NCBI GenBank assembly: GCA_903857495.1
Contig: CAIOFF010000029.1
Span: 1 to 64,000, forward strand
Direction of reading: 5' to 3'
DNA length: 64,000 nt
Origin: an uncultured Holophagaceae bacterium
GTDB lineage: Bacteria > Acidobacteriota > Holophagae > Holophagales > Holophagaceae
Positions 1 through 64,000 of this stretch are shown here, in pieces (positions within the stretch are counted from its first letter, which is position 1; each line of letters starts with the position of its first letter). Made by a program: the position numbers and the translations under genes. Below the pieces are notes generated by a model that was not told the origin of the DNA, did no database searches, and saw nothing but the letters and a program-made list of their open reading frames with translations.

Positions 1-6
1 CAGTCC

Positions 7-164
7 TCCGGCGGTCCTGTGGCATAGCCTCCGCGCCGGATCCTGACTGCGCAGAGGGCATCGAGCCCTGTGCTTCGTCATCCGGCGGTCCTGTGGCATA
101 GCCTCCGCGCCGGATCCTGACTGCGCAGAGGGCATCGAGCCCTCTGCTTCGTCATCCGGCGGTC
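7..164. repeat. 74-bp direct tandem repeat, about 2.1 copies
   Basis: Two consecutive 74-base units (starting at 7 and 81) are identical except for one base (cctgtgc versus cctctgc), and a third begins at 155 and is cut off after about ten bases just before the korB stop codon. Each unit holds a TCCGGCG...CGCCGGA inverted repeat and a small GGGC-ATCGA-GCCC hairpin, so each copy can fold. The array sits directly downstream of the korAB operon, where it could act as a terminator or mRNA-stabilising tail. More copies may lie beyond the window edge. Confidence 0.85.
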
Positions 165-166
165 GG

Positions 167-1204
167 CTACATTAGGCTCTTCATGATGTCGTCGAGGACG
201 GCGGGGCTGGGCTTGAGGAGGGTCTCGTCCAGGCTGGCCAGGGGCTCGTCGACCAGGTTGAGCAGGTCCGGGAGGGGGGGCTGGGTCGGGTTGATGTAGA
301 GCAGCCCGGTGAGGAACTCGCCCTTCTCCATGGACTCGTGGATGGCCTTCATGGCGCCGTAGCGGTCCTTGGGGTCGTAGTCCTCGTGGATGGCCTTGAT
401 GGCCACCTTGGAGCCGTCCGGGAAGGTGACGACCTCGGTCTCACCCGCGGGGATGTCCACGTCCTCGACCTCGGAATACTGGACGAAGCCCAGGTCATGG
501 AGGGGGAAGTCATGGTCCTTGACGTGCTTGTAGGAGCGCGTGGAGGCATCGTGGTTGTTGAAGGTGACGCAGGGGCTGATGATGTCCAGCACCACGGTGC
601 CCTGGTAGGCGAAGGCGGCTTTGAGGATGGCGCCCAGCTGCTTGGGGTTGCCGGAGAAGCAGCGGGCCACGAAGCCGCAGCCCAGCTCGATGGCCAGGGT
701 GCAGGGATCGATGGGCGGCAGCTCGTTGACCGCGCCGCTCTTCAGGGAGGAGCCCTTGTCGGCGGTGGCGGAGAACTGGCCCTTCGTCAGGCCGTAGACG
801 CCGTTGTCCTCGATGATGTAGATCATGGCCACGTTGCGGCGCACTGCGTGGACGAACTGGCCCGTGCCGATGGACATGGAGTCGCCGTCGCCGGAGACGC
901 CGATGTTGATGAGCTGGCGGTTGGCCAGGGAGGCGCCGGTGGCCATGGAGGGCATGCGGCCGTGGACGCTGTTGAAGCCCCAGCCCTGGTTGATGAAGTA
1001 GGCGGGGGTCTTGGAGGAACAGCCGATGCCCGAGAACTTGGCGACCCGGTAGCCTTCGATGTTGGACTCGAAGGCGGCGTTGATGATCTGGGCGGTGATG
1101 GCGTCGTGGCCGCAGCCGGCGCAGAGGGTGGACTTGGAGCCCACATAGTCCTGCTTGGTGAAGCCGAGCTTATTGGCGGGAGCGGAAGGCGTGGGGGTGG
1201 TCAT
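167..1204 (-). CDS. korB: 2-oxoacid:ferredoxin oxidoreductase, beta subunit
   Basis: This is the thiamine-diphosphate-binding beta subunit of a ferredoxin-dependent 2-oxoacid oxidoreductase, most likely acting on 2-oxoglutarate. The enzyme couples reversible oxidative decarboxylation to ferredoxin reduction in the cytoplasm. The 345-residue protein shows CAGCGHD at residues 28-34, GIGCSSK around 59-65, and the ThDP motif GDGDSM at 105-110 followed by DNGVYGLTKGQ. The ATG is preceded by GAGGAG. It starts 12 bases after the alpha/gamma gene stops, so the two form one operon. Substrate choice is inferred from family resemblance; pyruvate or branched-chain 2-oxoacids remain possible. Confidence 0.9.
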   Translation of the reverse strand: MTTPTPSAPANKLGFTKQDYVGSKSTLCAGCGHDAITAQIINAAFESNIEGYRVAKFSGIGCSSKTPAYFINQGWGFNSVHGRMPSMATGASLANRQLINIGVSGDGDSMSIGTGQFVHAVRRNVAMIYIIEDNGVYGLTKGQFSATADKGSSLKSGAVNELPPIDPCTLAIELGCGFVARCFSGNPKQLGAILKAAFAYQGTVVLDIISPCVTFNNHDASTRSYKHVKDHDFPLHDLGFVQYSEVEDVDIPAGETEVVTFPDGSKVAIKAIHEDYDPKDRYGAMKAIHESMEKGEFLTGLLYINPTQPPLPDLLNLVDEPLASLDETLLKPSPAVLDDIMKSLM

Positions 1205-1216
1205 GGTCAGCTCCTC

Positions 1217-3040
1217 TTACTTCTGCTCGAAGGCGGTGATCTGGTCCACGATGCACTTGGCGGGGATGGCGTGGCCGTCGTAGTGGAGGACGCTCTTGAA
1301 CTTGGTGGCGAACTCCGGATAGGTCTCGCGGAAGAGGTTGGCCATCTGGCCGTCCCGGTTCTGCTCGACCAGGTAGACCACCTGCTTCTCCTGCACGAAG
1401 GCGTCGACCTCGGCCGTGAAGGGCAGGGCACGCAGCCGCAGGTAGTCCGTCTTGAGACCGGCCTCGGCCAGGATGTCCTGGGCCTCGATGGCCGCGGGGT
1501 TGCTGGAGCCGAAGGCCAGGAGGCCCTTGTCGGACCCCAGGTTGCGGAAGAGGGGCTTGGGCACGTAGGTCTTCGCGGTCTCGTATTTCCGCTTCAGGCG
1601 GTCCACTACCGCGAGGTAGTCCTCAGGCTTCTCGGAATACTGGGCGTAGGCGTTGTGACCCGAGCCGCGGGTGAAGTAGGCGCCCTTCCCGCCAGGGGTG
1701 CCGGGCAGGCTGCGGTAGGGAATCCCGTCGCCGTCCACGTCCTTGTAGCGGCCCCAGTCCTCGGCCTCGGCGAGCTGCTGCTGGTTGAGCACCTTGCCGC
1801 GGTCATAGGGCTTGGTCGGATAGTCGAAGGGCTTGGAGGACCAGTTCTGCATGCCCAGGTCCAGGTCCGTGACCACGAAGATGGGGGTCTGGAAGCGCTC
1901 GGCCAGGTCGAAGGCGTCGTAGGAGAACTGGAAGCACTCTTCCATGTTGCCGGGGTAGAGGTTGATGTGCTGGGTGTCGCCGTGGCTGCACTTGGCGCAG
2001 AGCTCGATGTCCGACTGCTGGGTGCGGGTGGGCAGGCCCGTGCTGGGACCGGTGCGGGCGACGTTGTAGAACACGCCCGGCGCTTCGACGTAGTAGCCCA
2101 GGCCGATGAACTCGCTCATGAGCGAGACGCCGGGCCCCGAGGTGGAGGTCATGGAGCGGGCACCGGCCCAGCCGGCGGCGAGCACCACGCCCGCGGAGGC
2201 GAGCTCGTCTTCCATCTGCACGATGGCCACCGTGGACTTGCCGGTCTTGGGATCGATGCGGTATTCCGCCGCGTACTCGATGAAGGTCTCGACCAGCGTC
2301 GAGGCGGGGGTGATGGGATACCAGCCCACCACGGTGCAGCCGGCGAAGAGGGCGCCCAGGGCGCAGGCCTCGTTGCCGTCCACGATGATGAGGCCCTGGG
2401 TCTTGTTGTCGCGCACCACCCGCACCTGGTCCTGGTCGGGCAGGTTCTCCATGGCCCAGTCATAGCCGGCCATGGCGGCGTTCTGGTTGAGCTCGATGGC
2501 CTTGTCCTTGCCCTTCAGCTGCTTGGCGATGGCCTTCTTGACCTCGGCCATGTCCACGCCCAGCACGCGCGACGCGACGCCGACATAGATCATGTTCTTC
2601 ACCAGCTTGTGCAGCTTGGGCTCGGGGCAGGAGGCCGTCACGAGCTTCTGGAAGGGCACGGGGATGCAGGCGAGGTCGCTGCGCAGCTTGTCCAGCTGCA
2701 GCGGCTCATCGTAGATCACCAGGGCGCCGACGTCGGCCTTGGCGATGTCGTCTTTGGCCGTCTCGGGATTCATCAGGATCAGCATCTCGTTGCTGGCCTT
2801 GCGCGCCACGTAGCCCTTGGCGCTGGCGCGGATGGTGAACCAGGTGGGGAGGCCGGCAATGTTCGAGGGGAAGAGGTTCTTGCCGCTGACGAAGACGCCC
2901 ATCTGGAAGATGGCGCGCAGCAGCACGGTGTTCGCGGTCTGGGAGCCCGAGCCGTTGACCGTGGCGACCTGGATGGAAAAATCGTTGATCCTGGTTTTCG
3001 CTCCCTGGGCGGGGGGGGCGGCAGCTGGGCTGGCAGTCAT
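1217..3040 (-). CDS. korA: 2-oxoacid:ferredoxin oxidoreductase, fused gamma-alpha subunit
   Basis: This is the partner of the downstream beta subunit. The 607-residue protein is a natural fusion. An N-terminal gamma domain (about residues 20-190, with GSGSQTANTVLLRAIFQMG) is followed by the alpha domain (from about 215, with NEACALGALFAGC, WYPITPAS and the TSTSGPGVSLM stretch). This gamma-alpha plus separate beta arrangement is typical of 2-oxoglutarate:ferredoxin oxidoreductases. The frame is open another 140 codons upstream, but the ATG chosen here is preceded by AGGAG at six bases, and homology to the family begins just after it. The first 20 residues are Ala/Pro-rich. Confidence 0.9.
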   Translation of the reverse strand: MTASPAAAPPAQGAKTRINDFSIQVATVNGSGSQTANTVLLRAIFQMGVFVSGKNLFPSNIAGLPTWFTIRASAKGYVARKASNEMLILMNPETAKDDIAKADVGALVIYDEPLQLDKLRSDLACIPVPFQKLVTASCPEPKLHKLVKNMIYVGVASRVLGVDMAEVKKAIAKQLKGKDKAIELNQNAAMAGYDWAMENLPDQDQVRVVRDNKTQGLIIVDGNEACALGALFAGCTVVGWYPITPASTLVETFIEYAAEYRIDPKTGKSTVAIVQMEDELASAGVVLAAGWAGARSMTSTSGPGVSLMSEFIGLGYYVEAPGVFYNVARTGPSTGLPTRTQQSDIELCAKCSHGDTQHINLYPGNMEECFQFSYDAFDLAERFQTPIFVVTDLDLGMQNWSSKPFDYPTKPYDRGKVLNQQQLAEAEDWGRYKDVDGDGIPYRSLPGTPGGKGAYFTRGSGHNAYAQYSEKPEDYLAVVDRLKRKYETAKTYVPKPLFRNLGSDKGLLAFGSSNPAAIEAQDILAEAGLKTDYLRLRALPFTAEVDAFVQEKQVVYLVEQNRDGQMANLFRETYPEFATKFKSVLHYDGHAIPAKCIVDQITAFEQK

Positions 3041-3083
3041 GGAGACTCCTTTTCGGGGCTGAACAGCAGACATGTAGGGCGCA

Positions 3084-3134
3084 TGAAAGACGATAAAGAG
3101 GGCGTAAATACTTGATCTATCAGGCCGTCTTTCA
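3084..3134. repeat. 9-bp inverted repeat in the korA-lexA intergenic region
   Basis: TGAAAGACG at 3084-3092 is matched perfectly by CGTCTTTCA at 3126-3134. Between them lies a shorter dyad, TGAT-CT-ATCA (3113-3122). The position between two divergent genes suits an operator or a paused hairpin in the kor leader, but no known regulator site is recognised. Confidence 0.35.
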
Positions 3135-3218
3135 GTATGCCAGAGGGCGGAAGCCGGTTCCATCCGTGGTCTTGCGTAGGGGGGAGAGGGGGTCTGAAAA
3201 TAAGCGAAAAAAAAGGGA

Positions 3219-3247
3219 TTGACGACCTGCCACTCCACTCCTACATT
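3219..3247 (+). promoter_or_regulatory. Sigma-70-type promoter of lexA
   Basis: A -35 hexamer TTGACG (3219-3224) and a -10 hexamer TACATT (3242-3247) are separated by exactly 17 bases. The -10 ends only seven bases before the lexA ATG at 3255, so the expected transcription start falls on or next to the start codon, giving a leaderless mRNA. No Shine-Dalgarno sequence precedes the ATG, which fits. Confidence 0.65.
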
Positions 3248-3254
3248 AAAACCC

Positions 3255-3920
3255 ATGAAAACCAGTGATCTCACCAAACGGCAGCAGGCCGTACTGAACT
3301 TCATCCGGACTTTCGTACTGGAGGAGGGGCGCAGTCCCACGCTCTCGGAAATTGCCAAGGGTGTCGGTTCCAGTGCGGTGTCCACCATCCACAAGCATGT
3401 CCAGCACTTGATGGACAAGGGCTTCCTGGTCCGCAGCCACGGGAAGGGCAACAACCTGGTGGTGTCCACCCAGGCCGAGGAGACGTCGGATCAGGGCCGC
3501 TCCGCCCGCGGTGAGCAGCGACCTGAGAGTACGCCGCTCCTGAAGATCTACCCGTTCTGCGGCGACGTGGCGGCTGGTGCGCCCATCCTGCCCGAGAGCC
3601 GCGCCCTGCCCATCGAGGTGCCCAACAGCATCCACCGGCAGCGTGACGAGCTCTTCGTCCTGCGGGTGCGGGGCGACTCCATGGTCGATGACGCCATCCT
3701 CGACGGCGACCTCGTGGTGCTCCAGCGCAAGGGGGAATACCGCAATGGCGACCGCGTGGTGGCCCTCATCGAGCAGGAGGAGGTCACCCTGAAGGAGTTC
3801 CGGCGCGATGCCAAGGGCGTGTGGCTCATCCCCCACAACCCCGAGCTGCAGCCCCGCTGCTACCCCCCGCAGCACATCGACATCCAGGGCGTCCTCGTCG
3901 GCGTCATGCGCAGCTGCTGA
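3255..3920 (+). CDS. lexA: SOS-response repressor LexA
   Basis: This is the transcriptional repressor of the DNA-damage response, inactivated by RecA-stimulated self-cleavage. The 221-residue protein has an N-terminal winged helix (residues 5-65, LTKRQQAVLNFIRTF and SEIAKGVGSSAVSTIHKHV). It also has the cleavage bond Ala107-Gly108 in DVAAGAP, the nucleophile Ser142 in RGDSMVDD and the general base Lys180 in VTLKEF. The Ser-Lys spacing of 38 is normal for the family. An in-frame TTG 36 bases upstream is rejected because it is part of the -35 box. I could not identify a LexA operator upstream, so autoregulation is not shown by the sequence. Confidence 0.92.
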   Translation: MKTSDLTKRQQAVLNFIRTFVLEEGRSPTLSEIAKGVGSSAVSTIHKHVQHLMDKGFLVRSHGKGNNLVVSTQAEETSDQGRSARGEQRPESTPLLKIYPFCGDVAAGAPILPESRALPIEVPNSIHRQRDELFVLRVRGDSMVDDAILDGDLVVLQRKGEYRNGDRVVALIEQEEVTLKEFRRDAKGVWLIPHNPELQPRCYPPQHIDIQGVLVGVMRSC

Positions 3921-3970
3921 GGCCCGCCCGGCGGGTCGACTTCCGAGTGGAATTCAGTAAATAAGGGGCA

Positions 3971-4050
3971 CCACCAAGGCACCAAGGCACCAAGAACTGC
4001 AATGGCGAAGTTCTTCTGTCTTTCTTGGTGTCTTGGTGGCAAAGGCTTTT
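3971..4050. repeat. CACCAAG-type dispersed inverted repeat, copy 1
   Basis: The left arm carries three tandem CACCAAG heptamers (3971-3996). The right arm TTTCTTGGTGTCTTGGTGG (4021-4039) is its imperfect complement and is followed by the conserved flank AAAGGCTTTT. The arms are about 24 bases apart, and the inner part contains an AAGAACT/AGTTCTT pairing. It lies between the converging lexA and dehydrogenase genes. The same element recurs near 21.6 kb and 35.2 kb. Confidence 0.85.
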
Positions 4051-4075
4051 TCCCCTTCTTTCGATGTGATCTGAC

Positions 4076-5107
4076 TCAGGTCGGCAGCCTGCTCCGGACG
4101 GCCTGCCCCATCTCGGTGGTGCTGTGGGTTCCGCCCAGGTCGCGGGTGCGGAAGCCCGCCTGCAGGGCCTCGCCCACCGCTGCTTCCAGCGTGGCGGCTT
4201 CCGGTTCCCAGCTCAGGTGCCGGAAGAGCAGCGCGAGGCTCAGGAACATGCCCACGGGGTTGGCCAGGTCCTGCCCGGCAATGTCCGGCGCGGAGCCGTG
4301 GACCGGCTCGGCCAGGGCCGCGCAGCGGAAGGGCCGGTGGGGGGCCCAGCTGAGGGAGGGCGCCATGCCCATGCCACCCACATAGGCAGCGGTGAGGTCG
4401 CTGATGAGGTCCCCGAGGTAGTTGTCGGCGGCGATGATCCCGAAGGCCTTCGGATCCTGCACCAGGGCGCAGAGCAGGGCATCCGCGTGCAGGGTGCGGG
4501 CGTCGACGGTAGGGAACTGGGTGCGCAGGTCGGCGAAGACCCGCAGCCACAGGCCGTGCCCATGCTTGAGCACATTGGCTTTGTGGGCCAGCAGCAGGGG
4601 ACGGCCCAGGACGGCCGCGCGCTGGAAGGCGCAGGCCAGCAGCCGGTGGACCGCGGGCTCCGTGTGGATGGCGTAGTCCACGGCGCGGCCGGGCTCCGTG
4701 GTGCCCTGGAGGCAGTAGGGGCCTTCGGTGTTCTCGCGGTAGATCTCCAGGTTGATCGCCGCGTCGAAGCCGGGCGCCAGGGGGCGGCAGGGGCGGAAGT
4801 TGACGGCCAGCTCCAGCTCCTGGCGCAGGCGCAGGAGGATCTGTTCGGCATGGCGCCCGTCGGGGATGCGCGGATCCCCCACTGCACCGAAGAGCACCGC
4901 GTCGCAGCCATCGCGGAGGACCGTGAAAGCGTCCTCGGGCAGGGTCTCTCCCGTGGCCAGGTAGTGCTCGGCGCCGTAGGGCAGGGGGACCACCTCGAGG
5001 CACCGGCCCCGGGACGCCGCCCACTCCAGGCAGGGCGCGGCTTCGGCCATGACCTCCCCGCCGACGCCGTCGCCGGGGATGAGCGCGATGCGGACCGGTC
5101 TGGACAC
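4076..5107 (-). CDS. Isocitrate/isopropylmalate dehydrogenase family protein
   Basis: This is an NAD(P)-dependent beta-decarboxylating dehydrogenase of the IPMDH/IDH/tartrate-dehydrogenase superfamily, 343 residues. Visible motifs are IALIPGDGVGGEV at the N-terminus, YRENTEGPYCLQG, the catalytic-lysine region HKANVLKHGHG, and the metal-binding region AADNYLGDLISDLTAAYVGG. The YRENTEG loop is the isocitrate/homoisocitrate/tartrate version rather than the ELTGGIY type of classical LeuB, and no leuC or leuD is nearby, so the substrate is unresolved. I chose GTG at 5107 because GGAGGG precedes it and it starts at the family N-terminus; another GTG 36 bases upstream is possible. Transcription diverges from the peroxiredoxin gene. 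Confidence 0.8.
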   Translation of the reverse strand: MSRPVRIALIPGDGVGGEVMAEAAPCLEWAASRGRCLEVVPLPYGAEHYLATGETLPEDAFTVLRDGCDAVLFGAVGDPRIPDGRHAEQILLRLRQELELAVNFRPCRPLAPGFDAAINLEIYRENTEGPYCLQGTTEPGRAVDYAIHTEPAVHRLLACAFQRAAVLGRPLLLAHKANVLKHGHGLWLRVFADLRTQFPTVDARTLHADALLCALVQDPKAFGIIAADNYLGDLISDLTAAYVGGMGMAPSLSWAPHRPFRCAALAEPVHGSAPDIAGQDLANPVGMFLSLALLFRHLSWEPEAATLEAAVGEALQAGFRTRDLGGTHSTTEMGQAVRSRLPT

Positions 5108-5193
5108 TGCGGTTCCCTCCCCCTGAGGAGCCGATGGTGCCACACTCCACCTGGAATCTGGAGGTCGGAGTGGCGCGGACAGGGAGGATCACC

Positions 5194-5685
5194 ATGGGGA
5201 TCATCGCGATGCTGGGGCTCGCTTCGGCGGCCGAGGTGACGGAAGGGGCCAAGGCTCCGGCTTTCGAGGCGCAGGATCAGAACGGCGCCACCGTGCGTCT
5301 GGCGGACTTCAAGGGCAAGTCGGCCGTGGTGCTCTACTTCTATCCCAAGGACGACACGCCCGGTTGCACGGCCGAGGCCTGCAGCCTGCGCGATGGGTTT
5401 GGCGAGATCCGCAAGGCCGGGGCGGTGATCCTAGGCGTGAGCGCCGACAACGGGCAGAGCCACAAGGCCTTCGCGGAGAAGTTCCACCTCCCGTTCAGTC
5501 TTCTGGCGGACCCCGACAAGAAGATCATCGAGGCTTACGGCGTAAAGGTGCCGCTCATCGGCATCGCCAAGCGGGTGACCTTCATCATCGACAAGAAGGG
5601 CATCGTCCGTCATGTCCTGAGTGATGTCCGCACCAAGGACCATGACCAGCAGGTGCTTGACTTCCTGAAGGCGTTGGCCAAGTGA
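5194..5685 (+). CDS. bcp: Thioredoxin-dependent peroxiredoxin (BCP/PrxQ type)
   Basis: This protein reduces hydrogen peroxide and organic hydroperoxides using thioredoxin. It has 163 residues and the atypical 2-Cys PrxQ signature DDTPGCTAEACSLRD, in which the peroxidatic Cys and the resolving Cys are five residues apart. FYPKDDTPG, GVSADNGQSHKAFAEK and the C-terminal RHVL region are typical. The ATG has a strong GGGAGG six bases upstream. A 20-codon in-frame extension to 5134 has no such site and runs into the start of the divergent dehydrogenase gene. The first residues (MGIIAMLGLASAAEV) are hydrophobic, so a short signal peptide is conceivable but lacks the usual positive charge. Confidence 0.88.
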   Translation: MGIIAMLGLASAAEVTEGAKAPAFEAQDQNGATVRLADFKGKSAVVLYFYPKDDTPGCTAEACSLRDGFGEIRKAGAVILGVSADNGQSHKAFAEKFHLPFSLLADPDKKIIEAYGVKVPLIGIAKRVTFIIDKKGIVRHVLSDVRTKDHDQQVLDFLKALAK

Positions 5686-5699
5686 ACCCCTGGGCGGCG

Positions 5700-5729
5700 T
5701 TGAGCCTGCGCTGACTTCCTGGCTAAAAT
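5700..5729 (+). promoter_or_regulatory. Candidate promoter upstream of the MglA-like gene
   Basis: TTGAGC (5700-5705) and TAAAAT (5724-5729) are 18 bases apart and sit 25 bases before the start codon. A GAGG Shine-Dalgarno sequence lies between them and the ATG. This is the clearest promoter-like pair in the gap after the peroxiredoxin gene. Confidence 0.4.
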
Positions 5730-5754
5730 CACGCCAACCCCACGAGGCTCTGGA

Positions 5755-6951
5755 ATGGTCTTCTTCAATCACGCCACCCGGCAGATGACGGTGAAGATCG
5801 TCTACTACGGCCCGGGCCTGTGTGGAAAGACCACCAACCTGAACACGATCTACGCCAGGACCACCCCGAAGGCCCGGGGTGAGATGGTGAGCCTCAATAC
5901 GGAGACGGACCGCACCCTCTTCTTCGATCTCCTGCCCATGGAGGTGGGCATGGTGGGCGGCTTCAAGACCCGCCTGCAGCTCTACACGGTGCCGGGCCAG
6001 GTGTTCTACAACAGCACCCGCAAGCTGGTACTGAAGGGCGTGGACGGCCTCGTCTTCGTGGTGGACAGCCAGGCCGCCATGCTGGACGCCTGCCATGAGA
6101 GCCTCCAGAACCTGCAGGAAAACCTCCGCGAGCAGGGGCTGAAGCCCGAGGAGATCCCCACGGTCTTCCAGTGGAACAAGCGGGATCTCCGGAGTGCGCT
6201 CTCGCTGGAGGAGCTGGAGGCGACCTTCAACTCGGGCGGGATTCCCAGCTTCCAGGCGGTCGCCTCCGAGGGCCAGGGCGTCTTCGAGACCCTGCGCGGC
6301 ATCACGCGGCTGGCCCTGTCCCGCATCAAGACCCACCTGCTGGACGAGGGGCCCGCTGCCGGGGGTCCGGTGGCTCAGCCCCTCACTCTCTCCGATCTGC
6401 CCTCCGACCTGGAGCTCTTCGATCTGGAAGGGGCCTCGGCGGGGGGGGGCGGTGACTACCTACTCCGGTCCGAAGAGGGGCTCGACGAGGACCTGCTCAT
6501 CGAGGCGCCCCAGCTGCCGGAGCCGCCCGGGGCGCTGGTCGAGGACCTGCTCCGCGAGGCGCCCCTGGTGCTGCCGGAGCCCTCCGGAGCTGTGCCCGAG
6601 GACCTCGCTTTTCTTCTGGAGAGTGACCTCACCTGGCTGTCCGAACCCGGCCCCGAAACCACGGCGCCGGCCGCCTCGGCCTGGGAGCCGTCCCCCGGGT
6701 TGGGTGCGGGAACCGCCGCTACGCTGGAACTGGCGGTGCCGGTGCGGTCACCGGCGCCCATGCACCGGGCGGCTGAGGACACCGAGCCGCTGTTCTCCCT
6801 GGTGCTGCCCGCCGACCTGGACACCCAGGACCTGGAAGTCGTGGTGCAGGTCCGGCAGCGGGACCGGGTCCTGCTGGAAGCCCAGCTCTGCCGCCCGGCG
6901 CCGTCTCCCGGAGCCACCGACCAGCTCACCATCGACTTGAAGCGCCCTTGA
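5755..6951 (+). CDS. MglA-family GTPase with a long C-terminal extension
   Basis: This is a small Ras-like GTPase of the MglA family, which controls cell polarity and motility with MglB-type GAPs. The G domain occupies residues 1-200: P-loop YYGPGLCGKTT, switch region LNTETDRTLFFDLLP, the YTVPGQ segment and NKRD. Classical MglA is about 195 residues; this protein has 398. The extra 200 residues are Pro/Glu/Ala-rich and include an internal duplication around 246-287 (EDLLIEAPQLPEPPGA then EDLLREAPLVLPEPSGA). It ends in a short beta-rich segment (residues 340-398). The stop overlaps the next ATG by one base (TGATG), so the two genes are translationally coupled. No mglB is visible in the window. 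Confidence 0.85.
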   Translation: MVFFNHATRQMTVKIVYYGPGLCGKTTNLNTIYARTTPKARGEMVSLNTETDRTLFFDLLPMEVGMVGGFKTRLQLYTVPGQVFYNSTRKLVLKGVDGLVFVVDSQAAMLDACHESLQNLQENLREQGLKPEEIPTVFQWNKRDLRSALSLEELEATFNSGGIPSFQAVASEGQGVFETLRGITRLALSRIKTHLLDEGPAAGGPVAQPLTLSDLPSDLELFDLEGASAGGGGDYLLRSEEGLDEDLLIEAPQLPEPPGALVEDLLREAPLVLPEPSGAVPEDLAFLLESDLTWLSEPGPETTAPAASAWEPSPGLGAGTAATLELAVPVRSPAPMHRAAEDTEPLFSLVLPADLDTQDLEVVVQVRQRDRVLLEAQLCRPAPSPGATDQLTIDLKRP

Positions 6952-7532
6952 TGCGGTCCCTGCTGGTCGCCCTGCTGCTCACGGCCCCGGCGCTGGCGGC
7001 CCTGCCCGGCTGGTGGAACGCCTTTGCACGGACCCCGGTGCTGGAGAGTCGCTTCCGCCAGGAGAGCGACAGCTTGGTTTTCGGCAAGCTGGCCCGGGAG
7101 GGGCGCCTGGCCCTGGCCCGGGGGGGCCGCCTGAGGGTGGCCTATGCCGGGGGCCTGACGGTCACCTGCGACGGTCGGAACCTGGTCCAGTACGATCCGG
7201 ATACGCGGACAGCCCAGCGGCTGGCTCTGACGCAGGCCGTCCGGGATTTCCCACTCCTGGGCCTGCTGCTCGATCCGGCGCGGCTCGAGCGGCTCTACCG
7301 GGCCGAGTCCCTGGGCGGCGAAGCCCTGCGGCTGGTGCCGAAGGAAGCGGGGCTACCAGAGCTGAAGGCCACGGGGCGCCGGGGGCTGCTGTGGAGCCTC
7401 GAGTGGACCGATCCCACCGGGGCCCGGCAGAAGCTCGAGCTGCTGGATCCGAAGACCTCCACCACGCCAACCCCGGGCCTGTTCCAGCCCCAGCTCCCGG
7501 CGGGCACCCGCTGGGCTACTCCGAACGGCTGA
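6951..7532 (+). CDS. LolA-like outer-membrane lipoprotein carrier protein
   Basis: This is a periplasmic protein of the LolA/LolB-like fold, which ferries lipoproteins or other lipids. It has 193 residues with an N-terminal signal peptide (MRSLLVALLLTAPALAA). A stretch of beta-strand-like segments follows (LESRFRQESDS, GRLALARGGRLRVAYA, LTVTCDGRNLVQYDPDTRTAQR), which matches the fold that starts from a processed precursor. LolC, LolD and LolE are not nearby. It is coupled to the MglA-like gene by a one-base overlap, and its 3' end overlaps the converging HAD gene by 17 bases. Assignment rests on family-like pattern rather than a strict motif. Confidence 0.7.
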   Translation: MRSLLVALLLTAPALAALPGWWNAFARTPVLESRFRQESDSLVFGKLAREGRLALARGGRLRVAYAGGLTVTCDGRNLVQYDPDTRTAQRLALTQAVRDFPLLGLLLDPARLERLYRAESLGGEALRLVPKEAGLPELKATGRRGLLWSLEWTDPTGARQKLELLDPKTSTTPTPGLFQPQLPAGTRWATPNG

Positions 7533-8223
7533 ACGCGTCGAACACTTCCGCCTGGGGGAACCGCAGGCGGAGCCACTGGTCCAGGTCGGGCACGGTCTCG
7601 AAGATCTGCTCGGCGCCGGCGGCGGTGAGCTCGTCCCGGCTGCCGTAGCCCCAGCCTACGCCGATGGCCTCCAGGCCGTGGTCCCGGGCGGCGGTCATGT
7701 CCACGCCCCGGTCCCCGATGAAGACGCCCCCTGGCCAGATGGTGCCCTGCGCCGCGAGCCGGGCCAGGACCCTGGTCTTGGGCTGCCACTGGCCCTTCAG
7801 GCTGCTGCCGAAGATGTCGTCGAAGATCAGGTTCAGGTCGAACTGGTAGGCGATGCGGCGCGCGAAGATGCTGGGCTTGGCGGAGACGATGTAGATGCGG
7901 TGACCCTGGCGCTTCAGGCGGTGCAGCAGGTGGAAGACGCCTGGGTAGAGCTCGTGCTCGAAGACGCCATCCTCCCGGTAGCGCTCCCAGTAGAAGTCCA
8001 GGACGGCCTCGAGGCGCACCGGATCCTCCATGCCTGGCAGGGAGGCCAGGGCCTCCCGCATGCCAAAGCCGATCCAGCCCCGCACGGTGGCCTCGTCCGG
8101 CATCTCCAGACCGAAGGCGCCGCAGGTCTTGCGCAGGCAGTTGCGCACCCCCAGCCAGGGATCCACGAGGGTCCCGTCCAGGTCGAAGCAGACGAGCCCG
8201 GGAGCCGCCTCAGGTGCCGGCAC
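7516..8223 (-). CDS. HAD-family hydrolase (phosphoglycolate-phosphatase-like)
   Basis: This is a haloacid dehalogenase superfamily phosphatase, about 235 residues. Motif I CFDLDGTLVDP carries the nucleophile and acid/base aspartates. A helical cap follows (residues about 25-95), then motif II IVSAKPS and motif IV FIGDRGVDMTAA. The layout resembles Gph-type phosphoglycolate phosphatases, but the substrate cannot be read from sequence. I chose the GTG seven bases after the pyrophosphatase stop; longer forms would overlap that gene. It is the last gene of the minus-strand run, and its end overlaps the converging LolA-like gene. Pairing a phosphatase with pyrophosphatase suggests phosphate housekeeping. 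Confidence 0.78.
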   Translation of the reverse strand: MPAPEAAPGLVCFDLDGTLVDPWLGVRNCLRKTCGAFGLEMPDEATVRGWIGFGMREALASLPGMEDPVRLEAVLDFYWERYREDGVFEHELYPGVFHLLHRLKRQGHRIYIVSAKPSIFARRIAYQFDLNLIFDDIFGSSLKGQWQPKTRVLARLAAQGTIWPGGVFIGDRGVDMTAARDHGLEAIGVGWGYGSRDELTAAGAEQIFETVPDLDQWLRLRFPQAEVFDAFSRSE

Positions 8224-8230
8224 GACCGAC

Positions 8231-8758
8231 CTACTTCTTCCGCTCGAGTTCGTAGGCTGCCGTGCAGGACCGCACAAAGGCCTGGGCCTCGTCCTTGCCG
8301 CCCCAGCCGTCGCTGGTCACGGTCTTGCGCTCGAGGTCCTTGTAGGTCAGGAAGAAGTGCTCCACCTCGAGCAGGAAGTGCGGCGGCAGGTCGCTGCGCG
8401 AGCTGACGTGGCTGTAGGTGGGGTCGTCGCAGGCCACGGCCAGGATCTTGGCATCCTTGCCGTTCTCGTCCGTCATGCGCAGCAGGCCGATGGGCCGGGC
8501 ACGGATGACCACGCCGGGGTAGGTCGAGCCGTTGATGAGCACCAGGATGTCGGCGGGATCGCCGTCCTCGGCCAGGGTGCCGGGAATGAACCCGTACTCA
8601 GCGGGGTAGTGGAAGGGGGAGAACAGCACCCGGTCCACGTGCACCAGGCCCGTGTGGTGGTCGATCTCGTACTTGATGCGGGAGCCGGTGGGGATCTCGA
8701 TGACCGCGTTGACGATCTCCGGGGCCTGCCTTCCGGGATTGAGGTGGGCCAGCGGCAT
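8231..8758 (-). CDS. ppa: Inorganic pyrophosphatase, family I
   Basis: This enzyme hydrolyses pyrophosphate to two phosphates in the cytoplasm, pulling biosynthetic reactions forward. It has 175 residues, the usual bacterial length. Family I hallmarks are IEIPTGSRIKYEID near the N-terminus, HYPAEYGFIPGT, the metal-binding signature EDGDPADILV, and the DDPTYSHV region. The ATG has GGAG upstream; longer in-frame extensions run into the kinase gene. It starts 46 bases after the histidine kinase ends and is followed by the HAD gene after seven bases. Confidence 0.93.
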   Translation of the reverse strand: MPLAHLNPGRQAPEIVNAVIEIPTGSRIKYEIDHHTGLVHVDRVLFSPFHYPAEYGFIPGTLAEDGDPADILVLINGSTYPGVVIRARPIGLLRMTDENGKDAKILAVACDDPTYSHVSSRSDLPPHFLLEVEHFFLTYKDLERKTVTSDGWGGKDEAQAFVRSCTAAYELERKK

Positions 8759-8804
8759 GGGTGCTCCAGTCAGGGACCTATGGTCGCACCAACCGCAGCA
8801 GCCG

Positions 8805-9893
8805 TCACGCGGAGGGAACCGCCGCGAGCCGCAGGTGGACCGTGGTGCCGCGCCCCAGCTGGCTCTCGATGAAGAGCAGCCCGCCGTGGGCCACGATGAT
8901 GCGGTGGCAGACCGCCAGGCCCAGGCCCGTGCCACCGCCGAAGGTGCTGAAGAAGGGATCGAAGACCTTGGCCAGGGCCTCCTGGGGGATGCCGCAGCCG
9001 TTGTCGGAGAGGGTCAGGTGCCAGCAGGGCCGGCCTTCCAGCTCCTCTTCCATGGCGGCCAGCACCAGGCGCGGAGACTCCACGTCCTCGAGCGCCCGGG
9101 TGGCGTTCTGGAGCAGGTTCTGCGCGACCTGCCGCAGCAGCTCCGGATCGCCCCGCCACGCGGCCTGGGGTGGGATCTGGTTGTCCCAGGGTACTGCCTC
9201 CGCCAGGGTGGCGCTGCGCAGGGCATCCTCCCAGAAGGAGCGGAGGGCCACCGTGCCTTCCTTGGGCTGGAGGTCCCGGCTGAAGGCCAGGGTGTTGCCG
9301 ACCAGCCGGTTCAGGCGGCCCACGCCCTCCTGCATCTTGCGGGCGAGCTCCAGGGGGCCCGCCTGCTCGGCCAGGTCCTCCACGAGCATGCCGGAGAAGA
9401 GTGCCAGGCTGCCCAGGGGGTTGCGGATCTCGTGGGCCAGCTCGGCCGCCATGCGGCCCATGGCGGCCAGGCGATCCTCGCGGGTGGCTTGCTGGGCCTT
9501 GAGCACGGCCTCGGTGACGTCCCGCAGGGTGACGATGGTGCCGCCGTGGGGAGCCGAGCGGCGCTCCTCCTCGAAGATCACCTCCCGCCCGCCGGCGGTC
9601 TGGAAGCGCCGCTGGCCGCCGGGGCTGCCGGCCTCCCAGGGGGCCACGTCGTGGAGGAACCGCCCCTCCAGGCCCTGGGGCCGGTTGGTGAAGCGCAGCG
9701 AGCCGTCCTCGGCCAGCACCCAGATGGCGAAGGGGACAGCCTCGATGACGGTCTGCAGCTCGCCCTGGAGCTGGCCCAGCTGGGCCTGCAGGGCCTCGTA
9801 GCGGGTCTGCAGGTGCTCCGAGGCGGCGGTGAAGGCCTCGAAGGCTTCCAGCAGCTGTCGCGGGTCCGGGTGGGCCTGCACGCTGCCGGTCAT
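8805..9893 (-). CDS. PAS-domain sensor histidine kinase
   Basis: This is a soluble NtrB-like histidine kinase of 362 residues. It has an N-terminal coiled region (residues 12-50), a PAS domain (about 47-130, IEAVPFAIWVLAEDGSLRFTN), HisKA with phospho-acceptor His154 in ELAHEIRNPLGSL, and an ATPase domain with QNLLQNATRAL, LSDNGCGIP and GGGTGLGLAVCHRII. No transmembrane segment is visible, so it probably senses a cytoplasmic signal. Its ATG overlaps the stop of the HEAT-repeat gene (ATGA), which ties it to that protein and the HD hydrolase. No response regulator gene lies next to it. Confidence 0.88.
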   Translation of the reverse strand: MTGSVQAHPDPRQLLEAFEAFTAASEHLQTRYEALQAQLGQLQGELQTVIEAVPFAIWVLAEDGSLRFTNRPQGLEGRFLHDVAPWEAGSPGGQRRFQTAGGREVIFEEERRSAPHGGTIVTLRDVTEAVLKAQQATREDRLAAMGRMAAELAHEIRNPLGSLALFSGMLVEDLAEQAGPLELARKMQEGVGRLNRLVGNTLAFSRDLQPKEGTVALRSFWEDALRSATLAEAVPWDNQIPPQAAWRGDPELLRQVAQNLLQNATRALEDVESPRLVLAAMEEELEGRPCWHLTLSDNGCGIPQEALAKVFDPFFSTFGGGTGLGLAVCHRIIVAHGGLLFIESQLGRGTTVHLRLAAVPSA

Positions 9894-12379
9894 GGCTCCA
9901 CCTGCTGCTCCAGGAGCTGGCGCAGCTGGTCGCGCTCGGCGCCCCGGGGCTCGCCCTCGACCACGCGCTTGAGGGCCTCGCGGGCCTCCGGCGTCTGGAG
10001 GGCGGCCAGCCCCTTGGCGGAGGCCAGCCGAACGGCCGGCGGCTCGCCACTGGTGAAGAAGCCCTTCCGGCGAAGGCAATCGAGGAAGACCGGGATGGCC
10101 TTGGGACTGCCGATCTGGCCCAAGGTCTCCAGGGCCTGGATGCGGAGCCGCTCCACCACCCGCTTGTCCTTGGCCAGGTCGGTGACGGGGCCCAGACAGG
10201 ACTCGGAGCGCAGTTGCCCGAGGACGAAGAGGATCTCCTGCAGGGTCTCGGCGTCCGTGTCCTTCATCCGGGCCAGCAGCGCGTGCTCAGCCCCGGGACC
10301 GAGCAGCTTCCAGAGGGCCCGCACCGCCGTGCGCCGCACCCGGGGTTCGGGATGGCGCAGCAGGGGCGTGATCGCGGGGGCCTCCTCGGCGCTGGCCACT
10401 TCGGGCAGGAGGGTGAGGGCGTTACGCACCAGATACCAGGCTGGGGCCTGCAGGGCCTCCTGGAGGGCCGGAAGGGCCACGGGTCCCAGGCTGCGGACGG
10501 CTTCGACCAGCCGGCCCCGCCGGGTCCGGTCGCTCTCCGCCCCAAGCCGGTCCACCAGCTGCTGGGCCATGGGGGCGCCCAGGAACACCAGGTAGGGGTG
10601 CACCTCCTGGACCACGAGCTTGCGGTCGTGGGCGAAGGTCTGGTCAATGGCCGCGTCCAGGAGGTCGGGCCGGATCAACGCGGCACAGAGCTGGCCGAGG
10701 GCCTCCTTGCGCCAGAGCTGCTCGGCGTTCATGAAGGCGCAGAGGCTGTTGAGCCCCTGTACCTCCGAGATGATCGCGTGGAGCTCGCCGCGGTGGACGA
10801 GGGCTGTGAGCAGCGACTCCAGGGCCTGGGTGGTCCCGCGCAGGACTTGAGACTCAGGCTCCCAGGCGAAGTGGGCTCGCAGGGCCTCCAGCAGGCCCGC
10901 CTCGGCACCCGGGGGAAGGCCTGGGTCCTCGACCCAGTGGGCCAAGCCGGCGAGGGTCTGGGTGGCCTTCAGCCGCTGGCCCGGCTGCTCGCTCTGGAGC
11001 GTCTCGACCAGCACCTCCTGGATGCGTTGGAACTCATCGAAGCGCCGGAGGTCCAGCAGCTCGCGGAGGAGCGCCAGGCGCTCCTCCAGGGTGAGCTCGA
11101 AGAAGAAGCCCTCTTCGAGCACTTTGACGAGCTTGGCCTCCAGGCTCATCTCTTCCCACTCCATGAGGCGCAGGATGAGCTCGGCCTGGCTGGCGTCCTG
11201 CCCCGAGGTCCGGAGGCGCGCCGAGAGCGCCCGGACCAGACTGGCTCGCTCCTGGAAGTGCCGCAGGACGTCCTTGATGGGGCCCTGGAGCTGGGTCCAG
11301 GAGATGCCTTCAGACAGAGCCTGGCTGGTGGCGGAAGCCAGCACTTCGCCGGCCAGCGCCCGGATGCCCAGGGACAGCCCCGCCGGGTGATCAGGCAGGG
11401 TGGCCAGGCTGGCGAGCAGGCTCAGCTGGATGGCGGGCGGCAGGTCCATGAGGATCTGGCGGAGAACGCCCATGCGCGGCGGACTCGGCATGCCCTCGCC
11501 GAGGCCCAGCTCCCGGCCGACGGGGCCGAGGCCGCTGAGATCCGCGGGGCCGAAGCCTGGCAGGGGGCTCGGGCCTTGGTCGCCCTGGCCTCCCGCGCTG
11601 CCCTGGCCGCCCACGCCGCTCTGGCTGCCTGAGCTGTTCTGACTGTCCGGGCCGCCGGTGCTTCCCTTGGCGGCGCTGTCAATGCCGCCGCCCGCTTCAG
11701 CACCCTGGCCACCCCCCCTGCCGCGGCCGCGGTCTGCGCCCTCGCCTGCGTCCGAGCCCCGGCCCCCGCCGGTGCCGCTGCCGACACCGGGCGTCTGCCC
11801 GGCCTCCGTCCCGGCGGCGCTGGCGCCCTGGGTGATGGAGAGCATGAGGGCCTCGCGGAGGAACTTCACGAGGTCGCCCGCGGACATCGCGCTTTGGGCT
11901 GGCGCGGCCGGATTCAGCGCCGGGGCCTGGTCCCCGCTGCCTCCCTGGTCGCCCTCGCTGATTTCCTGGTAGCGCGTCTGGGCCACCTTGATGTGCAGCA
12001 CGCCGGCATTGCGAAGCAGGGCCTCGAAGCCGCCCTGCTCATCGAGGAGCTGCGGCCGGGTGCCGAGCCCGGCCAGGAAGACCAGGTATTCGGCGGGGCT
12101 GACGCCGGGCTCGAAGGTGAAGCCGCTGATGCCGCGCTCGGCCACCAGCTTGGCCAGACCCGTCACGTGGGGGCTTCTTGTCTCCTGCAGCTCCCCGTCC
12201 ACGAAGACCTTGGTCCCGGTCACCACGAACTGGAGCTTTGCGTGTTCGCTGAACCACAGGCCCAGGGTGGCGTGCGCGATGGCGGCGGCCTCTTCGGTCC
12301 GGGGGTGGGTCTCGGTGTACATCTGCAGCGCCTTGAGGGCGACGCTCATGGTCTGGGCCAGACGCGGAAAGTCCTTCAT
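9890..12379 (-). CDS. HEAT-repeat protein with glycine-rich linker
   Basis: The gene is unrecognised beyond its architecture. The 829-residue soluble protein has an N-terminal alpha/beta region (1-160) containing ALQMYTETHPRTEEA and FVVTGTKVFVDGELQ, and an extremely Gly/Ser/Asp/Gln-rich, probably disordered linker (about 188-270). A long alpha-helical C-terminal half shows HEAT-like repeats, for example HPEPRVRRTAVRALWKLLG and ERLRIQALETLGQIGSPKA. HEAT arrays are protein-binding scaffolds. Four-base overlaps with the HD gene before it and the kinase gene after it imply co-translation in fixed ratio, so it may connect the two. The start at 12379 is fixed by the ATGA overlap. Confidence 0.7.
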   Translation of the reverse strand: MKDFPRLAQTMSVALKALQMYTETHPRTEEAAAIAHATLGLWFSEHAKLQFVVTGTKVFVDGELQETRSPHVTGLAKLVAERGISGFTFEPGVSPAEYLVFLAGLGTRPQLLDEQGGFEALLRNAGVLHIKVAQTRYQEISEGDQGGSGDQAPALNPAAPAQSAMSAGDLVKFLREALMLSITQGASAAGTEAGQTPGVGSGTGGGRGSDAGEGADRGRGRGGGQGAEAGGGIDSAAKGSTGGPDSQNSSGSQSGVGGQGSAGGQGDQGPSPLPGFGPADLSGLGPVGRELGLGEGMPSPPRMGVLRQILMDLPPAIQLSLLASLATLPDHPAGLSLGIRALAGEVLASATSQALSEGISWTQLQGPIKDVLRHFQERASLVRALSARLRTSGQDASQAELILRLMEWEEMSLEAKLVKVLEEGFFFELTLEERLALLRELLDLRRFDEFQRIQEVLVETLQSEQPGQRLKATQTLAGLAHWVEDPGLPPGAEAGLLEALRAHFAWEPESQVLRGTTQALESLLTALVHRGELHAIISEVQGLNSLCAFMNAEQLWRKEALGQLCAALIRPDLLDAAIDQTFAHDRKLVVQEVHPYLVFLGAPMAQQLVDRLGAESDRTRRGRLVEAVRSLGPVALPALQEALQAPAWYLVRNALTLLPEVASAEEAPAITPLLRHPEPRVRRTAVRALWKLLGPGAEHALLARMKDTDAETLQEILFVLGQLRSESCLGPVTDLAKDKRVVERLRIQALETLGQIGSPKAIPVFLDCLRRKGFFTSGEPPAVRLASAKGLAALQTPEAREALKRVVEGEPRGAERDQLRQLLEQQVEP

Positions 12380-13056
12380 GCCGGAGTCCTTTCCGGGGGG
12401 TCGGACCACTCCCGCCGCAGCTGGGCGTAGTGCGCCTCGAGGAAGGCGAGGCGCCGCTGCCCCTCCTCCTGGGCAGGCTTGGTGGTGAAGCTGGCGGTGA
12501 TCTTCCGCGCCAGCTCCAGCCAGGCCTCGCCGCGCCGGAGGATCTCCGCGGTGGTGATGGGCTGGAAGGCGCCGCTGATGCAGCCGAAGTGGATCAGGCT
12601 GGCGGCGCCGATCTTGCTGAGCTTGTCGCAGTCCCAGAGGCAGGCCGTCTCCACGGGCTCCAGCGGCGCGGCGAGGCTGAGCCCCACATGGTGCTCGATG
12701 GCATGGCGCACGGCGGGGATCTTCTCTGGCGGGAAGTCGGTGCCGGCCAGCAGCTCCGGCACCAGGGCCGAGGCCTCCTGGGCGTGGGTGTCCTTGGTGT
12801 GGGGCGCCTTCAGGCGCTTGGCCACGTCGTGCAGCCAGGCGGCGCACTCCACCACCTCCAGGTCTGCGCCCACCGCGGGCGCCAGCCAGCGGGTCAGGAG
12901 CACGGCCGCGTAGGTGTGCTCGAACCGGTAGTTGAAGATGGGCTGGTAGCTGCCGTCCACCTCGTGCCCGATGCCCCAGAAGTGGATCGCGTCGGCGTCG
13001 GAGAAACGCCGCAGTGCCTGTTCACAGGCGGTTCGCCAGGGGGTGGGCAGGGTCAT
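12376..13056 (-). CDS. HD-domain hydrolase
   Basis: This is a 226-residue protein with a metal-dependent HD phosphohydrolase core. The visible pattern is His in FEHTYAAVLL, the His-Asp pair in CAAWLHDVAKRL, His in AVRHAIEHHVGLS and Asp in CLWDCDKLSKIG. Such proteins cleave phosphomonoesters, nucleotides or cyclic dinucleotides; no GYP motif is present, so cyclic-di-GMP cleavage is not indicated. The ATG overlaps the hutH stop by four bases, and its own stop overlaps the HEAT gene start. It has no recognisable extra domain and no signal peptide. Confidence 0.8.
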   Translation of the reverse strand: MTLPTPWRTACEQALRRFSDADAIHFWGIGHEVDGSYQPIFNYRFEHTYAAVLLTRWLAPAVGADLEVVECAAWLHDVAKRLKAPHTKDTHAQEASALVPELLAGTDFPPEKIPAVRHAIEHHVGLSLAAPLEPVETACLWDCDKLSKIGAASLIHFGCISGAFQPITTAEILRRGEAWLELARKITASFTTKPAQEEGQRRLAFLEAHYAQLRREWSDPPERTPA

Positions 13057-14543
13057 GGAACGGCGTCCAGGTGGGTCCGGAGGGCTTGGAGGGAAGCGTT
13101 GATCTCCACAAACATGGCCCGATCGTGCCAGGGGGCGCAAGCCTTCTCTAGGGTCCGGAGCAGCGGCTGCAGGCCCTCGCCGGGCTCCAGGCCGAGGATG
13201 CGGATGCCCTCCAGGGCCATGCGGGCCTCGATGGCCAGCACCTGCTCCAGGGCGTCCACGGCCTTCAGCAGCTTCCGGGCGGCGATGGGGCCCATGCTGA
13301 CGTGGTCCTCCTTGCCCGCGCTGGTGGGGATGCTGTCCACGCAGGCCGGGTTCGCCAGGCCCTTCATCTCGCTCACCAGTGCCGCCGAGGTGACGTGGGC
13401 CATCATGAAGCCCGACTCGAGGCCGCCGTTCTGGGTGAGGAAGGCCGGCAGGTCGCTGTAGGCGGGGTTCACCAGGCGCTCCTGGCGGCGCTCCGAGATG
13501 CTGGCCAGGTCCGCCGCCGCGATGGCCAGCAGGTCACAGGCGAAGGCCGGATACTGCCCGTGGAAGTTGCCGCCGGACCGGGACTCTGCCGTGTCCGTGA
13601 AGATCATGGGGTTGTCCGTAGCGGCGTTCAGCTCCCGCTCCAGGATGGCGCCGGCGAAGCCCAACGCGTCCCGCGTGACGCCATGCACCTGGGGGATGCA
13701 GCGCAGGCTGTAGGCGTCCTGGACCCGGTGGCAGTCCTGGTGGCTGTCGGAGATGGCGCTGCTGGGACCCAGCAGGGCGCGCATGTGGTCCGCCACGGCG
13801 ATCTGGCCGGGGTGGGGCCGGGCGGCGTGGATGCGGGGATCGAAGGCGGCGCGGGTGCCCCGCAGGGCCTCCAGGCTGAGACCGGCGATCTCGTCTGCCA
13901 GGCCCGCCAGGCGCGAGAACTTCTCCGCGGCCAGGTTGCCCAGGGCGGTGATGAGCTGGGTGCCGTTGATGAGGGCCAAGCCCTCCTTGGCCTGCAGGAC
14001 CACGGGGCTGAGGCCCGCCTGGGCCAGGGCCTCGCCGCCGGGCAGCTGACGGCCGGCCACCCAGGCCAGGCCCTCGCCCACCAGCACCAGGGCCATGTGG
14101 GCCAGGGGGGCGAGATCGCCGCTGGCACCCACGCTGCCCTGGCAGGGCACCACGGGCAGGATGCCGCGGTTGAGGCACTCGGCCAGCAGGCGGATGGGCT
14201 CGGGGCGGATGCCGCTGTGGGCCTTCAGCAGGCAGTTGATGCGGGCGGCCATGAGGGCGCGAGTCTGGTCCGGGGGCAGGGGCTCACCCACCCCGGCCGC
14301 ATGGCTGCGCAGCAGGTTGAGCTGGAGCAGCCGGAGCTGATCGTGGGGGATGACCACCGTGGCGAACTGGCCGAAGCCGGTGTTGATGCCGTAGACGGTG
14401 CGGTCTTCGGCCACGATCTGGTCCACCACCGCGCGGTTCGCCGCCACCCGGGCCAGGGCCGGCTCATCCAGGATGACGCCCTCGCCGGCGGCGATGCGCG
14501 CCAGCAGGGGCGCCGTGAGGGAGCAGCCGTCCAGGAGGATCAT
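13053..14543 (-). CDS. hutH: Histidine ammonia-lyase
   Basis: This enzyme deaminates L-histidine to urocanate and ammonia. It has 496 residues, near the usual 500. It shows the self-processing MIO tripeptide Ala140-Ser141-Gly142 in GSVGASGDLAPLAHM, the Tyr loop VYGINTGFGQF, and the active-site regions NGTQLITALGNLA and QDAYSLRC. The ATG overlaps the MFS stop by one base, with AAGGAAG upstream. No hutU, hutI or hutG is present in the window. A histidine-specific rather than tyrosine- or phenylalanine-specific lyase is inferred from overall similarity. Confidence 0.85.
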   Translation of the reverse strand: MILLDGCSLTAPLLARIAAGEGVILDEPALARVAANRAVVDQIVAEDRTVYGINTGFGQFATVVIPHDQLRLLQLNLLRSHAAGVGEPLPPDQTRALMAARINCLLKAHSGIRPEPIRLLAECLNRGILPVVPCQGSVGASGDLAPLAHMALVLVGEGLAWVAGRQLPGGEALAQAGLSPVVLQAKEGLALINGTQLITALGNLAAEKFSRLAGLADEIAGLSLEALRGTRAAFDPRIHAARPHPGQIAVADHMRALLGPSSAISDSHQDCHRVQDAYSLRCIPQVHGVTRDALGFAGAILERELNAATDNPMIFTDTAESRSGGNFHGQYPAFACDLLAIAAADLASISERRQERLVNPAYSDLPAFLTQNGGLESGFMMAHVTSAALVSEMKGLANPACVDSIPTSAGKEDHVSMGPIAARKLLKAVDALEQVLAIEARMALEGIRILGLEPGEGLQPLLRTLEKACAPWHDRAMFVEINASLQALRTHLDAVP

Positions 14544-15808
14544 CAGGCTTCCTTGGGTTTCAGGGTCAGGGCCAGCATCAGCGCCAGGCCCAGGGTGAGG
14601 CCCGCCACGGTGTAGGTGGCCTGCCCGCCCCAGCGGGCGAAGGTGAAGGTGCCGATGGCGGGTCCGAGGATGCGGCCGACCCCGCTCATGGCGTTGAGCA
14701 CACCGAAGAGCCCGCCCTGGTCCTCGGGGGGCGTCAGCTGGCTGGCCAGGGCCGAGCCGGCGGTGTTGCCCATGCCGCTGCCCCAGGAGAGGGGGATGAA
14801 CAGCAGCACGAAGGGCCACATCCAGGCGGCCTTGGGCAGCAGGGGGAGGGAGAGGCCCATGAGCAGCAGGCCGGTGATCAGCGCGACGCGCTCCGGAATG
14901 CGCTTGGCGACCACCCGGACCAGGCCGCCCTGGTAGATCACGAGCAGGACCCCTATCCCCGCGAACAGGAAGCCCACCTCGCGCTGATGGAAGTCGAAGC
15001 GCTGGTGCACCAGGAGGGCGAAGGTGCCTTCCATCATGGCGAAGCCCGCCATGGCTAGCAGGGACACGGTCAGCAGCTGGGGCATGCCCGGCCGCTTCAT
15101 GGCCTTGACCAGGGCATGGCCGCGGCTCTCATGGGACCGGGCCCGGGCGCGGACCTCGTCCGTGAGGGTCTCGGGCAGCCAGAGCAGCACCATGAGCGAG
15201 GCCACCAGGGACAGGCCCGCGGCCACGAAGAAGGGCAGGTGCCAGCCCCGGGTCTGGAGCAGCATGTGGCCGAAGTCGCTGCCGCTCAGGATGCCCGCCA
15301 GGGCCGGACCCAGCACGAAGCCCAGGCCGAAGGCGGCGCCGATCATGCCCATGACCTTGGAGCGCTCCTCCGGCAGGGAGCTGTCCGCCATGGCCGCCTG
15401 GGCCACGGAGATGTTGCCGCCGGTGATGCCATCGAGGATCCGGGCCGCCAGCATCCACTCGAAGCGGCTGGTGAGGGCCAGCATCAGGTAGCCCAGGGCC
15501 GAGCCGATGAGGCTGACCCAGAGGACGGGCTTGCGGCCCACCAGGTCGGAGACCCGGCCCAGGATGGGGGAGGCGATGAACTGCATGAGGCTGAAGCTGA
15601 GGAAGCCCACGCCGGCCCAGAAGGCGCCGGGGGTCGTGCCCGCGCCGCCCAGGCCCAGGAAGTGGTTGACGCTCGCCATCCAGTGGCTGGGGTGGTCTGC
15701 GATGGCCTGTGCGTAGAGGGGCAGGATCGGGATGACGATCCCGAAGCCCAGGAGGTCCACAAAAACCGTGAGAAATATGGCCGTCCTGGCGCGCTTTGAA
15801 GACTGCAT
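14543..15808 (-). CDS. MFS transporter of the drug:proton antiporter type
   Basis: This is an inner-membrane transporter of 421 residues with about 12 hydrophobic segments. The N-terminus VFVDLLGFGIVIPILPLYA and the loop 2-3 motif GRVSDLVGRKP are characteristic of the TetA/DHA1 branch that exports drugs by proton antiport. A charged central loop (ETLTDEVRARARSHESRGHA) separates the two halves. GGGAGAG precedes the ATG. Because it is coupled to histidine ammonia-lyase, a role in moving histidine, urocanate or a related metabolite is worth considering, but the motifs say exporter. It starts 29 bases after the hybrid kinase stops. Confidence 0.82.
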   Translation of the reverse strand: MQSSKRARTAIFLTVFVDLLGFGIVIPILPLYAQAIADHPSHWMASVNHFLGLGGAGTTPGAFWAGVGFLSFSLMQFIASPILGRVSDLVGRKPVLWVSLIGSALGYLMLALTSRFEWMLAARILDGITGGNISVAQAAMADSSLPEERSKVMGMIGAAFGLGFVLGPALAGILSGSDFGHMLLQTRGWHLPFFVAAGLSLVASLMVLLWLPETLTDEVRARARSHESRGHALVKAMKRPGMPQLLTVSLLAMAGFAMMEGTFALLVHQRFDFHQREVGFLFAGIGVLLVIYQGGLVRVVAKRIPERVALITGLLLMGLSLPLLPKAAWMWPFVLLFIPLSWGSGMGNTAGSALASQLTPPEDQGGLFGVLNAMSGVGRILGPAIGTFTFARWGGQATYTVAGLTLGLALMLALTLKPKEA

Positions 15809-15837
15809 GGGGCTCTCCCGTCCTCCAGTGTAGCCCG

Positions 15838-18800
15838 TCAGCGGACCAGGACCCGCTGCAGGACGCGGTGCAGCTCCTCGAGCTGATAGGGCTTCTGGAT
15901 GAAGGCGGCGGGCCCGCTGCCCGGGAGGGTCTTGAGGGAGTCCGTCTCGGTGTAGCCGCTGCTGAGCACGATGGGGACCGAGGCATCCAGGTGGTGCATG
16001 GCCAGGAAGGCTTCCCGGCCATCGAGGCGGGGCATGGTGAGGTCCATCAGGACCAGGTCGAAGCGGGGTCCCTCCTGGAAGCGAGCCAGAGCCTCCAGGC
16101 CATCGCCGGCGGTGGTCACCTCCAGGCCCAGGGCGATCAGGGCCGCGCTCATGGTCTCCAGGATGGACCCCTCGTCGTCGACAAGGAGGATCCGTCCCCG
16201 CAGGGGCTGGAAGGCGGGGTGCTCGCTCCCGGCGCGGAGCTCGGCCGGGGACTCCTCGGAGGCGGGGAAGCAGATGCGGAAGCTGCTGCCGCGCCCGGGC
16301 TCGCTCTGGATGCGGAGCCCGGCACCATGGCCCTTGAGGATGCCCAGCATCGCCGAGAGGCCCAGGCCCCGGCCGGTCGTCTTGGTGGTGTAGAAGGGGT
16401 CGAAGATCTTCGCCAGCACGTCGGTCGTCATGCCGCAGCCCGTGTCGGCGACCTCGAGGAGGACATAGCGGCCCGGGGCCGGGGAGTTGCCGCGGTAGGC
16501 CCGCGCCAGGTCGTGCTCGTCGAGGAGCGCCGACGAGGTGGTCAGGTGGATCGTGCCGTCGTGGTCGCCGATGGCGTCAGAGGCGTTGGTCACCAGGTTC
16601 ATGACCACCTGCTGGATCTGGGCGGCGTCGGCGTGGATCGCTGGCAGCGAGGGCTCCAGCTCGAACCGGAGCCGGATCTTCTTCGAGATGGAGACCTCCA
16701 GCAGGTGGGTCACCTCGCGGACCACCTCGTTCAGGTCCTGCGGCTGCACCAGGAAGTGTCCGCGTCCGGAGTAGGCCAGCATCTGCTTCGTCAGCTCCGT
16801 GGCCCGGAGCACCGTGGCCTCCATCCGGTCCAGGTAGGGCTGGGCCGGGGATGTCTCCGGGACGTGCAGCTGGGCCAGGTTCAGGTTGCCCAGGACCACC
16901 GTGAGGAGGTTGTTGAAGTCATGGGCGATGCCTCCGGCGAGAATGCCCAGGCTCTCCAGCTTCTGGGACTGCCGGAGCACATCCTCGGCCTGGCGGCGAT
17001 CGGTGATGTCCAGCATGTAGCCCAGGTAGTAGGGCGCCTCGGCCTCCGGGTTGGAGATGGCCGTGAAGTCATGGAACCAGCGGTACTCGCCGGCGGCGTT
17101 CCGGAGCCGATACTGCTGCTCGTAGTGGGTGCTTCCCCTGCCGCGCAGCAGCTCCGACTCGACATGGACACGCGGCCGGTCCTCGGGATGGAGCAGCGCA
17201 TCGAACTCGATCTGGCCGGAGGTCAGGTCCTCGGGGCGGTAGCCCAGCAGGGCCTGGACATTGGGGCTCACGTAGTCCACCCGCCAGGGGGGGGTCGCCC
17301 GCCAGCGGATGATCATGACCGGCCCGCCCACAAAGAGGCCCCGCTCGGCCCGGAGGGCCTCCTCGATCTGCTGGCGCTCGGTGATGTCCGTGGCGATGCC
17401 GATGACGCTCTCCAGGCGGCCCTGCTCATCGAAGACCGGCGTGAGAGAGTTGTCGAAGGTGCGGCCGACGGCGTGGGTGATCTGCCGGGAAGCCTCACCG
17501 CCCAAGGCCCGCCGGATCTGGTCGAGCGTCTCCGGGTCCTCCCGGTAGAGGTCCAGGGCGCTCAGGCCCAGCACGGCGCCGGGAACCAGGCCCAGGTTGG
17601 CGAGCCCCAGCCCTTCGGAGAGCAGGAACCGGCCCGAGGGGTCCAGCTGGTAGATGATGGCCTGGGAGTTGGCCAGCACCGTGCGCAGCCGCTGCTCCGC
17701 CGTGCGCAAGGCCGCTTCGGCGGCCCTGCGCACGGAGATGTCCCGGGTGACGGTCAGGAGGCCGGGGGTGCCGCCCACATCCATGACCTTGGCGGACATG
17801 AGGCCCACCAGGGTGGAGCCATCCTTCCGGCGGAAGGCGAGCTCTTCGCCGACGAATTCGCCGCGGTCCTTGATGAGCTGGATCATCCGGGTGCGGTCTG
17901 CGGGATCCACCCAGATGTTCATGTCGAGGGAGGTGCGGCCGAGGGCCTCCGCCCGGGTCCAGCCCGTGAGCTTCTCGAACCCTTCACTGACCTCCAGGTA
18001 GGTGCCGTCGTCCAGCCGGGTGAGGTTGATGGCGTCGGGACTGGCGTGGAAGACCCGCGAGAAGCGGTCTTCACTGTGCCGGAGGGCGGCCTCCGCCGCC
18101 TTGCGCTCGGTGATGTCCTGGGCCTGGGTGAAGACCACTTCCCGGCCCTCGAAGGTGATATAGCCGCTGCTGGTCTCCACGGGGAAGGTGCTGCCATCCC
18201 GGCGGCGGTGGCAGGCCTCGGCGCGGCTGGACCCGCTCTCCCGGAGCTGGGCCCAGCGCGCCGGCCACTGGGTTGGGCTCGCCCCCTGCTCGAAGTCCCA
18301 GATCGACCGCCCCAGCAGCTCCTGCCGGGAGTAGCCCAGGGCCGCCTCGGCGGCCTGGTTCACGAAGATCAGGCGGCCTGTGGCGTTCATGCCGTAGACG
18401 GGATCCACGGCCTTGTCGATGGCCGCGTTCAGGATGCGCTGTTCGCGCTGGGCCTCGGTGCGCTCCAAGGCCAGGGCCACCTGGCCCGAGACGAAGGAGA
18501 GCAGGTCCCGCTCCAGATCGGTGTAGCGGTGGCCGCCCTCGTAGCTCTGCACCACCAGGGCCCCGAAGAGGCCGGAGCTTCGGCGCAGGGGCACGCCCAG
18601 CCAGTCCAGGGAGAGGGCGCCGAAGGGCTCGACTTCGCCCTCGGCTTCGAGCTGCAGGAGGGCCGCCACGTCCAGCAGAACCGGCTGCCCAAGGCGGAGG
18701 AGGTATTCCGTGAGGCCGCGTCCCAGGGGCTTGGGCTCCGGCCGGGGATCCACCTCGTCCACCCAATAGGGGAACGAGACAGTGTCGCTCTCATGGTTCC

Positions 18801-19368
18801 ACAGGGCCACGTAGAAGTTCTCGGCGGGCATGAGGTCCCGCACGATGCTGTGGACCAGGGCGAAGAGCTCCTGGGCGCTCTTGGCCTCGACGGCGGCCTC
18901 GGCGACGCGGTAGGTGGCCCGCTGGGTCAGCTCCGCCTGCCTACGCACCGAGATGTCCTGGGCGACAGCCACCACGACCTGCTCACCCCGGTGGAGCCCT
19001 GGATAGAGGCGGAGCTCCTTGGGGAAGACCTCGCCGTTCTTGCGCAGGCCCCAGAACTCGAGGACCTGGGGCTCGCCGCCCAACGCCTGCTGGAAGGCTT
19101 GGCCAAGCCGCTCAAAGTCATTCCGGCCCGGCGCGGAGAGGATCCCCGGCTGCTGACCGATGAAGAAGGGCTTCGGGTAGCCGTACATGCGGGCGGCGCC
19201 TTCGTTCACCTCCAGAAAGCACCCCTGAGCATCCTGGATGTAGATGGCTTCGGAAATCGAGTCGATCATGCCCTGGGTCGACTCGAGGCGGGTGCGAAGG
19301 TCCTCTTCCCGTCGCCTCGCGGCGTCGAGGGCCGCTTGCAGGTCATTTGGGGCTGGGCGTTCAGTCAT
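15838..19368 (-). CDS. Multi-PAS hybrid sensor histidine kinase
   Basis: This is a cytoplasmic hybrid kinase of 1176 residues with no transmembrane segment. Order: PAS (about 25-140), a GAF-like region (about 150-300), four further PAS modules each followed by PAC-type repeats (about 305-800, including VGIATDITERQQ), HisKA with GGIAHDFNNLLTVVLGN (His near 816), and ATPase (NLVTNASDAIG, DTGCGM, GRGLGLSAMLGIL). A C-terminal receiver follows (about 1060-1172, ILLVDDEGS with Asp in VLMDLTMPRLDG near 1106). Many stacked PAS units suggest redox or small-ligand sensing. No dedicated response regulator is adjacent. The start lacks a clear Shine-Dalgarno sequence; a TATTAT -10-like hexamer lies about 33 bases upstream. 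Confidence 0.88.
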   Translation of the reverse strand: MTERPAPNDLQAALDAARRREEDLRTRLESTQGMIDSISEAIYIQDAQGCFLEVNEGAARMYGYPKPFFIGQQPGILSAPGRNDFERLGQAFQQALGGEPQVLEFWGLRKNGEVFPKELRLYPGLHRGEQVVVAVAQDISVRRQAELTQRATYRVAEAAVEAKSAQELFALVHSIVRDLMPAENFYVALWNHESDTVSFPYWVDEVDPRPEPKPLGRGLTEYLLRLGQPVLLDVAALLQLEAEGEVEPFGALSLDWLGVPLRRSSGLFGALVVQSYEGGHRYTDLERDLLSFVSGQVALALERTEAQREQRILNAAIDKAVDPVYGMNATGRLIFVNQAAEAALGYSRQELLGRSIWDFEQGASPTQWPARWAQLRESGSSRAEACHRRRDGSTFPVETSSGYITFEGREVVFTQAQDITERKAAEAALRHSEDRFSRVFHASPDAINLTRLDDGTYLEVSEGFEKLTGWTRAEALGRTSLDMNIWVDPADRTRMIQLIKDRGEFVGEELAFRRKDGSTLVGLMSAKVMDVGGTPGLLTVTRDISVRRAAEAALRTAEQRLRTVLANSQAIIYQLDPSGRFLLSEGLGLANLGLVPGAVLGLSALDLYREDPETLDQIRRALGGEASRQITHAVGRTFDNSLTPVFDEQGRLESVIGIATDITERQQIEEALRAERGLFVGGPVMIIRWRATPPWRVDYVSPNVQALLGYRPEDLTSGQIEFDALLHPEDRPRVHVESELLRGRGSTHYEQQYRLRNAAGEYRWFHDFTAISNPEAEAPYYLGYMLDITDRRQAEDVLRQSQKLESLGILAGGIAHDFNNLLTVVLGNLNLAQLHVPETSPAQPYLDRMEATVLRATELTKQMLAYSGRGHFLVQPQDLNEVVREVTHLLEVSISKKIRLRFELEPSLPAIHADAAQIQQVVMNLVTNASDAIGDHDGTIHLTTSSALLDEHDLARAYRGNSPAPGRYVLLEVADTGCGMTTDVLAKIFDPFYTTKTTGRGLGLSAMLGILKGHGAGLRIQSEPGRGSSFRICFPASEESPAELRAGSEHPAFQPLRGRILLVDDEGSILETMSAALIALGLEVTTAGDGLEALARFQEGPRFDLVLMDLTMPRLDGREAFLAMHHLDASVPIVLSSGYTETDSLKTLPGSGPAAFIQKPYQLEELHRVLQRVLVR

Positions 19369-19441
19369 GCGGGCGGGATCGCAGGGAAGTCATCCCTTGC
19401 ATAATACGGAGCAAATCCATTGTCCGTATCGAGAAAATCAA

Positions 19442-20500
19442 TCAGGCCCAGCGGAAGCGTTTTACGGCCAGGAGGAAGGCCGCCAGGCCCCAGGTCGCGA
19501 CGATGCCCAGGCCCAGGCCGTGCCCCGCCAGACCCGCACCATCGTTGAAGACCGCGCGCAGGGCCTTGAGGAACGGGGCTAGGGGCATCCCTGCCACCAC
19601 GTGCTGCAGCCAGACCGGGGCGGAGTCCAGCGTGAAGTAGACACCGCTCAGCATCATCAAGGGGAAGAACACCAGGTTCGAGATGGCCGCGTAGCCCTCG
19701 GAGGTCTCCGCGAAGCCACTCAGCGCGAACCCGAAGGCCATGAAGCAGCCGGTCCCCAGGGCCATGATGAGGGCGAGGTTCAGGAAGGAGCCCTGGTTCG
19801 CGATGCCGAACACGAGGTAGCCCACCAGCAGGAGAATGGCGGCCTGCACCACCGTGACTGTGAGCCGGTGCAGCACCTGGCCCAGCAGGAAGATCCACTT
19901 GGGCAGGGGGGTCACGGCCAGGCGCCGAAACTTGCCCTTCTCCCGGTAGGACACGTTCACCATGCCCACGCTGAAGAGGCCCATGCTCACGAGGTTGAGG
20001 CCCAGCAGGCCGGGCAGCAGGAAAGAGGCGTAGTTGGCGGAGCGCTTGCGCCCCGGGCTCTCCACCTGGAGGGGGATGCGGCGGGGCTCCGGGGCGCCGC
20101 TGAGGCGCGCCTGGGCCACCAGCCAGGCCTGGTTCACCAGCCCCGCCGTGGCGCCGGCCTGGGCCATGAGGTAGCTGTTCAGGCGCAGGCGGTAGCCCTC
20201 GCCGTCGGGCTCAAGCTGGGCGGCGGTCTCGCCCCGGGCCCAGCGGGCTTCGGCCTCGGCCCGCGAGAGGGCCACCACCTTCAGCTGCAGGTCCCCCAGG
20301 GCCTGATCCAGGGCCGCGTCCTGCGGTCCCGGCGCCAGGGCGGCCACGCGCACCACCGCGAGCTTGGGCCCACCGCTGTCCCGGAAGATCGTGCCGAAGC
20401 CCAGGAGCAGGATCACGGGGAAGGCCATGGTCCAGAACATGGCCACCCGGTCGCGGCTGTAGAGCCGCCACTCCATCGCAAACTGCCGCCATAAAATCAT
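19442..20500 (-). CDS. ABC-2 type transporter permease
   Basis: This is the membrane subunit of an exporter, 352 residues. One transmembrane segment near the N-terminus (VAMFWTMAFPVILLLGFGTIF) is followed by an extracytoplasmic domain (about 45-165). A block of five hydrophobic segments follows (about 175-345), including LFSVGMVNVSYREKGKFRRL. This is the topology of ABC-2/YhfP-like permeases for drugs, lipids or copper-related exporters. It begins two bases after the ATPase gene stops, so they form one transporter. No substrate can be inferred. Confidence 0.83.
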   Translation of the reverse strand: MILWRQFAMEWRLYSRDRVAMFWTMAFPVILLLGFGTIFRDSGGPKLAVVRVAALAPGPQDAALDQALGDLQLKVVALSRAEAEARWARGETAAQLEPDGEGYRLRLNSYLMAQAGATAGLVNQAWLVAQARLSGAPEPRRIPLQVESPGRKRSANYASFLLPGLLGLNLVSMGLFSVGMVNVSYREKGKFRRLAVTPLPKWIFLLGQVLHRLTVTVVQAAILLLVGYLVFGIANQGSFLNLALIMALGTGCFMAFGFALSGFAETSEGYAAISNLVFFPLMMLSGVYFTLDSAPVWLQHVVAGMPLAPFLKALRAVFNDGAGLAGHGLGLGIVATWGLAAFLLAVKRFRWA

Positions 20501-20502
20501 AG

Positions 20503-21423
20503 CTATTCCCTAAGACTGCGCCCCGTCCGATGGAGGAACACGTCCTCCAGGGTGGCGCGGCGGATGTGGACCTGCTGGAAGGGCACGGCCCGGGTTTCGG
20601 CGGCCTCCAGCAGCCGGGGTAGGAGGGCCTTGGGATCCGGCGTGGGGATCTCCCAGAGGTCGGCCCGGCGCTCTACGGCCAGGCCGAGGTCCGTGGCGAA
20701 GGCGCCGGGTTCAGGTGCGGGGCCGTCGAAGGTGAGCTCCACCACGCTGGGAATGGCCAGATCGGCGATGAGGGAGGCCGGGGTGCCCGTGGCGATGACC
20801 TTGCCGTGGTCCATGATCGCCAGCCGGTCGCAGAGGGCCTCGGCCTCGTCCATGTAGTGGGTGGTGAGGACCACCGTCCGTCCCTCGGCCTTCATGCTGC
20901 GGACCACGTCCCAGAGGCCGCGGCGGGCCTGGGGATCGAGGCCCGTGGTGGGCTCGTCCAGGAAGACCAGCTCGGGATCGTTCACCAGGGCCATGGCCAG
21001 CGCCAGCCGCTGCTGCTGGCCGCCGCTGAGGGTGATGTGGTAGGCGTCCGCTTTCTCCTCCAGCTGCACCAGCTTCAGCAGATCCTCGGTGCTGCGGCGC
21101 TTGGGGTAGTAGCTGCCGTAGAGGTCCAGGGACTCCCGGGGGGTGATCTTGTTGAACAGGCTGGTGCTCTGCAGCTGGACGCCGATGCGCGAGCGGATCT
21201 CCCGGCCGTTCCGCGCCCAGGTGAGGCCCAGGATCTCGATCTCGCCGGAATCGGCTTCCGTGAGGCCCTCGATGACCTCCAGGGTGGTGGTCTTGCCCGC
21301 CCCGTTGGGACCCAGCAGCCCGAAGACCTCGCCCTGCGCAACGTCGAGGTCCACGCCGGCCACGGCGACGACCTTGGGGAAGGTCTTGCGCAGGCCGCGA
21401 AGGCGGAGGGCAGGCAGGGACAT
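20503..21423 (-). CDS. ABC transporter ATP-binding protein
   Basis: This is the nucleotide-binding subunit of the ABC-2 exporter formed with the downstream permease; 306 residues. Walker A GPNGAGKTTT, Q-loop IGVQLQSTSLF, signature LSGGQQQR, Walker B LVFLDEPTTGLD and the switch His in TTHYMDEAEALCD are intact. The DrrA-like C-terminal segment (about 225-300) is present. AGGAG precedes the ATG. Its upstream region holds the second copy of the CACCAAG repeat about 120 bases away. Confidence 0.92.
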   Translation of the reverse strand: MSLPALRLRGLRKTFPKVVAVAGVDLDVAQGEVFGLLGPNGAGKTTTLEVIEGLTEADSGEIEILGLTWARNGREIRSRIGVQLQSTSLFNKITPRESLDLYGSYYPKRRSTEDLLKLVQLEEKADAYHITLSGGQQQRLALAMALVNDPELVFLDEPTTGLDPQARRGLWDVVRSMKAEGRTVVLTTHYMDEAEALCDRLAIMDHGKVIATGTPASLIADLAIPSVVELTFDGPAPEPGAFATDLGLAVERRADLWEIPTPDPKALLPRLLEAAETRAVPFQQVHIRRATLEDVFLHRTGRSLRE

Positions 21424-21543
21424 GGACACTCCTCTCGGACCCTCAGGAATACCATGCGAAACGGGTGTCTGGACAGGGGTAGGAGCTGAAATGAACGGAG
21501 CCCCGACTCTGGATCGTGCCGACCTGAAGGGCAACAAAAGATC

Positions 21544-21640
21544 GCCACCAAGGCACCAAGGCACCAAGGCACCAAGAACTGCCAAGGAAATGATCGGCTG
21601 TCTTTCTAGGTGTCTTGGTGTCTTGGTGGCAAAGGCTTTT
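21544..21640. repeat. CACCAAG-type dispersed inverted repeat, copy 2
   Basis: The left arm has four tandem CACCAAG heptamers and ends in AAGAACTGCC (21544-21583). The right arm (about 21605-21630) has three complementary CTTGGTG units, one mutated to CTAGGTG, and then the flank AAAGGCTTTT exactly as in copy 1. It lies between the ispE 3' end and the ABC ATPase 5' end. The copies differ in heptamer number, which points to repeat expansion or contraction. Confidence 0.85.
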
Positions 21641-21669
21641 CGCCTTCAATCAACTGCAAAACATATAGA

Positions 21670-22506
21670 TCAGACTGCCCAGAAACCCCACTCGGGGTGG
21701 CTCCCCCGAAGCTCGGCGGCAGCCTCGTCGCGTGCTGCAACGGTGGCGAAGCGCCCGGCCCAGCAGCTGCCCGATCCGCAGAGCAGGGGGTCACCGCCGG
21801 CATCCCGGAGGGCGTCCCGCACCTCGGCCAGCAGGGGGCAGACCCAGAGGGCCGCGCCGGTCAGGTCGTTGCGCCAGGGCGGCGGGGCTCCGGCGGGCTG
21901 GGAGGCCAGGGCCTCGGGGAAGGGATAGCCCACGGACTGCAGCGCCCGGTAGACGCTGGGCGTGCCGACATAGAGCCCGGGATGCACCAGCAGCAGGGGC
22001 TCCAGGGGGATCGGCCGCAGCGGGAAGACCCGCTCGCCCCGGCCCAGGCCCAGGGAGGTGCCGCCCAGCAGGAACAGCGGCACGTCACTGCCCAGGCGCC
22101 CGGCCATGCGCAGCAGGGCGTCATCACTCAGATTCAGGTCGAAGAGCCGGTTGCCCAGCCGCAGGGCGCCCGCGGCGTCGCTGCTGCCCCCGCCGAGCCC
22201 GGCGCCGTGGGGGATGCGCTTCTCCAGGTGCAGCGTTGCGGGCAGAGGTCTGCCCGCCGCCGCTTCCAGCAGCCGCCAGGCCTTGAGCACCAGGTTGGAG
22301 GCATCCGCCACGAGGCCCTCGCTGGTCGGCCCTCCAAGTGTCAGGGACAGCTCCGCGGCGGGCTCGGCGGTCAGGGTGTCCGAGAGTTCGGGGAGGCCCT
22401 CCAGCACAGTGGTAACCAGCTCCAGCTCATGGAAGCCATCGGCCCGGTGGCCCAGCACCGCCAGGAAGCGGTTCAGCTTGGGGGGGCAGCTCACACAAAT
22501 GGACAT
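21670..22506 (-). CDS. ispE: 4-diphosphocytidyl-2-C-methyl-D-erythritol kinase
   Basis: This is a GHMP-family kinase of the MEP isoprenoid pathway that phosphorylates CDP-methylerythritol at O2. It has 278 residues. It shows the N-terminal CPPKLNRFLAVLGHRADGFH with the catalytic Lys, the ATP-binding loop PHGAGLGGGSSDAAGAL, the active-site Asp in RLGSDVPLFLLGG, and the C-terminal LCGSGSCWAGRF. The ATG is fixed by the family start; the frame is open far upstream without homology. The same pathway's IspH is encoded at 59.3 kb. Confidence 0.92.
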   Translation of the reverse strand: MSICVSCPPKLNRFLAVLGHRADGFHELELVTTVLEGLPELSDTLTAEPAAELSLTLGGPTSEGLVADASNLVLKAWRLLEAAAGRPLPATLHLEKRIPHGAGLGGGSSDAAGALRLGNRLFDLNLSDDALLRMAGRLGSDVPLFLLGGTSLGLGRGERVFPLRPIPLEPLLLVHPGLYVGTPSVYRALQSVGYPFPEALASQPAGAPPPWRNDLTGAALWVCPLLAEVRDALRDAGGDPLLCGSGSCWAGRFATVAARDEAAAELRGSHPEWGFWAV

Positions 22507-22605
22507 GGGGTCAGGGTAGGGCGAAGGCGGTGACCAGAGCAACCGGGGCGAGGGAAAGAGCGCCCTGAAACGCAGCCGACTGATTCTGAAGCCTGTCCGC
22601 TTAGG

Positions 22606-24372
22606 ATGAAGCAGGAGATGACCTTGCTTCGACCATTCCGCTTCAGGACGGCCTCGCTCGCACTCTCCTGCGCCCTCCTTCTGACCGGTGCCCTCCTGGT
22701 CGGAGGCTGCCACCGGGGGGGCGTGGCGAACAGCGCAACTCCCCCCGCGACCCGTCCGGAGGAGATGCGTGCCTATGTGAGTGCCCTCGCTGGCTTCGGC
22801 GAGAAGGCGGTCGGCAGCGAGGCGGGGGTCGCCGCGGCGGGCTGGATCCTGCGCGAGATGGCCGCGCTCGGTCTCGAGGATCCTCACTTCGAGGAGTTCT
22901 CCTTCCCCTACAACACCTACCGCACCTATCCGCTGACGATCACCCTGGGCGGACAGACGCAGGAGCTCGCCTACGATGTGCTCGAGGCCTCCGGGGGGAC
23001 CGCCGGAAGCGGGCTGCGGGCGGAGCTGGCCTACGTCAACATCGGCGCGCCGGAGGACTTCCGCGGGCGGGACCTCGCCGGGAAGATCGTGGTCCTCAAG
23101 CGGGACGAGAACTACGATCGCTCGGTCCAGCTGCAGAACGCGATCGCGGCCCATGCCGCGGCGATGCTCTACGTCTCCCAGGCGCCGGGCAACCTGCGCC
23201 AGGTGGGGACCGTCCGCCACACCTTCGAGCCGTCCCACCCGATCCCGGCGCTCTCCATCGGCAGGCAGGACGGCCAGGCCCTGATCCAGGCGCTCCAGGC
23301 GGGGACACCGGTGAGCGCCTCGGTGCGCCTCGACGTCACCCTGTCTCCTCTCGACGCCCCTGGCCACGGGCGCAACGTGATCGGCCGCATCACGGGGGAG
23401 GACGCGCGCCGCATGATCCTCGTTAGTGCGCACTACGACAGCTGGAAGGCGGGCGCCTCGGACAACGCGAGCGGCGTGGCTGGCATCCTCGGGGTGGCCC
23501 GGCGCGAGCTGGCGCGCTACCGCCAGCTGGGCCGCAAGCCTCGCTACACCCTCGTGTTCATCGCCTACGACGGCGAAGAGATCGACCTCTACGGCGGCTA
23601 CGACTACCTCCGGAAGCACGTCTTCACGCCCGATCCCCAGCAGGTGCTCGCGTCGGTGAACCTCGAGATGCCGGTCGGCGCCGATCGGGAGTCGCAGGCG
23701 ACGTATCCTGACACCGCGCAGCCGACCTGGAGCGTCATCCACTCCCGGATCGCGGTCCTCGAGCAGACCCTCGCCGCGGTCGGGAGCCGCCTGCCTGCGC
23801 CGCTCTACCCGAAGCTCCAGGGGATCGACGACGTCGCGAGGATCAGCGGCGGGATCATCGCCACCGACATCCAGCCGCACTTCCGGGCCGGCATTCCAAC
23901 CCTCTGCACCTGGACGGGGACCCCCTGGTACCACACGTCGATGGATGACCCGGAGCACCTCGACTACGAGTTCCTCGCGCGGTCGGTCGACTACTTCGGA
24001 GAGATCCTCTACGAGCTGATGGCGCACGCCCCGAGCGAGTTCGCTGAGGTCGATCCCTCGCTGCTGAAGGCCAGGGTCACGCCCGGACTGCGGAGCTCCA
24101 CCCAGGAAGACCTTGTGGTCGAGGTCGAAGTCACGGGGCTCACGGGTCAGCCGGCCAGCGGCGTGCCGCTGACGGTCGAGCTGCTCGTGCGGGATTTCTT
24201 CCCGGCCTGGTCCGACGCGACCGGAAGGATTGTCACGGACGCAGCGGGCCGCGCGCAGTTCACCGTGCCCGCCGCCGCGCTCAGCCTGGCGCCCGACGGG
24301 CGGTTCCTCGATGTGACGGGGGGGAAGGACTACCCGGTGGTCGAGGTCAGCGCACCCGTGCTCGGTCCCTGA
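22606..24372 (+). CDS. M28-family zinc peptidase, lipoprotein
   Basis: This is an exported aminopeptidase-like protein of 588 residues. An N-terminal lipobox (LVGGC) places it on a membrane surface. A PA insertion (about 120-250) lies within the peptidase. Zinc-site segments are SAHYDSWKAGASDNASG, YDGEEIDLYG, NLEMPVGAD and HTSMDDPEHLD. The usual third-ligand Asp (NLDM) is Glu here. A C-terminal beta-rich extension (about 490-588) follows. Leu is written mostly CTC and many codons end in CG pairs, unlike the CTG-dominated neighbours, which hints at recent transfer. An alternative start lies four codons downstream. Confidence 0.82.
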   Translation: MKQEMTLLRPFRFRTASLALSCALLLTGALLVGGCHRGGVANSATPPATRPEEMRAYVSALAGFGEKAVGSEAGVAAAGWILREMAALGLEDPHFEEFSFPYNTYRTYPLTITLGGQTQELAYDVLEASGGTAGSGLRAELAYVNIGAPEDFRGRDLAGKIVVLKRDENYDRSVQLQNAIAAHAAAMLYVSQAPGNLRQVGTVRHTFEPSHPIPALSIGRQDGQALIQALQAGTPVSASVRLDVTLSPLDAPGHGRNVIGRITGEDARRMILVSAHYDSWKAGASDNASGVAGILGVARRELARYRQLGRKPRYTLVFIAYDGEEIDLYGGYDYLRKHVFTPDPQQVLASVNLEMPVGADRESQATYPDTAQPTWSVIHSRIAVLEQTLAAVGSRLPAPLYPKLQGIDDVARISGGIIATDIQPHFRAGIPTLCTWTGTPWYHTSMDDPEHLDYEFLARSVDYFGEILYELMAHAPSEFAEVDPSLLKARVTPGLRSSTQEDLVVEVEVTGLTGQPASGVPLTVELLVRDFFPAWSDATGRIVTDAAGRAQFTVPAAALSLAPDGRFLDVTGGKDYPVVEVSAPVLGP

Positions 24373-24441
24373 CGAGCCCATAGGGTCTGCCTCACACCTG
24401 AAGGCTTGTGCCCGTCCTGAACAGCTTGACTCGGAGCCTCC

Positions 24442-25743
24442 GTGACATCCCACCCCCGCCTCCTCTCCCGCGCCCCGCTGCTGGTGGTCCTGCTCCTGGG
24501 CCTGGTGGCTTGTGGTGGGGGGTCCTCCGAATCCCGCGGGGCGATCCCCACCGACACCATCCCCTACCAGCACCCGGAGTACTGGCCGCTCTCCAAGGGC
24601 TCCAGCCGCTACCCCTTCCTGGTGCACTACCGGACCAACAGCGAACTCTCGATGGTGGACGAGGTCATCACCCGCATGGAGACCTCCTGGCGCGTGGAGA
24701 TCGAGATCCAGGGCAACACCCCACCGCCCTCGGACCAGGGGTTCTGCGGGCCGGATGGCCGCTTCGATGTCTTCGTCTGGCGAGGCATCAACACCTGCCA
24801 GGTGGACGTGGTCGTCGGCGCCCCCCGGACCGCCTGGGGCGGCCAGGCCAGCTACATGAAGATCGACCCTTGGGGCGACTATGGCGGCGACCTGCTGGGA
24901 GCCACGGTCGCCCACGAGTTCAACCACGCGACGCACGCAGCCAATGACTGGAACGAGATCCCCATCGCCTTCGAGATGTGTGCCTCCTATGTGGAGCAGT
25001 TCTTCGGTCCGGCAGCCTCGTACTCCGTCCTGGATTTTCAGGCCCTGGCCGACTGGGGGCTGCTCCGGGGCGACAACTACGCCACCTGGTACATGTACGG
25101 CTCGGCTCTGTACATCCACTTCCTGCGGGACTGCTACCTCCACGGCGACGATGGCTGGCTGCCGGAGCTGTGGGTTGCGATGCGCAACCAGGGGCCGGAC
25201 TTCTCGGTCAACACGCCGCATTTCGTGAACGCGGTGGATGGTCTCCTGCGGCCGGTGGGTGCGAGCTTCCTGGACTCCCTCCCGGCCTTCGCCCGCTGGC
25301 GCTACTACGCTGGCCTGCGGGACGATGGCCAGCACTTCCGCCGGTTGCCCACCCAGTGGACCCAGCACGCCTTCCTGCCGGAAGCGACCCTGGCGATCCC
25401 GCAGGTGACCCTGGCGAACCTAAGCCGGCCCCTGGCTCCGGCGCCCATGCTCACCGGGTGCAGCTACCTGGAGGTCAAGCGCAGCAGCGAGGCCCAGACT
25501 TCCTTCCAGGTGGCCCTGCAGGCGCCGGTCATCCCGGGTGTTCGCTGGGTGGTCCAGGCGGTGCCGGGCCTTGTTGCCGGCAGGGACGGGGACCTGGTGG
25601 ACCTCTCTGCAGGGCCTGCCCGCGTGGCCTTCGCGCCCGGTGGCAAGCGCACCCTGGTGCTCATTCCCGTGCCGACCGCCGCCTACGATCCCAATCACCA
25701 GAGCGACACGCGCTACCCGGCCTCCCTGGTGCTGGCGCCCTGA
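24442..25743 (+). CDS. HEFNH-containing putative metalloprotease, lipoprotein
   Basis: This is a predicted lipoprotein of 433 residues: signal peptide with lipobox LVACGGG, then a short linker. The motif ATVAHEFNHATHAA near residue 155 fits an HExxH-type zinc site with Phe-Asn in the middle positions. It is followed by an acidic residue in PIAFEMCASYVEQFF, as in gluzincin-like proteases. The C-terminal half (about 300-433) is beta-rich and could bind substrate or matrix. GTG is the start, with GGAG five bases upstream. No closer family is recognised, so peptidase activity is inferred from the motif only. It follows the M28 gene by 69 bases in the same direction. Confidence 0.65.
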   Translation: MTSHPRLLSRAPLLVVLLLGLVACGGGSSESRGAIPTDTIPYQHPEYWPLSKGSSRYPFLVHYRTNSELSMVDEVITRMETSWRVEIEIQGNTPPPSDQGFCGPDGRFDVFVWRGINTCQVDVVVGAPRTAWGGQASYMKIDPWGDYGGDLLGATVAHEFNHATHAANDWNEIPIAFEMCASYVEQFFGPAASYSVLDFQALADWGLLRGDNYATWYMYGSALYIHFLRDCYLHGDDGWLPELWVAMRNQGPDFSVNTPHFVNAVDGLLRPVGASFLDSLPAFARWRYYAGLRDDGQHFRRLPTQWTQHAFLPEATLAIPQVTLANLSRPLAPAPMLTGCSYLEVKRSSEAQTSFQVALQAPVIPGVRWVVQAVPGLVAGRDGDLVDLSAGPARVAFAPGGKRTLVLIPVPTAAYDPNHQSDTRYPASLVLAP

Positions 25744-25800
25744 GGAGGCAACGCCACCCACCAGGCCGACGGAACCAGCAATCGGAGGGCACTCTCTGAG

Positions 25801-26868
25801 CTACAGGCCCTGGAACCTGAAGGGCTTGGTCTCCACGAACTTGTCTGCGGTATTCCCCGAGTAGACCTCGCCGTTGGAGATGCTGAGCTTCTTGACCTTG
25901 CCGGTCTTGGAAAAGTCGATGTCCTTGAACTCGACCCAGAAGGTGTTGGGCGTGAGTGCCGACTCAAAGAAGTAGATCCTGTTCTTGTGGTCGGCCACGG
26001 TGCGCCACCGGGTGGACGAGATGTTGGGCTGGCCCGGGGTGCTGATGCCAAAGGGTACGGACACGTTGCGGATGACACTGAAGACGCTGGCGATGGCCAC
26101 GCGGGCGTCGTCCGTTTGCGGGATGGCGTGGATGTAGAAGGAGGCCCGCACGAACCGGTCCGCGGCCCGGTTGGTGCCCGGCAGCATCGTGGTGCCACCG
26201 ATGGTCTTCCAGTATTCATTCAGGGCCAGCTGCTTCTCGAAGATGGGCGAGTTGGTCATCACCTGGTAGGACCGGTTGTGGTGGATGACGAGCTTGCCGC
26301 CGATGTATTCGAAGATGGCGCTGTCACCGGTGGGGTCCGAGATGGCCAGGTGCAGGGTGGCGAGCGAGTTCCGGCCCGGGGTCTCGCCCGTGACGACCAC
26401 GAACTCCTGCTTGCTCAGGCCCAGGACAGCCTCGCCCACCGTGGCGTAGGAGTCCAGCACGTACTGCACCCAGGCGGCGATGGAGAGCCCGGCCTTCTTC
26501 TGATTCCAGGTCTCGTATTCGGACTCGGCGAGCCAGAGCAGGTTGGCGACGAGGCCCTTTTCATTCATGCCGTCCGAGCTGGAACAGTCATAGGCCGTGG
26601 CGATGACGCTGCCGAATTTCGAGGTCCATTTGAAGGAGTTGGGTCCGGCCTCACCGCTGCGTTCCATGCCTGCGGGGAAGATCCAGAGGTTGGACTTCAT
26701 GTCTTCGTTCCAGTCCATGGACCGGGCGGTGATGATGGTGCCCTTGGGGCCCTGATAGACCACGCGGGAGCAGGCGGAGGCTGAGTTGGTGCCCAGGACC
26801 CCCAGGGCCATGAACAACACAACCGGAAAGAGTGGCTTCGATCTCAGGATGGTGTTGATGTATGGCAT
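25801..26868 (-). CDS. Choloylglycine hydrolase / penicillin V acylase-like Ntn hydrolase
   Basis: This is an exported linear amide C-N hydrolase of 355 residues. The signal peptide ends ASA, so cleavage exposes a Cys in ACSRVVYQGP, the N-terminal nucleophile of the Ntn family. Other family features are ITARSMDWNEDM, the YDCSSSDGMNEKGLVANLLWL segment (Asn/Asp oxyanion area) and NRSYQVMTNSPIFEKQL. Substrates in the family include bile salts, penicillin V and acyl-homoserine lactones; in a free-living bacterium the last is as likely as the others. It converges on the metalloprotease gene. Its base composition is lower in GC than the surrounding genes. Confidence 0.83.
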   Translation of the reverse strand: MPYINTILRSKPLFPVVLFMALGVLGTNSASACSRVVYQGPKGTIITARSMDWNEDMKSNLWIFPAGMERSGEAGPNSFKWTSKFGSVIATAYDCSSSDGMNEKGLVANLLWLAESEYETWNQKKAGLSIAAWVQYVLDSYATVGEAVLGLSKQEFVVVTGETPGRNSLATLHLAISDPTGDSAIFEYIGGKLVIHHNRSYQVMTNSPIFEKQLALNEYWKTIGGTTMLPGTNRAADRFVRASFYIHAIPQTDDARVAIASVFSVIRNVSVPFGISTPGQPNISSTRWRTVADHKNRIYFFESALTPNTFWVEFKDIDFSKTGKVKKLSISNGEVYSGNTADKFVETKPFRFQGL

Positions 26869-26940
26869 GGCGCCCCCTCATCTTGGCTGAAGGTACAGAA
26901 TCGCACCTTCACAGAGGGCCAAATGGGGCATCTTTGCCTA

Positions 26941-26991
26941 AGAGGTCCTAACAAAACCCGCGCGGCTCCGTGGGGTGTCGTTGCGACCTCT
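26941..26991. terminator. Hairpin at the end of gltD (family with 51008-51051)
   Basis: AGAGGTC...AACAAAACCC pairs imperfectly with GGGGTGTCGTTGCGACCTCT across the loop GCGGCTCCGT. The right arm runs into the gltD stop codon, so the hairpin immediately follows gltBD on the minus strand. It shares its core and the AACAAAACC arm with the perfect hairpin at 51 kb, so the two belong to one repeat or terminator family. Confidence 0.55.
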
Positions 26992-28474
26992 AGAGCAGGT
27001 AGGTGTTGCCGTACATCAGGTAGCGGTCCACGCTGCGGGCGGTGTTGCGGCCTTCGTGGATGGCCCAGACCACCAGGGATTGACCGCGCACCATGTCACC
27101 CGCGGCGAAGACGCCGGGCATGCTGGTCATGCGCTGGCCGTCGGCCACCACGTTGCCGCGACCGTCGAGCTTGAGGCCCAGCTCCGTGATGGGGCCCTTG
27201 CGCTCGGGTCCCAGGAAACCGAGGGCCAGGAGCACGAGGTCCGCCGAGAGGACCCGCTCGGAGCCGGCCACCTCCTCGGAGAACATGCGGCCCTCGCCGC
27301 TGCGGGCCCACTTGAGGCCCATGGTGTGGACCTCCTGCACGGCACCCGCCTCGCCGACAAAGCGCTTCGTGAGGGTGCTATACAGCCGCGGATCGGCGCC
27401 CTGCAGGGCCGCGGCCTCTTCCTGGCCGTAGTCCATGGAGCTGACCTTGGGCCACTGGGGCCAGGGGTTGTCCCCGGCCCGGCGGTCCGGAGACTGGGGC
27501 AGGATCTCCAGCTGGGTGACGGACTTGGCCCCGTGCCGCAGGGAGGTGCCGACGCAGTCCGTGCCGGTATCGCCACCGCCGATGACCACCACGTTCTTGC
27601 CCTTGGCCGAGATGTAGGCACCGTCGGCGTGGCCGCTGTCCAGGAGGCTCTTGGTGTTGAGCGTGAGGAAGTCCATGGCCATGTGGACACCGGAGAGCGG
27701 GCGGCCCTCCACGTCCAGGTCCCGGGGCTGGGTCGAGCCGCAGCAGAGGACCGTGGCGTGGTAGTCCTTCAGCAGGCTCTCGGTGGTGATATCCCGGCCG
27801 ATCTCCACGCCGGTGACGAAGCGGATGCCGTTGCGGGCCATGAGGCCCACGCGGCGGTCCACCAGGCGCTTCTCCAGCTTCATGTTGGGGATGCCATACA
27901 TCAGCAGGCCACCCACGCGATCGGCGCGCTCGAACACGGTGACCGTGTGGCCCGCTCGGTTCAGCTGGGCGGCGCAGGCCAGGCCCGCGGGGCCGGAGCC
28001 CACGATGGCCACGGTCTTGCCGGTGCGGACCGGGGGCACCTCGGGGCCGATCCAGCCCTCCTCGAAGGCCTTGTCGATGATGGAGACCTCGATGGCCTTG
28101 ATGGTGACAGGGTCGCCGTTGAGGCCTGCGGTGCAGGAGCCCTCACAGGGGGCGGGGCAGACCCGGCCGGTGAACTCCGGGAAGTTGTTGGTGCGCGTCA
28201 GGCGCCGCAGGGCGCGCTGCCACTGGCCGCGGTAGACCAGGTCGTTCCAGTCCGGGATGAGGTTGTTCAGTGGACAGCCGGAGGCCATGCCCCCCATGAG
28301 CTTGCCGGTGTGGCAGAATGGTGTGCCGCAGTCCATGCAGCGGGCACCCTGCCGCTGCAGCAGCTCGTCAGGAATCCGCGGGTGGGACTCGTTCCAGTCC
28401 TGCAGCCGCTCGAGGGGCGGCCGGTCGGGCGGGAGTTCGCGCTGATATTCGATGAAGCCGGTGGTCTTCCCCAT
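26990..28474 (-). CDS. gltD: Glutamate synthase, small subunit
   Basis: This is the beta subunit of NADPH-GOGAT, which passes electrons from NAD(P)H through FAD and 4Fe-4S clusters to the large subunit. It has 494 residues. The N-terminus has [16 protein letters not shown] and [10 protein letters not shown] for the clusters. Two dinucleotide-binding folds follow, [16 protein letters not shown] (FAD) and [12 protein letters not shown] (NADPH). The C-terminal [19 protein letters not shown] is typical. It begins 10 bases after gltB stops, forming an operon in gltB-gltD order. Confidence 0.94.
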
Positions 28475-28483
28475 GGCAGGCTC

Positions 28484-33091
<4,608 letters not shown>

Positions 33092-33274
33092 CGGTGGCTC
33101 CCGGGCTCAAATCGAAGGTTCGGTGCGCGGTGTTCCCAGCGTGATAACCCCGGCGAAGCTTTGTGCCGGGACGCCCAAAACCTTGCGCGGACGACGTCTC
33201 ATGGCCGATGTTAGCACAGGCCCAGGAGGCTGTCAGGCCTTAACTTGCAGGCACACCCCGGAACGGCCGGAAAT

Positions 33275-34102
33275 TCAGAAACCGTCTTCCAGTTCGTATT
33301 CCGCATCGGGCACGGAGAGGATCTCCGGGCCGGTCCGGGTGATCACGATGTCGTGCTCGAACTGGGCCGACAGGCCGCCGTCCCGGGTGCGCACGGTCCA
33401 GCCGTCCGCTTCCACCAGGCACTTGTGGCTGCCGATGTTCAGGATGGGCTCGATGGTGATGGTCATGCCGGGCTCCATGCGGAAGCCCGTGCCCGGCTTC
33501 TGCTCCGCGAAGAGCACCTGGGGGTCCTCGTGGAGGTCCTTCCCGAGGCCATGACCGATGTATTCCCGCACCACGGAGTAGCCGCGCTCCTCGGCGAACT
33601 TCTGCACGGCCGTGGCCATGTCGCCCATGCGCAGGCCGGGCCGGCAGTGCTCGATTCCCAGGAACATGGCCAGCTGGGCCGTCTGGATCAGCATCCGGGC
33701 GTCGTCGGTGATCTTGCCGACGCCCACGGTGAGGCAGGTGTCGCCGTGGAAGCCATCCAGCTTGGCCCCGCAGTCGATGGCGATGATGTCACCTTCCTGC
33801 AGGATGTATTTCGAGGGGATGCCGTGCACGACCCGGTCGTTCACGGAGGTGCAGAGGGTGCCCGGAAAGCCGTGGTAGCCCTTGAAGCTGGGGGTGGCCC
33901 CCTGCTGGCGGATGTAGGTCTCTGCAACCCGGTCCAGGTCGAGCAGGCTGACGCCAGGCTTGGCCGCTCGGGCAGCGATCCGGAGGGCGTTGGCCGCCAC
34001 GCGGCAAGCCTCGCGCAGCTTGTCGATCTCTTTGCGGCTCTTGTAGTGGATCTGTTCGCGGATCAGGACCGGGCCCCCCTCAGGCAACCAGTCTAACGAC
34101 AA
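33275..34102 (-). CDS. map: Methionine aminopeptidase, type I
   Basis: This enzyme removes the initiator methionine from nascent proteins. The metal ligands are visible as Asp in AIDCGAKLDGF, Asp in HGDTCLTVGVG, His in EYIGHGLGKDLHE, Glu in MTITIEPIL and Glu or His in QFEHDIVIT. The substrate pocket FHGFPG-type segment is KGYHGFPGTLCTS. Length is 263-275 residues depending on start. No ATG or GTG exists near the N-terminus: a TTG at 34102 gives the longest form but has no ribosome site, while a CTG at 34066 is preceded by GAGGGGGG at about ten bases and matches the family N-terminus better. The start is unresolved. Confidence 0.9.
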   Translation of the reverse strand: MSLDWLPEGGPVLIREQIHYKSRKEIDKLREACRVAANALRIAARAAKPGVSLLDLDRVAETYIRQQGATPSFKGYHGFPGTLCTSVNDRVVHGIPSKYILQEGDIIAIDCGAKLDGFHGDTCLTVGVGKITDDARMLIQTAQLAMFLGIEHCRPGLRMGDMATAVQKFAEERGYSVVREYIGHGLGKDLHEDPQVLFAEQKPGTGFRMEPGMTITIEPILNIGSHKCLVEADGWTVRTRDGGLSAQFEHDIVITRTGPEILSVPDAEYELEDGF

Positions 34103-34151
34103 GAATGTGATTTAGGATTCCGCCACCCGTGCGAAACCGGGACGAGGCCCC

Positions 34152-34157
34152 TAGACT
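34152..34157 (+). promoter_or_regulatory. Candidate leaderless -10 box (TAGACT)
   Basis: TAGACT stands exactly six bases before the ATG of the small lipoprotein gene, and there is no Shine-Dalgarno sequence. No good -35 is visible. This fits the leaderless pattern seen at lexA. Confidence 0.35.
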
Positions 34158-34163
34158 GAAGGC

Positions 34164-34502
34164 ATGTCGAGACCCCTGATGTTCCTCGTGACAGCCGCAG
34201 TGGTGGCCGGGCTGGCGGCCTGCGGGGGCGCCCCCGCCCGGCCAGCCTCGGTGCCCGCGGACGCGGCCTGGGGCGGCGAGGGGAAGAAGGGTGTCTTCCT
34301 TCAGGTGGGCGAGCACCAGGGCACGCTCTGGCAGCTGGGCGTCTGGGACCGGCAGGGCCGGGTGCTGGGTATGGGCAAGTTCCGGCTGCGGGGCTTCGCC
34401 AAGGCCCGGATCATTCCCGAGGAGGTCCTGGCCTGGGAGAGCGGCGCCCTGCAGCTGAAAGACGGGACCTGGCTGGTGCCGGAACCCGCGGCGGCGCCCT
34501 GA
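34164..34502 (+). CDS. Small putative lipoprotein, function unknown
   Basis: A 112-residue protein with a lipoprotein signal peptide (MSRPLMFLVTAAVVAGLAAC) is followed by a short Ala/Pro linker. The compact 65-residue domain is beta-rich (GVFLQVGEHQGTLWQLGVWDRQGRVLGMG). I do not recognise the domain. Its stop overlaps the next start by one base (TGATG), so it is coupled to the following unknown gene. Confidence 0.65.
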   Translation: MSRPLMFLVTAAVVAGLAACGGAPARPASVPADAAWGGEGKKGVFLQVGEHQGTLWQLGVWDRQGRVLGMGKFRLRGFAKARIIPEEVLAWESGALQLKDGTWLVPEPAAAP

Positions 34503-35125
34503 TGCCCTACACGAGCGAGGAGAAGGACTGGCTGGAGCGCGAGTGGGCCTTCCGGGCCTGGGGCCGCGCCGGCCTGCTGAGCACTGACGACTACCGGCAG
34601 GTACTGGCCTGGGAGGCCGAGTCGGTGCCCATGGAGGTGGTGGTGTCGGCCCTCAACGCCTTCTTCGACCGCCGCGAGCAGCGTGAGAAGCCCCGCACCT
34701 TCGTGGCACTGAAGCACCTGGATCGCGATGTGGCCAAGGCCGTCAAGCTGCGTGAGGCCGTGCTGCGGGCGGGGCCGGCCCTGGATGCGGGGAAGGGCTG
34801 GGAGCAGGTGAAGGCTCCCCTGCGGGAGGACCCCGCCGCCAAGGCCGCCTTCGAGGGCTGGCAGCGGCTCCGGGTCGCGGCACCCTCACCGGAGTCCGCG
34901 GGCTACCTGGCCCACCACGACCGCGAGCGCGAGGCCCGCGCCGCCCTGCTGGCCCTGGCCGAAGCCGCCCTGGGACCCGCCGCCGAGGCGCTCCGCACCG
35001 AGCTGCGCCAGCGCCTGGAGGCCGCCGACATGAAGGCAGGCAGCCTCGTCTGGAAGCGCGCCTGGAACCACCACTGGGCCCGCCAGCTCGCCACCGCCTG
35101 GAACCTGCCCCTGGAGGGGGCGTGA
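34502..35125 (+). CDS. Hypothetical cytoplasmic protein
   Basis: A 207-residue protein of unknown function, mostly helical and charged (DWLEREWAFRAWGRAGLLSTDDYRQVLAWEAESVP). It has no signal peptide, membrane segment or catalytic motif. It is translationally coupled to the small lipoprotein gene by a TGATG overlap. The C-terminal part resembles a coiled or helical-bundle domain. A CACCAAG repeat begins 14 bases after its stop. Confidence 0.6.
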   Translation: MPYTSEEKDWLEREWAFRAWGRAGLLSTDDYRQVLAWEAESVPMEVVVSALNAFFDRREQREKPRTFVALKHLDRDVAKAVKLREAVLRAGPALDAGKGWEQVKAPLREDPAAKAAFEGWQRLRVAAPSPESAGYLAHHDREREARAALLALAEAALGPAAEALRTELRQRLEAADMKAGSLVWKRAWNHHWARQLATAWNLPLEGA

Positions 35126-35138
35126 TGTCTGCGATGCA

Positions 35139-35297
35139 AAAACCTTTCACCACCAAGACACCAAGACACCAAGAAAAAAGGGCGGCAATAGGACACGAGG
35201 TGAGGTGCTGCGGCTGCTCAGGGATGACTCTTTTTTGGCCCACGGTCCTGAATTCCAATCGCATTTCTTGGTGCCTTGGTGCCTTGGTGGCCATTCC
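35139..35297. repeat. CACCAAG-type dispersed inverted repeat, copy 3
   Basis: The left arm begins with the flank AAAAACCTTT, the complement of the AAAGG flank of copies 1 and 2. Three CACCAAG-like heptamers follow, mostly in the GACACCAAG version (35148-35175). The right arm TTTCTTGGTGCCTTGGTG plus one more unit ends at 35290. The 88-base centre is longer than in the other copies and holds AT-rich DNA. The right arm ends about 28 bases before the next start codon, so it lies in that gene's 5' region. Confidence 0.85.
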
Positions 35298-35317
35298 TTC
35301 CTTTTCCCAGAGGCCCC

Positions 35318-36613
35318 ATGTCATCTGAATCCCGCTGGCTGCAGGAACTGGAGGCTCCGACGGAGGGCTTCTTCGCGGCCTTCGCGGCGCGGGTGGCGGA
35401 GCCTGAGGGCGTGCGGGACGCGGTGCGGGAGGCGGTGAAGACGCTGGTGCCTCGCATTGACTGGGAGGCCTACCTGCCGCACCTGCCCCACGGGATCCTG
35501 GGCCTGCGGGCGGTGCTGCGGCTGCAGGGCCTGCTGGGGGGACCGAGCTTCCGGCGGGCCCTGGCCATCCAAGCGCACATGGCCGCCCATGAAGGACGCC
35601 GGAGCCCCGCGGCCCTGGCCCAGGTCCTGGCCGCCAAGGGCAGCGGGTCCTGGCCGAATCTCGAGTCCTTCGTCGCGTCCCGCCGACCCGCCCTGGCCTA
35701 CGCCGAGGCCCAGGGTTGCGAGCTGCCGCTGGCCGCGGACTTCCAGCGCCTGGGGCGGCTCGTGGAGCTCGACATGGCCAACGTGGGCCACAAGGCCGTG
35801 CTGGCCGATCACCTGGGCGACCTGCAGGCCCGGCTCGAGCAGCCCAAGGCCACGGGACGGCGCCTCCTGGGCCTGACCGCCTGGGTGGCCGCCACCGTCG
35901 AGGACACCTTCTGGGCGCGCCGGGCCGCCAAGCGGCTGGCCGAGGTCGATCTCACCGTGGCCTGGGGGCACCTCACCCTCAACGAAGAAGCCCTGGCAGA
36001 GCAGGTCCGGGAGGCCTGCGACCTGGGCCTGGTGGCCCTGCTGGACAGTCTGGCCGCGCGGCTCAAGGCTGGGCAGGGGGCCGCGGACACGCTGGCGGTG
36101 CTGGTGCTGGCGGCTTCCGAGAAGCAGCTGGACGCCCGCCGCGACCTCGAGGGCAAGACCGCCTGGACCTTCGCCTACCTGGCCACCCTCGCCCGCACCC
36201 GGCCCACGGACCCCCGCGTCTGGTGCCAGGCCGCGGCCCTGGTGAACCTCTTCCCCACGGACGAGGAGGAGGGGCGCCTGCGCCCCGTGGTCGTGGCCGA
36301 GCCGACAGCGGCAGGACTCACGGACGCGGTGCTGGATGTGGAGCCGACCCTGGCCATGGGCCACGCCCGGGGCCTGGTCCTGGCCGGGCAGGGGGAAGCC
36401 GCCCTGGCGGCGCTGGCCGAGGCCACCACCCGCAACGACCCCACCTTCAACCACGCCCACCAGTTCCTTGCCCTGGCCGCCGCCGCGGACCTGCTGCCGC
36501 ACCTGCCGGGCTGCGCCGGGGAGGCTATGCTCACCGCCTTGGCCAAGAGCCTCGCCAACAGCCAGGGCAGCGGCGACCTGGGGCGCCTGGCAGACAAGGC
36601 GCTGGGGCACTGA
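35318..36613 (+). CDS. Hypothetical protein, helical, His-rich motifs
   Basis: A 431-residue soluble protein, rich in Ala and Leu and almost wholly helical. It has conserved-looking His segments: HLPHGILGLRAVLRLQ, DMANVGHKAVLADHLGDL and FNHAHQFLALAAAADLLPHL. Spaced histidines on helices faintly recall questin-oxidase-like (DUF4243) proteins, but I cannot confirm this. No signal peptide or membrane segment is seen. The ATG at 35318 is preferred over an upstream in-frame ATG that lies inside the repeat arm. It is followed by a secreted unknown protein after 82 bases. Confidence 0.55.
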   Translation: MSSESRWLQELEAPTEGFFAAFAARVAEPEGVRDAVREAVKTLVPRIDWEAYLPHLPHGILGLRAVLRLQGLLGGPSFRRALAIQAHMAAHEGRRSPAALAQVLAAKGSGSWPNLESFVASRRPALAYAEAQGCELPLAADFQRLGRLVELDMANVGHKAVLADHLGDLQARLEQPKATGRRLLGLTAWVAATVEDTFWARRAAKRLAEVDLTVAWGHLTLNEEALAEQVREACDLGLVALLDSLAARLKAGQGAADTLAVLVLAASEKQLDARRDLEGKTAWTFAYLATLARTRPTDPRVWCQAAALVNLFPTDEEEGRLRPVVVAEPTAAGLTDAVLDVEPTLAMGHARGLVLAGQGEAALAALAEATTRNDPTFNHAHQFLALAAAADLLPHLPGCAGEAMLTALAKSLANSQGSGDLGRLADKALGH

Positions 36614-36695
36614 CCGTGAGCTGGACAGGGATCACGAACCGGCCTGGCCGCTCGGCCGGTCCGCTATCCTGGCCTGTGTTGCTTTGGAGTCCTCC

Positions 36696-38045
36696 ATGCG
36701 CCTGATGCTCTGCGCGGCTATCTGCTGTCTGGTGCTGGCCCAGGCCCCGGCTCCGGCGGTGCTCAGTCCCACGGCGGCCCTCCTCGAGCGGATCCTACGG
36801 GACACCAAGACCGGGTTCCTGCTGGTGGTGGACGGCTCCAAGGGGGAGTGGAAGGCCGGCATCGACGCGCTGAACTCGGATCCCGACTGGATCGACCTGG
36901 ATCTCCACGTGGCCTACTACAGCGCCAAGGCCCCGGAGCTGGAGACCCTGCTGCAGCAGAAGTACCTGACTGGCCCCCGCCCCCAGTGGGTGCTCTTCGG
37001 GGAGGGCGGTCGGCTGGTGGCTTCCGGGGGAGCCGTCCCCACCGGGGCCACCCTGGCCAAGGCCGCCCAAGACGGCGGGATCCAATCCACCGTCCAACTG
37101 CTCCGGGACTTCGCCCGGCGCAACCCGGACCACCTGCAGGCCCGCCAGGCACTGGGCCACGAGCTGAAGCAGAAGGCCGCCAGGAAGACCACCCTGCGCC
37201 TCGGCGGCAAGACCGATCCCCTCCGGCCCGCTGACGAGCGCTTCGATTACGCCAAATACCAGAAGGAGCGGGACGCCAAGGAGGAGGCCAAGGAACGGGA
37301 GCAGCAGCAGAAGGAAGACAAGCCGCCGGTCCAGCTCAAGCCCGAGGAGGACCAGGCCATCTGGGGCGAGCTGGCCGACCTCATGGGCCGGTGCTACCGC
37401 AGCGGGGACTGGATCGAGATGGATTCCTGGGGCGTGACGCCCGACGAGGAGGCGGTGCACAGCCCCCTCATCCAGGAGGTCTGCCGGGCGGCGGTCCCCG
37501 AGGTGGAGCGGGCATTGGGCCGCAATCCGGAGTCCTTTGATCGCTGGCGGCTCTGGCTGGCCCTCACCCGGACCTATGGCGGCAAGCCGATCCGCCCCCT
37601 GCTGGACAGCCTGCTGCCGCTGCCCACCCGTTCAGCCCGGGATTGGCCTCCCTATGCGGTCAAGGGCGCCTACGTGAAGGATGCCCGCAAGCGGAAGGAC
37701 TGGACGGGCATCCGGGACCTGCTGCTGCCCGACATCGAGTCCAACCGGCTCTGGGAGAGCCTCCAGGGGAAGACCACCTACCAGATGCAGATCAAGACCG
37801 ACGGCAAGGTCCAGGAGATCCCGGAAACCGGGGACTACTGGCGCGCCACCCTGGAGCCCCTGGCGGAGGCGCTGATCTGGCTGGGCGAGGGCAGCAAGGC
37901 CGATGAGCTGGTGCGCAGCCACTACGCCGACCACCCCTGGAGCGGCCTGCCCCAGCGGGCCCAGGCCCTGGCCCTCCGCTGCGGCCAGCCAGGTCTCGCC
38001 GCCCAGTGGGGGGCGCTGGGCGGGACTCAGGCCCCGGCGCGGTAG
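36696..38045 (+). CDS. Hypothetical exported protein
   Basis: A 449-residue protein with a signal peptide (MRLMLCAAICCLVLAQAPAPA). An N-terminal alpha/beta region (30-145) shows a thioredoxin-like rhythm (TGFLLVVDGSKGEW, PQWVLFGEGGRLV) but no CxxC. A highly charged helical linker (about 185-210, KERDAKEEAKEREQQQKE) and a helical C-terminal half follow. GGAG precedes the ATG. Its last 19 bases overlap the converging Lrp-type regulator. Function is not recognised. Confidence 0.6.
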   Translation: MRLMLCAAICCLVLAQAPAPAVLSPTAALLERILRDTKTGFLLVVDGSKGEWKAGIDALNSDPDWIDLDLHVAYYSAKAPELETLLQQKYLTGPRPQWVLFGEGGRLVASGGAVPTGATLAKAAQDGGIQSTVQLLRDFARRNPDHLQARQALGHELKQKAARKTTLRLGGKTDPLRPADERFDYAKYQKERDAKEEAKEREQQQKEDKPPVQLKPEEDQAIWGELADLMGRCYRSGDWIEMDSWGVTPDEEAVHSPLIQEVCRAAVPEVERALGRNPESFDRWRLWLALTRTYGGKPIRPLLDSLLPLPTRSARDWPPYAVKGAYVKDARKRKDWTGIRDLLLPDIESNRLWESLQGKTTYQMQIKTDGKVQEIPETGDYWRATLEPLAEALIWLGEGSKADELVRSHYADHPWSGLPQRAQALALRCGQPGLAAQWGALGGTQAPAR

Positions 38046-38497
38046 TTCGGCATCACGCGGCCCTTGGCCCACTCGAAGATGAGGCTGGTCTGGATGTGGG
38101 CCACCTCGGGGCGGGTGGTGAAGGCGTCCAGGGCCAGGTCCCGCAGGTGGTGGGCATCCCGCACGGCCACATGCACCTGGAAGTCGTGGGTGCCGGCCAC
38201 GTGGAAGACCGCCAGCACCTCGGGCAGGCCCAGGGCGTGCTTCCAGAAGGCCTTTACCTTGGCCCGGCTGTGCTGGCTGAGCTGGACGGCGATGAGGGCC
38301 TGGAGGCCCACGCCCAGGGCCTCGGCATCCACCTCGGTGGTGGCGCCCCGGAGCACGCCCTCCGCCCGCAGGCGCTGCACCCGGGCCAGGCAGGACGAAG
38401 GAGCCAGGCCCACGGCCGCGGCGAGCTCCTTGTTGGATAGCCGAGCATCCTTCTGTAGAAGGTCAATAATGACGAAATCAATACGGTCCATATCCAT
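38027..38497 (-). CDS. Lrp/AsnC-family transcriptional regulator
   Basis: This is a one-domain-plus-RAM regulator of amino-acid metabolism, 156 residues. An N-terminal helix-turn-helix (residues 5-60: IDLLQKDARLSNKELAAAVGLAPSS) is followed by the RAM ligand domain (65-150: VAGTHDFQVHVAVRDAHHL). Such proteins form octamers and sense amino acids. It is divergent from a trans-sulfuration enzyme, with a perfect 12-bp palindrome between them, an arrangement like that of methionine gamma-lyase and its regulator. Regulation of that neighbour is inferred. Confidence 0.88.
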   Translation of the reverse strand: MDMDRIDFVIIDLLQKDARLSNKELAAAVGLAPSSCLARVQRLRAEGVLRGATTEVDAEALGVGLQALIAVQLSQHSRAKVKAFWKHALGLPEVLAVFHVAGTHDFQVHVAVRDAHHLRDLALDAFTTRPEVAHIQTSLIFEWAKGRVMPNYRAGA

Positions 38498-38517
38498 ATA
38501 ATTGATCTTTTCACGAA

Positions 38518-38544
38518 ATGAATTCGGCTGAAAGCCGAATTCAT
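38518..38544. promoter_or_regulatory. Perfect 12-bp palindrome, likely Lrp-type operator
   Basis: ATGAATTCGGCT (38518-38529) and AGCCGAATTCAT (38533-38544) are perfect inverted repeats around GAA. The dyad overlaps the weak -35-like TGAAAG (38529-38534) upstream of TACATT (38551-38556), a candidate -10 for the trans-sulfuration gene. It lies between that gene and the divergent Lrp gene, so binding would affect both. Confidence 0.55.
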
Positions 38545-38577
38545 CGAACCTACATTGAGGAGGACTGGAGTTCCACC

Positions 38578-39786
38578 ATGGCCCACCTGACCGCCTCGAT
38601 GTCCCTGGAGACCCAGGCCGTGCACGCGGGCCGCGAGGTGCTGCACGAGCAGGGCATCCACGCGCTGCCCATCGACCTCAGCAGCACCTACCCCCTGCCG
38701 GACCTGGAGGCGGGCGGCCGCAGCCTGGAGGCCCTGGCCCTGGGCGGCCTGCCCGAGGGCAGCCCCGTCTATTCGCGGCTCTACAACCCCACGGTGGCCC
38801 GCTATGAGCAGGCCCTGGCGCAACTGGAAGGCGCTGAGGAGGCCGTGGCCTTCGGCTCCGGCATGGCAGCGGTGACCGCCAGCCTCATGGCCGCCCGGCA
38901 ACGGGGCGGCCACATCGTCGCCGTGCGCCCTCTCTACGGCGGCACGGACCACCTACTGGCCTCGGGGATGCTGGGCCTGGAGGTGACCTGGGCCGAGGCC
39001 GATGGCATCACGGCGGCCCTCCGCCCGGACACGGCCATGGTCCTGGTGGAGACCCCCGCCAACCCGACGATGGCGATGCTCGACCTCGAGGATGTGGTCC
39101 GCCAGGCAGGCCGGGTGCCCGTGCTCGTGGACAACACCTTCGCCACACCCATCCTGCAGAACCCCATCAAGCACGGCGCGACCCTGGTCCTCCACAGCGC
39201 CACGAAGTTCCTGGGCGGCCACGGCGACGTGCTGGCGGGGCTGGTGGCCACCAACCACAACTGGGCCACGGAGCTGCGCAAGGTGCGCGTCATCACCGGG
39301 AACGTGCTGCACCCCCTGGCCGCCTACCTGCTGCACCGGGGCCTGCCCACGCTGCCACTGCGGGTGCGCGCCCAGCAGGCCGGGGCCCAGGTGCTGGCGG
39401 AGCTGCTGGCCCAGCACCCGGCCGTGACCGCGGTGCACTACCCGGGCCTGGCGGGCGGGGATCCCCTGGGCCTCCTGGGCCGCCAGCTGAAGGGGCCGGG
39501 CTCGCTCATGGCCTTCGAGCTGAAGGGCGGCTTCGAGGCTGCCGCCACGGTCATGGCCGAGGTAAGACTCATGACGCCCGCCGTGTCCCTCGGCAGCGTG
39601 GATACCCTGATCCAGCACCCGGCCGCTCTCACCCACCGCGTGGTGAATGCCGCGGCCCGGGAACACAGCGGCGTCTCCCAGTCCCTCATGCGCCTGTCCG
39701 TGGGCCTTGAGAGCCCCGACGACCTCTGGGCCGACCTGGACCAGGCCCTTGTCAAGGCCATGGCCCGCTGCGCAGCGCACGCTTGA
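38578..39786 (+). CDS. PLP-dependent trans-sulfuration enzyme (methionine gamma-lyase / cystathionine gamma-lyase family)
   Basis: This is a 402-residue pyridoxal-phosphate enzyme acting on sulfur amino acids. Family motifs are SRLYNPTVARYEQALAQLEG (phosphate site), AVAFGSGMAAVTASLM, VDNTFATPILQNPI and the PLP-lysine segment HSATKFLGGHGDVLAG. In methionine gamma-lyases a Cys follows YG in the substrate loop; here the loop reads PLYGGTDHLL, as in cystathionine gamma-lyases, so the exact reaction is open. A divergent Lrp regulator favours an amino-acid catabolic role. GAGGAGG and GGAG lie upstream of the ATG. Confidence 0.85.
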   Translation: MAHLTASMSLETQAVHAGREVLHEQGIHALPIDLSSTYPLPDLEAGGRSLEALALGGLPEGSPVYSRLYNPTVARYEQALAQLEGAEEAVAFGSGMAAVTASLMAARQRGGHIVAVRPLYGGTDHLLASGMLGLEVTWAEADGITAALRPDTAMVLVETPANPTMAMLDLEDVVRQAGRVPVLVDNTFATPILQNPIKHGATLVLHSATKFLGGHGDVLAGLVATNHNWATELRKVRVITGNVLHPLAAYLLHRGLPTLPLRVRAQQAGAQVLAELLAQHPAVTAVHYPGLAGGDPLGLLGRQLKGPGSLMAFELKGGFEAAATVMAEVRLMTPAVSLGSVDTLIQHPAALTHRVVNAAAREHSGVSQSLMRLSVGLESPDDLWADLDQALVKAMARCAAHA

Positions 39787-39851
39787 GGCCGACAGAAAAA
39801 GAGAAACTGATTATCGGCCTTGCTTCGCCAAATTTGGTTTTCAAAGATCTC

Positions 39852-40090
39852 CACCAAGGACACGAAGAAATACCCGGAAGGACCACGAAGGCGCAGTCAT
39901 CGCGCCGACAGGGCATCCGGGCCTGGGGCCCCCGGTCGCGTGCGACCGGCCAAGGGGGCGGCGGCTGGAACGGCTTTTTGGGGCCGCAGCCAGCCGCCGC
40001 CCCCTTGGGGATGCCCGAGGTGAGTCCGGGCGCATTCGTGTGCTTCCTGCGCCCGCAGGGCGTCTTCATGTCCTTCGTGGTGCGCCTTTT
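39852..40090. repeat. CACGAAG-type nested inverted repeat with three-way-junction core
   Basis: Nested complementary arms are visible. Outer CCACGAAGG (39883-39891) pairs with CCTTCGTGG (40072-40080), and CACGAAGGCGC (39884-39894) also pairs imperfectly with 40030-40040. Within it, GGGCATCC (39911-39918) pairs with GGATGCCC (40009-40016). Inside that helix are CCGGTCGC-gt-GCGACCGG (39932-39949) and a perfect 19-bp stem (39950-39968 with 39990-40008). The inner helices meet like a three-way junction. It occupies most of the 495-base gap between the trans-sulfuration gene and recG, which otherwise holds no convincing gene. Confidence 0.7.
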
Positions 40091-40270
40091 GGGCGGAGTC
40101 TGGCCGATAGCCAGGAAAGAGGAAACCACTCTCGCAGAGAACTGACGAGAAGGCGGAGGGGCGCTGAGAAGGGCAGACGTGTCTTCCTCTGCGAACCTCC
40201 GTTCCCTCATCTTTTCTCCGCGAGGGTCGTTCTCCTGCACGCAGGTATTCCGCTCCTGGCGCGGGGGCTC
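40091..40270. other. Rest of the gap before recG, no gene seen
   Basis: The remaining 180 bases before recG have no start codon with a ribosome site and no open frame with protein-like composition. Short purine-rich and pyrimidine-rich stretches are present. Nothing else is recognised. Confidence 0.5.
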
Positions 40271-40276
40271 TAGGCT
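40271..40276 (+). promoter_or_regulatory. Candidate leaderless -10 box (TAGGCT)
   Basis: TAGGCT lies five bases before the recG ATG. The only purine run (GAGG) is one base from the ATG, too close to serve as a ribosome site. Confidence 0.3.
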
Positions 40277-40281
40277 GAGGC

Positions 40282-42366
40282 ATGTCTCTGGCTCCGCTCC
40301 CGCTGTCGTCCAAGGTCACGGTCCTCCCGGGCCTGGGCCAGGCGCGGGCCGTGGCGCTGCAGGAGGCGGGCATCGACACCCTGCGGGACCTGCTGTGGGA
40401 GCTGCCCTTCCGCTATGTGGACCGGGGCAGCCTGAAGTCCCTGGGCAGCCTCGATATGCGGGGCTTCGAGCCCCAGGAGCCGGGCCTCGTGACGGTGCTG
40501 GGCACCCTCCAGGACCTGCGTCAGAGCACCACCCGGGTGCAGCACATGACCCTCACGGAGGCGCTGCTGGGCGATGGCACCGGCACCCTGCGCCTCATCT
40601 GGTTCAACCAGCCCTACCTGGGCCGGACCCTGAAGGTGGGCGACCGCCTGCTGGTCTTCGGGTCCCTGGCCGTGGGCCGGCACGGCCTGGAGATGCGGGC
40701 CCCCCAGTTCGAGCTCATGGAGCGCACCGGCGACATCGGCTGGGTGCGCCGCTACCTGCCCCTCTACCGGCGCCTGGGTAAGCTGCCTGGCCGGGCCCGG
40801 CAGAAGCTGGTGGCGGAGGCGCTGCCCCGGGTCCACCTCGCGGAGGAGTGGCTGCCCCTGGAGCTCTCCCGGGACCTGCCGGACACCCTGACGGCCCTGC
40901 GCCTGCTGCACGAGCCGCCGGATGAGAGCGATCCCCGGGCCCTGGAGGAGGGCAGCACCCCGGCCCACAGCCGCCTGGCCTCGGAGGAGCTCTTCGCCTT
41001 CGCCCTGGGCGTGGCCCAGCGCCGGGATGGCCGCCTGAAGCGGGCGGGCCTGAAGGTGCCCACCTCGCCGGAGCTGCGGGAGCGGCTGCGCGGCTTTCTG
41101 CCCTTCCACCTCACCGCCGCCCAGCGCCGGGCCTTCCGGGAGCTGGTGGCGGACCTGACCTCGGGCCGGGTCATGAACCGCCTGCTCCAGGGCGACGTGG
41201 GCAGCGGCAAGACCCTGGTGGCCCTGCTCGCCATGGCCATGGTGGCCGAGACGGGCGGGCAGGGGGCCCTGCTGGTGCCTACGGAGGTCCTGGCCCGCCA
41301 GCACGCGGACAGCTTCCGCCGCTACCTGGGCCCCCAGGCCGGGGCCCTGCAGCTGCTGCTGGGGGGCATGAAGGCGGCCGAGAAGCGGGCGGCCCTGGCC
41401 CGCATCGCCAGTGGCGAGGCCCGCTATGTGCTGGGTACCCACGCCCTCTTCCAGGAGGCCGTAGCCTTCCACCGACTGCAGCTGGTGGTGGTGGATGAGC
41501 AGCACCGCTTCGGCGTGAAGCAGCGGGAAGCTCTCAAGGAGAAGGGCGGCGACCCACACTGGCTGGTCATGAGCGCCACGCCCATCCCCCGCTCCCTGGC
41601 CCTGGCGGTGTTCGGTGACCTGGACCAGAGCGTCCTCGACGAGCTGCCCCCGGGCCGCCAGCCCATCACGACGAAGCTGCACAAGCCGGAGTTTGCGGAG
41701 CGGGCCTGGGAGCGGGTGCGCAAGGAGCTGGCCCAGGGCCGCCAGGCCTTCGTGGTGAGCCCGAGCATCGACCCCTCGGACGAGGCCAAGGTGCCCCTGC
41801 GCGACATCCAGGCCATGGAGGCGCTGCTGCGCGGCATCTTCCCCGATGAGGTCATCGAGGTGGTCCACGGCCGCCTCAAGGCAGACGAGATGGCCGCCCG
41901 CATGGGACGCTTCGTGCGGGGCGAGGCCGGCATCCTGCTGGCCACCACCGTGATCGAGGTGGGTGTGGACGTGCCCAACGCCACGGTGATGGTGGTGGAC
42001 CACGCCGAGCGCTTCGGTCTCAGCCAGCTCCATCAGCTGCGGGGCCGGGTGGGCCGCGGCGAGCACCCCAGCCACTTCCTCATGCTGAGCGGCTCCGAGA
42101 CCGAGCGCCTCCAGACCCTGGTGGAGACCCAGGACGGCTTCCGCATCGCCCAGCGCGACCTGGAGCTGCGCGGACCTGGCGAGTTCTTCGGGGTGAGGCA
42201 GGCGGGGCTGCCGAAGTTCCAGGTGGCAGACATCGTGCGCGACCGGGCGCTACTCCTGCGCTGTCGCGAGGCCGCAGACCGGGCCCTGGCCCTGGGTCTC
42301 AGCGAAGCGCAGTCCCAGTGGCTGCGGCGGGAGCAGGCGCGGCTGAAGCTGGCGGAGATCAGCTGA
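40282..42366 (+). CDS. recG: ATP-dependent DNA helicase RecG
   Basis: This branch-migrating helicase remodels stalled forks and Holliday junctions. It has 694 residues, full length. An N-terminal helix-hairpin-helix-like segment and OB wedge domain (about 10-160: LPGLGQARAVALQEAGI, TVLGTLQDLRQS) is followed by the helicase core: GDVGSGKTLVALLA (Walker A), DEQHRFGVKQR (motif II, DEQH), MSATPIPRSLAL (III), TTVIEVGVDVPNA and HQLRGRVGRGEHPS (V, VI). The C-terminal TRG-like segment DLELRGPGEFFGVRQAG is present. It ends nine bases from the converging coaD gene. Confidence 0.95.
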   Translation: MSLAPLPLSSKVTVLPGLGQARAVALQEAGIDTLRDLLWELPFRYVDRGSLKSLGSLDMRGFEPQEPGLVTVLGTLQDLRQSTTRVQHMTLTEALLGDGTGTLRLIWFNQPYLGRTLKVGDRLLVFGSLAVGRHGLEMRAPQFELMERTGDIGWVRRYLPLYRRLGKLPGRARQKLVAEALPRVHLAEEWLPLELSRDLPDTLTALRLLHEPPDESDPRALEEGSTPAHSRLASEELFAFALGVAQRRDGRLKRAGLKVPTSPELRERLRGFLPFHLTAAQRRAFRELVADLTSGRVMNRLLQGDVGSGKTLVALLAMAMVAETGGQGALLVPTEVLARQHADSFRRYLGPQAGALQLLLGGMKAAEKRAALARIASGEARYVLGTHALFQEAVAFHRLQLVVVDEQHRFGVKQREALKEKGGDPHWLVMSATPIPRSLALAVFGDLDQSVLDELPPGRQPITTKLHKPEFAERAWERVRKELAQGRQAFVVSPSIDPSDEAKVPLRDIQAMEALLRGIFPDEVIEVVHGRLKADEMAARMGRFVRGEAGILLATTVIEVGVDVPNATVMVVDHAERFGLSQLHQLRGRVGRGEHPSHFLMLSGSETERLQTLVETQDGFRIAQRDLELRGPGEFFGVRQAGLPKFQVADIVRDRALLLRCREAADRALALGLSEAQSQWLRREQARLKLAEIS

Positions 42367-42375
42367 GGGCCTGGG

Positions 42376-42855
42376 CTACTTCCCGAGCCGGGTCGCGATG
42401 CGCTCCCGAAGCACCTCGGGCACCAGCTCCGACAGGTTGCCGCCCATGCCGCCGATCTCCCGCACCAGGCGGCTGCTCACGGCGCTGTACTTCTCCTTGG
42501 GCATCAGGAAGACTGTCTCCAGCTCCGGGGCCAGCTTGCGGTTCATGAGGGCCATCTGGAACTCGTATTCAAAGTCGCTGAAGGCCCGCACGCCCCGGAC
42601 GATCACCTGGGCGTTCTGGGCCTTGGCGTAGTCCACAAGCAGGCCGTGGAAGGAGGTGACCTCGACGCGGGGCAGGGTGGTGGTCAGCTCCCCCAGCATG
42701 GCCACCCGCTCCTCCACGCTGAAGGCCGGGGACTTGGACGGGTTGTGCAGGACGGCGACCACGAGGCGGTCCACCAGCTTCGCCGCCCGCTGGATGAGGT
42801 CCCAGTGGCCGAGGGTGACGGGATCGAAGGAGCCTGGGTAGATGGCCGTGCGCAC
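42376..42855 (-). CDS. coaD: Phosphopantetheine adenylyltransferase
   Basis: This enzyme makes dephospho-CoA from 4'-phosphopantetheine and ATP, the fourth step of CoA synthesis. It has 159 residues, standard length. It shows the nucleotidyltransferase motif YPGSFDPVTLGHWDLI, the VRGVRAFSDFEYEFQMALMNRKL segment with its conserved Arg, and the C-terminal SSRLVREI. The start is GTG with GGAG six bases upstream. It diverges from ddl and converges on recG. Confidence 0.94.
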   Translation of the reverse strand: MRTAIYPGSFDPVTLGHWDLIQRAAKLVDRLVVAVLHNPSKSPAFSVEERVAMLGELTTTLPRVEVTSFHGLLVDYAKAQNAQVIVRGVRAFSDFEYEFQMALMNRKLAPELETVFLMPKEKYSAVSSRLVREIGGMGGNLSELVPEVLRERIATRLGK

Positions 42856-42943
42856 GATGACTCCGGGGTGGGGTTTCAGCCTAACGCACTGGCCGCGGAA
42901 TCCGATGTCCAGTCTCGGCGTGCGCCCCGCCGCCGCCTTGGGT

Positions 42944-42949
42944 TACAGT
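42944..42949 (+). promoter_or_regulatory. Candidate leaderless -10 box (TACAGT)
   Basis: TACAGT is six bases before the ddl ATG, with no Shine-Dalgarno sequence in between. No convincing -35 hexamer is visible. Confidence 0.33.
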
Positions 42950-42955
42950 GGCTGC

Positions 42956-44053
42956 ATGGATCAGAAACGGGGCGTCGGGCTGCTTTTCGGCGGGGAATCC
43001 CCCGAGCACGAGGTCTCCATCGTCACCGCCCGGGCCATCGCGGAGCACCTGGATCCCGCCGCCTTCGTGGTGCGCCCCATGGGCATCGCGCGCAACGGCG
43101 TCTGGGTGGTCACCGGGGACCCCTTCGCCCGGCTGGCGGCGGGAGAGCTGCCGGAGCGCGGCGCACACCCCTTCCTGCCGCTGGAGAAGGGCGCCGAGGC
43201 CACTCCGCTGCCTGATGTCTTCTTCAACGCCCTGCACGGCGCGGGCGGCGAGGACGGCCAGCTCCAGGGCTACCTGGAGCTCCTGCACCGGCCCTACACC
43301 GGGGCGGGCCTGCTGGCCATGGCCGCAGGCATGGACAAGTGGATCACCAAGCGGCTCTGGGAGTCCGAAGGCCTGCCTGTGGTGCCCTACGTGGGCCTCA
43401 CGGAGGAGCGCTGGAACCGGGAGCGCCCCGTCTGCCTGGCCGAGTGTGCCCGCCTGGGCCTGCCACTCTTCGTGAAGCCCGCCAACCTGGGCAGCAGCAT
43501 CGGGGTGGAGAAGGTCAAAGCCGGCGGCGACCTGGCCGCCGCCCTGGACCGCGCCTTCACCTACGACCGCCGGGTGCTGGTGGAGCAGGGGCTGGATGTC
43601 CGCGAGATCGAGGTGGCGGTCCTGGGCGGCGACGAGCCGCTGATCTCCAAGCCCGGCGAGGTGATCGTCGCGGACGAGTTCTACACCTTCGAGGACAAAT
43701 ACCTCCACGGCCGCAGCCGGACCGAGATCCCCGCCCAACTCTCCGGGGAGCAGACCGACTTGGTCCGGAGCCTGGCGGCCCGGGCCTTCGCCACCTCCGA
43801 CGGCTACGGCATGGCCCGGGTGGACATGTTCCTGGAACGCGCCACAGGCCAGGTCTTCCTCAATGAGCTGAACTTCATCCCGGGCTTCACCAGCATCTCC
43901 ATGTATCCCAAGATGATGGCCGCCAGCGGCGTGCCCTATGCCGAGCTGCTGACCCGGCTCATCGACCTGGCGGTGGCCCGCCACGCCCAGATGGCGGCGA
44001 AGCAGAAGGGCTTCCAGTCCGGCAGCGACTGGTTCCGGGGACCTCAAGTCTGA
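42956..44053 (+). CDS. ddl: D-alanine--D-alanine ligase
   Basis: This ATP-grasp enzyme makes the D-Ala-D-Ala dipeptide for peptidoglycan. It has 365 residues. It shows the N-terminal LLFGGESPEHEVSIVTA, the ATP-grasp segment LFVKPANLGSSIGVEKV, and the Mg-binding LNELNFIPGFTSISMYPKM. The KYLHGRS omega-loop region supports D-Ala rather than D-lactate specificity only weakly. The ATG is chosen from the family N-terminus; upstream codons have no homology. The FlgC-like gene follows after 25 bases. Confidence 0.93.
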   Translation: MDQKRGVGLLFGGESPEHEVSIVTARAIAEHLDPAAFVVRPMGIARNGVWVVTGDPFARLAAGELPERGAHPFLPLEKGAEATPLPDVFFNALHGAGGEDGQLQGYLELLHRPYTGAGLLAMAAGMDKWITKRLWESEGLPVVPYVGLTEERWNRERPVCLAECARLGLPLFVKPANLGSSIGVEKVKAGGDLAAALDRAFTYDRRVLVEQGLDVREIEVAVLGGDEPLISKPGEVIVADEFYTFEDKYLHGRSRTEIPAQLSGEQTDLVRSLAARAFATSDGYGMARVDMFLERATGQVFLNELNFIPGFTSISMYPKMMAASGVPYAELLTRLIDLAVARHAQMAAKQKGFQSGSDWFRGPQV

Positions 44054-44078
44054 CCGGCCCGGTGCCGATAGCACCCCC

Positions 44079-44396
44079 ATGGACGTCATCGGCATTGCAG
44101 TCTCCGGTCTCCGCGCCGCCAGCGCAGGACTGAGCGTGCAGGCCGGCAACGTGGCCAACCAGCAGTCGGACGGTTTCAAGGCCAAGCGAGCCGACCTGGT
44201 GGCTGAAGCCTCGGGGGGGGTGCGGGTAGCCGGGATTGTTGAAGACCCGACACCCGCCGGCCCCGGCGGCTCGAACGTGGATCTGGCCACCGAAGCGGTG
44301 CAGGGCATGAACCTGGAAGTCATGTACAAGGCCAACCTGAAGGTGCTCCGGACCCAGAGCGAGCTGGACAAGGTGACGCTGGATCTCAAGGGATAG
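44079..44396 (+). CDS. Small flagellar rod-like protein (FlgC/FlgB-type ends only)
   Basis: A 105-residue protein carries the paired N- and C-terminal signatures of flagellar axial rod proteins: MDVIGIAVSGLRAASAGLSV with QAGNVANQQSDGFKAKRADL at the start, and SNVDLATEAVQGMNLEVMYK with ANLKVLRTQSELDKVTLDLK at the end. FlgC is normally about 135-140 residues, and no flagellar genes are in the window. It may be an orphan rod or secretion-apparatus part. It sits between ddl and the S41-like gene on the same strand. Confidence 0.7.
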   Translation: MDVIGIAVSGLRAASAGLSVQAGNVANQQSDGFKAKRADLVAEASGGVRVAGIVEDPTPAGPGGSNVDLATEAVQGMNLEVMYKANLKVLRTQSELDKVTLDLKG

Positions 44397-44429
44397 CTGA
44401 TACCGGATCGCTGGATGCCGCTTTCCCAC

Positions 44430-44435
44430 TACACT
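44430..44435 (+). promoter_or_regulatory. Candidate leaderless -10 box (TACACT)
   Basis: TACACT lies six bases before the ATG at 44442, which has no Shine-Dalgarno sequence. This supports 44442 over an ATG nine codons upstream as the true start. Confidence 0.33.
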
Positions 44436-44441
44436 ATTCCC

Positions 44442-45662
44442 ATGCACGCACGCACCTGGCTCTCGGTCCTGTCGCTTCCTCTGGTGGCGGCCTTCACCCT
44501 GCCGGTGGTGCAGCAGGGCAACCCACCCAAGCCTGCGGCCACCGCGGCGAAGGCCGTGCCCCAGGATCCCCTGGCCGGCCTGTCGGACATCCAGGACGTG
44601 CTCTCGCTCGTTCAGCAGAACTACGTGGATCCGCCGAACATGGAGAAGGTCCTCGCGGGGGGCATCCAGGCTGTGCTGGAGCGCTCGCATCCGCTGAACG
44701 CCTACCTCTCGGCAGAGGACCTGCGCCTGCCGGATCCGGGGCCCGCCTCGGTGGGACTGACGGTGCTGAAGCGTGGCATCTACGCCAGCGTCCTGGCCGT
44801 CACGCCTGGTGGACCCGCCGCCAAGGCCGGCATCCAGCCTGGGGACGTGCTCCGCAAGATGGACGGGGACTCCGTGGGCCAGCTCAGCGCCTGGGCCCTG
44901 GAACGTCGGCTGCGCGGGCCGGTGGGTTCCTCGCTGGACCTCTATCGCTACAACGCCACGGGTGACCTGACCAAGACCACGGTGGTGCGGGCGCTGCCCG
45001 GCCACGCGGACCTGACCCTGAAGCCGGGCACCGAGGCCCTGCTGGTGGCGCTGCCGGACCTGCTCCCAGGCCGGGCCGAGGAGCTGAAGAAGGCTCTGGC
45101 CACGGCTGATCGCGGGCAGACCCTGGTGCTGGACCTCCGCCTCTGCGAGCGGGGCGCCATGGACGAGGCCGCCCTCGTGGCGGGCCTGCTCGGTGCCAAG
45201 GGCTCCTTCGCGACCGTCCAGGAAGCTGGCAAGCCGGATCGCGCCCTGCCTGTCGTTGTCGGCGGCGCGCCCTTCGCTCGCCTGGCCCTCCTGGTGGGCC
45301 GCTCCACCCTCGGCGCCCCGGAAGTCCTCGCCGCCTGCCTCAAAAAGGGGGGTGCCCGCACCTTCGGGGAGCGCACGCCGGGTCTCGGCGTCGAGCGGTC
45401 GCGCTTCCTGCTGAAGCAGGGCGGGGCCGTGGAGCTGGTCTCCCGGCGCTGGCTCGGCCTCGGTGGCGAGAAACTGGACCGCCAGGGGGTGACCCCCGAG
45501 CAGGTGCTCCGCCTCGCCGAGGCCGATGACGCCCTGGCCAAGGTGCTCGCGGCCCTGGCCACGCCGCCCCCACCGCCCAAGGTGGAGGCCCCGGAGAAGG
45601 CCCCCGAAGGGTCTCCGCTGCTGCCGCCTCACGTCATCGCCCCGAAGAAGCCGAATCCCTGA
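44442..45662 (+). CDS. S41/CtpA-like exported protein lacking the catalytic dyad
   Basis: A 406-residue exported protein with the domain order of a carboxy-terminal processing protease: signal peptide (1-26), helical segment with LSLVQQNYVDP, PDZ domain (about 98-190, SVLAVTPGGPAAKAGIQPGD), then the S41 fold. Where active enzymes have a catalytic Ser three residues before a Glu and a Lys in GKG, this protein has Gly291 (before Glu294) and Leu315 in ERTPGLG. It should therefore be inactive. It may act as a PDZ adaptor, consistent with its coupling (one-base overlap) to the YibQ-like deacetylase gene. Confidence 0.75.
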   Translation: MHARTWLSVLSLPLVAAFTLPVVQQGNPPKPAATAAKAVPQDPLAGLSDIQDVLSLVQQNYVDPPNMEKVLAGGIQAVLERSHPLNAYLSAEDLRLPDPGPASVGLTVLKRGIYASVLAVTPGGPAAKAGIQPGDVLRKMDGDSVGQLSAWALERRLRGPVGSSLDLYRYNATGDLTKTTVVRALPGHADLTLKPGTEALLVALPDLLPGRAEELKKALATADRGQTLVLDLRLCERGAMDEAALVAGLLGAKGSFATVQEAGKPDRALPVVVGGAPFARLALLVGRSTLGAPEVLAACLKKGGARTFGERTPGLGVERSRFLLKQGGAVELVSRRWLGLGGEKLDRQGVTPEQVLRLAEADDALAKVLAALATPPPPPKVEAPEKAPEGSPLLPPHVIAPKKPNP

Positions 45663-46591
45663 TGGCCAAGGGCCGGGGGCAGCGCACCTCCACCTTGGCA
45701 TTGCTGGGCTGGGCCGTGCTGGTGCTGGGCCTGGGGCTGGGCACCGGGTTGGTGCTGGGACAGCAGGGCTGCGGCCGGCGCCACACGCCCGCGCCGCACG
45801 AGGAACCGAAGCCCGAGCCGAAAAAGGGCGACCGGAAAGTTTCCGAGCCGAAGGCCAAGCCCACCGAGCCCACGCGCCCCGCCGAACCCGTGAAGCCCCA
45901 GCCCCCGGAACTCGGCCAGGGCCTGCCCCGCCTGGCCCTGGTGATCGATGACCTGGGCTACATCCAGCCGGAGCTGGTCACCCGTCTCTGCAGCCTGCCC
46001 GTGCCCCTGAGCGTGGCCGTGCTGCCCTACCTGGAATACACGCGGGAGAGCGCGGAGATCGCCCACCGCCTGGGCAAGGAGGTGATGCTGCACCTGCCCA
46101 TGGAGCCTCTGGGCTACCCCGGTCCCGGCCACGATCCCGGCCCCAACGCGATCCTCTACAGCCTGGCCGAGCCCGAAGTCCGCCGGCGCGTGCGCCTGGC
46201 CCTGGACGACATCCCGCACCGCAGCGGCGTGAACAACCACATGGGCAGCCGCATCACGCCCGATCGTGAGCGCATGAAGTGGGTGCTGCAGGAGCTCAAG
46301 GCCCGGAAGCTCTTCTTCGTGGACAGCCGCACCGAGAAGGACAGCGCCGCCTTCGACGTGGCCCAGGAGCTGGGCATCCCGGCGGTGCAGCGGCGGGTCT
46401 TCCTGGATGACGACAAGGCCTTCCCGGAGATGGAGAAGCAGTGGGAGCGTGCCCTCAAGCTGGCCGAGAAGGACGGCTTCGTGCTCATCATCGGGCACAT
46501 CTATCCCGAGACCGTCGCGGCCCTGGAGAAGCTGGTGCCCCGGTCCAAGGGGCAGGTGCGCTTCGTGACCGCAGGGCAGCTGGCCCGGTGA
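45662..46591 (+). CDS. Divergent polysaccharide deacetylase family protein (YibQ-like)
   Basis: This 309-residue protein has an N-terminal membrane anchor ([22 protein letters not shown]), a Pro/Lys/Glu-rich linker (about 40-80), and a deacetylase-like barrel from about 90. Motifs are [47 protein letters not shown] and [12 protein letters not shown]. In enterobacteria yibQ sits with envC, and in many bacteria next to ctpA-type proteases, as here. A role in envelope glycan metabolism is inferred. The ATG overlaps the S41-like gene stop by one base. Confidence 0.82.
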
Positions 46592-46625
46592 TAGGCTGGC
46601 CAGCAATGACAAGGAGCAGCGGTCC

Positions 46626-47012
46626 ATGGGCTTTCTTCCGGTTCTCGCGGTAGGTGTCGGGGCGGCCCTGGGCGCCTGGCTGCGCTGGGGCCTGGGCCTC
46701 CTCATGAATCCGCTGCTGGCAGAGGTGCCCCTGGGCACCCTGGCCGCGAACCTGCTGGGCGGCTACCTGGTGGGCCTGGCCGTGGCCCTGTTCACCCAGC
46801 ACCCCGGGCTGGCCCCCGAGGCCCGGCTGTTCCTCATTACGGGCTTCCTGGGCGGACTGACCACCTTCTCCACCTTTTCCGCGGAGGCCGTGCACCTGAT
46901 CACCCGGGGCGAGTACGGCTGGGCGGCGGGCCACATGGGATTGCATCTGGCGGGCTCGCTGGCGATGACCATGCTTGGGTTGTGGACGTTTAAGAGCTTC
47001 CTCAAGGCCTGA
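46626..47012 (+). CDS. crcB: Fluoride channel CrcB/Fluc
   Basis: This is a small inner-membrane fluoride exporter, 128 residues with four hydrophobic segments. It has the hallmarks [13 protein letters not shown], the pore Asn in [11 protein letters not shown], and the Phe-rich [19 protein letters not shown] is nine bases before the ATG. A DUF190 gene follows after 19 bases, a common partner of crcB. No fluoride riboswitch is seen in the short gap upstream. Confidence 0.92.
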
Positions 47013-47031
47013 GCGTCCGGGGGGTGGCGTC

Positions 47032-47358
47032 ATGAAGGGCACCTACCTGATCTTCTTCATGCAAGAGGACCGCACGAGCCACGGCATCCTGGCCTACGAG
47101 TGGCTCCTGAAGGAGGCGCGCCACCTGGGCCTGGGGGGCGGCTCGGCCTTCAAGGCCATCGCGGGCTTCGGCCGCCACGGCCTCATCCACGCGGACCACT
47201 TCATCGAGCTGGCCGGGGACCTGCCCATCGAGGTCGCCTTCATGGTCACCGAGGAGGAGGCCGACCGCCTCATGGCGGCCGTGGCCGCCGAGGGCCTGGA
47301 GCTGGTCTACGTGCGCCTGCCCGGGGAGTGTGGCGTCATCGGCGCACACCAGGCCTAG
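47032..47358 (+). CDS. DUF190 family protein
   Basis: This is a small ferredoxin-fold-like cytoplasmic protein of 108 residues that commonly accompanies CrcB fluoride channels. Visible features are MKGTYLIFFMQEDRTSHG, WLLKEARHLGLGGGSAFKAI and GFGRHGLIHADHF. It has no catalytic motif. Its last four bases overlap the converging CDF gene. A regulatory or accessory role in fluoride handling is inferred from gene association only. Confidence 0.85.
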   Translation: MKGTYLIFFMQEDRTSHGILAYEWLLKEARHLGLGGGSAFKAIAGFGRHGLIHADHFIELAGDLPIEVAFMVTEEEADRLMAAVAAEGLELVYVRLPGECGVIGAHQA

Positions 47359-47978
47359 TGGCCGCAGCCGCAGCCGCCGGTGAAGGTCGCGCTGCGGGCG
47401 GCGCGGACCATGCCCAGGCCCTCGCGGCCGATGAGCGCTGCCAGGCCCAGGGCCGATACTGCGTCCACCCACCACAGGGCGGGCGAGAGCAGGAACAGCA
47501 GGCTGCCTGCCAGCAGGACGCCTGAGAGCTGGATGCAGGCCAGGCTGCAGGCGGCGTCCGCGGCCAGGGTGGCGCTGTCCAGGGCCTGGGCCGCGCGCAG
47601 CTTCGCCCGCCACAGGAAGACCATGAAGGACAGGGAGAGCAGGGCGATGACCAGGCCGGGCACCGTGGTGGGCGGGTGCGTCCGGGCGGTCAGCTGCAGC
47701 ACCGCGCCCCCGGCGATGCCCGCGGCCAGGGCCAGGAACAGCCAGCCGATGCGGCTCGTGGCCTTGCGCTCCCGGGTCAGGTCGCCGTGGTCCAGCAGCT
47801 TCCACAGCACCAGCAGGGCCGAGGCCACCTCGATGAAGCTGTCGGCGCCGAACCCGAAGAGGGCCACGGAGTCGTCGGCCCAGCCGAAGGCCATGGCGAC
47901 GAGGCCCTCCAGCACGTTGTAGGCGATGGTCAAGCCACAGAGCCAGAGGGCGCGCCGCCGCCAGTCCGCGGGGGTCAT
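47355..47978 (-). CDS. Cation diffusion facilitator-like transporter
   Basis: A 207-residue membrane protein with about six hydrophobic segments and the CDF-type acidic motifs FGFGADSFIEVASALLVLW and LDSATLAADAACSL. It lacks the cytoplasmic C-terminal domain of larger CDF proteins and ends in a metal-binding-like tail GGCGCGH. It probably exports a divalent metal such as zinc or iron. The ATG overlaps the stop of the RsbW-like gene by four bases, so the two are co-translated. Confidence 0.8.
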   Translation of the reverse strand: MTPADWRRRALWLCGLTIAYNVLEGLVAMAFGWADDSVALFGFGADSFIEVASALLVLWKLLDHGDLTRERKATSRIGWLFLALAAGIAGGAVLQLTARTHPPTTVPGLVIALLSLSFMVFLWRAKLRAAQALDSATLAADAACSLACIQLSGVLLAGSLLFLLSPALWWVDAVSALGLAALIGREGLGMVRAARSATFTGGCGCGH

Positions 47979-48415
47979 GCCTGGGCTTCGCGCACCTTGC
48001 GGGCCTTCACCAGCACCAGGGTGGAGCCTGCGGGGGTGCGCTCCATGAAGACCTCGTCCATGACCTGGCGCATGAAGAACACACCCCGGCCGCCGGGCTT
48101 CAGCAGGTTCTCGGGCAGGTTGGGATTGGGGAGCAGGTCCAGGTCCACGCCGGGGCCCTTGTCCTCGATGCGGATCTCGAAGCGGTCCGCCCGGGGCGTG
48201 AAGGTCACCTTGAGGGGCTTGTCCTTGTCCAGCTTGTTGCCATGGCGCATGGCGTTGGCGATGCCTTCCTGGATGGCCAGCCAGAGGCGCTCGCCGTCCT
48301 CCTGGGTGAAGCTCAGGTGCTTGAGGAACTCCGCGCCCACCACCTGGATCAGGTCGATGAACCGCAGATCCGTATTGCAGGTGAGGACGACGGGTAGCAG
48401 CGCGGGATGGGCCAT
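47975..48415 (-). CDS. RsbW-like serine-kinase / anti-sigma ATP-binding protein
   Basis: A 146-residue GHKL ATPase of the anti-sigma-factor type: N-box EGIANAMRHGN, G1 DKGPGVD and G2 GRGVFFMRQVMDEV are present, and there is no phospho-acceptor His. Such proteins sequester a sigma factor or regulate an anti-anti-sigma protein. No sigma, STAS or PP2C gene is in the window, so its partner is elsewhere. A TATTGT hexamer five bases before the ATG replaces a ribosome site. It overlaps the CDF gene. Confidence 0.85.
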   Translation of the reverse strand: MAHPALLPVVLTCNTDLRFIDLIQVVGAEFLKHLSFTQEDGERLWLAIQEGIANAMRHGNKLDKDKPLKVTFTPRADRFEIRIEDKGPGVDLDLLPNPNLPENLLKPGGRGVFFMRQVMDEVFMERTPAGSTLVLVKARKVREAQA

Positions 48416-48420
48416 GGACG

Positions 48421-48426
48421 ACAATA
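48421..48426 (-). promoter_or_regulatory. Candidate leaderless -10 box (TATTGT)
   Basis: Read on the minus strand, TATTGT is five bases before the ATG of the RsbW-like gene. A TTGGTT about 19 bases further upstream could serve as -35. Confidence 0.35.
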
Positions 48427-48536
48427 CCCTTTCACAGACCAGAAGAACCAAGCCCAAGGTACTTGGAATCCGGCCCCGGGAGCCAGTGGTTTTGCCGCGG
48501 AGCCCCTCGGGGAGGGCAGGGTCGGTGCCCTGGATC

Positions 48537-48551
48537 ACAATTAAGAATTGT
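48537..48551. promoter_or_regulatory. ACAATT-aag-AATTGT palindrome upstream of the NO reductase
   Basis: A perfect six-base dyad around three bases lies 69 bases before the qNor start, in an AT-rich patch (48537-48575) that also contains TAAATA. It does not match the FNR, NorR or NsrR consensus I know. It is a candidate operator. Confidence 0.35.
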
Positions 48552-48619
48552 TGGTCCTAAATATGGAGATTGATGAAATACTGCTCCCTGGCGTCGGTTG
48601 CGCCGGTTCGGAGGATGTG

Positions 48620-50851
48620 ATGAAACCAAGGTGGTGGCTGGTTCTGCTGGTGCTGTTGGCAGGGTTCGGGGTGCTGGGACTGGGGGGGCGGCAGATCGCC
48701 CAGAATGCCCCGCCGATCCCGCAGCGGGTGCTGGCCGAGGACGGCACCCTGCTGGTGGGACCCGGTCAGATCCTCGCGGGCCAGGTCAGCTACCTGGGCC
48801 ACGGCGGCCAGCACATCGGCTCCATCCTGGGGCACGGCTCCTACCTGGCGCCGGACTGGACCGCGAAGGCCCTGCATCAGTGGGCGGCGGGCACCCTGGC
48901 CGGTGTGCAGGCCAAGGGCGTTTCCCCGGCGGAAGCCAAGGCCCAGACCATATCTTTATTTCAGAATAATAAGTATGAAATAGCCACCGACACCCTGAAG
49001 CTGGATGCCACCCAGGCCCAGGCCTACCGCCAGACCCGCGCCGAGCTGGCCCGCATCGCCGTGGAAGGGGACAAGGAAGCCGCCATTCCCGCCCACTGGA
49101 TTCCCACCCAGGCCGAGGGCGAGCGGGTGGCCGACTTCTGGCTGTGGACCGCCTGGACTGCCGCCGCGCGGCGGCCGGGTTCCGCGGCCAGCTACACGCA
49201 GAACTGGCCCCACGAGCCCCTGGTGGGCAACAGCATCACGCCCATCAGCCACCTCTGGAGCATCCTCTCGATCATCCTGCTGATCCTGGGCGTGGGCCTC
49301 ATGGTCTGGCACCACGCCAGCCAGCCCGCCGAGGAGTTCCCCGCCCCCCAGGCCATCCCGGCGGCGCCCGCCACCCCCAGCCAGCGCTGGTCGGCGGTCT
49401 ACTTTGCCGTGGCCATGGCCCTGTTCCTGGTACAGATCGGCATGGGTGTCCTGACCGCCCATGACGCCGTGGAAGGCAACGCGCTCTATGGCGTGGACCT
49501 GTCCCGCATCCTGCCCTACGCGGCCTCGCGCACGTGGCACCTGCAGCTGGCCGTCTTCTGGATCGCCACCTGCTGGCTGGCCACGGGCCTCTACCTGGGT
49601 CCCAAGCTCAGCGCCAAGGAGCCCAAGGGCCAGTGGATCGGCGTGGCGGGCCTGCTGGTGGCCCTGGTGGTGGTCGTCGTCGGAGCCCTCGCGGGCGCCC
49701 ACCAGGCCATCCTGGGCAAGCTGTCCGGCTCCTTCCTGCTGGGGCATCAGGGTTATGAGTATGTGGAGCTGGGCCGCCTCTGGCAGATCCTGCTCACGGT
49801 GGGCATGGTTTTCTGGTTGGTGATGGTGGTGCGAGCCCTGCTGCCCGCCCTGCGCGGCGAAAAGGGCCGCGTGGGCCTGCTCAAGCTCTTCGTGCTGTCC
49901 GCCGTTGCCATCCCGCTGTTCTACTCCGCGGGCTTCATGTACACCCGCGAGACGCACATCGCCATGGCCGAATACTGGCGCTGGTGGGTGGTCCATCTCT
50001 GGGTGGAGGGCTTCTTCGAGGTCTTCGCCACCGTGGCCATCGCGCTGCTCACCACCCGCATGGGCCTGCTGCGCGAGAGCACTGCGCTGCGCGCCGTGGG
50101 CCTTTCCGTAGGCCTCTTCCTCGGCAGCGGCATCATCGGCACCTTCCACCACCTCTACTACACGGGCTCCCCGGCCTCCATCGCGGCCCTGGGCTCCGTG
50201 TTCAGCGCCCTGGAGATCGTGCCTCTCACCATCGTGGGTTTCGAGATCGCCCAGAGCCTCAAGGCCGGCCGCGCCCTGGGCAGCGGCTACGAGTGGCCCT
50301 TCCGGTTCTTCGCGGCCGTCTGCTTCTGGAACCTGGTGGGCGCCGGCGTCTTCGGCATGCTCATCAACCCGCCCTCGATCCTCTACTTCAGCCAGGGGCT
50401 CAACACTACGCCCATCCACAGCCACGCCGCGCTCTTCGGGGTCTACGGCTTCCTGGCCATCTCTCTCATGCTGTTCGCCCTGCGCGGCATGACCCCGGAC
50501 CGGGCCTGGGACGAGAAGTGGCTGCGCTACGGCTTCTGGGGCCTGAACCTGGGCCTGGTCCTCATGTTGGTGTTTTCGCTGATCCCCAGTGGCCTCTACC
50601 AGTTCGTGCAGAGCCTCGAGCATGGCACCTGGTATGCCCGCAGCGCGGCCGTGGTGCAGAGCCCCCTCATGCGCACCTTCACCTGGCTGCGCATGCCCGG
50701 CGATGTGCTCTTCGGCCTCGGCGCCCTCTCGGTGATCCTCTTCACCTTCAAGGCCGTCATCGGCGCCTGGGGCTGGCGGACCGCGGAAGAGACCGCACCC
50801 GCCAAGCCTGAAGCCGAGGGCGCCCCCGCCTTCGCCGCCGGGAGAGATTGA
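48620..50851 (+). CDS. norZ: Quinol-dependent nitric oxide reductase (qNor)
   Basis: This single-subunit membrane enzyme reduces NO to N2O with quinol electrons; 743 residues. An N-terminal transmembrane helix and periplasmic domain (about 30-220, with VLAEDGTLLVGPGQILAGQV) is fused to a 12-helix haem-copper-oxidase-like domain. That domain has His ligands in YAASRTWHLQLAVFW, GTFHHLYYTG and IHSHAALFGVYG. ATG 48620 has GGAGG five bases upstream. About 34 bases near 48950 are strikingly AT-rich although the encoded SLFQNNKYE region looks conserved. NO detoxification or denitrification is implied. Confidence 0.92.
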   Translation: MKPRWWLVLLVLLAGFGVLGLGGRQIAQNAPPIPQRVLAEDGTLLVGPGQILAGQVSYLGHGGQHIGSILGHGSYLAPDWTAKALHQWAAGTLAGVQAKGVSPAEAKAQTISLFQNNKYEIATDTLKLDATQAQAYRQTRAELARIAVEGDKEAAIPAHWIPTQAEGERVADFWLWTAWTAAARRPGSAASYTQNWPHEPLVGNSITPISHLWSILSIILLILGVGLMVWHHASQPAEEFPAPQAIPAAPATPSQRWSAVYFAVAMALFLVQIGMGVLTAHDAVEGNALYGVDLSRILPYAASRTWHLQLAVFWIATCWLATGLYLGPKLSAKEPKGQWIGVAGLLVALVVVVVGALAGAHQAILGKLSGSFLLGHQGYEYVELGRLWQILLTVGMVFWLVMVVRALLPALRGEKGRVGLLKLFVLSAVAIPLFYSAGFMYTRETHIAMAEYWRWWVVHLWVEGFFEVFATVAIALLTTRMGLLRESTALRAVGLSVGLFLGSGIIGTFHHLYYTGSPASIAALGSVFSALEIVPLTIVGFEIAQSLKAGRALGSGYEWPFRFFAAVCFWNLVGAGVFGMLINPPSILYFSQGLNTTPIHSHAALFGVYGFLAISLMLFALRGMTPDRAWDEKWLRYGFWGLNLGLVLMLVFSLIPSGLYQFVQSLEHGTWYARSAAVVQSPLMRTFTWLRMPGDVLFGLGALSVILFTFKAVIGAWGWRTAEETAPAKPEAEGAPAFAAGRD

Positions 50852-50883
50852 TCGGGGCTCGACTGCCAGAGTGAAGTTATTTT

Positions 50884-50953
50884 CACCACGAAGACAACGA
50901 AGACCACGAAGCACGGAACCGGCTTGGATGAGCGGGCCTTCTTCGTGGTCTTC
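50884..50953. repeat. CACGAAG-type dispersed inverted repeat
   Basis: GAAGACCACGAAG (50899-50911) and CTTCGTGGTCTTC (50941-50953) are perfect 13-bp inverted arms around 29 bases. The left side extends as further CACGAAGA-like units from 50884. It belongs with the element at 39.85-40.09 kb and resembles the CACCAAG family in build. Confidence 0.75.
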
Positions 50954-51007
50954 CTGTTGCCCCTGTCGTTTCCCCTCCAAGTCCCTGCGGTCTCCTGCGG
51001 GTTAAGA

Positions 51008-51051
51008 GTGCCTAACAAAACCCCGCGGCTCCGTGGGGTTTTGTTAGGCAC
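51008..51051. terminator. Perfect 17-bp hairpin, bidirectional terminator-like
   Basis: The arm GTGCCTAACAAAACCCC is repeated in inverse at 51035-51051 around the ten-base loop GCGGCTCCGT. T-rich DNA inside the stem gives a U-run in either direction. It lies between the nor gene and the acyltransferase gene, and its core is shared with the gltD hairpin at 26.94 kb. Confidence 0.65.
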
Positions 51052-51075
51052 GATAAGCTCGAAGCTGGAGCGGGC

Positions 51076-52254
51076 ATGACCTTGGATTCAGAGGACAGAA
51101 ACCCTGGGGCCAGAGCCGAAGCCCTGCCGAGGGACCCCGGCATCGACCTGCTGCGGGGGCTCTCCATCGTGCTGGTGGTCATGCACCACGTGGGTCTCCG
51201 CATCCCCCTCAAGGCGGGGGTGCTGGCCACCTTCCTGCCGCGCTGGTGCCTGGATGCCCTGATCTACAACGGCACCGAGGCCGTGTTCATCTTCTTCGTG
51301 ATCTCGGGCTTCCTCATCGCCTCCCACAGCCTGGTGCGCTGGGGCAGCCTGGCGGCCCTGGATGTCCGGGCCTTCTACACCCGCCGCGCCGCCCGCATCC
51401 TGCCCTCCCTCCTGATCCTGGTGGCGGTGCTGAGCCTGCTGCACCTGGTCGGGGCGCGGGACTACACCATCACCAGGGCCTCCCAGTCGCTGGCCCGGGC
51501 CATCCTGGCGGCCCTGGGCCTGCACCTGAACTGGTACGAGGGCCTGACGGGCTACCTGCCGGGCAACTGGGATGTGCTGTGGTCCCTCTCCATCGAGGAG
51601 CTCTTCTACCTGGGCTTCCCTCTGCTGTGCCTGGGCCTGCGCCGCCGGCGCGTCCTGGTGCCGGCGCTCCTGCTGCTGGCGCTGTCGCTGCCCCTCACCC
51701 GGGCGGCCCTGGCGGCCAATCCCATCTGGCAGGAGAAGGCCACCCTGCCGGGCATGGCCGCCATCGCCACGGGGGTTCTGGGGGCCCTGCTGGCTGCCGC
51801 GGTTCGCCCAAGGTGGACCTGGCTGCCGGGCCTCCTGCGGATGCTGGGCTGGGCGGGCGTGGTGGCCGTGCTCTGCTTCGAGAGCTGGCTCTGGCCCCGC
51901 CTGGGCAACGGGAGCCTGCTGCTCCTGACCGGTGGCACGCTGCTGCTCCTGCTGGGTTTTCACTGGCGCCCGCCGGTCCAGCGCCCCGGGGTGGCCTTCG
52001 GCTGGTTGCGTTCTTTCGGGCGGCTCAGCTACGAGGTCTACCTCACCCACATGTTCATCATCTGGCCCGTGGTCCGGGCCTACAAAGCCTACGGTGGCGG
52101 GCCGCGCTGGGGCATCCTCTGGTACCTGCCGGCCCTGGCTGCGTCCTGGGGGCTCGGCTGGCTGGTGGCGAGATTCCTCTCAACCCCCTGTGAGCAGTGT
52201 CTCCGGGGGCGGCTGGGAAGCATCCAGCCACCTGTCTCAGCCGCTGTTTCTTAG
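51076..52254 (+). CDS. Acyltransferase 3 family membrane protein
   Basis: This is a 392-residue multi-pass O-acyltransferase of the OafA/YrhL type, which adds acyl groups to surface sugars or lipids. About ten hydrophobic segments are seen. Family motifs are GIDLLRGLSIVLVVMHHVG with its His, FFVISGFLIASHSL, FYTRRAARILPSLL and WDVLWSLSIEELFYLGFPLL. GGAG precedes the ATG. Its last 18 bases overlap the converging ppc gene. The substrate cannot be inferred. Confidence 0.85.
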   Translation: MTLDSEDRNPGARAEALPRDPGIDLLRGLSIVLVVMHHVGLRIPLKAGVLATFLPRWCLDALIYNGTEAVFIFFVISGFLIASHSLVRWGSLAALDVRAFYTRRAARILPSLLILVAVLSLLHLVGARDYTITRASQSLARAILAALGLHLNWYEGLTGYLPGNWDVLWSLSIEELFYLGFPLLCLGLRRRRVLVPALLLLALSLPLTRAALAANPIWQEKATLPGMAAIATGVLGALLAAAVRPRWTWLPGLLRMLGWAGVVAVLCFESWLWPRLGNGSLLLLTGGTLLLLLGFHWRPPVQRPGVAFGWLRSFGRLSYEVYLTHMFIIWPVVRAYKAYGGGPRWGILWYLPALAASWGLGWLVARFLSTPCEQCLRGRLGSIQPPVSAAVS

Positions 52255-54987
52255 CCCGGCGGCAAGCCCGTTGATGGAGAGCAGGATGCCGCGCTCGGTG
52301 CGTCCATCGAGGTCGCCGGCGCGGTAGCGGCTCAGCAGCTCCACCTGGAGGTGGTTCAGGGGATCCAGGTAGGGGAAGCGGTGCTGGATGGAGCGCCGCA
52401 GGGAGGGGTTGTCCTCCAGCAGTCCCGCCTGCCCCGTGATGTCCCGCAGGGCCCCGAGGGTGGCCGCGCACTCCTGCTCGATGCGCCCGAAGATGCGGGT
52501 CCGCAGGGCCGCGTCGCCCACCAGGTCCGCGTAGCGGCTGGCGATGGCCAGGTCCACCTTGGCCAGCACCATGTCCAGGTTGGAGAGGAGGCTGCGGAAG
52601 GGCGCCCAGTGGGAGTACATCTCCTGCAGCAGCGCCAGGCCCGCCTCGCCCCGCTCCGCGCGGAAGGTCCGCACCGCCGAGCCGAAGCCGTACCAGCCGG
52701 GCAGCATGAGGCGGCACTGGCCCCAGCTGAAGACCCAGGGGATGGCCCGCAGGTCCGTGATGGCCCGGCCGCCCTTGCGACTGGCGGGCCGGGAACCGAT
52801 GTTCAGGCGCGATATCTCCGAGATGGGCGTGGACTCCCAGAAGTAGCGCTCGAAGCCCTCGGTTTCGTAGACTAGGTTGCGGTAGGCCGCGCAGGCCTCC
52901 CGGGACAGGACGTCCATGGCCTCGGAGAAGCGCGGGTCCTCGCCATCGCCGGGGCCCTTGGGCAGGCTGGCCTCCAGGGTGGCGGCCACCAGCACCTCCA
53001 GGTTGCGGCGGCCCACGGCGGGGTGGCCGTACTTGGCGGCGATGACCTCACCCTGCTCCGTGAGGCGGATCTGGCCGTTCACGGCGCCCGCAGGCTGGGC
53101 CAGGATGGCCTCGTAGGCCGGGCCGCCGCCGCGGCCCACAGAGCCGCCGCGGCCGTGGAAGAGGCGCAGCCGAACACCGTGGCGCCGGGCCACAGCCACG
53201 AGATCCTGCTCGGCCTTGTAGAGCTCCCAGCGGGAAGTGACGAAGCCGCCGTCCTTGTTGCTGTCCGAGTAGCCCAGCATCACCTCCTGCTCGCCGCCCC
53301 GGCTGTCCAGCAGGCGCCGGTAGAGGGGCAGGGCCAGCAGGCGGTCCATGATGGCGCCGCAGCTGCGCAGGTCCTCGATGGTCTCGAACAGCGGGATCAG
53401 GTTGATGTCCAGGCGGCCTTCGAGGGGCCGGAGCAGGCCCGCCTCCCGCAGCAGCACCGCGGCCTCCAGCAGGTCCGAGACGCCCTCGGTGTGGCTGATG
53501 ATGCAGTTGGGCAGGGCCGCCAGGCCCAGGCGCTGCTGGGCCCGGGCCACGGTGCGGAAGAGGCCCAGCTCCGCCTGGGCCTCCTCGCTGTAGGCCAGGA
53601 AGGGTGAGGCCAGGGGGCGCGGGCTCGCCAGCTCCGCCGCCAGCAGGGCGATGCGCGCCTCCTCGTCGAGAGCCAGGTAGCCGGTGCCCGGCTGCAGGGT
53701 CTCCAGCAGCTCCGCCACCACCCGGCCGTGGACCTCCGAGGTCTGGCGCAGGTCCAGGGGCACCAGGTGGAAGCCGAAGACGGCCACGGCGCGGCGCAGG
53801 TCCCGCAGGCGGCCCCGGGCCAGGCGGCGGCCCCCGTGGGCCCGCAGGGAGCGGTCCAGCATGTCGAGATCCGCCTTCAGCTCCGCCGCCGAAGCGTAGG
53901 GCGCCACGACCTCTGCCGCGGCCGGGCCCGCATCGGGCAGCAGCTTCCGCCGGGTGGCCTCGAGTCGCGCGGAGATGAGGGACTGGGCCAGCCGGTAGGC
54001 CTCGTCGGCCCGCTGGGGGGAGCTGCTCGGGGACTTCGCCGCCAGGTTCAGCACCTCCTGGGAGGCCTTGGACACCTGGAGGCTGAGGGAGAGCTCGGAG
54101 CCGAGGCTCTCCAGCTCCCGCAGCAGGAAGTCGAGGATGGTCTGGGACTGCATCCGCAACGCGCGCTCCAGCACCTCGGCGGTGACGAAGGGGTTGCCGT
54201 CCCGGTCCCCGCCGATCCAGCTGCCCAGCTGCAGGAAGGGCGGCAGCTCCGTGTCGCCCCAGGCGGGATCCAGGGCCAGGCGATCCTCCAGGTCCGCGTA
54301 GAGGGCCGGGACGCCCCGCAGGAAGGTGCGCTCGAAGTAGGAGAGGGCGCTGGTCACCTCGTCTGTGACCGCGGGCCGGTGGGCGCGCAGCATGCGAGTC
54401 TGCCAGAGCAGCAGCACCTGCCGCTGCAGGTGCTCATCGCGCAGGGCGGTCTCCCGGGGCGTGGAGGTGGTGCGGTCGCGCTCCTCCAGCAGGTGGGCGA
54501 TCTCCATCTGCGCGTTCAGGATGCTCTTGCGCTGCACCTCCGTGGGGTGGGCCGTGAGCACCGGGCGCACCAGGGCGCAGTCGAAGAAGGCCTTCAGCCC
54601 CGCCGCGTCCAGGCCCGCCTCGGCGCCCTGCGCCAGGGCATGGTCCAGGGAGCTGGGCCGGGGGGTCGTGTCGTCGGAGCGGTGCGCCCGGGAGCGGCGG
54701 ATGTGGTGCTGGTCCTCGGCCAGGTTGGCCAGCTGGGAGAAGTAGCTGAAGGCCCGGATGACCAGGATGGCCCGGCCCGGCGTGAGGGCCTGGAGGATGC
54801 CCTTCAGCTCCTTGACGGCCGTGGGGTCGCCGCCCCGGCGGAAGCGCACCGCGCAGCGCCGGATCTGCTCGATGAGCTCGAAGGTGGCCTCGCCCTCCTG
54901 CTCCCGCACCGTGTCGCCCAGCAGCCGCCCCAGCAGCCGGATGTCCTCCATCAGCGGCAGGTCCTTGTCAGGCAGCGCGGCATTCAT
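52237..54987 (-). CDS. ppc: Phosphoenolpyruvate carboxylase
   Basis: This enzyme carboxylates PEP to oxaloacetate, replenishing the TCA cycle. It has 916 residues, full length. Catalytic segments are TAHPTEVQRKS (His), GGDRDGNPFV, GYSDSNKDGG (Lys), FHGRGGSVGRGGGP (Arg loop), and the C-terminal DPLNHLQVELL with the final NSG. With korAB and gltBD it feeds the oxaloacetate/2-oxoglutarate/glutamate branch. Its stop overlaps the acyltransferase 3' end by 18 bases. Confidence 0.95.
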   Translation of the reverse strand: MNAALPDKDLPLMEDIRLLGRLLGDTVREQEGEATFELIEQIRRCAVRFRRGGDPTAVKELKGILQALTPGRAILVIRAFSYFSQLANLAEDQHHIRRSRAHRSDDTTPRPSSLDHALAQGAEAGLDAAGLKAFFDCALVRPVLTAHPTEVQRKSILNAQMEIAHLLEERDRTTSTPRETALRDEHLQRQVLLLWQTRMLRAHRPAVTDEVTSALSYFERTFLRGVPALYADLEDRLALDPAWGDTELPPFLQLGSWIGGDRDGNPFVTAEVLERALRMQSQTILDFLLRELESLGSELSLSLQVSKASQEVLNLAAKSPSSSPQRADEAYRLAQSLISARLEATRRKLLPDAGPAAAEVVAPYASAAELKADLDMLDRSLRAHGGRRLARGRLRDLRRAVAVFGFHLVPLDLRQTSEVHGRVVAELLETLQPGTGYLALDEEARIALLAAELASPRPLASPFLAYSEEAQAELGLFRTVARAQQRLGLAALPNCIISHTEGVSDLLEAAVLLREAGLLRPLEGRLDINLIPLFETIEDLRSCGAIMDRLLALPLYRRLLDSRGGEQEVMLGYSDSNKDGGFVTSRWELYKAEQDLVAVARRHGVRLRLFHGRGGSVGRGGGPAYEAILAQPAGAVNGQIRLTEQGEVIAAKYGHPAVGRRNLEVLVAATLEASLPKGPGDGEDPRFSEAMDVLSREACAAYRNLVYETEGFERYFWESTPISEISRLNIGSRPASRKGGRAITDLRAIPWVFSWGQCRLMLPGWYGFGSAVRTFRAERGEAGLALLQEMYSHWAPFRSLLSNLDMVLAKVDLAIASRYADLVGDAALRTRIFGRIEQECAATLGALRDITGQAGLLEDNPSLRRSIQHRFPYLDPLNHLQVELLSRYRAGDLDGRTERGILLSINGLAAGLRNSG

Positions 54988-55102
54988 GGGGCGATCCTTC
55001 CAGGCAGGGCGGGGGGTCCAGCCAGCCTACCGGAAGCGGGGGGAGATGCCACCCGGGGACTTGGAGGCGGGGGGCGGAATCTGAGCCGCCACTTGACCGG
55101 GT

Positions 55103-56191
55103 CTACTCCGCATTTGGCTCTTGCTGGTGCCCGGTCAGGATCGCGGTCAGCGCGACGTTGATGTAGTAGTTTCCCCGGCCCCGCTTTTGTTTCAACAGGA
55201 ACCCGTCCTCAGCGAGCTTGTCCAGGTAGCTCGTCGCGGTTGTGCGCGACACCTTCAGGTCCTGCTCCACATAGTCGATCCGAGTGTAGGGGTGCATGAA
55301 CAGGTTGTTGATGAGGTCCTGGCTGTAGAACCTGTGCTTGGCCCGGATGCGGTGCTTGTAGTCTTGAAGAGCCTGCTTGATGGCGCCGATGGTCTGGATG
55401 GTCTGGGCGGCGGTGTGCTCCACGACGTCGAGCATGTAGAAGACCCAGTTCTCCCAGGCGTCCTCCTCCCGCACGGCCTGAAGCAGCCGGTAATACTCAG
55501 CCTTGGTCTGGACGATCCGGCTGCTCAGATACAGCACCGGAATGTCCAGCAGGTCCTCTTTCACGAGGTAGAGGACATTCAGGAGGCGCCCGGTGCGTCC
55601 GTTGCCGTCATAGAACGGATGGATGCTCTCGAACTGATGGTGGATCAGGCTCATCTTGATGAGCGGGTCCGCCTCGAAGGGAACCTCCCCGTTGATGAAC
55701 TTCTCCAGGTTACCCATGAGCCGCTGCACTTCCTGCTGATCCTGAGGCGGCATGTAGACCACTTCACCCGCGCTGTTTTTCAGCGCAGTGCCGGGTAGCT
55801 TCCGGAAACCGGCGCGGTTCTGCTCCAGCACTTCCTGGACCTGAAGGATGTGATTCAGCGTCAGCAGCCCGGTCTCTTCCACCAGGGCGAATCCCCGGCG
55901 CAGAGCCTGGCGGTAGCGGAGGACCTCCTTCGTGGCCGCATCGATCGACTCCTGGCTCGCGTCATCCCCCTTGAACAACTCGTCGTGGGTGGTGACGATG
56001 TTCTCGATCTCAGAGCTGTCTTTCGCCTCCTGCAAGCCGAGGGTGTTGATCAGGATGGCCTGATTTGGGATCGCAGCGGCCACGCCCTTGAGCTCAGCCA
56101 GGCAGCGGCTGGCGCTCGCCAGCTTCTTCAGAATCCTCGGCGTGTCGAAGCGAGCCGGGTCCAGGTGTTCCAGTGAATTGAGCGTGGTCAC
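55103..56191 (-). CDS. Fic family protein with inhibitory helix and winged helix
   Basis: This is a predicted AMP-transferase or related nucleotidyl transferase, 362 residues. An N-terminal domain carries the class II inhibitory motif SSEIEN (residues 59-64), so the enzyme is self-restrained. The Fic core is HPFYDGNGRTGR (191-202), complete. A C-terminal winged-helix region (about 300-345, IDYVEQDLKVSRTTATSYLDKLAEDGFL) suggests DNA binding. The start is GTG. GC content is clearly lower than in the neighbours. Two near-identical palindromic units lie just upstream, so autoregulation is likely. Confidence 0.88.
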   Translation of the reverse strand: MTTLNSLEHLDPARFDTPRILKKLASASRCLAELKGVAAAIPNQAILINTLGLQEAKDSSEIENIVTTHDELFKGDDASQESIDAATKEVLRYRQALRRGFALVEETGLLTLNHILQVQEVLEQNRAGFRKLPGTALKNSAGEVVYMPPQDQQEVQRLMGNLEKFINGEVPFEADPLIKMSLIHHQFESIHPFYDGNGRTGRLLNVLYLVKEDLLDIPVLYLSSRIVQTKAEYYRLLQAVREEDAWENWVFYMLDVVEHTAAQTIQTIGAIKQALQDYKHRIRAKHRFYSQDLINNLFMHPYTRIDYVEQDLKVSRTTATSYLDKLAEDGFLLKQKRGRGNYYINVALTAILTGHQQEPNAE

Positions 56192-56214
56192 GGCAGATCC
56201 CAGGGAAGAACATA

Positions 56215-56290
56215 CCTAGAAAACGCTCATTTTCTACGCATGTCCAGTGGAACATGCCTAGAATTTTCGATTTTCTATACATGTTTCACC
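56215..56290. promoter_or_regulatory. Duplicated palindromic operator upstream of fic
   Basis: Two tandem units of about 35 bases, offset by 42, share CCTAGAA, TTTTCTA and CATGT. Each contains a TAGAAAA/TTTTCTA-type dyad, and a GCATGT/ACATGC dyad links them (56238-56257). The DNA is AT-rich against a GC-rich background. The units lie 24-100 bases before the fic start codon, where a repressor would block transcription. Confidence 0.65.
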
Positions 56291-56595
56291 GGCAGGAACG
56301 GACCCCGGGGTATTCCTGGGCATATCCCAGGCTGACTCAGTCGGGAGTGACTGACGGGCCCCCCGAACCGCCCTGGCCATCGCCCGGTCCCTGCCTGCCC
56401 GGGGATGGCATCCGCCGCGGATGGGTCGCGGTGGGCAGCGCCTTCGGTGTCTGGATACTGGCTCTGCTGAATAGATGCATACAGGTGGGCTGACACCTTC
56501 TCTTTCAACGCAAGAAGACCCGCTCAGAACGAAGGCCTTTCAAAGACCTTCCCATCAGAGCAGCCAGCGAGACCCCCGGACACGGCTTCTTCAAG
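56291..56595. other. Gap after the fic operator, no gene seen
   Basis: No convincing coding region is found. A 79-codon open frame on the plus strand reads as low-complexity Pro/Gly text and starts inside the operator. The only structure is an imperfect dyad GAAGGCCTTT / AAAGACCTTC at 56531-56551, downstream of the antitoxin gene, which may be its terminator. Confidence 0.5.
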
Positions 56596-56958
56596 CTACA
56601 CCCTGGCTTTGGCCGTCTTCTGACCTGCTTTGAAGGTGGACACCAGATCATGGGTAACCTCACGCAGTAGTTCGGACAGACTCCGTCCCTGAGCCTCAGC
56701 GAGGGCCTCCAGGGCTTCCTTCTCCTGTTTGTCCGTCCGGAAGGTCACCAGCTCGGTTTCCACCCTCGGCGTGGTCTTGCTGGGGCGTCCCATCCGCACG
56801 ATGGGGCGTCCTGCGGGAGCCCCCTTCATCTCCTTCGCCAACGCCTCAGCCTCAGCCGCACGCTCCGCAAACGGCTTCCTGGCATGCCCCTTCGGAAGCT
56901 CGCCAGCCTCCTGGATCACTTCCTCCCAATGGAGTCCCTTCTTGGTCACCTTGCTCAT
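56596..56958 (-). CDS. Putative antitoxin, ribbon-helix-helix type
   Basis: A 120-residue protein whose C-terminal half has the strand-helix-helix pattern of CopG/BrnA-like DNA-binding antitoxins (VETELVTFRTDKQEKEALEA then LAEAQGRSLSELLREV). The N-terminal half is charged and probably flexible, as expected for a toxin-binding region. Its ATG overlaps the stop of the preceding small gene by four bases (ATGA), so toxin comes first and antitoxin second, the brnTA order. It probably represses the shared promoter together with the toxin. Confidence 0.7.
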   Translation of the reverse strand: MSKVTKKGLHWEEVIQEAGELPKGHARKPFAERAAEAEALAKEMKGAPAGRPIVRMGRPSKTTPRVETELVTFRTDKQEKEALEALAEAQGRSLSELLREVTHDLVSTFKAGQKTAKARV

Positions 56959-57233
56959 GGCTTCCTGCCTTTCTTCAGATCCCCGGTGCTGTAGCGACAC
57001 CCAGTCACCGGCTCGAATGTCCATTCCTTGCGATCCACCAGTTCCACGATCAGCCGGTAGCGCTTCCCGTTGAGGGTCCCCTGAAGCATCACGCGTCCCA
57101 GGCGGCCACTCACCATCGAGAGGTCCTTGGCGTCCATCAAGGCATCCAGGGCCTCTCGTGGGACGCGATGCTTGAGGAGGATGTATTCCTCCGCAACCGG
57201 GGTCCATCTCAGCCTAGGTTTCTTGGGGTCCAT
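56955..57233 (-). CDS. Putative toxin, BrnT/RelE-like
   Basis: A 92-residue basic protein. The layout is an N-terminal helix with EEYILLKHRVPREALDALMD, then strands LGRVMLQGTLNGKRYRLIVE and WTFEPVTGCRYSTGDLKK. This resembles the BrnT/DUF4258 family of small ribonuclease toxins, although family identity is not certain. GGGGGG precedes the ATG. Together with the following ribbon-helix-helix gene it forms a type II toxin-antitoxin pair. Alternative: an unrelated small protein. Confidence 0.62.
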   Translation of the reverse strand: MDPKKPRLRWTPVAEEYILLKHRVPREALDALMDAKDLSMVSGRLGRVMLQGTLNGKRYRLIVELVDRKEWTFEPVTGCRYSTGDLKKGRKP

Positions 57234-57252
57234 CAATCCCCCCCAGGAGCTT

Positions 57253-57265
57253 AGTGTAATACACT
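57253..57265. promoter_or_regulatory. 13-bp perfect dyad over the toxin-antitoxin promoter
   Basis: AGTGTA-A-TACACT is a perfect palindrome 20 bases upstream of the toxin gene. On the minus strand it covers a TACACT -10 candidate with TTGCGT 16 bases further upstream. Toxin-antitoxin operons are usually autoregulated through such an operator, so this probably binds the ribbon-helix-helix protein. Confidence 0.55.
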
Positions 57266-57499
57266 TTAGCGGCCACGCAAGGGCTGAACCTTCGATCTTC
57301 TCATCTCTGGAGGGTTCCACAGCGCCGTGGACACCGAATGGAGCGCAGGGAAGTCTGAACAGCCTTCAGGCAGGGTTCCCTGCGCCGCGCTGTCTGCGGC
57401 GGAGGGCTGGGCTGATGGCTGCGGGCTGAGTCGATCCGGAACGCACGCAGGCTCGGACCCCGGACCGGGACGCGGGGATGGGTCCAGCAGGCAAGGAAA
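57266..57499. other. Spacer between RHS cassette and toxin-antitoxin promoter
   Basis: I see no gene, repeat or promoter here apart from the -35 candidate near its start. Open frames in it have no start with a ribosome site and no recognisable protein. Confidence 0.45.
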
Positions 57500-57519
57500 A
57501 GCCCCGGAGGTCCGGGGCT
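57500..57519 (-). terminator. Rho-independent terminator of the RHS cassette
   Basis: AGCCCCGGA-gg-TCCGGGGCT is a perfect nine-base stem, and on the minus strand it is followed by TTTTCC. It lies 15 bases after the stop of the small membrane protein gene. Confidence 0.75.
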
Positions 57520-57534
57520 CTTCGTGCTTGCGAG

Positions 57535-57756
57535 CTACACATGTAATGTCAGTATCCTCAGTCCCACGGCAACAAACACAATCGAAATCAGGAACGGTAA
57601 CCCCAACATTACAGAAACAAATACCCAGAACTGGACAGGGTTTCCTCTCTTTAATATGGGTGCGCCCCAAGCGTAAATTTTTCCATTTTTATAGACGACC
57701 ACAAAAAGAGGGATCAACAGTGCGCACCCAAATAGACCAAGCATCAATATCGACAC
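57535..57756 (-). CDS. Small two-helix membrane protein, possible immunity protein
   Basis: A 73-residue protein with two hydrophobic segments (MLGLFGCALLIPLFVVVY and VSVMLGLPFLISIVFVAVGL) joined by a short basic loop (KNGKIYAWGAPILKRG). It follows the RHS tip gene by 16 bases and has GAGGG before its GTG start. Small genes directly after RHS tips usually encode immunity proteins; a membrane location would fit a membrane-acting toxin. The low GC content matches the RHS tip, not the chromosome. Confidence 0.6.
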   Translation of the reverse strand: MSILMLGLFGCALLIPLFVVVYKNGKIYAWGAPILKRGNPVQFWVFVSVMLGLPFLISIVFVAVGLRILTLHV

Positions 57757-57772
57757 AGCAAGCCCTCAGTTT

Positions 57773-59131
57773 CTAAAGTCCAGCTTCCTTTGAGCAATGT
57801 TCATGGAGTGCCAGGGCTTTTGCCCCAATAGTTACTGCCGAGGACACCGCTGAAACCGCAGCCAACGCCTTGTTCAGTCCTGGCACTCCGCGAATCCAGG
57901 TGCTTGCAGTTACAGTTCTGCCAGCCCAACCCAGGGCTCTACCTGCGCCGTTAATCTGGCGAATCTGATTAACAAAGCCCGCAGTTCCTGCCCCGAGGCT
58001 CATCGCCCCAATACCATTATCCATTGCCGAATTGGTAGACAGGTCATTCAACTGTGCCGTGCCAATAGCAATCCCTGTTAGCCCAGTCGGATCAAGAACA
58101 GCAGAGGCACCATTGGCGAGTCCAAGCATGAAGTCCTTGGTTATTCCGGTGCTCGCGAAGTTCGCTTGAATACAGTCCCAATACTTCGATGTTTTATCGG
58201 GTTTTGGAGTTTGCGGCGCCACCCCACCTGCGTAAAATTCAACTCTAAGAATATTTATATTTATATTCCGAGAGCTTGCCATTAATAATTGAAGTAGCAT
58301 GGTGCTCGGACTAATCTTGGGGTCTGGCGGCCAGTCCCAGTCATTATAAATAATGGGGCCACCCCCGGTAGACCCGCCCGTGCAACGTTGGCCATTGGGC
58401 ATCCCGTCGATAGTGACCAGACCACCAACACAGTCAACTCGGTTCTCCGCCATCCCACTCGGATCAGTCCCCATGAACGGACTCCCTCCGACATAGGCCC
58501 TCTGGTTCCACTGGCCGGGATCGGCGCCTTGATCACTGTTTACGAAGGCGTGCCAGGCGGGGCTGTAGTAGCGTCCCCGCATGTAGATCAGGCCGGAGGC
58601 ATCGGTCTGGAGGTGGCCGGTGTAGCCGGTGGTGGGAAGGTAGCTCCCAGTCTGGGAGAGCAATTCACCATAGGGGCCATAGGCCTGGGTGGCTTCGGCG
58701 GTGCCGAGGAGGCTGCTGGCCCAGGTGCCCGCCCCCTTGGTGATGAGGCGCGGGCTGCCCAGGTGGTCGCTGTGCAGCTCGTGAACCCCATTCGCGTCGA
58801 TCTCGGCGACGGCCTGGGAGCCCAGGTAGATCACGTCTCTCCGCCAGGCCAGGCCACTCTGGCCCACGATTTCCTGGGCTACGCCGTCCACACCCGTGGC
58901 CCAGGCCCCCGGATCCGCCGAGCTGGACGCAGATTGAGGCCAGGCCCCTTCGAACCCCTCACTGAGCACCACGCCATGGCCCGATCCAGTCACCACGAGA
59001 TCATCATAGACCGTTCCCGTATGAGCCGGGACCAGCGCGGAATTTGCAACGCTCCACTGGTCCGAGTAGAGAACAACTCTCGACCTGATTCCCCCCCCGA
59101 ACTCGGTCAGGTGGCGCCGGGAGCCGAAAAT
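57773..59131 (-). pseudogene. 5'-truncated RHS repeat protein with variable C-terminal tip
   Basis: This is the C-terminal part of an RHS/polymorphic-toxin protein. The frame is open from 59131 but has no start until GTG at 58996; upstream codons still read as coding text (SDQWSVANSALVPAHTGTVY). Visible are the RHS core GLIYMRGRYYSPAWHAF and GSPFMGTDPSGM, which normally precede the toxin tip. A 230-residue, lower-GC tip of unknown type follows. The thousands of N-terminal residues of a complete RHS protein are missing, since ispH starts 130 bases away. It is probably a displaced tip cassette. Confidence 0.75.
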
Positions 59132-59263
59132 CTATCCGGCTCGGAGCAGTTCCTCCTGGCAGCCGGGTACGGGACTTCGCGAGAACCCTGGGTCTGATGC
59201 GTCCCCGCCCCAGACCCGCTATGATGATTACCTGACCAATCCGGTCGGGATTTCGGGGCCACC

Positions 59264-60988
59264 ATGAAAGTGATCGTCGCCAAGACCGCGGGCTTCTGCT
59301 GGGGCGTGAAGCGCGCCATGGACGCGGTGCTGGAGGCCTCGGTGCGCAACGATGGGCGTGCGGTGCAGACGCTGGGGCCGCTCATCCACAATCCCCAGGC
59401 GCTGGACCTCATCGGCAAGCGGGGCGTAGCGGTGGCAGAGACCCCGGAGACGGTGCGGGACGGCACGGTGGTGATCCGCGCCCACGGCATCCCCATCCAG
59501 GACCTGCGCGGCCTCAAGGAGCGCCAGGCCCGGGGCGAGCTGAAGATCGTCAACGCCACCTGCCCGGAGGTGGCCAAGGTCCACCATAAGATCAAGAAGT
59601 GGAGCCCCAAGGGCTACTTCACCGTGATCCTGGGCACCCACGGCCATGCGGAGAGCGTGGCCCACCGCAGCTTCGCCGAGAGCGGCAGCGCCATCGTCGC
59701 GAACATGGCCGAGGCCGAGACCCTCACGGACGAGCAGGTGAAGAAGGTGCTGGTGGTGGCCCAGACCACCTTCACGGTGAAGGACTACCACGAGATCACG
59801 GACTACCTCCGGACCCGCGCCGGGGATGCGGTCTTCGAGAACACCATCTGCGAGGACACCTGGACCCGCCAGGAAGAGGCCGAGCGCCTGGCCCGCACGG
59901 TGGACGCCGTCATCGTCGTCGGCGGCAAGGCCTCCAGCAACACCAAGCACCTGGCCGAGCTGGCGCGGAAGCACGGCAAGCCCGTGCAGTACCTCGAGAC
60001 CGCCGCAGAGCTGGACCTCACGGCCTTCACGGGCAGCGAAACTGTCGGTGTGCTGGCCGGCGCCTCCACGCCCACCTGGCTGGTGGACGAGGTGGTGGAC
60101 GTGCTGGAGCAGCTCGGGGACGGTCCCAGCCGCTGGCGCAACTTTCTCCAGGCGGCCTTCGGGTCTTCGTCCCTCATGGCCATCGGTGCGGGCCTCATGA
60201 CCCTCGGGGCGCACAAGTGGCTGGGCCTGCCCCTGGGCTGGCGCTATCCGGCGCTCACGGCCAGCTATGTGATCGCCATGTACCTGCTCAGTCCGTTTCT
60301 GGATCCCCTCGGGCTGGGCGCCAAGGGCCCGGCCCGGGCCCGGTTCCTGGAGCGCAACCAGCGGGTCCTGCAGGCTTCCGCCCTGGCGGCCCTGGGCCTC
60401 ACGCTGGTGCTGGCGGCCACCCTCGGGAGCAAGGTGCTGCTGGTGGTCATTGCGGCCTGCCTGGTGGGCGCCCTCTACAAGCACCGGTTCCCGGTGGGCG
60501 GCCGGGTCTTCAGCCTGCGGAGCATCCCGGGCTCCAAGGATCTGGTGGTGTCCCTGGCCCTGGCCAGCGTGGCGATCCTCCTGCCCGTGTGGCAGGAGGG
60601 CCGGGCCTGGGACCTGCGGACCTTCGCGGCGGCCTTCCTGGTGGGGGTCCTGGCCTTCGTCCGCACGGTGATCTACGAGATCCGCGACATGCAGAACGAC
60701 CAGATCATCGGCAAGGAGACCCTGCCGATCTTCCTGGGCAAGGCCGCCACCAAGGTCATCCTGCTGGTGCTGCTGGGCGCCCTGCTGGCGGGCACCCTCT
60801 GGCTCACCTTCCAGAATCGCAACCAGGGCCACCCCCTGGCCGTGGCGCTGGTGCTGGTGCTGTGCTCCGCCTATCCGGTGCTCTACCTGTGGCTGTTCCA
60901 CGAGCGCTTCACCACGGGCCGGACCCGCTTCGAGTTGAGCGTGGACTTCAGCTTCTACCTGGTGGGGCTGCTGGCCATCGTCTGCTGA
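59264..60988 (+). CDS. ispH: Fused IspH (HMBPP reductase) - UbiA prenyltransferase
   Basis: This bifunctional-looking protein has 574 residues. Residues 1-283 are IspH/LytB, the last MEP-pathway enzyme, with the three cluster-binding cysteines Cys12 (GFCWGV), Cys100 (NATCPEV) and Cys196 (ENTICEDTW), and the HGHAES motif. Residues 300-574 are a multi-pass membrane domain like UbiA prenyltransferases. The second Asp motif IRDMQNDQIIGKETLPIF (about 473-490) is present; the first Asp motif looks degenerate (SPFLDPLGLG). IspH makes IPP and DMAPP, and UbiA enzymes use prenyl diphosphates, so the fusion could bring both to the membrane. No stop or frameshift separates the parts. Confidence 0.85.
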   Translation: MKVIVAKTAGFCWGVKRAMDAVLEASVRNDGRAVQTLGPLIHNPQALDLIGKRGVAVAETPETVRDGTVVIRAHGIPIQDLRGLKERQARGELKIVNATCPEVAKVHHKIKKWSPKGYFTVILGTHGHAESVAHRSFAESGSAIVANMAEAETLTDEQVKKVLVVAQTTFTVKDYHEITDYLRTRAGDAVFENTICEDTWTRQEEAERLARTVDAVIVVGGKASSNTKHLAELARKHGKPVQYLETAAELDLTAFTGSETVGVLAGASTPTWLVDEVVDVLEQLGDGPSRWRNFLQAAFGSSSLMAIGAGLMTLGAHKWLGLPLGWRYPALTASYVIAMYLLSPFLDPLGLGAKGPARARFLERNQRVLQASALAALGLTLVLAATLGSKVLLVVIAACLVGALYKHRFPVGGRVFSLRSIPGSKDLVVSLALASVAILLPVWQEGRAWDLRTFAAAFLVGVLAFVRTVIYEIRDMQNDQIIGKETLPIFLGKAATKVILLVLLGALLAGTLWLTFQNRNQGHPLAVALVLVLCSAYPVLYLWLFHERFTTGRTRFELSVDFSFYLVGLLAIVC

Positions 60989-61012
60989 GTCTTTTCCCGC
61001 CGCAGGCGGCCC

Positions 61013-61049
61013 ATGAGAATCAGGGCGCCAGAGGCGCCCTGATTCTCAT
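61013..61049. terminator. Perfect 17-bp hairpin after ispH-ubiA
   Basis: ATGAGAATCAGGGCGCC pairs perfectly with GGCGCCCTGATTCTCAT around the loop AGA. It begins 25 bases after the fusion gene stops. The U-tract is short, so termination may be weak; it could also stabilise the mRNA 3' end. Confidence 0.65.
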
Positions 61050-61071
61050 TCTGTGAAAAGATGAAAAGCCT

Positions 61072-61896
61072 ATGCGCAACTGGGTCCTCATCACGGGTTG
61101 TTCGACGGGCATCGGGCGGGCCCTGGTGCCGCTCTGCCGCACGGCGGGTTGGGGCGTGGTCGCCACGGCCCGGCGGACCGAGGCCCTCGCGGACCTGCCC
61201 CCGGGGGAGGATCTGCGTGTGCTGGCCCTGGACGTGACGGACGCGGCCAGCATCGCGGCGGCGGTGGCGGCCTGCGCGGACCTGCGCCTGAAGGCCCTGG
61301 TGAACAACGCGGGCTACGGCCAGGTCGGTCCCCTGGAGCTGCTGCGGGCCGAGGAGCTGCGGGCCCAGTTCGAGACGAATGTGATCGGGCTGCAGATGGT
61401 CACCAATGCCTTCCTGCCGCTGCTGCGGCGGGAGCATGGTGCCCGCATCCTGCAGGTCGCTTCCATGCTGGGGCGCCTGTCCATTCCCCTGGCGGGGGCC
61501 TACAACGCCTCCAAGCACGCGGTGGTGGCCCTGGCTGAGAGCCTGCGCCTGGAGGTGGGCCGCGAGGTGGCGGTGGTGCTCGTGGAGCCCGGCGCGATTC
61601 GCACGGCCTTCCGGGAGACCATGGGCCAGCTGTGGGGGGACCTGCCGGAGCGGGCCCGGGGAACGCGCTGGGAGAACATTCTGGCCCGCCACATGGCCGT
61701 GCGGCAGGAGCGGGCCGACCGCTACGCCATGGACGCGGAGCCCTGTGCCCGGCGCATCGTCAACGCGCTGAACGCCGCCGTCCCGCCCCGGCGTGTGGTG
61801 ATCGGCCACGACGCCCGGTGGATCGGCAAGCTCAAGGCCCTGCTGCCTGCCGCCGGGTGGGAGTGGTTCCTGCGCCGGGCCTATCGGCTGAAGTGA
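61072..61896 (+). CDS. Short-chain dehydrogenase/reductase
   Basis: This is an NAD(P)-dependent oxidoreductase of the classical SDR family, 274 residues. The cofactor loop is TGCSTGIGRAL, the structural motif is NNAGYG, and the catalytic Ser-Tyr-Lys set lies in VASMLGRLSIPLAGAYNASK. The C-terminal extension (about 195-274) resembles retinol- or steroid-type SDRs. The substrate is unknown. It ends one base from the converging Cache-protein gene. Confidence 0.88.
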   Translation: MRNWVLITGCSTGIGRALVPLCRTAGWGVVATARRTEALADLPPGEDLRVLALDVTDAASIAAAVAACADLRLKALVNNAGYGQVGPLELLRAEELRAQFETNVIGLQMVTNAFLPLLRREHGARILQVASMLGRLSIPLAGAYNASKHAVVALAESLRLEVGREVAVVLVEPGAIRTAFRETMGQLWGDLPERARGTRWENILARHMAVRQERADRYAMDAEPCARRIVNALNAAVPPRRVVIGHDARWIGKLKALLPAAGWEWFLRRAYRLK

Positions 61897-61897
61897 T

Positions 61898-62353
61898 CTA
61901 CTTGTAGATGCCGCAGCCCACGACGAGGCCGCTGTCGGCGAGGCAGAAGGAGGTCTTCTGCTCGATCTTGCGGGTGTCGGGGTTCATGCGCTTGTAGTCG
62001 GACCAGCCGCCGCCCTTCTTCTGGCCCACAGCCAGGTTCTCCTTGATGTACTGCTTGCCGTCCGGATCCTTCACGTTGAGCCGGTTCACGCCCAGCAGGT
62101 TGGCCTCGGCCCCGTGGGCCACCACTACCCCGTTCAGGTCGTAGACGAAGAGATAGAGCGGGTTGCCGGGCTTGGCGTGGAAGCGGCCCGAGCCCTTCTG
62201 GACCTCCGCGATGAAGGCCTCCTTGCCGTTGGATTTCATGAAGGCGATGCCCTCCTTCACCAGGGCCTCGGCCTTGGCCCGCTCGGCGGGCTGGGCCCCC
62301 AGGGGCAGCGCCAGGATCAGGGCAAGGGCGGGGATGGCGAGGCGTTGACGCAT
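61898..62353 (-). CDS. Exported single-Cache-domain protein
   Basis: A 151-residue protein with a signal peptide (MRQRLAIPALALILALPLGA) and a Cache-like ligand domain: LYLFVYDLNGVVVAHGAEANLLGVN and KDPDGKQYIKEN, ending in a Cys-containing strand. Free-standing periplasmic Cache domains bind small organic acids and can signal to membrane receptors. GGAGGA is seven bases upstream of the ATG. Confidence 0.83.
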   Translation of the reverse strand: MRQRLAIPALALILALPLGAQPAERAKAEALVKEGIAFMKSNGKEAFIAEVQKGSGRFHAKPGNPLYLFVYDLNGVVVAHGAEANLLGVNRLNVKDPDGKQYIKENLAVGQKKGGGWSDYKRMNPDTRKIEQKTSFCLADSGLVVGCGIYK

Positions 62354-62439
62354 AGAGTCCTCCAGGGCAGAGCGGTTCGTTTCCCTATCGACGGCAGGCC
62401 CGGGAACCTGAATCCCGGCGGCCCTGCCAGACTGGGGGG

Positions 62440-64000
62440 ATGCCTGAAGACCGCCTCTACCTCATCGACACCTTCGCGTTCATATTTCGCGCCTACTTCG
62501 CCAATCCAAGGCTGAAGAACGGGGCGGCCTACACCTTCACGCGGCTGGTGCTGCAGCTGCTGGAGAAGCACAAGCCGACGCACATCGCGTGTGTGTTCGA
62601 CACGCCGGAGCCCACCTTCCGGCACGTGATCTATCCGGAGTACAAGGCCAACCGGGCGGAGATGCCCGAGGACCTGCGCCCCCAGATCCCCATGATCCGG
62701 CAGCTGGTGGAGGCCCTCTCGATCCCCATCGTTGAGCTGCACGGCTACGAGGCTGATGACGTGCTGGCGACCCTGGCCAGGGAGTCCGCGGCCCAGGGCT
62801 TGCCCTCGGTCATCGTGAGCCCCGACAAGGACCTGCTGCAGCTGGTGGACGACGAGCTCCACATCCAGGTGCTCAACACCAAGGAAGGGGAGATCTGGCA
62901 TGACCGCGCCAGCGTCAAGGAGCGCATGGGCGTCTGGCCCGAGCAGGTGGTGGACTTCCTGAGCCTGGTGGGGGATGCCTCGGACAACGTGAAGGGGGTG
63001 CCGGGCATCGGCGAGAAGGGCGCGGCCCTGCTGCTGGAGCAGCACGGCACCCTGGAGGCGGTCATCGCCGCCAAGGCCGACCTCAAGCCCAAGCAGCGGG
63101 AGGGCCTCGACCGGGCCGCGGAGTGGCTCGACCTCACGAAGCGCCTGGTCACCGTGGTGACGGACCTGCAGCTGCCCCTGCATCCCGCGGACTTGGCCTA
63201 TGCCGGCGTTGACGAGGCCAAGGCCCGGGAGACCTTCAAGGCCCTGGGCTTCCAGGGGCTCACCAAGGAGTTCACCCAGACCGCCAAGGAATCGGGCAAT
63301 GCCCGCACCTACCGGGCCGCGGCCAGCCTTGAGGACCTGGAAGCGGCCGTCGCCGCCTGCCGGGCCGCCGGCCGCTTCGGCCTCGACACCGAGACCACCA
63401 GCATCGATCCCACCCGGGGCCATATCGTGGGTCTGAGCTTGGCCTGGGCGCCCAATGCGGGCCTCTACGTGCCCCTGGCGCACCTGAAGCCCGCCACCGC
63501 CGATACGGAAGGTGCCCTGCCAGGCCTGCTGCCGGACAGCGGCCTGCCGGACGGCCTGCTGGACCTCCGGGGCGAGGCCGGGGCCTTCTTCGCGGAGCTG
63601 GCGCCCCACCTGGATCACCGGAACCTGCCCTTCGAGGCCGTGCGGCGCGTGCTGCGGCCGCTGCTGGCGGACCCGGCCGTGGGCAAGTGCGGCCAGAACC
63701 TGAAGTACGACCTGCAGGTGCTGGCCCGCCACGGCCTGCCGGTGGCGGGGCTGGCGGATGACAGCATGGTGCTGAGCTTCCTGCTCGAGAGCGGCGTGCG
63801 CCACAACCTGGACGACCTGTCCACGCGGCACCTGGACGTGAAGCCCATCGCCTTCGAGGAGATCGTCGGCAAGGGGAAGGGCCAGAAGCGCTTCGACGAG
63901 GCCGAGTTCGAGTCGGCGGTGCAGTACGCCGCCGAGGACGCGGACCTGGCCCTGCAGCTCTGCGACAAGCTGCAGGTGATGCTCGCGGATGACCGGCTGC
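62440..64000 (+). CDS. polA: DNA polymerase I, N-terminal part (cut by window end)
   Basis: This is the replication and repair polymerase; only the first 520 residues are in the window. The 5'-3' exonuclease domain (1-280) shows LIDTFAFIFRAYFA, EADDVLATLA, SPDKDLLQLV, GDASDNVKGVPGIGEKGA. The 3'-5' proofreading domain (about 300-500) has LDTETTS, NLKYDLQVL, and YAAEDADLALQL, so its acidic residues look intact. GGGGGG directly before the ATG may serve as ribosome site, but CAGACT six bases upstream also resembles the leaderless pattern. Confidence 0.93.
   Translation, partial: MPEDRLYLIDTFAFIFRAYFANPRLKNGAAYTFTRLVLQLLEKHKPTHIACVFDTPEPTFRHVIYPEYKANRAEMPEDLRPQIPMIRQLVEALSIPIVELHGYEADDVLATLARESAAQGLPSVIVSPDKDLLQLVDDELHIQVLNTKEGEIWHDRASVKERMGVWPEQVVDFLSLVGDASDNVKGVPGIGEKGAALLLEQHGTLEAVIAAKADLKPKQREGLDRAAEWLDLTKRLVTVVTDLQLPLHPADLAYAGVDEAKARETFKALGFQGLTKEFTQTAKESGNARTYRAAASLEDLEAAVAACRAAGRFGLDTETTSIDPTRGHIVGLSLAWAPNAGLYVPLAHLKPATADTEGALPGLLPDSGLPDGLLDLRGEAGAFFAELAPHLDHRNLPFEAVRRVLRPLLADPAVGKCGQNLKYDLQVLARHGLPVAGLADDSMVLSFLLESGVRHNLDDLSTRHLDVKPIAFEEIVGKGKGQKRFDEAEFESAVQYAAEDADLALQLCDKLQVMLADDRL

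Follow-up and report, generated by a model that had tools for sequence, protein, structure and literature searches.

In the genome of an uncultured Holophagaceae bacterium of the genus Geothrix, a set of nested complementary arms lies between a gene for a Cys/Met-metabolism enzyme (PF01053) and recG (PF17191, PF19833). What is this element, and why is its pairing so regular? We analyzed the surrounding 64,000 nucleotides (contig CAIOFF010000029.1, positions 1 to 64,000), which we call the window and to which all coordinates refer unless another contig is named. We conclude that the element is an IS1595-type MITE whose structured cargo is unusual. As the overall explanation for the sequence at 39806-40115, we give this a probability of about 0.9.

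Results

Ends, target duplications, and an empty site

The preliminary description placed the element at 39852-40090, but it is larger: the MITE runs from 39806 to 40115 (310 bp), and the target duplications lie outside it (Table 1). Its inverted ends are CCTGRTTATCGGC, and copies of the element terminate in CCTGGTTATCGGC and its complement. Past the left terminal repeat, an imperfect inverted repeat extends to 39832. The MITE is 166 bases upstream of the start of recG and has the same direction. A simple codon-usage gene caller predicted no genes within 39786-40282 (open frames do exist there). At under 500 bp and without a gene, the element is as expected of a MITE.

Table 1. Features of the MITE and its target site in the window
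Feature	Position	Strand	Comment
Target duplication, left copy	39798-39805	.	AAAGAGAA; 7/8 identical to right copy
Terminal inverted repeat, left	39806-39818	+	Same end as the IS1595 elements of G016
Left outer arm, two CACGAAG-type repeats	39851-39868	+	Repeats at 39852-39867; consensus-structure helices 1 and 2
Third CACGAAG repeat, left arm	39884-39890	+	Counterpart at 40034-40040
Four-way-junction core	39909-40017	+	Covariance model match, 93.7 bits; covariation
Core closing helix	39911-39918/40009-40016	+	8/8
Core hairpin 1	39919-39923/39927-39931	+	5 bp
Core hairpin 2	39932-39939/39942-39949 (39932-39938/39943-39949 in the four-way junction)	+	8/8
Core hairpin 3	39950-39968/39990-40008	+	19/19
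Small right-arm hairpin (GCGCCC GCA GGGCGT)	40049-40063	+	Helix 7 of alignment A1
Right outer arm	40063-40080	+	Complement of left CACGAAG-type arm, 89%; 40064-40080 without the base shared with the small hairpin
Terminal inverted repeat, right	40103-40115	-	MITE end
Target duplication, right copy	40116-40123	.	AAAGAGGA

Other copies have similar duplications. Both ends could be located, with at most 4 mismatches each, in 26 copies; in 8 of these, the flanking 8-mers agree at 7 or 8 positions, and none of 20,000 permutations reached as many. In these 26 copies, there was no peak at any other duplication length from 4 to 12. In a wider set, 29 of 53 distinct two-ended elements had a duplication that matched at 7 or 8 of the 8 positions.

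One relative retains the empty site: the recG locus of G069 aligns, with no gaps, to the joined flanks of the window MITE with one copy of the duplication. We compared 30 recG loci (the window's own and 29 others from Geothrix; 16 more genomes with matches to recG were left out, and some of the 30 loci reach just ~300 bases upstream). The MITE was present at 0 of the 29 other loci, so we see no special tie of the element to recG. We also note another palindrome, whose arms are of the CTCTCGCAGAG type, immediately next to the MITE at 40124-40240. G003 and G069 have this palindrome at the corresponding locus; in G022 and G029, both it and the MITE are missing.

An IS1595-family partner

When ten more genomes were scanned for the end pattern, G016, a congener, proved to have pairs of ends separated by 1.7 to 3.8 kb. 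The genes that they enclose are IS1595-family transposases (PF12762, PF12760, NF033547), and these elements are flanked by 8-bp duplications. The IS and MITE ends have CCTGRTTATCGGC in common as well as much of the subsequent CTCAGCC. Relatives of the transposase are found in 18 of the 47 genomes of the genus. In a collection of named genomes, the extended end pattern was present in 97 stretches, and among the matches listed, 79 of 80 bear Holophagaceae, Geothrix, or Acidobacteria names. Among the matches listed, one is outside the Acidobacteriota names (L277, Mesorhizobium silamurunense).

In the window's own draft genome, the transposase is represented only by a 60-codon fragment (42% identity) that contains a stop; we found no intact gene. 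An intact gene would be required for the MITE to move today but not for it to have descended from such elements. We infer that an IS1595-family transposase moved the window MITE in trans. Since only the fragment is found in its genome, the MITE is probably stranded there now.

Two observations from G016 concern what lies next to these ends. A 3.8-kb element with the same ends (L198:397-4168) encodes a transposase and an 809-amino-acid protein that is weakly similar to Alw26I-type restriction methyltransferases (TIGR02987, far below the cut-off) and is possibly a defence cargo. At L206:226-1526, a RhuM-family gene (PF13310) directly adjoins a transposon end.

Copies of the element and distribution of the core

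A 481-base query matched the window copy and about 40 more places in the same genome, at ~85-96% identity; many of these are at contig ends, and a copy that was broken by the assembly can count twice. Matches were found in 19 of 60 genomes (including the window's own), all from Geothrix, and in 0 of 23 genomes from outside the genus. A covariance model of the core, trained on 28 cores, matched 13 of 396 genomes from the phylum (2 of 209 genera). Across the Holophagaceae, it matched 21 of 77 genomes (20 of 47 Geothrix and 1 of 30 others; 134 matches summed).

The core and the transposon ends do not always occur together. Of the 89 cores in Geothrix, both ends are found within 2 mismatches for 24, at least one end for 55, and neither for 34. 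None of the 11 cores in G155 has either end. Shuffled flanks gave 2 of 500. Thus, the ends do not explain the core everywhere.

Separately, a few distant Acidobacteriota (G387, G392, G120, G208, and others) have very many occurrences of the motif CACGAAGNNCACGAAG. There are 217 matches in G387 versus 0 for a reversed control, and 126 of the 396 genomes from the phylum have any match. Several of these sites are short intergenic hairpins.

Within the window, the only strong forward match to the core is the one in Table 1. The preliminary description had also pointed to a related element at 50.9 kb. That sequence (50883-50960) shares the common CACGAAG arms, but it is a plain hairpin with neither core nor transposon ends: within 50600-51200, no transposon end is closer than 4 mismatches. 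Nearby, at 51007-51052, there is a long, near-perfect terminator-type hairpin (TGCCTAACAAAACCCC / GGGGTTTTGTTAGGCA) that is separate from the CACGAAG hairpin.

A four-way junction with compensatory changes

The nested arms that were noted before are exact, and the flanking CACGAAG-type arms are present as well (Table 1). The junction had been described as three-way, and this needs correction: an extra 5-bp hairpin (core hairpin 1) makes it a perfect four-way junction, with no unpaired base. The fold is much stronger than those of shuffled sequences (z = -7.7 for the + strand and -9.5 for the - strand), and 0 of 200 shuffles were as good on either strand.

Compensating changes in homologous copies had been named beforehand as a test of the fold, and the result is strongly positive. 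In alignment A1 (37 long copies, mean identity 70%), standard pairs make up 96.5% of 1921 pair cells, and 24 of 52 pairs show double-sided changes (the shuffled mean was 9.9, and 0 of 500 shuffles were as high). If the partner is shifted by 1-3 columns, pairing falls to 40-46%. Alignment A4 contains 35 cores from outside the model's training set, which were separately aligned and folded (mean identity 64%). It gave the same four-way junction, and 31 of 39 pairs were changed on both sides. Because a further alignment (A3) mixes reverse-strand matches to the long hairpin with true cores, our evidence for covariation rests on A1 and A4. The fold of the core is genuine and conserved.

We also compared G-U and A-C mispairs, counted as distinct pair-genome cases, in a test that is biased because the structure was predicted with G-U allowed. 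Helices 1-5 have similar numbers of each (13 versus 17), helix 6 leans towards G-U (16 versus 9), and so does helix 7 (15 versus 2). No Rfam 15 family reached its gathering score in the window; there were only weak microRNA-type chance matches.

Exchangeable arms and nesting

Around 100 cores, there are at least six kinds of tandem-repeat arms (CACGAAG, CGCGAA, CACCAAG, CAGAG/CAGAAG, GGTGATG, and GGGGATGA), and the two arms of each copy are complementary. The mean complementarity score within a copy is 46.0, as compared to 33.5 between copies and 22.6 for shuffled arms (maximum 39 in 500). The small right-arm hairpin is kept in most copies with CACGAAG arms and also occurs with other arm types. 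The same kinds of hairpins also exist without the core.

In 16 of the 53 two-ended elements, the flanks are more complementary to each other than the 95th percentile of mismatched flanks, although these 16 cases include orthologous or near-identical pairs (L002/L032, L195/L487, and L265/L316), so fewer are independent. These elements sit as if inside the loops of hairpins, which would explain the nesting.

L195 and L487 are at the same site in G006 and G025. They have the flanks, the outer CGCGAAG hairpin, and a variant of the right end in common; their arms differ and their cores have opposite orientations. The interior may have been exchanged between copies at this site. At orthologous sites, no hairpin was cleanly seen to have the core in one genome and lack it in another; we found empty sites and sites with a different element.

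Gene context

Copies of the element avoid genes: of 48 long copies, 2 overlap a predicted gene. Of the same 48, 25 are at co-directional junctions, 15 at convergent ones, and 8 at divergent ones. For short or partial copies (n = 40), the corresponding counts are 15, 23, and 2. The baseline is 390 junctions of at least 40 bp from 800 kb (232 co-directional, 55 convergent, and 103 divergent). The context counts rely on the simple gene caller, with duplicates and hits with under 500 bp of flank dropped and one hit per locus. By Fisher's test, convergent position has P = 4e-9 among short copies and P = 0.005 among long ones; these values serve as guides, since related copies are not independent. 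Most copies have a strong hairpin edged by A-rich and T-rich stretches. The convergent bias fits a role, or tolerance, at the ends of transcripts.

Discussion

We propose that an IS1595-type transposase mobilized this gene-free element in trans. Its cargo is a palindrome in which CACGAAG-type tandem repeats surround a four-way-junction core. The nesting may have arisen by repeated insertion of the element into the loops of intergenic tandem-repeat hairpins. Of the preliminary suggestions (a recombination or replication element, or a structured RNA), "recombination element" was broadly right, as this is a mobile DNA element. In 800 kb, 5 of 7 short hairpins of this kind that lack the core are at convergent junctions, which would suit a simple intrinsic terminator of the upstream gene, but the window copy has the ends and duplication of a unit that transposed. 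A scan of 39750-40290 for intrinsic terminators (GC-rich stem, loop of 3-8, and T run) found 0, with 0.6 expected. We consider a terminator very improbable, and as a full account, the insertion evidence rules it out. A regulatory RNA structure in the recG transcript has its position and direction in its favor and is, if anything, even less probable: other copies adjoin other genes at all types of junctions. A dedicated regulator of recG, as a conserved function, is ruled out by the 29 loci that lack the element and by the lack of an Rfam match. This particular insertion may still happen to affect recG.

What, then, keeps the arms paired? Our best guess, with roughly even odds, is that the strong hairpin terminates or insulates transcripts from both sides. 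A role at transcript ends would make insertion at gene ends tolerable and would keep the pairing under selection. The main rival is palindrome repair. Long quasi-palindromes are a classic substrate for template switching and gene conversion, and the arms of this element are long quasi-palindromes, so these processes could re-match the arms without any function for the fold. The near-equal numbers of G-U and A-C mispairs in helices 1-5 are as expected for pairing of DNA rather than RNA, and the G006/G025 site shows block replacement of the arms together with the core. Against this, helices 6 and 7 lean towards G-U (subject to the bias in that test), and a junction free of unpaired bases was kept in the 35 independent copies of A4. 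We see palindrome repair as a serious minority view. More tentatively, the core might be an independent module that settles into the loops of tandem-repeat hairpins, with the IS1595 ends as an outer layer that sometimes carries it. The same core is found between six arm types, it occurs in G155 without IS1595 ends, and hairpins of the same kinds exist without it. But we found neither a site where one hairpin occurs with and without the core nor a duplication around the core itself; no enzyme for the core is known, and PF01797 was found in 1 of 8 genomes. We doubt that the core is a new kind of small structured module that tolerates arms of entirely different sequence provided that they pair, and that moves in part inside IS1595-type ends and in part when whole interiors are exchanged between copies at occupied sites, although it might be.

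ERIC, Correia/NEMIS, RUP, and BOX are likewise palindromic intergenic repeats, and some of them are MITE-like and transcribed. We know of none with a four-way junction and exchangeable arms. In the literature outside subscription journals, we found no description of this element under Geothrix repeats, IS1595 or acidobacterial MITEs, or four-way junctions in MITEs; no mention of the arm sequences there; and, in a search on a link to GxxExxY, nothing relevant.

Three other described systems can be compared. ISApl4, of the IS1595 family, generates A/T-rich 8-bp repeats (PMC12561309). The window MITE likewise has 8-bp A/T-rich duplications, and its ends are common to family transposases in Geothrix relatives; unlike these ISs, it has no transposase gene, a structured palindrome as cargo, and a Holophagaceae-specific end sequence. 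MITEAba12 (PMC6382973) is similarly short and gene-free, has ends and a duplication length in common with a full element, and has intergenic A/T-rich targets. However, MITEAba12 has weak predicted structure and outward promoters, whereas the window MITE has a strong, covarying four-way junction and arms that are exchanged between copies. REP/BIME sequences (PMC3733652) are also dispersed intergenic palindromes with supposed roles at transcript ends, but REPs are 20-40 bp and are linked to RAYT transposases, whereas the window MITE is 310 bp with a target duplication. We rejected a REP element with a RAYT: the Y1 transposase (PF01797) is absent from the window's own genome and was found in 1 of the 8 genomes searched.

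In these elements, compensatory change maintains a perfect four-way junction within mobile DNA, and their many copies and likely enzyme make them a natural system for studying this. Repeated insertion into loops would also give a testable account of the nested CACGAAG-type hairpin repeats at the ends of bacterial genes.

Follow-up and report, generated by a model that had tools for sequence, protein, structure and literature searches.

An IspH–UbiA fusion in Geothrix and other bacteria: a sole, intact HMBPP reductase domain joined to a UbiA-fold membrane domain with an eroded first Asp motif

The window (the whole stretch of DNA analysed, 64,000 nucleotides from an uncultured Holophagaceae bacterium of the genus Geothrix, an inhabitant of soil and sediment) carries a single gene in which IspH is joined to a UbiA-type membrane domain. 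Judging from the sequences, we give about even credence to the view that this UbiA fold would bind a prenyl diphosphate, would be catalytically weak or inactive in Geothrix, and would tether the sole IspH of the cell to the membrane. The novelty implied in the preliminary description does not hold for the architecture, because Rao et al. (Chem Sci 2015, PMC4746011) had already described 47 IspH–UbiA 'Rosetta stone' fusions, reported only from sulfate-reducing anaerobes. The finding is a taxonomically wider set of members and a new motif analysis; new here are the Acidobacteriota and other groups as hosts, the orphan status of the UbiA domain, and the erosion of its first Asp motif (D1) across the family. 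The gene and its parts are the following:

59264..60988, + strand: complete IspH–UbiA fusion gene, 574 codons plus stop (ATG at 59264, stop codon at 60986–60988)
59264..60112, + strand: IspH (LytB, HMBPP reductase) domain, residues 1–283, from Pfam, TIGR00216 and fold match
59297..59299, + strand: Cys12, [4Fe-4S] ligand, invariant (86/86)
59561..59563, + strand: Cys100, [4Fe-4S] ligand, invariant (86/86)
59651..59653, + strand: Glu130, invariant (86/86), from alignment to IspH structures
59849..59851, + strand: Cys196, [4Fe-4S] ligand, invariant (86/86)
60131..60985, + strand: UbiA-fold membrane domain, residues ~290–574, from Pfam UbiA over its cut-off, the AlphaFold model and the 4od5 match
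60290..60316, + strand: degenerate D1 at the end of TM2, S343 P F L D347 P L G L351, from column states in 86 homologues
60476..60538, + strand: conserved TM4–TM5 loop, Y405 ... IPGSK425 (Y405, P422 and K425 each 85/86)
60686..60727, + strand: second Asp motif (D2) and following loop, D475MQND479QIIGKETLP488 (D479 85/86, G483 86/86, D475 77/86)
61013..61049, no strand: perfect 17-nt inverted repeat with a 3-nt loop, with the fusion gene on one side and a gene for a short-chain dehydrogenase on the other

The single 574-codon frame given in the preliminary description was exact in coordinates, frame and length, and the start (MKVIVA) and the open frame are conserved across Geothrix. A long antisense frame (59228–60901, − strand) is most simply an effect of the high G+C content. 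The inverted repeat is a possible terminator, though no T-run comes after it, and no Rfam match was found within positions 50000–64000 of the window. The − strand of the window also carries a 407-aa frame (57773–58996) whose sequence (YGPYGELLSQTG...GRYYSP) recalls the tail of an RHS repeat protein, although Pfam gave no match for it. Close to this frame, on the same strand, is a NikA/CopG-like ribbon-helix-helix frame (56596–57207), and a Fic family protein of the SoFic type, probably an AMP-transferase, is encoded at 55103–56191 (−; Fic_N, Fic, SoFic-like_C).

A match to the protein was obtained in 57 of the 60 genomes searched. Within the genus, 34 of 36 further genomes matched, with a fused frame wherever it was complete, 70–98% identity and no stop between the domains; the exceptions were frames broken off at a contig end or fragmented by poor assembly, and two incomplete genomes gave no match. 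The observation that would have spoken against a fusion, namely two separate genes in close relatives, was looked for and not made. When a profile of the UbiA domain only, seeded with fused proteins and with two short D2-region patterns, was run against 84,980 species genomes, it yielded 151 stretches that were confirmed. In every one of the best 80 of these 151 loci, IspH is encoded in frame with the UbiA domain; in L066 and L113 the gene is truncated by the end of the contig. They came from Holophagaceae, other Acidobacteriota, Nitrospinota, records labelled Nitrospirae, Desulfobacterota, Deltaproteobacteria, Zixiibacteriota, Zymogenus and Glassbacteria, and the named Holophagaceae among them were Geothrix campi, G. 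fuzhouensis, G. oryzisoli, G. limicola, G. rubra, G. fermentans, G. terrae and G. paludis.

No close stand-alone relative of the UbiA half was found; in the profile search, distant unfused relatives could be missed because of the seeding with fused proteins and D2 patterns. One genome (G257) encodes a distant 417-aa relative of the UbiA half (61.9 bits) and has its own unfused IspH. Among 297 Acidobacteriota genomes, IspH was present in 276, and 36 matched the fused UbiA domain strongly, in a frame of ~570–650 aa; in the rest, where a frame length was listed, IspH was mostly a stand-alone protein of ~280–400 codons. Since the same two-domain frame recurs in nearly every Geothrix genome and the best 80 UbiA relatives are all joined to IspH, the fusion noticed in the preliminary description is genuine. 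An artefact of annotation or assembly, or a frameshift, is ruled out for practical purposes by the conservation of this frame in dozens of independent genomes, named isolates included; nothing was found in its favour, and its probability is vanishingly small.

Trees of the IspH and UbiA halves of 80 fused proteins gave a distance correlation of r = 0.96, and 21 of the 27 strongly supported IspH splits recurred in the UbiA tree, with five strong pairs in conflict. The fused IspHs separated from five unfused Acidobacteriota IspHs with a support of 0.96, relative to what is a small outgroup. The agreement of the two trees suggests one old fusion inherited as a unit; on this phylogenetic evidence, we regard the fusion as old, conserved and of single origin. 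Among Geothrix pairs, dN/dS was 0.02–0.15 for the IspH half and mostly 0.07–0.34 for the UbiA half (0.60 in the most distant pair). Three other UbiA genes carried by these genomes (MqnP, CtaB and a fourth one) gave 0.08–0.28. Purifying selection on the fused UbiA domain is comparable to that on these three genes, indicating that the membrane domain is being maintained and is not decaying.

IspH, normally an essential enzyme, catalyses the last step of the MEP pathway. The IspH half of the window protein matched Pfam LYTB (PF02401; 2.3e-79, 266.9 bits against a cut-off of 24.5, residues 3–281) and NCBIfam TIGR00216 (ispH_lytB; 254.5 bits, cut-off 187.85), and its fold matched that of E. coli IspH (3szu) with a Z of 32.8 and 34% identity. 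The three cluster cysteines recognized in the preliminary description (C12, C100 and C196) are invariant in the 86 aligned homologues, and so are H42, H74, H128, E130, T169, S224, N226 and S268, which we take to be the equivalents of the E. coli IspH active-site residues; Glu130 corresponds to the catalytic acid, Glu126 of the E. coli enzyme. Stand-alone IspH proteins (E. coli, Aquifex) have all catalytic residues in common with the window protein but no membrane domain. The fused gene is the only IspH gene in the genome of the window and also in the other fused Acidobacteriota genomes, except for one (G308) with two fused copies; across phyla, the fusion was the only IspH hit in 11 of 12 further fused genomes, and the remaining one, from Nitrospinota, had an extra weak hit (46 bits). 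Hence the IspH half is intact in its active site, single-copy and assignable to the IspH (LytB) family, and it is predicted to reduce HMBPP.

The membrane half belongs to the UbiA superfamily by both fold and homology. Pfam UbiA matched residues 371–543 (2.7e-12, 47 bits against a cut-off of 34.2) and exceeded its cut-off in 31 of 31 members checked; the sequence noted in this UbiA-like domain in the preliminary description, IRDMQNDQIIGKETLP, corresponds to residues 473–488. An AlphaFold model of the whole protein, obtained with a 45-row alignment, had a mean pLDDT of 87.6 and a pTM of 0.78. The membrane domain has nine predicted helices, of which the last is short; in the model, D1 would lie after TM2 and D2 after TM6, and the C-terminus of IspH appears to run straight into TM1. 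The UbiA half matched Aeropyrum UbiA (4od5) with a Z of 19.1, an rmsd of 3.2 and 251 aligned residues, and UBIAD1 was also among the structural matches (8djk_B, Z 15.5), with soluble prenyl synthases reaching about the same Z as UBIAD1. Archaeal UbiA proteins (4od5, 4tq3) and DGGGP synthase (6m31) have the UbiA fold, D2 and the cap loop in common with the window protein, at 12–16% identity. The nearest curated model, PRK13591 (an uncharacterised prenyltransferase), was the best NCBIfam relative in 29 of 31 members, with a best value of 2.5e-21.

With a UbiA-family domain on the C-terminus of IspH, the window protein falls within the fusion family of Rao et al., whose proteins have the same domain order (IspH, then C-terminal UbiA) and a similar length; its UbiA profile also recovers fused Desulfobacterota loci, e.g., from Desulfobacula and Desulfosarcina. 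Two features reported for these proteins, neither of them defining, are different here: the hosts were sulfate reducers, whereas Geothrix lies outside the reported groups, and the proteins contained two DXXXD repeats (PMC4746011), whereas the window protein has D2 and a degenerate D1 in which only D347 is left. Rao et al. put forward a likely membrane location and the idea of precursor supply, and did not obtain a useful amount of full-length protein (PMC4746011); we found no enzyme assay or later functional study of an IspH–UbiA protein in the literature searched. Active IspH was shown by the same authors for an IspH–RPS1 fusion from Clostridium thermocellum (PMC4746011), where IspH again has a C-terminal partner, consisting however of soluble ribosomal protein S1 repeats instead of UbiA.

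While D2 of the window protein conforms to D-x3-D (D475, D479), D1 departs from the N-x3-D-x3-D of active transferases, as the Asn is replaced by S343 and the last Asp by L351. The preliminary description had called this first motif missing, which is accurate for these two positions and not for the middle Asp, retained as D347. At position 343, 36 of the 86 homologues have Asn, 27 have Ser, 17 have Thr and 5 have Ala; Asp stands at position 347 in 69 of them and at position 351 in only 8. The full N-x3-D-x3-D occurs in none of the aligned members, Desulfobacterota included. Since hhalign against single paralogues gave weak alignments only, the register of D1 rests on the gap-free alignment with Asn-keeping Holophagaceae (L097, L078), a weak match to the DPPR-synthase-like protein of the same genome (L041) and the helix position in the model.

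The erosion follows different courses in different lineages. D1 of the Holophagaceae is mostly S/T/A-x3-D, with D347 kept in most, and the Desulfobacterales keep the Asn and the last Asp while having lost the middle one; N-x3-D together with the D-x3-D of D2 is kept in Nitrospinota and several other lineages. Some diverged members (L131, L132, L029) have lost part of D2 and are still fused, and in one Acidobacteriota protein (L133:4986–6755, family f20) D475V and D479N coexist with a retained fusion and intact IspH residues. The second fused copy of G308, a Geothrix-group genome, is a diverged frame of 525 aa (L131:4095–5669) with D475 replaced by Ala, found beside a normal copy; it is either a paralogue or a contaminant contig.

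UBIAD1, with the motifs N102TYYDFSKG and D236MESD (PMC9314443), itself lacks the third D1 Asp, so that a loss at position 351 alone says little. The UBIAD1 N102S mutation, on the other hand, blunts activity and lowers the affinity for GGPP (PMC9314443), and Geothrix naturally has Ser at this place. DGGGP synthase has a canonical motif 1 (N62, D66, D70), which the window protein does not; mutations in its motifs 1 and 3 left GGPP binding nearly unchanged (PMC9385802), implying that binding can survive the loss of catalysis. In Holophagaceae these points tip the balance towards a binder or anchor and away from a strong transferase, though they are no proof. An active prenyltransferase in the lineage of the window seems doubtful, because most Holophagaceae have exchanged the D1 Asn, other lineages show a different erosion of D1, and D2 is partly or wholly lost in some diverged lineages that are still fused.

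The genome of the window contains four further UbiA genes: a strong MqnP-like one (L039), CtaB adjoining a cox2-like gene (L040), the gene for the DPPR-synthase-like protein (L041), and L042. The last of these (L042:1402–2295) is a UbiA-family gene without a clear family, with MenA-like best hits at ~1e-6, and is conserved in three other Geothrix genomes. A gene of the menaquinone pathway, TIGR03700, is also present, over its cut-off. With four other UbiA genes in the genome, and the known UbiA jobs covered by the MqnP-like, CtaB and DPPR-synthase-like ones, the fused domain is an orphan with no obvious vacant role. It is unlikely to be a missing MenA or MqnP, given the strong MqnP-like gene elsewhere and a score of 21.1 bits in the MenA equivalog test (TIGR00751), far under the cut-off of 102.15. 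A conserved operon partner was likewise rejected, since no gene neighbour common across phyla was found; in Desulfobacterota, the neighbours, judged by eye from translations, were ParA/ParB-like and other housekeeping genes.

These observations bear on the reading of Rao et al. and of the preliminary description, by which the UbiA domain would be an active prenyltransferase for an unknown acceptor and the fusion would supply IPP and DMAPP locally. A hand-over of IPP or DMAPP to a membrane step, as proposed in 2015 (PMC4746011), is plausible, and a working enzyme would agree with the near-invariant D2 and Y/K loop, the retention of D347 in most Holophagaceae, the complete N-x3-D plus D-x3-D of Nitrospinota and several other lineages, and the PRK13591 prenyltransferase model being the best NCBIfam relative. 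We nonetheless rate this reading as less likely than not, considering the replaced D1 Asn in most Holophagaceae, the further erosion of D1 or D2 in other fused lineages, the lack of a conserved neighbour gene pointing to an acceptor, and the fact that the quinone and haem steps are covered by other UbiA genes.

In the reading that we prefer, the only HMBPP reductase of the cell would be anchored by its C-terminal UbiA-fold domain on the cytoplasmic side of the inner membrane, and the IspH domain would turn HMBPP into IPP and DMAPP close to that membrane. The UbiA domain may still hold a prenyl diphosphate or a similar lipid via D2 and the Y405/K425 loop. If, in Geothrix and most Holophagaceae, the replacement of the D1 Asn by Ser, Thr or Ala has left this domain with little or no transferase activity, it would serve mainly to keep IspH in place, and perhaps also to bind a product formed further down the pathway; transferase activity may survive where N-x3-D and D-x3-D are both kept, as in Nitrospinota and others. 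Such a tether is supported by the fusion being the only IspH and present in each of the best 80 loci, by the co-inheritance of the halves, by the purifying selection on the UbiA domain, by the coverage of the known UbiA jobs, by the erosion of D1, by the loss of D2 with the fusion kept, by the effect of N102S in UBIAD1 and by the layout of the model. Against it stand the near-invariance of D2, Y405 and K425 in a domain that is not decaying, as a working transferase would show, the retention of D347 in the window protein, and the fact that UBIAD1 too does without the third D1 Asp.

Binding without catalysis could also serve control. The UbiA domain might be a sensor that binds a downstream prenyl diphosphate and adjusts the activity or stability of IspH, much as UBIAD1, a UbiA-fold GGPP sensor, is bound to HMG-CoA reductase, a reductase early in the isoprenoid pathway (PMC9314443). 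The pairing of a UbiA fold with such a reductase recalls the fusion, UBIAD1 is among the structural matches, and the erosion of D1 contrasts with the retention of D2 and the Y/K loop. However, the argument is one of analogy: UBIAD1 and HMG-CoA reductase are two separate proteins, eukaryotic and of the mevalonate pathway, so that the likeness is functional at most; HMG-CoA reductase and IspH are unrelated, and the Z of UBIAD1 is about equalled by soluble prenyl synthases. We consider a sensor role unlikely, and the same low probability applies to a pseudo-prenyltransferase controlling IspH in cis as the bacterial MEP-pathway counterpart of UBIAD1–HMG-CoA reductase control. If it were true, control in cis would have preserved a single fusion in several phyla in spite of the erosion of its catalytic motif.

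The lineage-wide, exclusive fusion of IspH to a membrane prenyl-binding fold suggests a spatial or regulatory coupling of precursor synthesis to the use of isoprenoids at the membrane. The erosion of D1, with a Ser as in the human disease mutation that weakens GGPP binding, would allow a transferase to be told apart from an anchor or sensor cheaply and directly.
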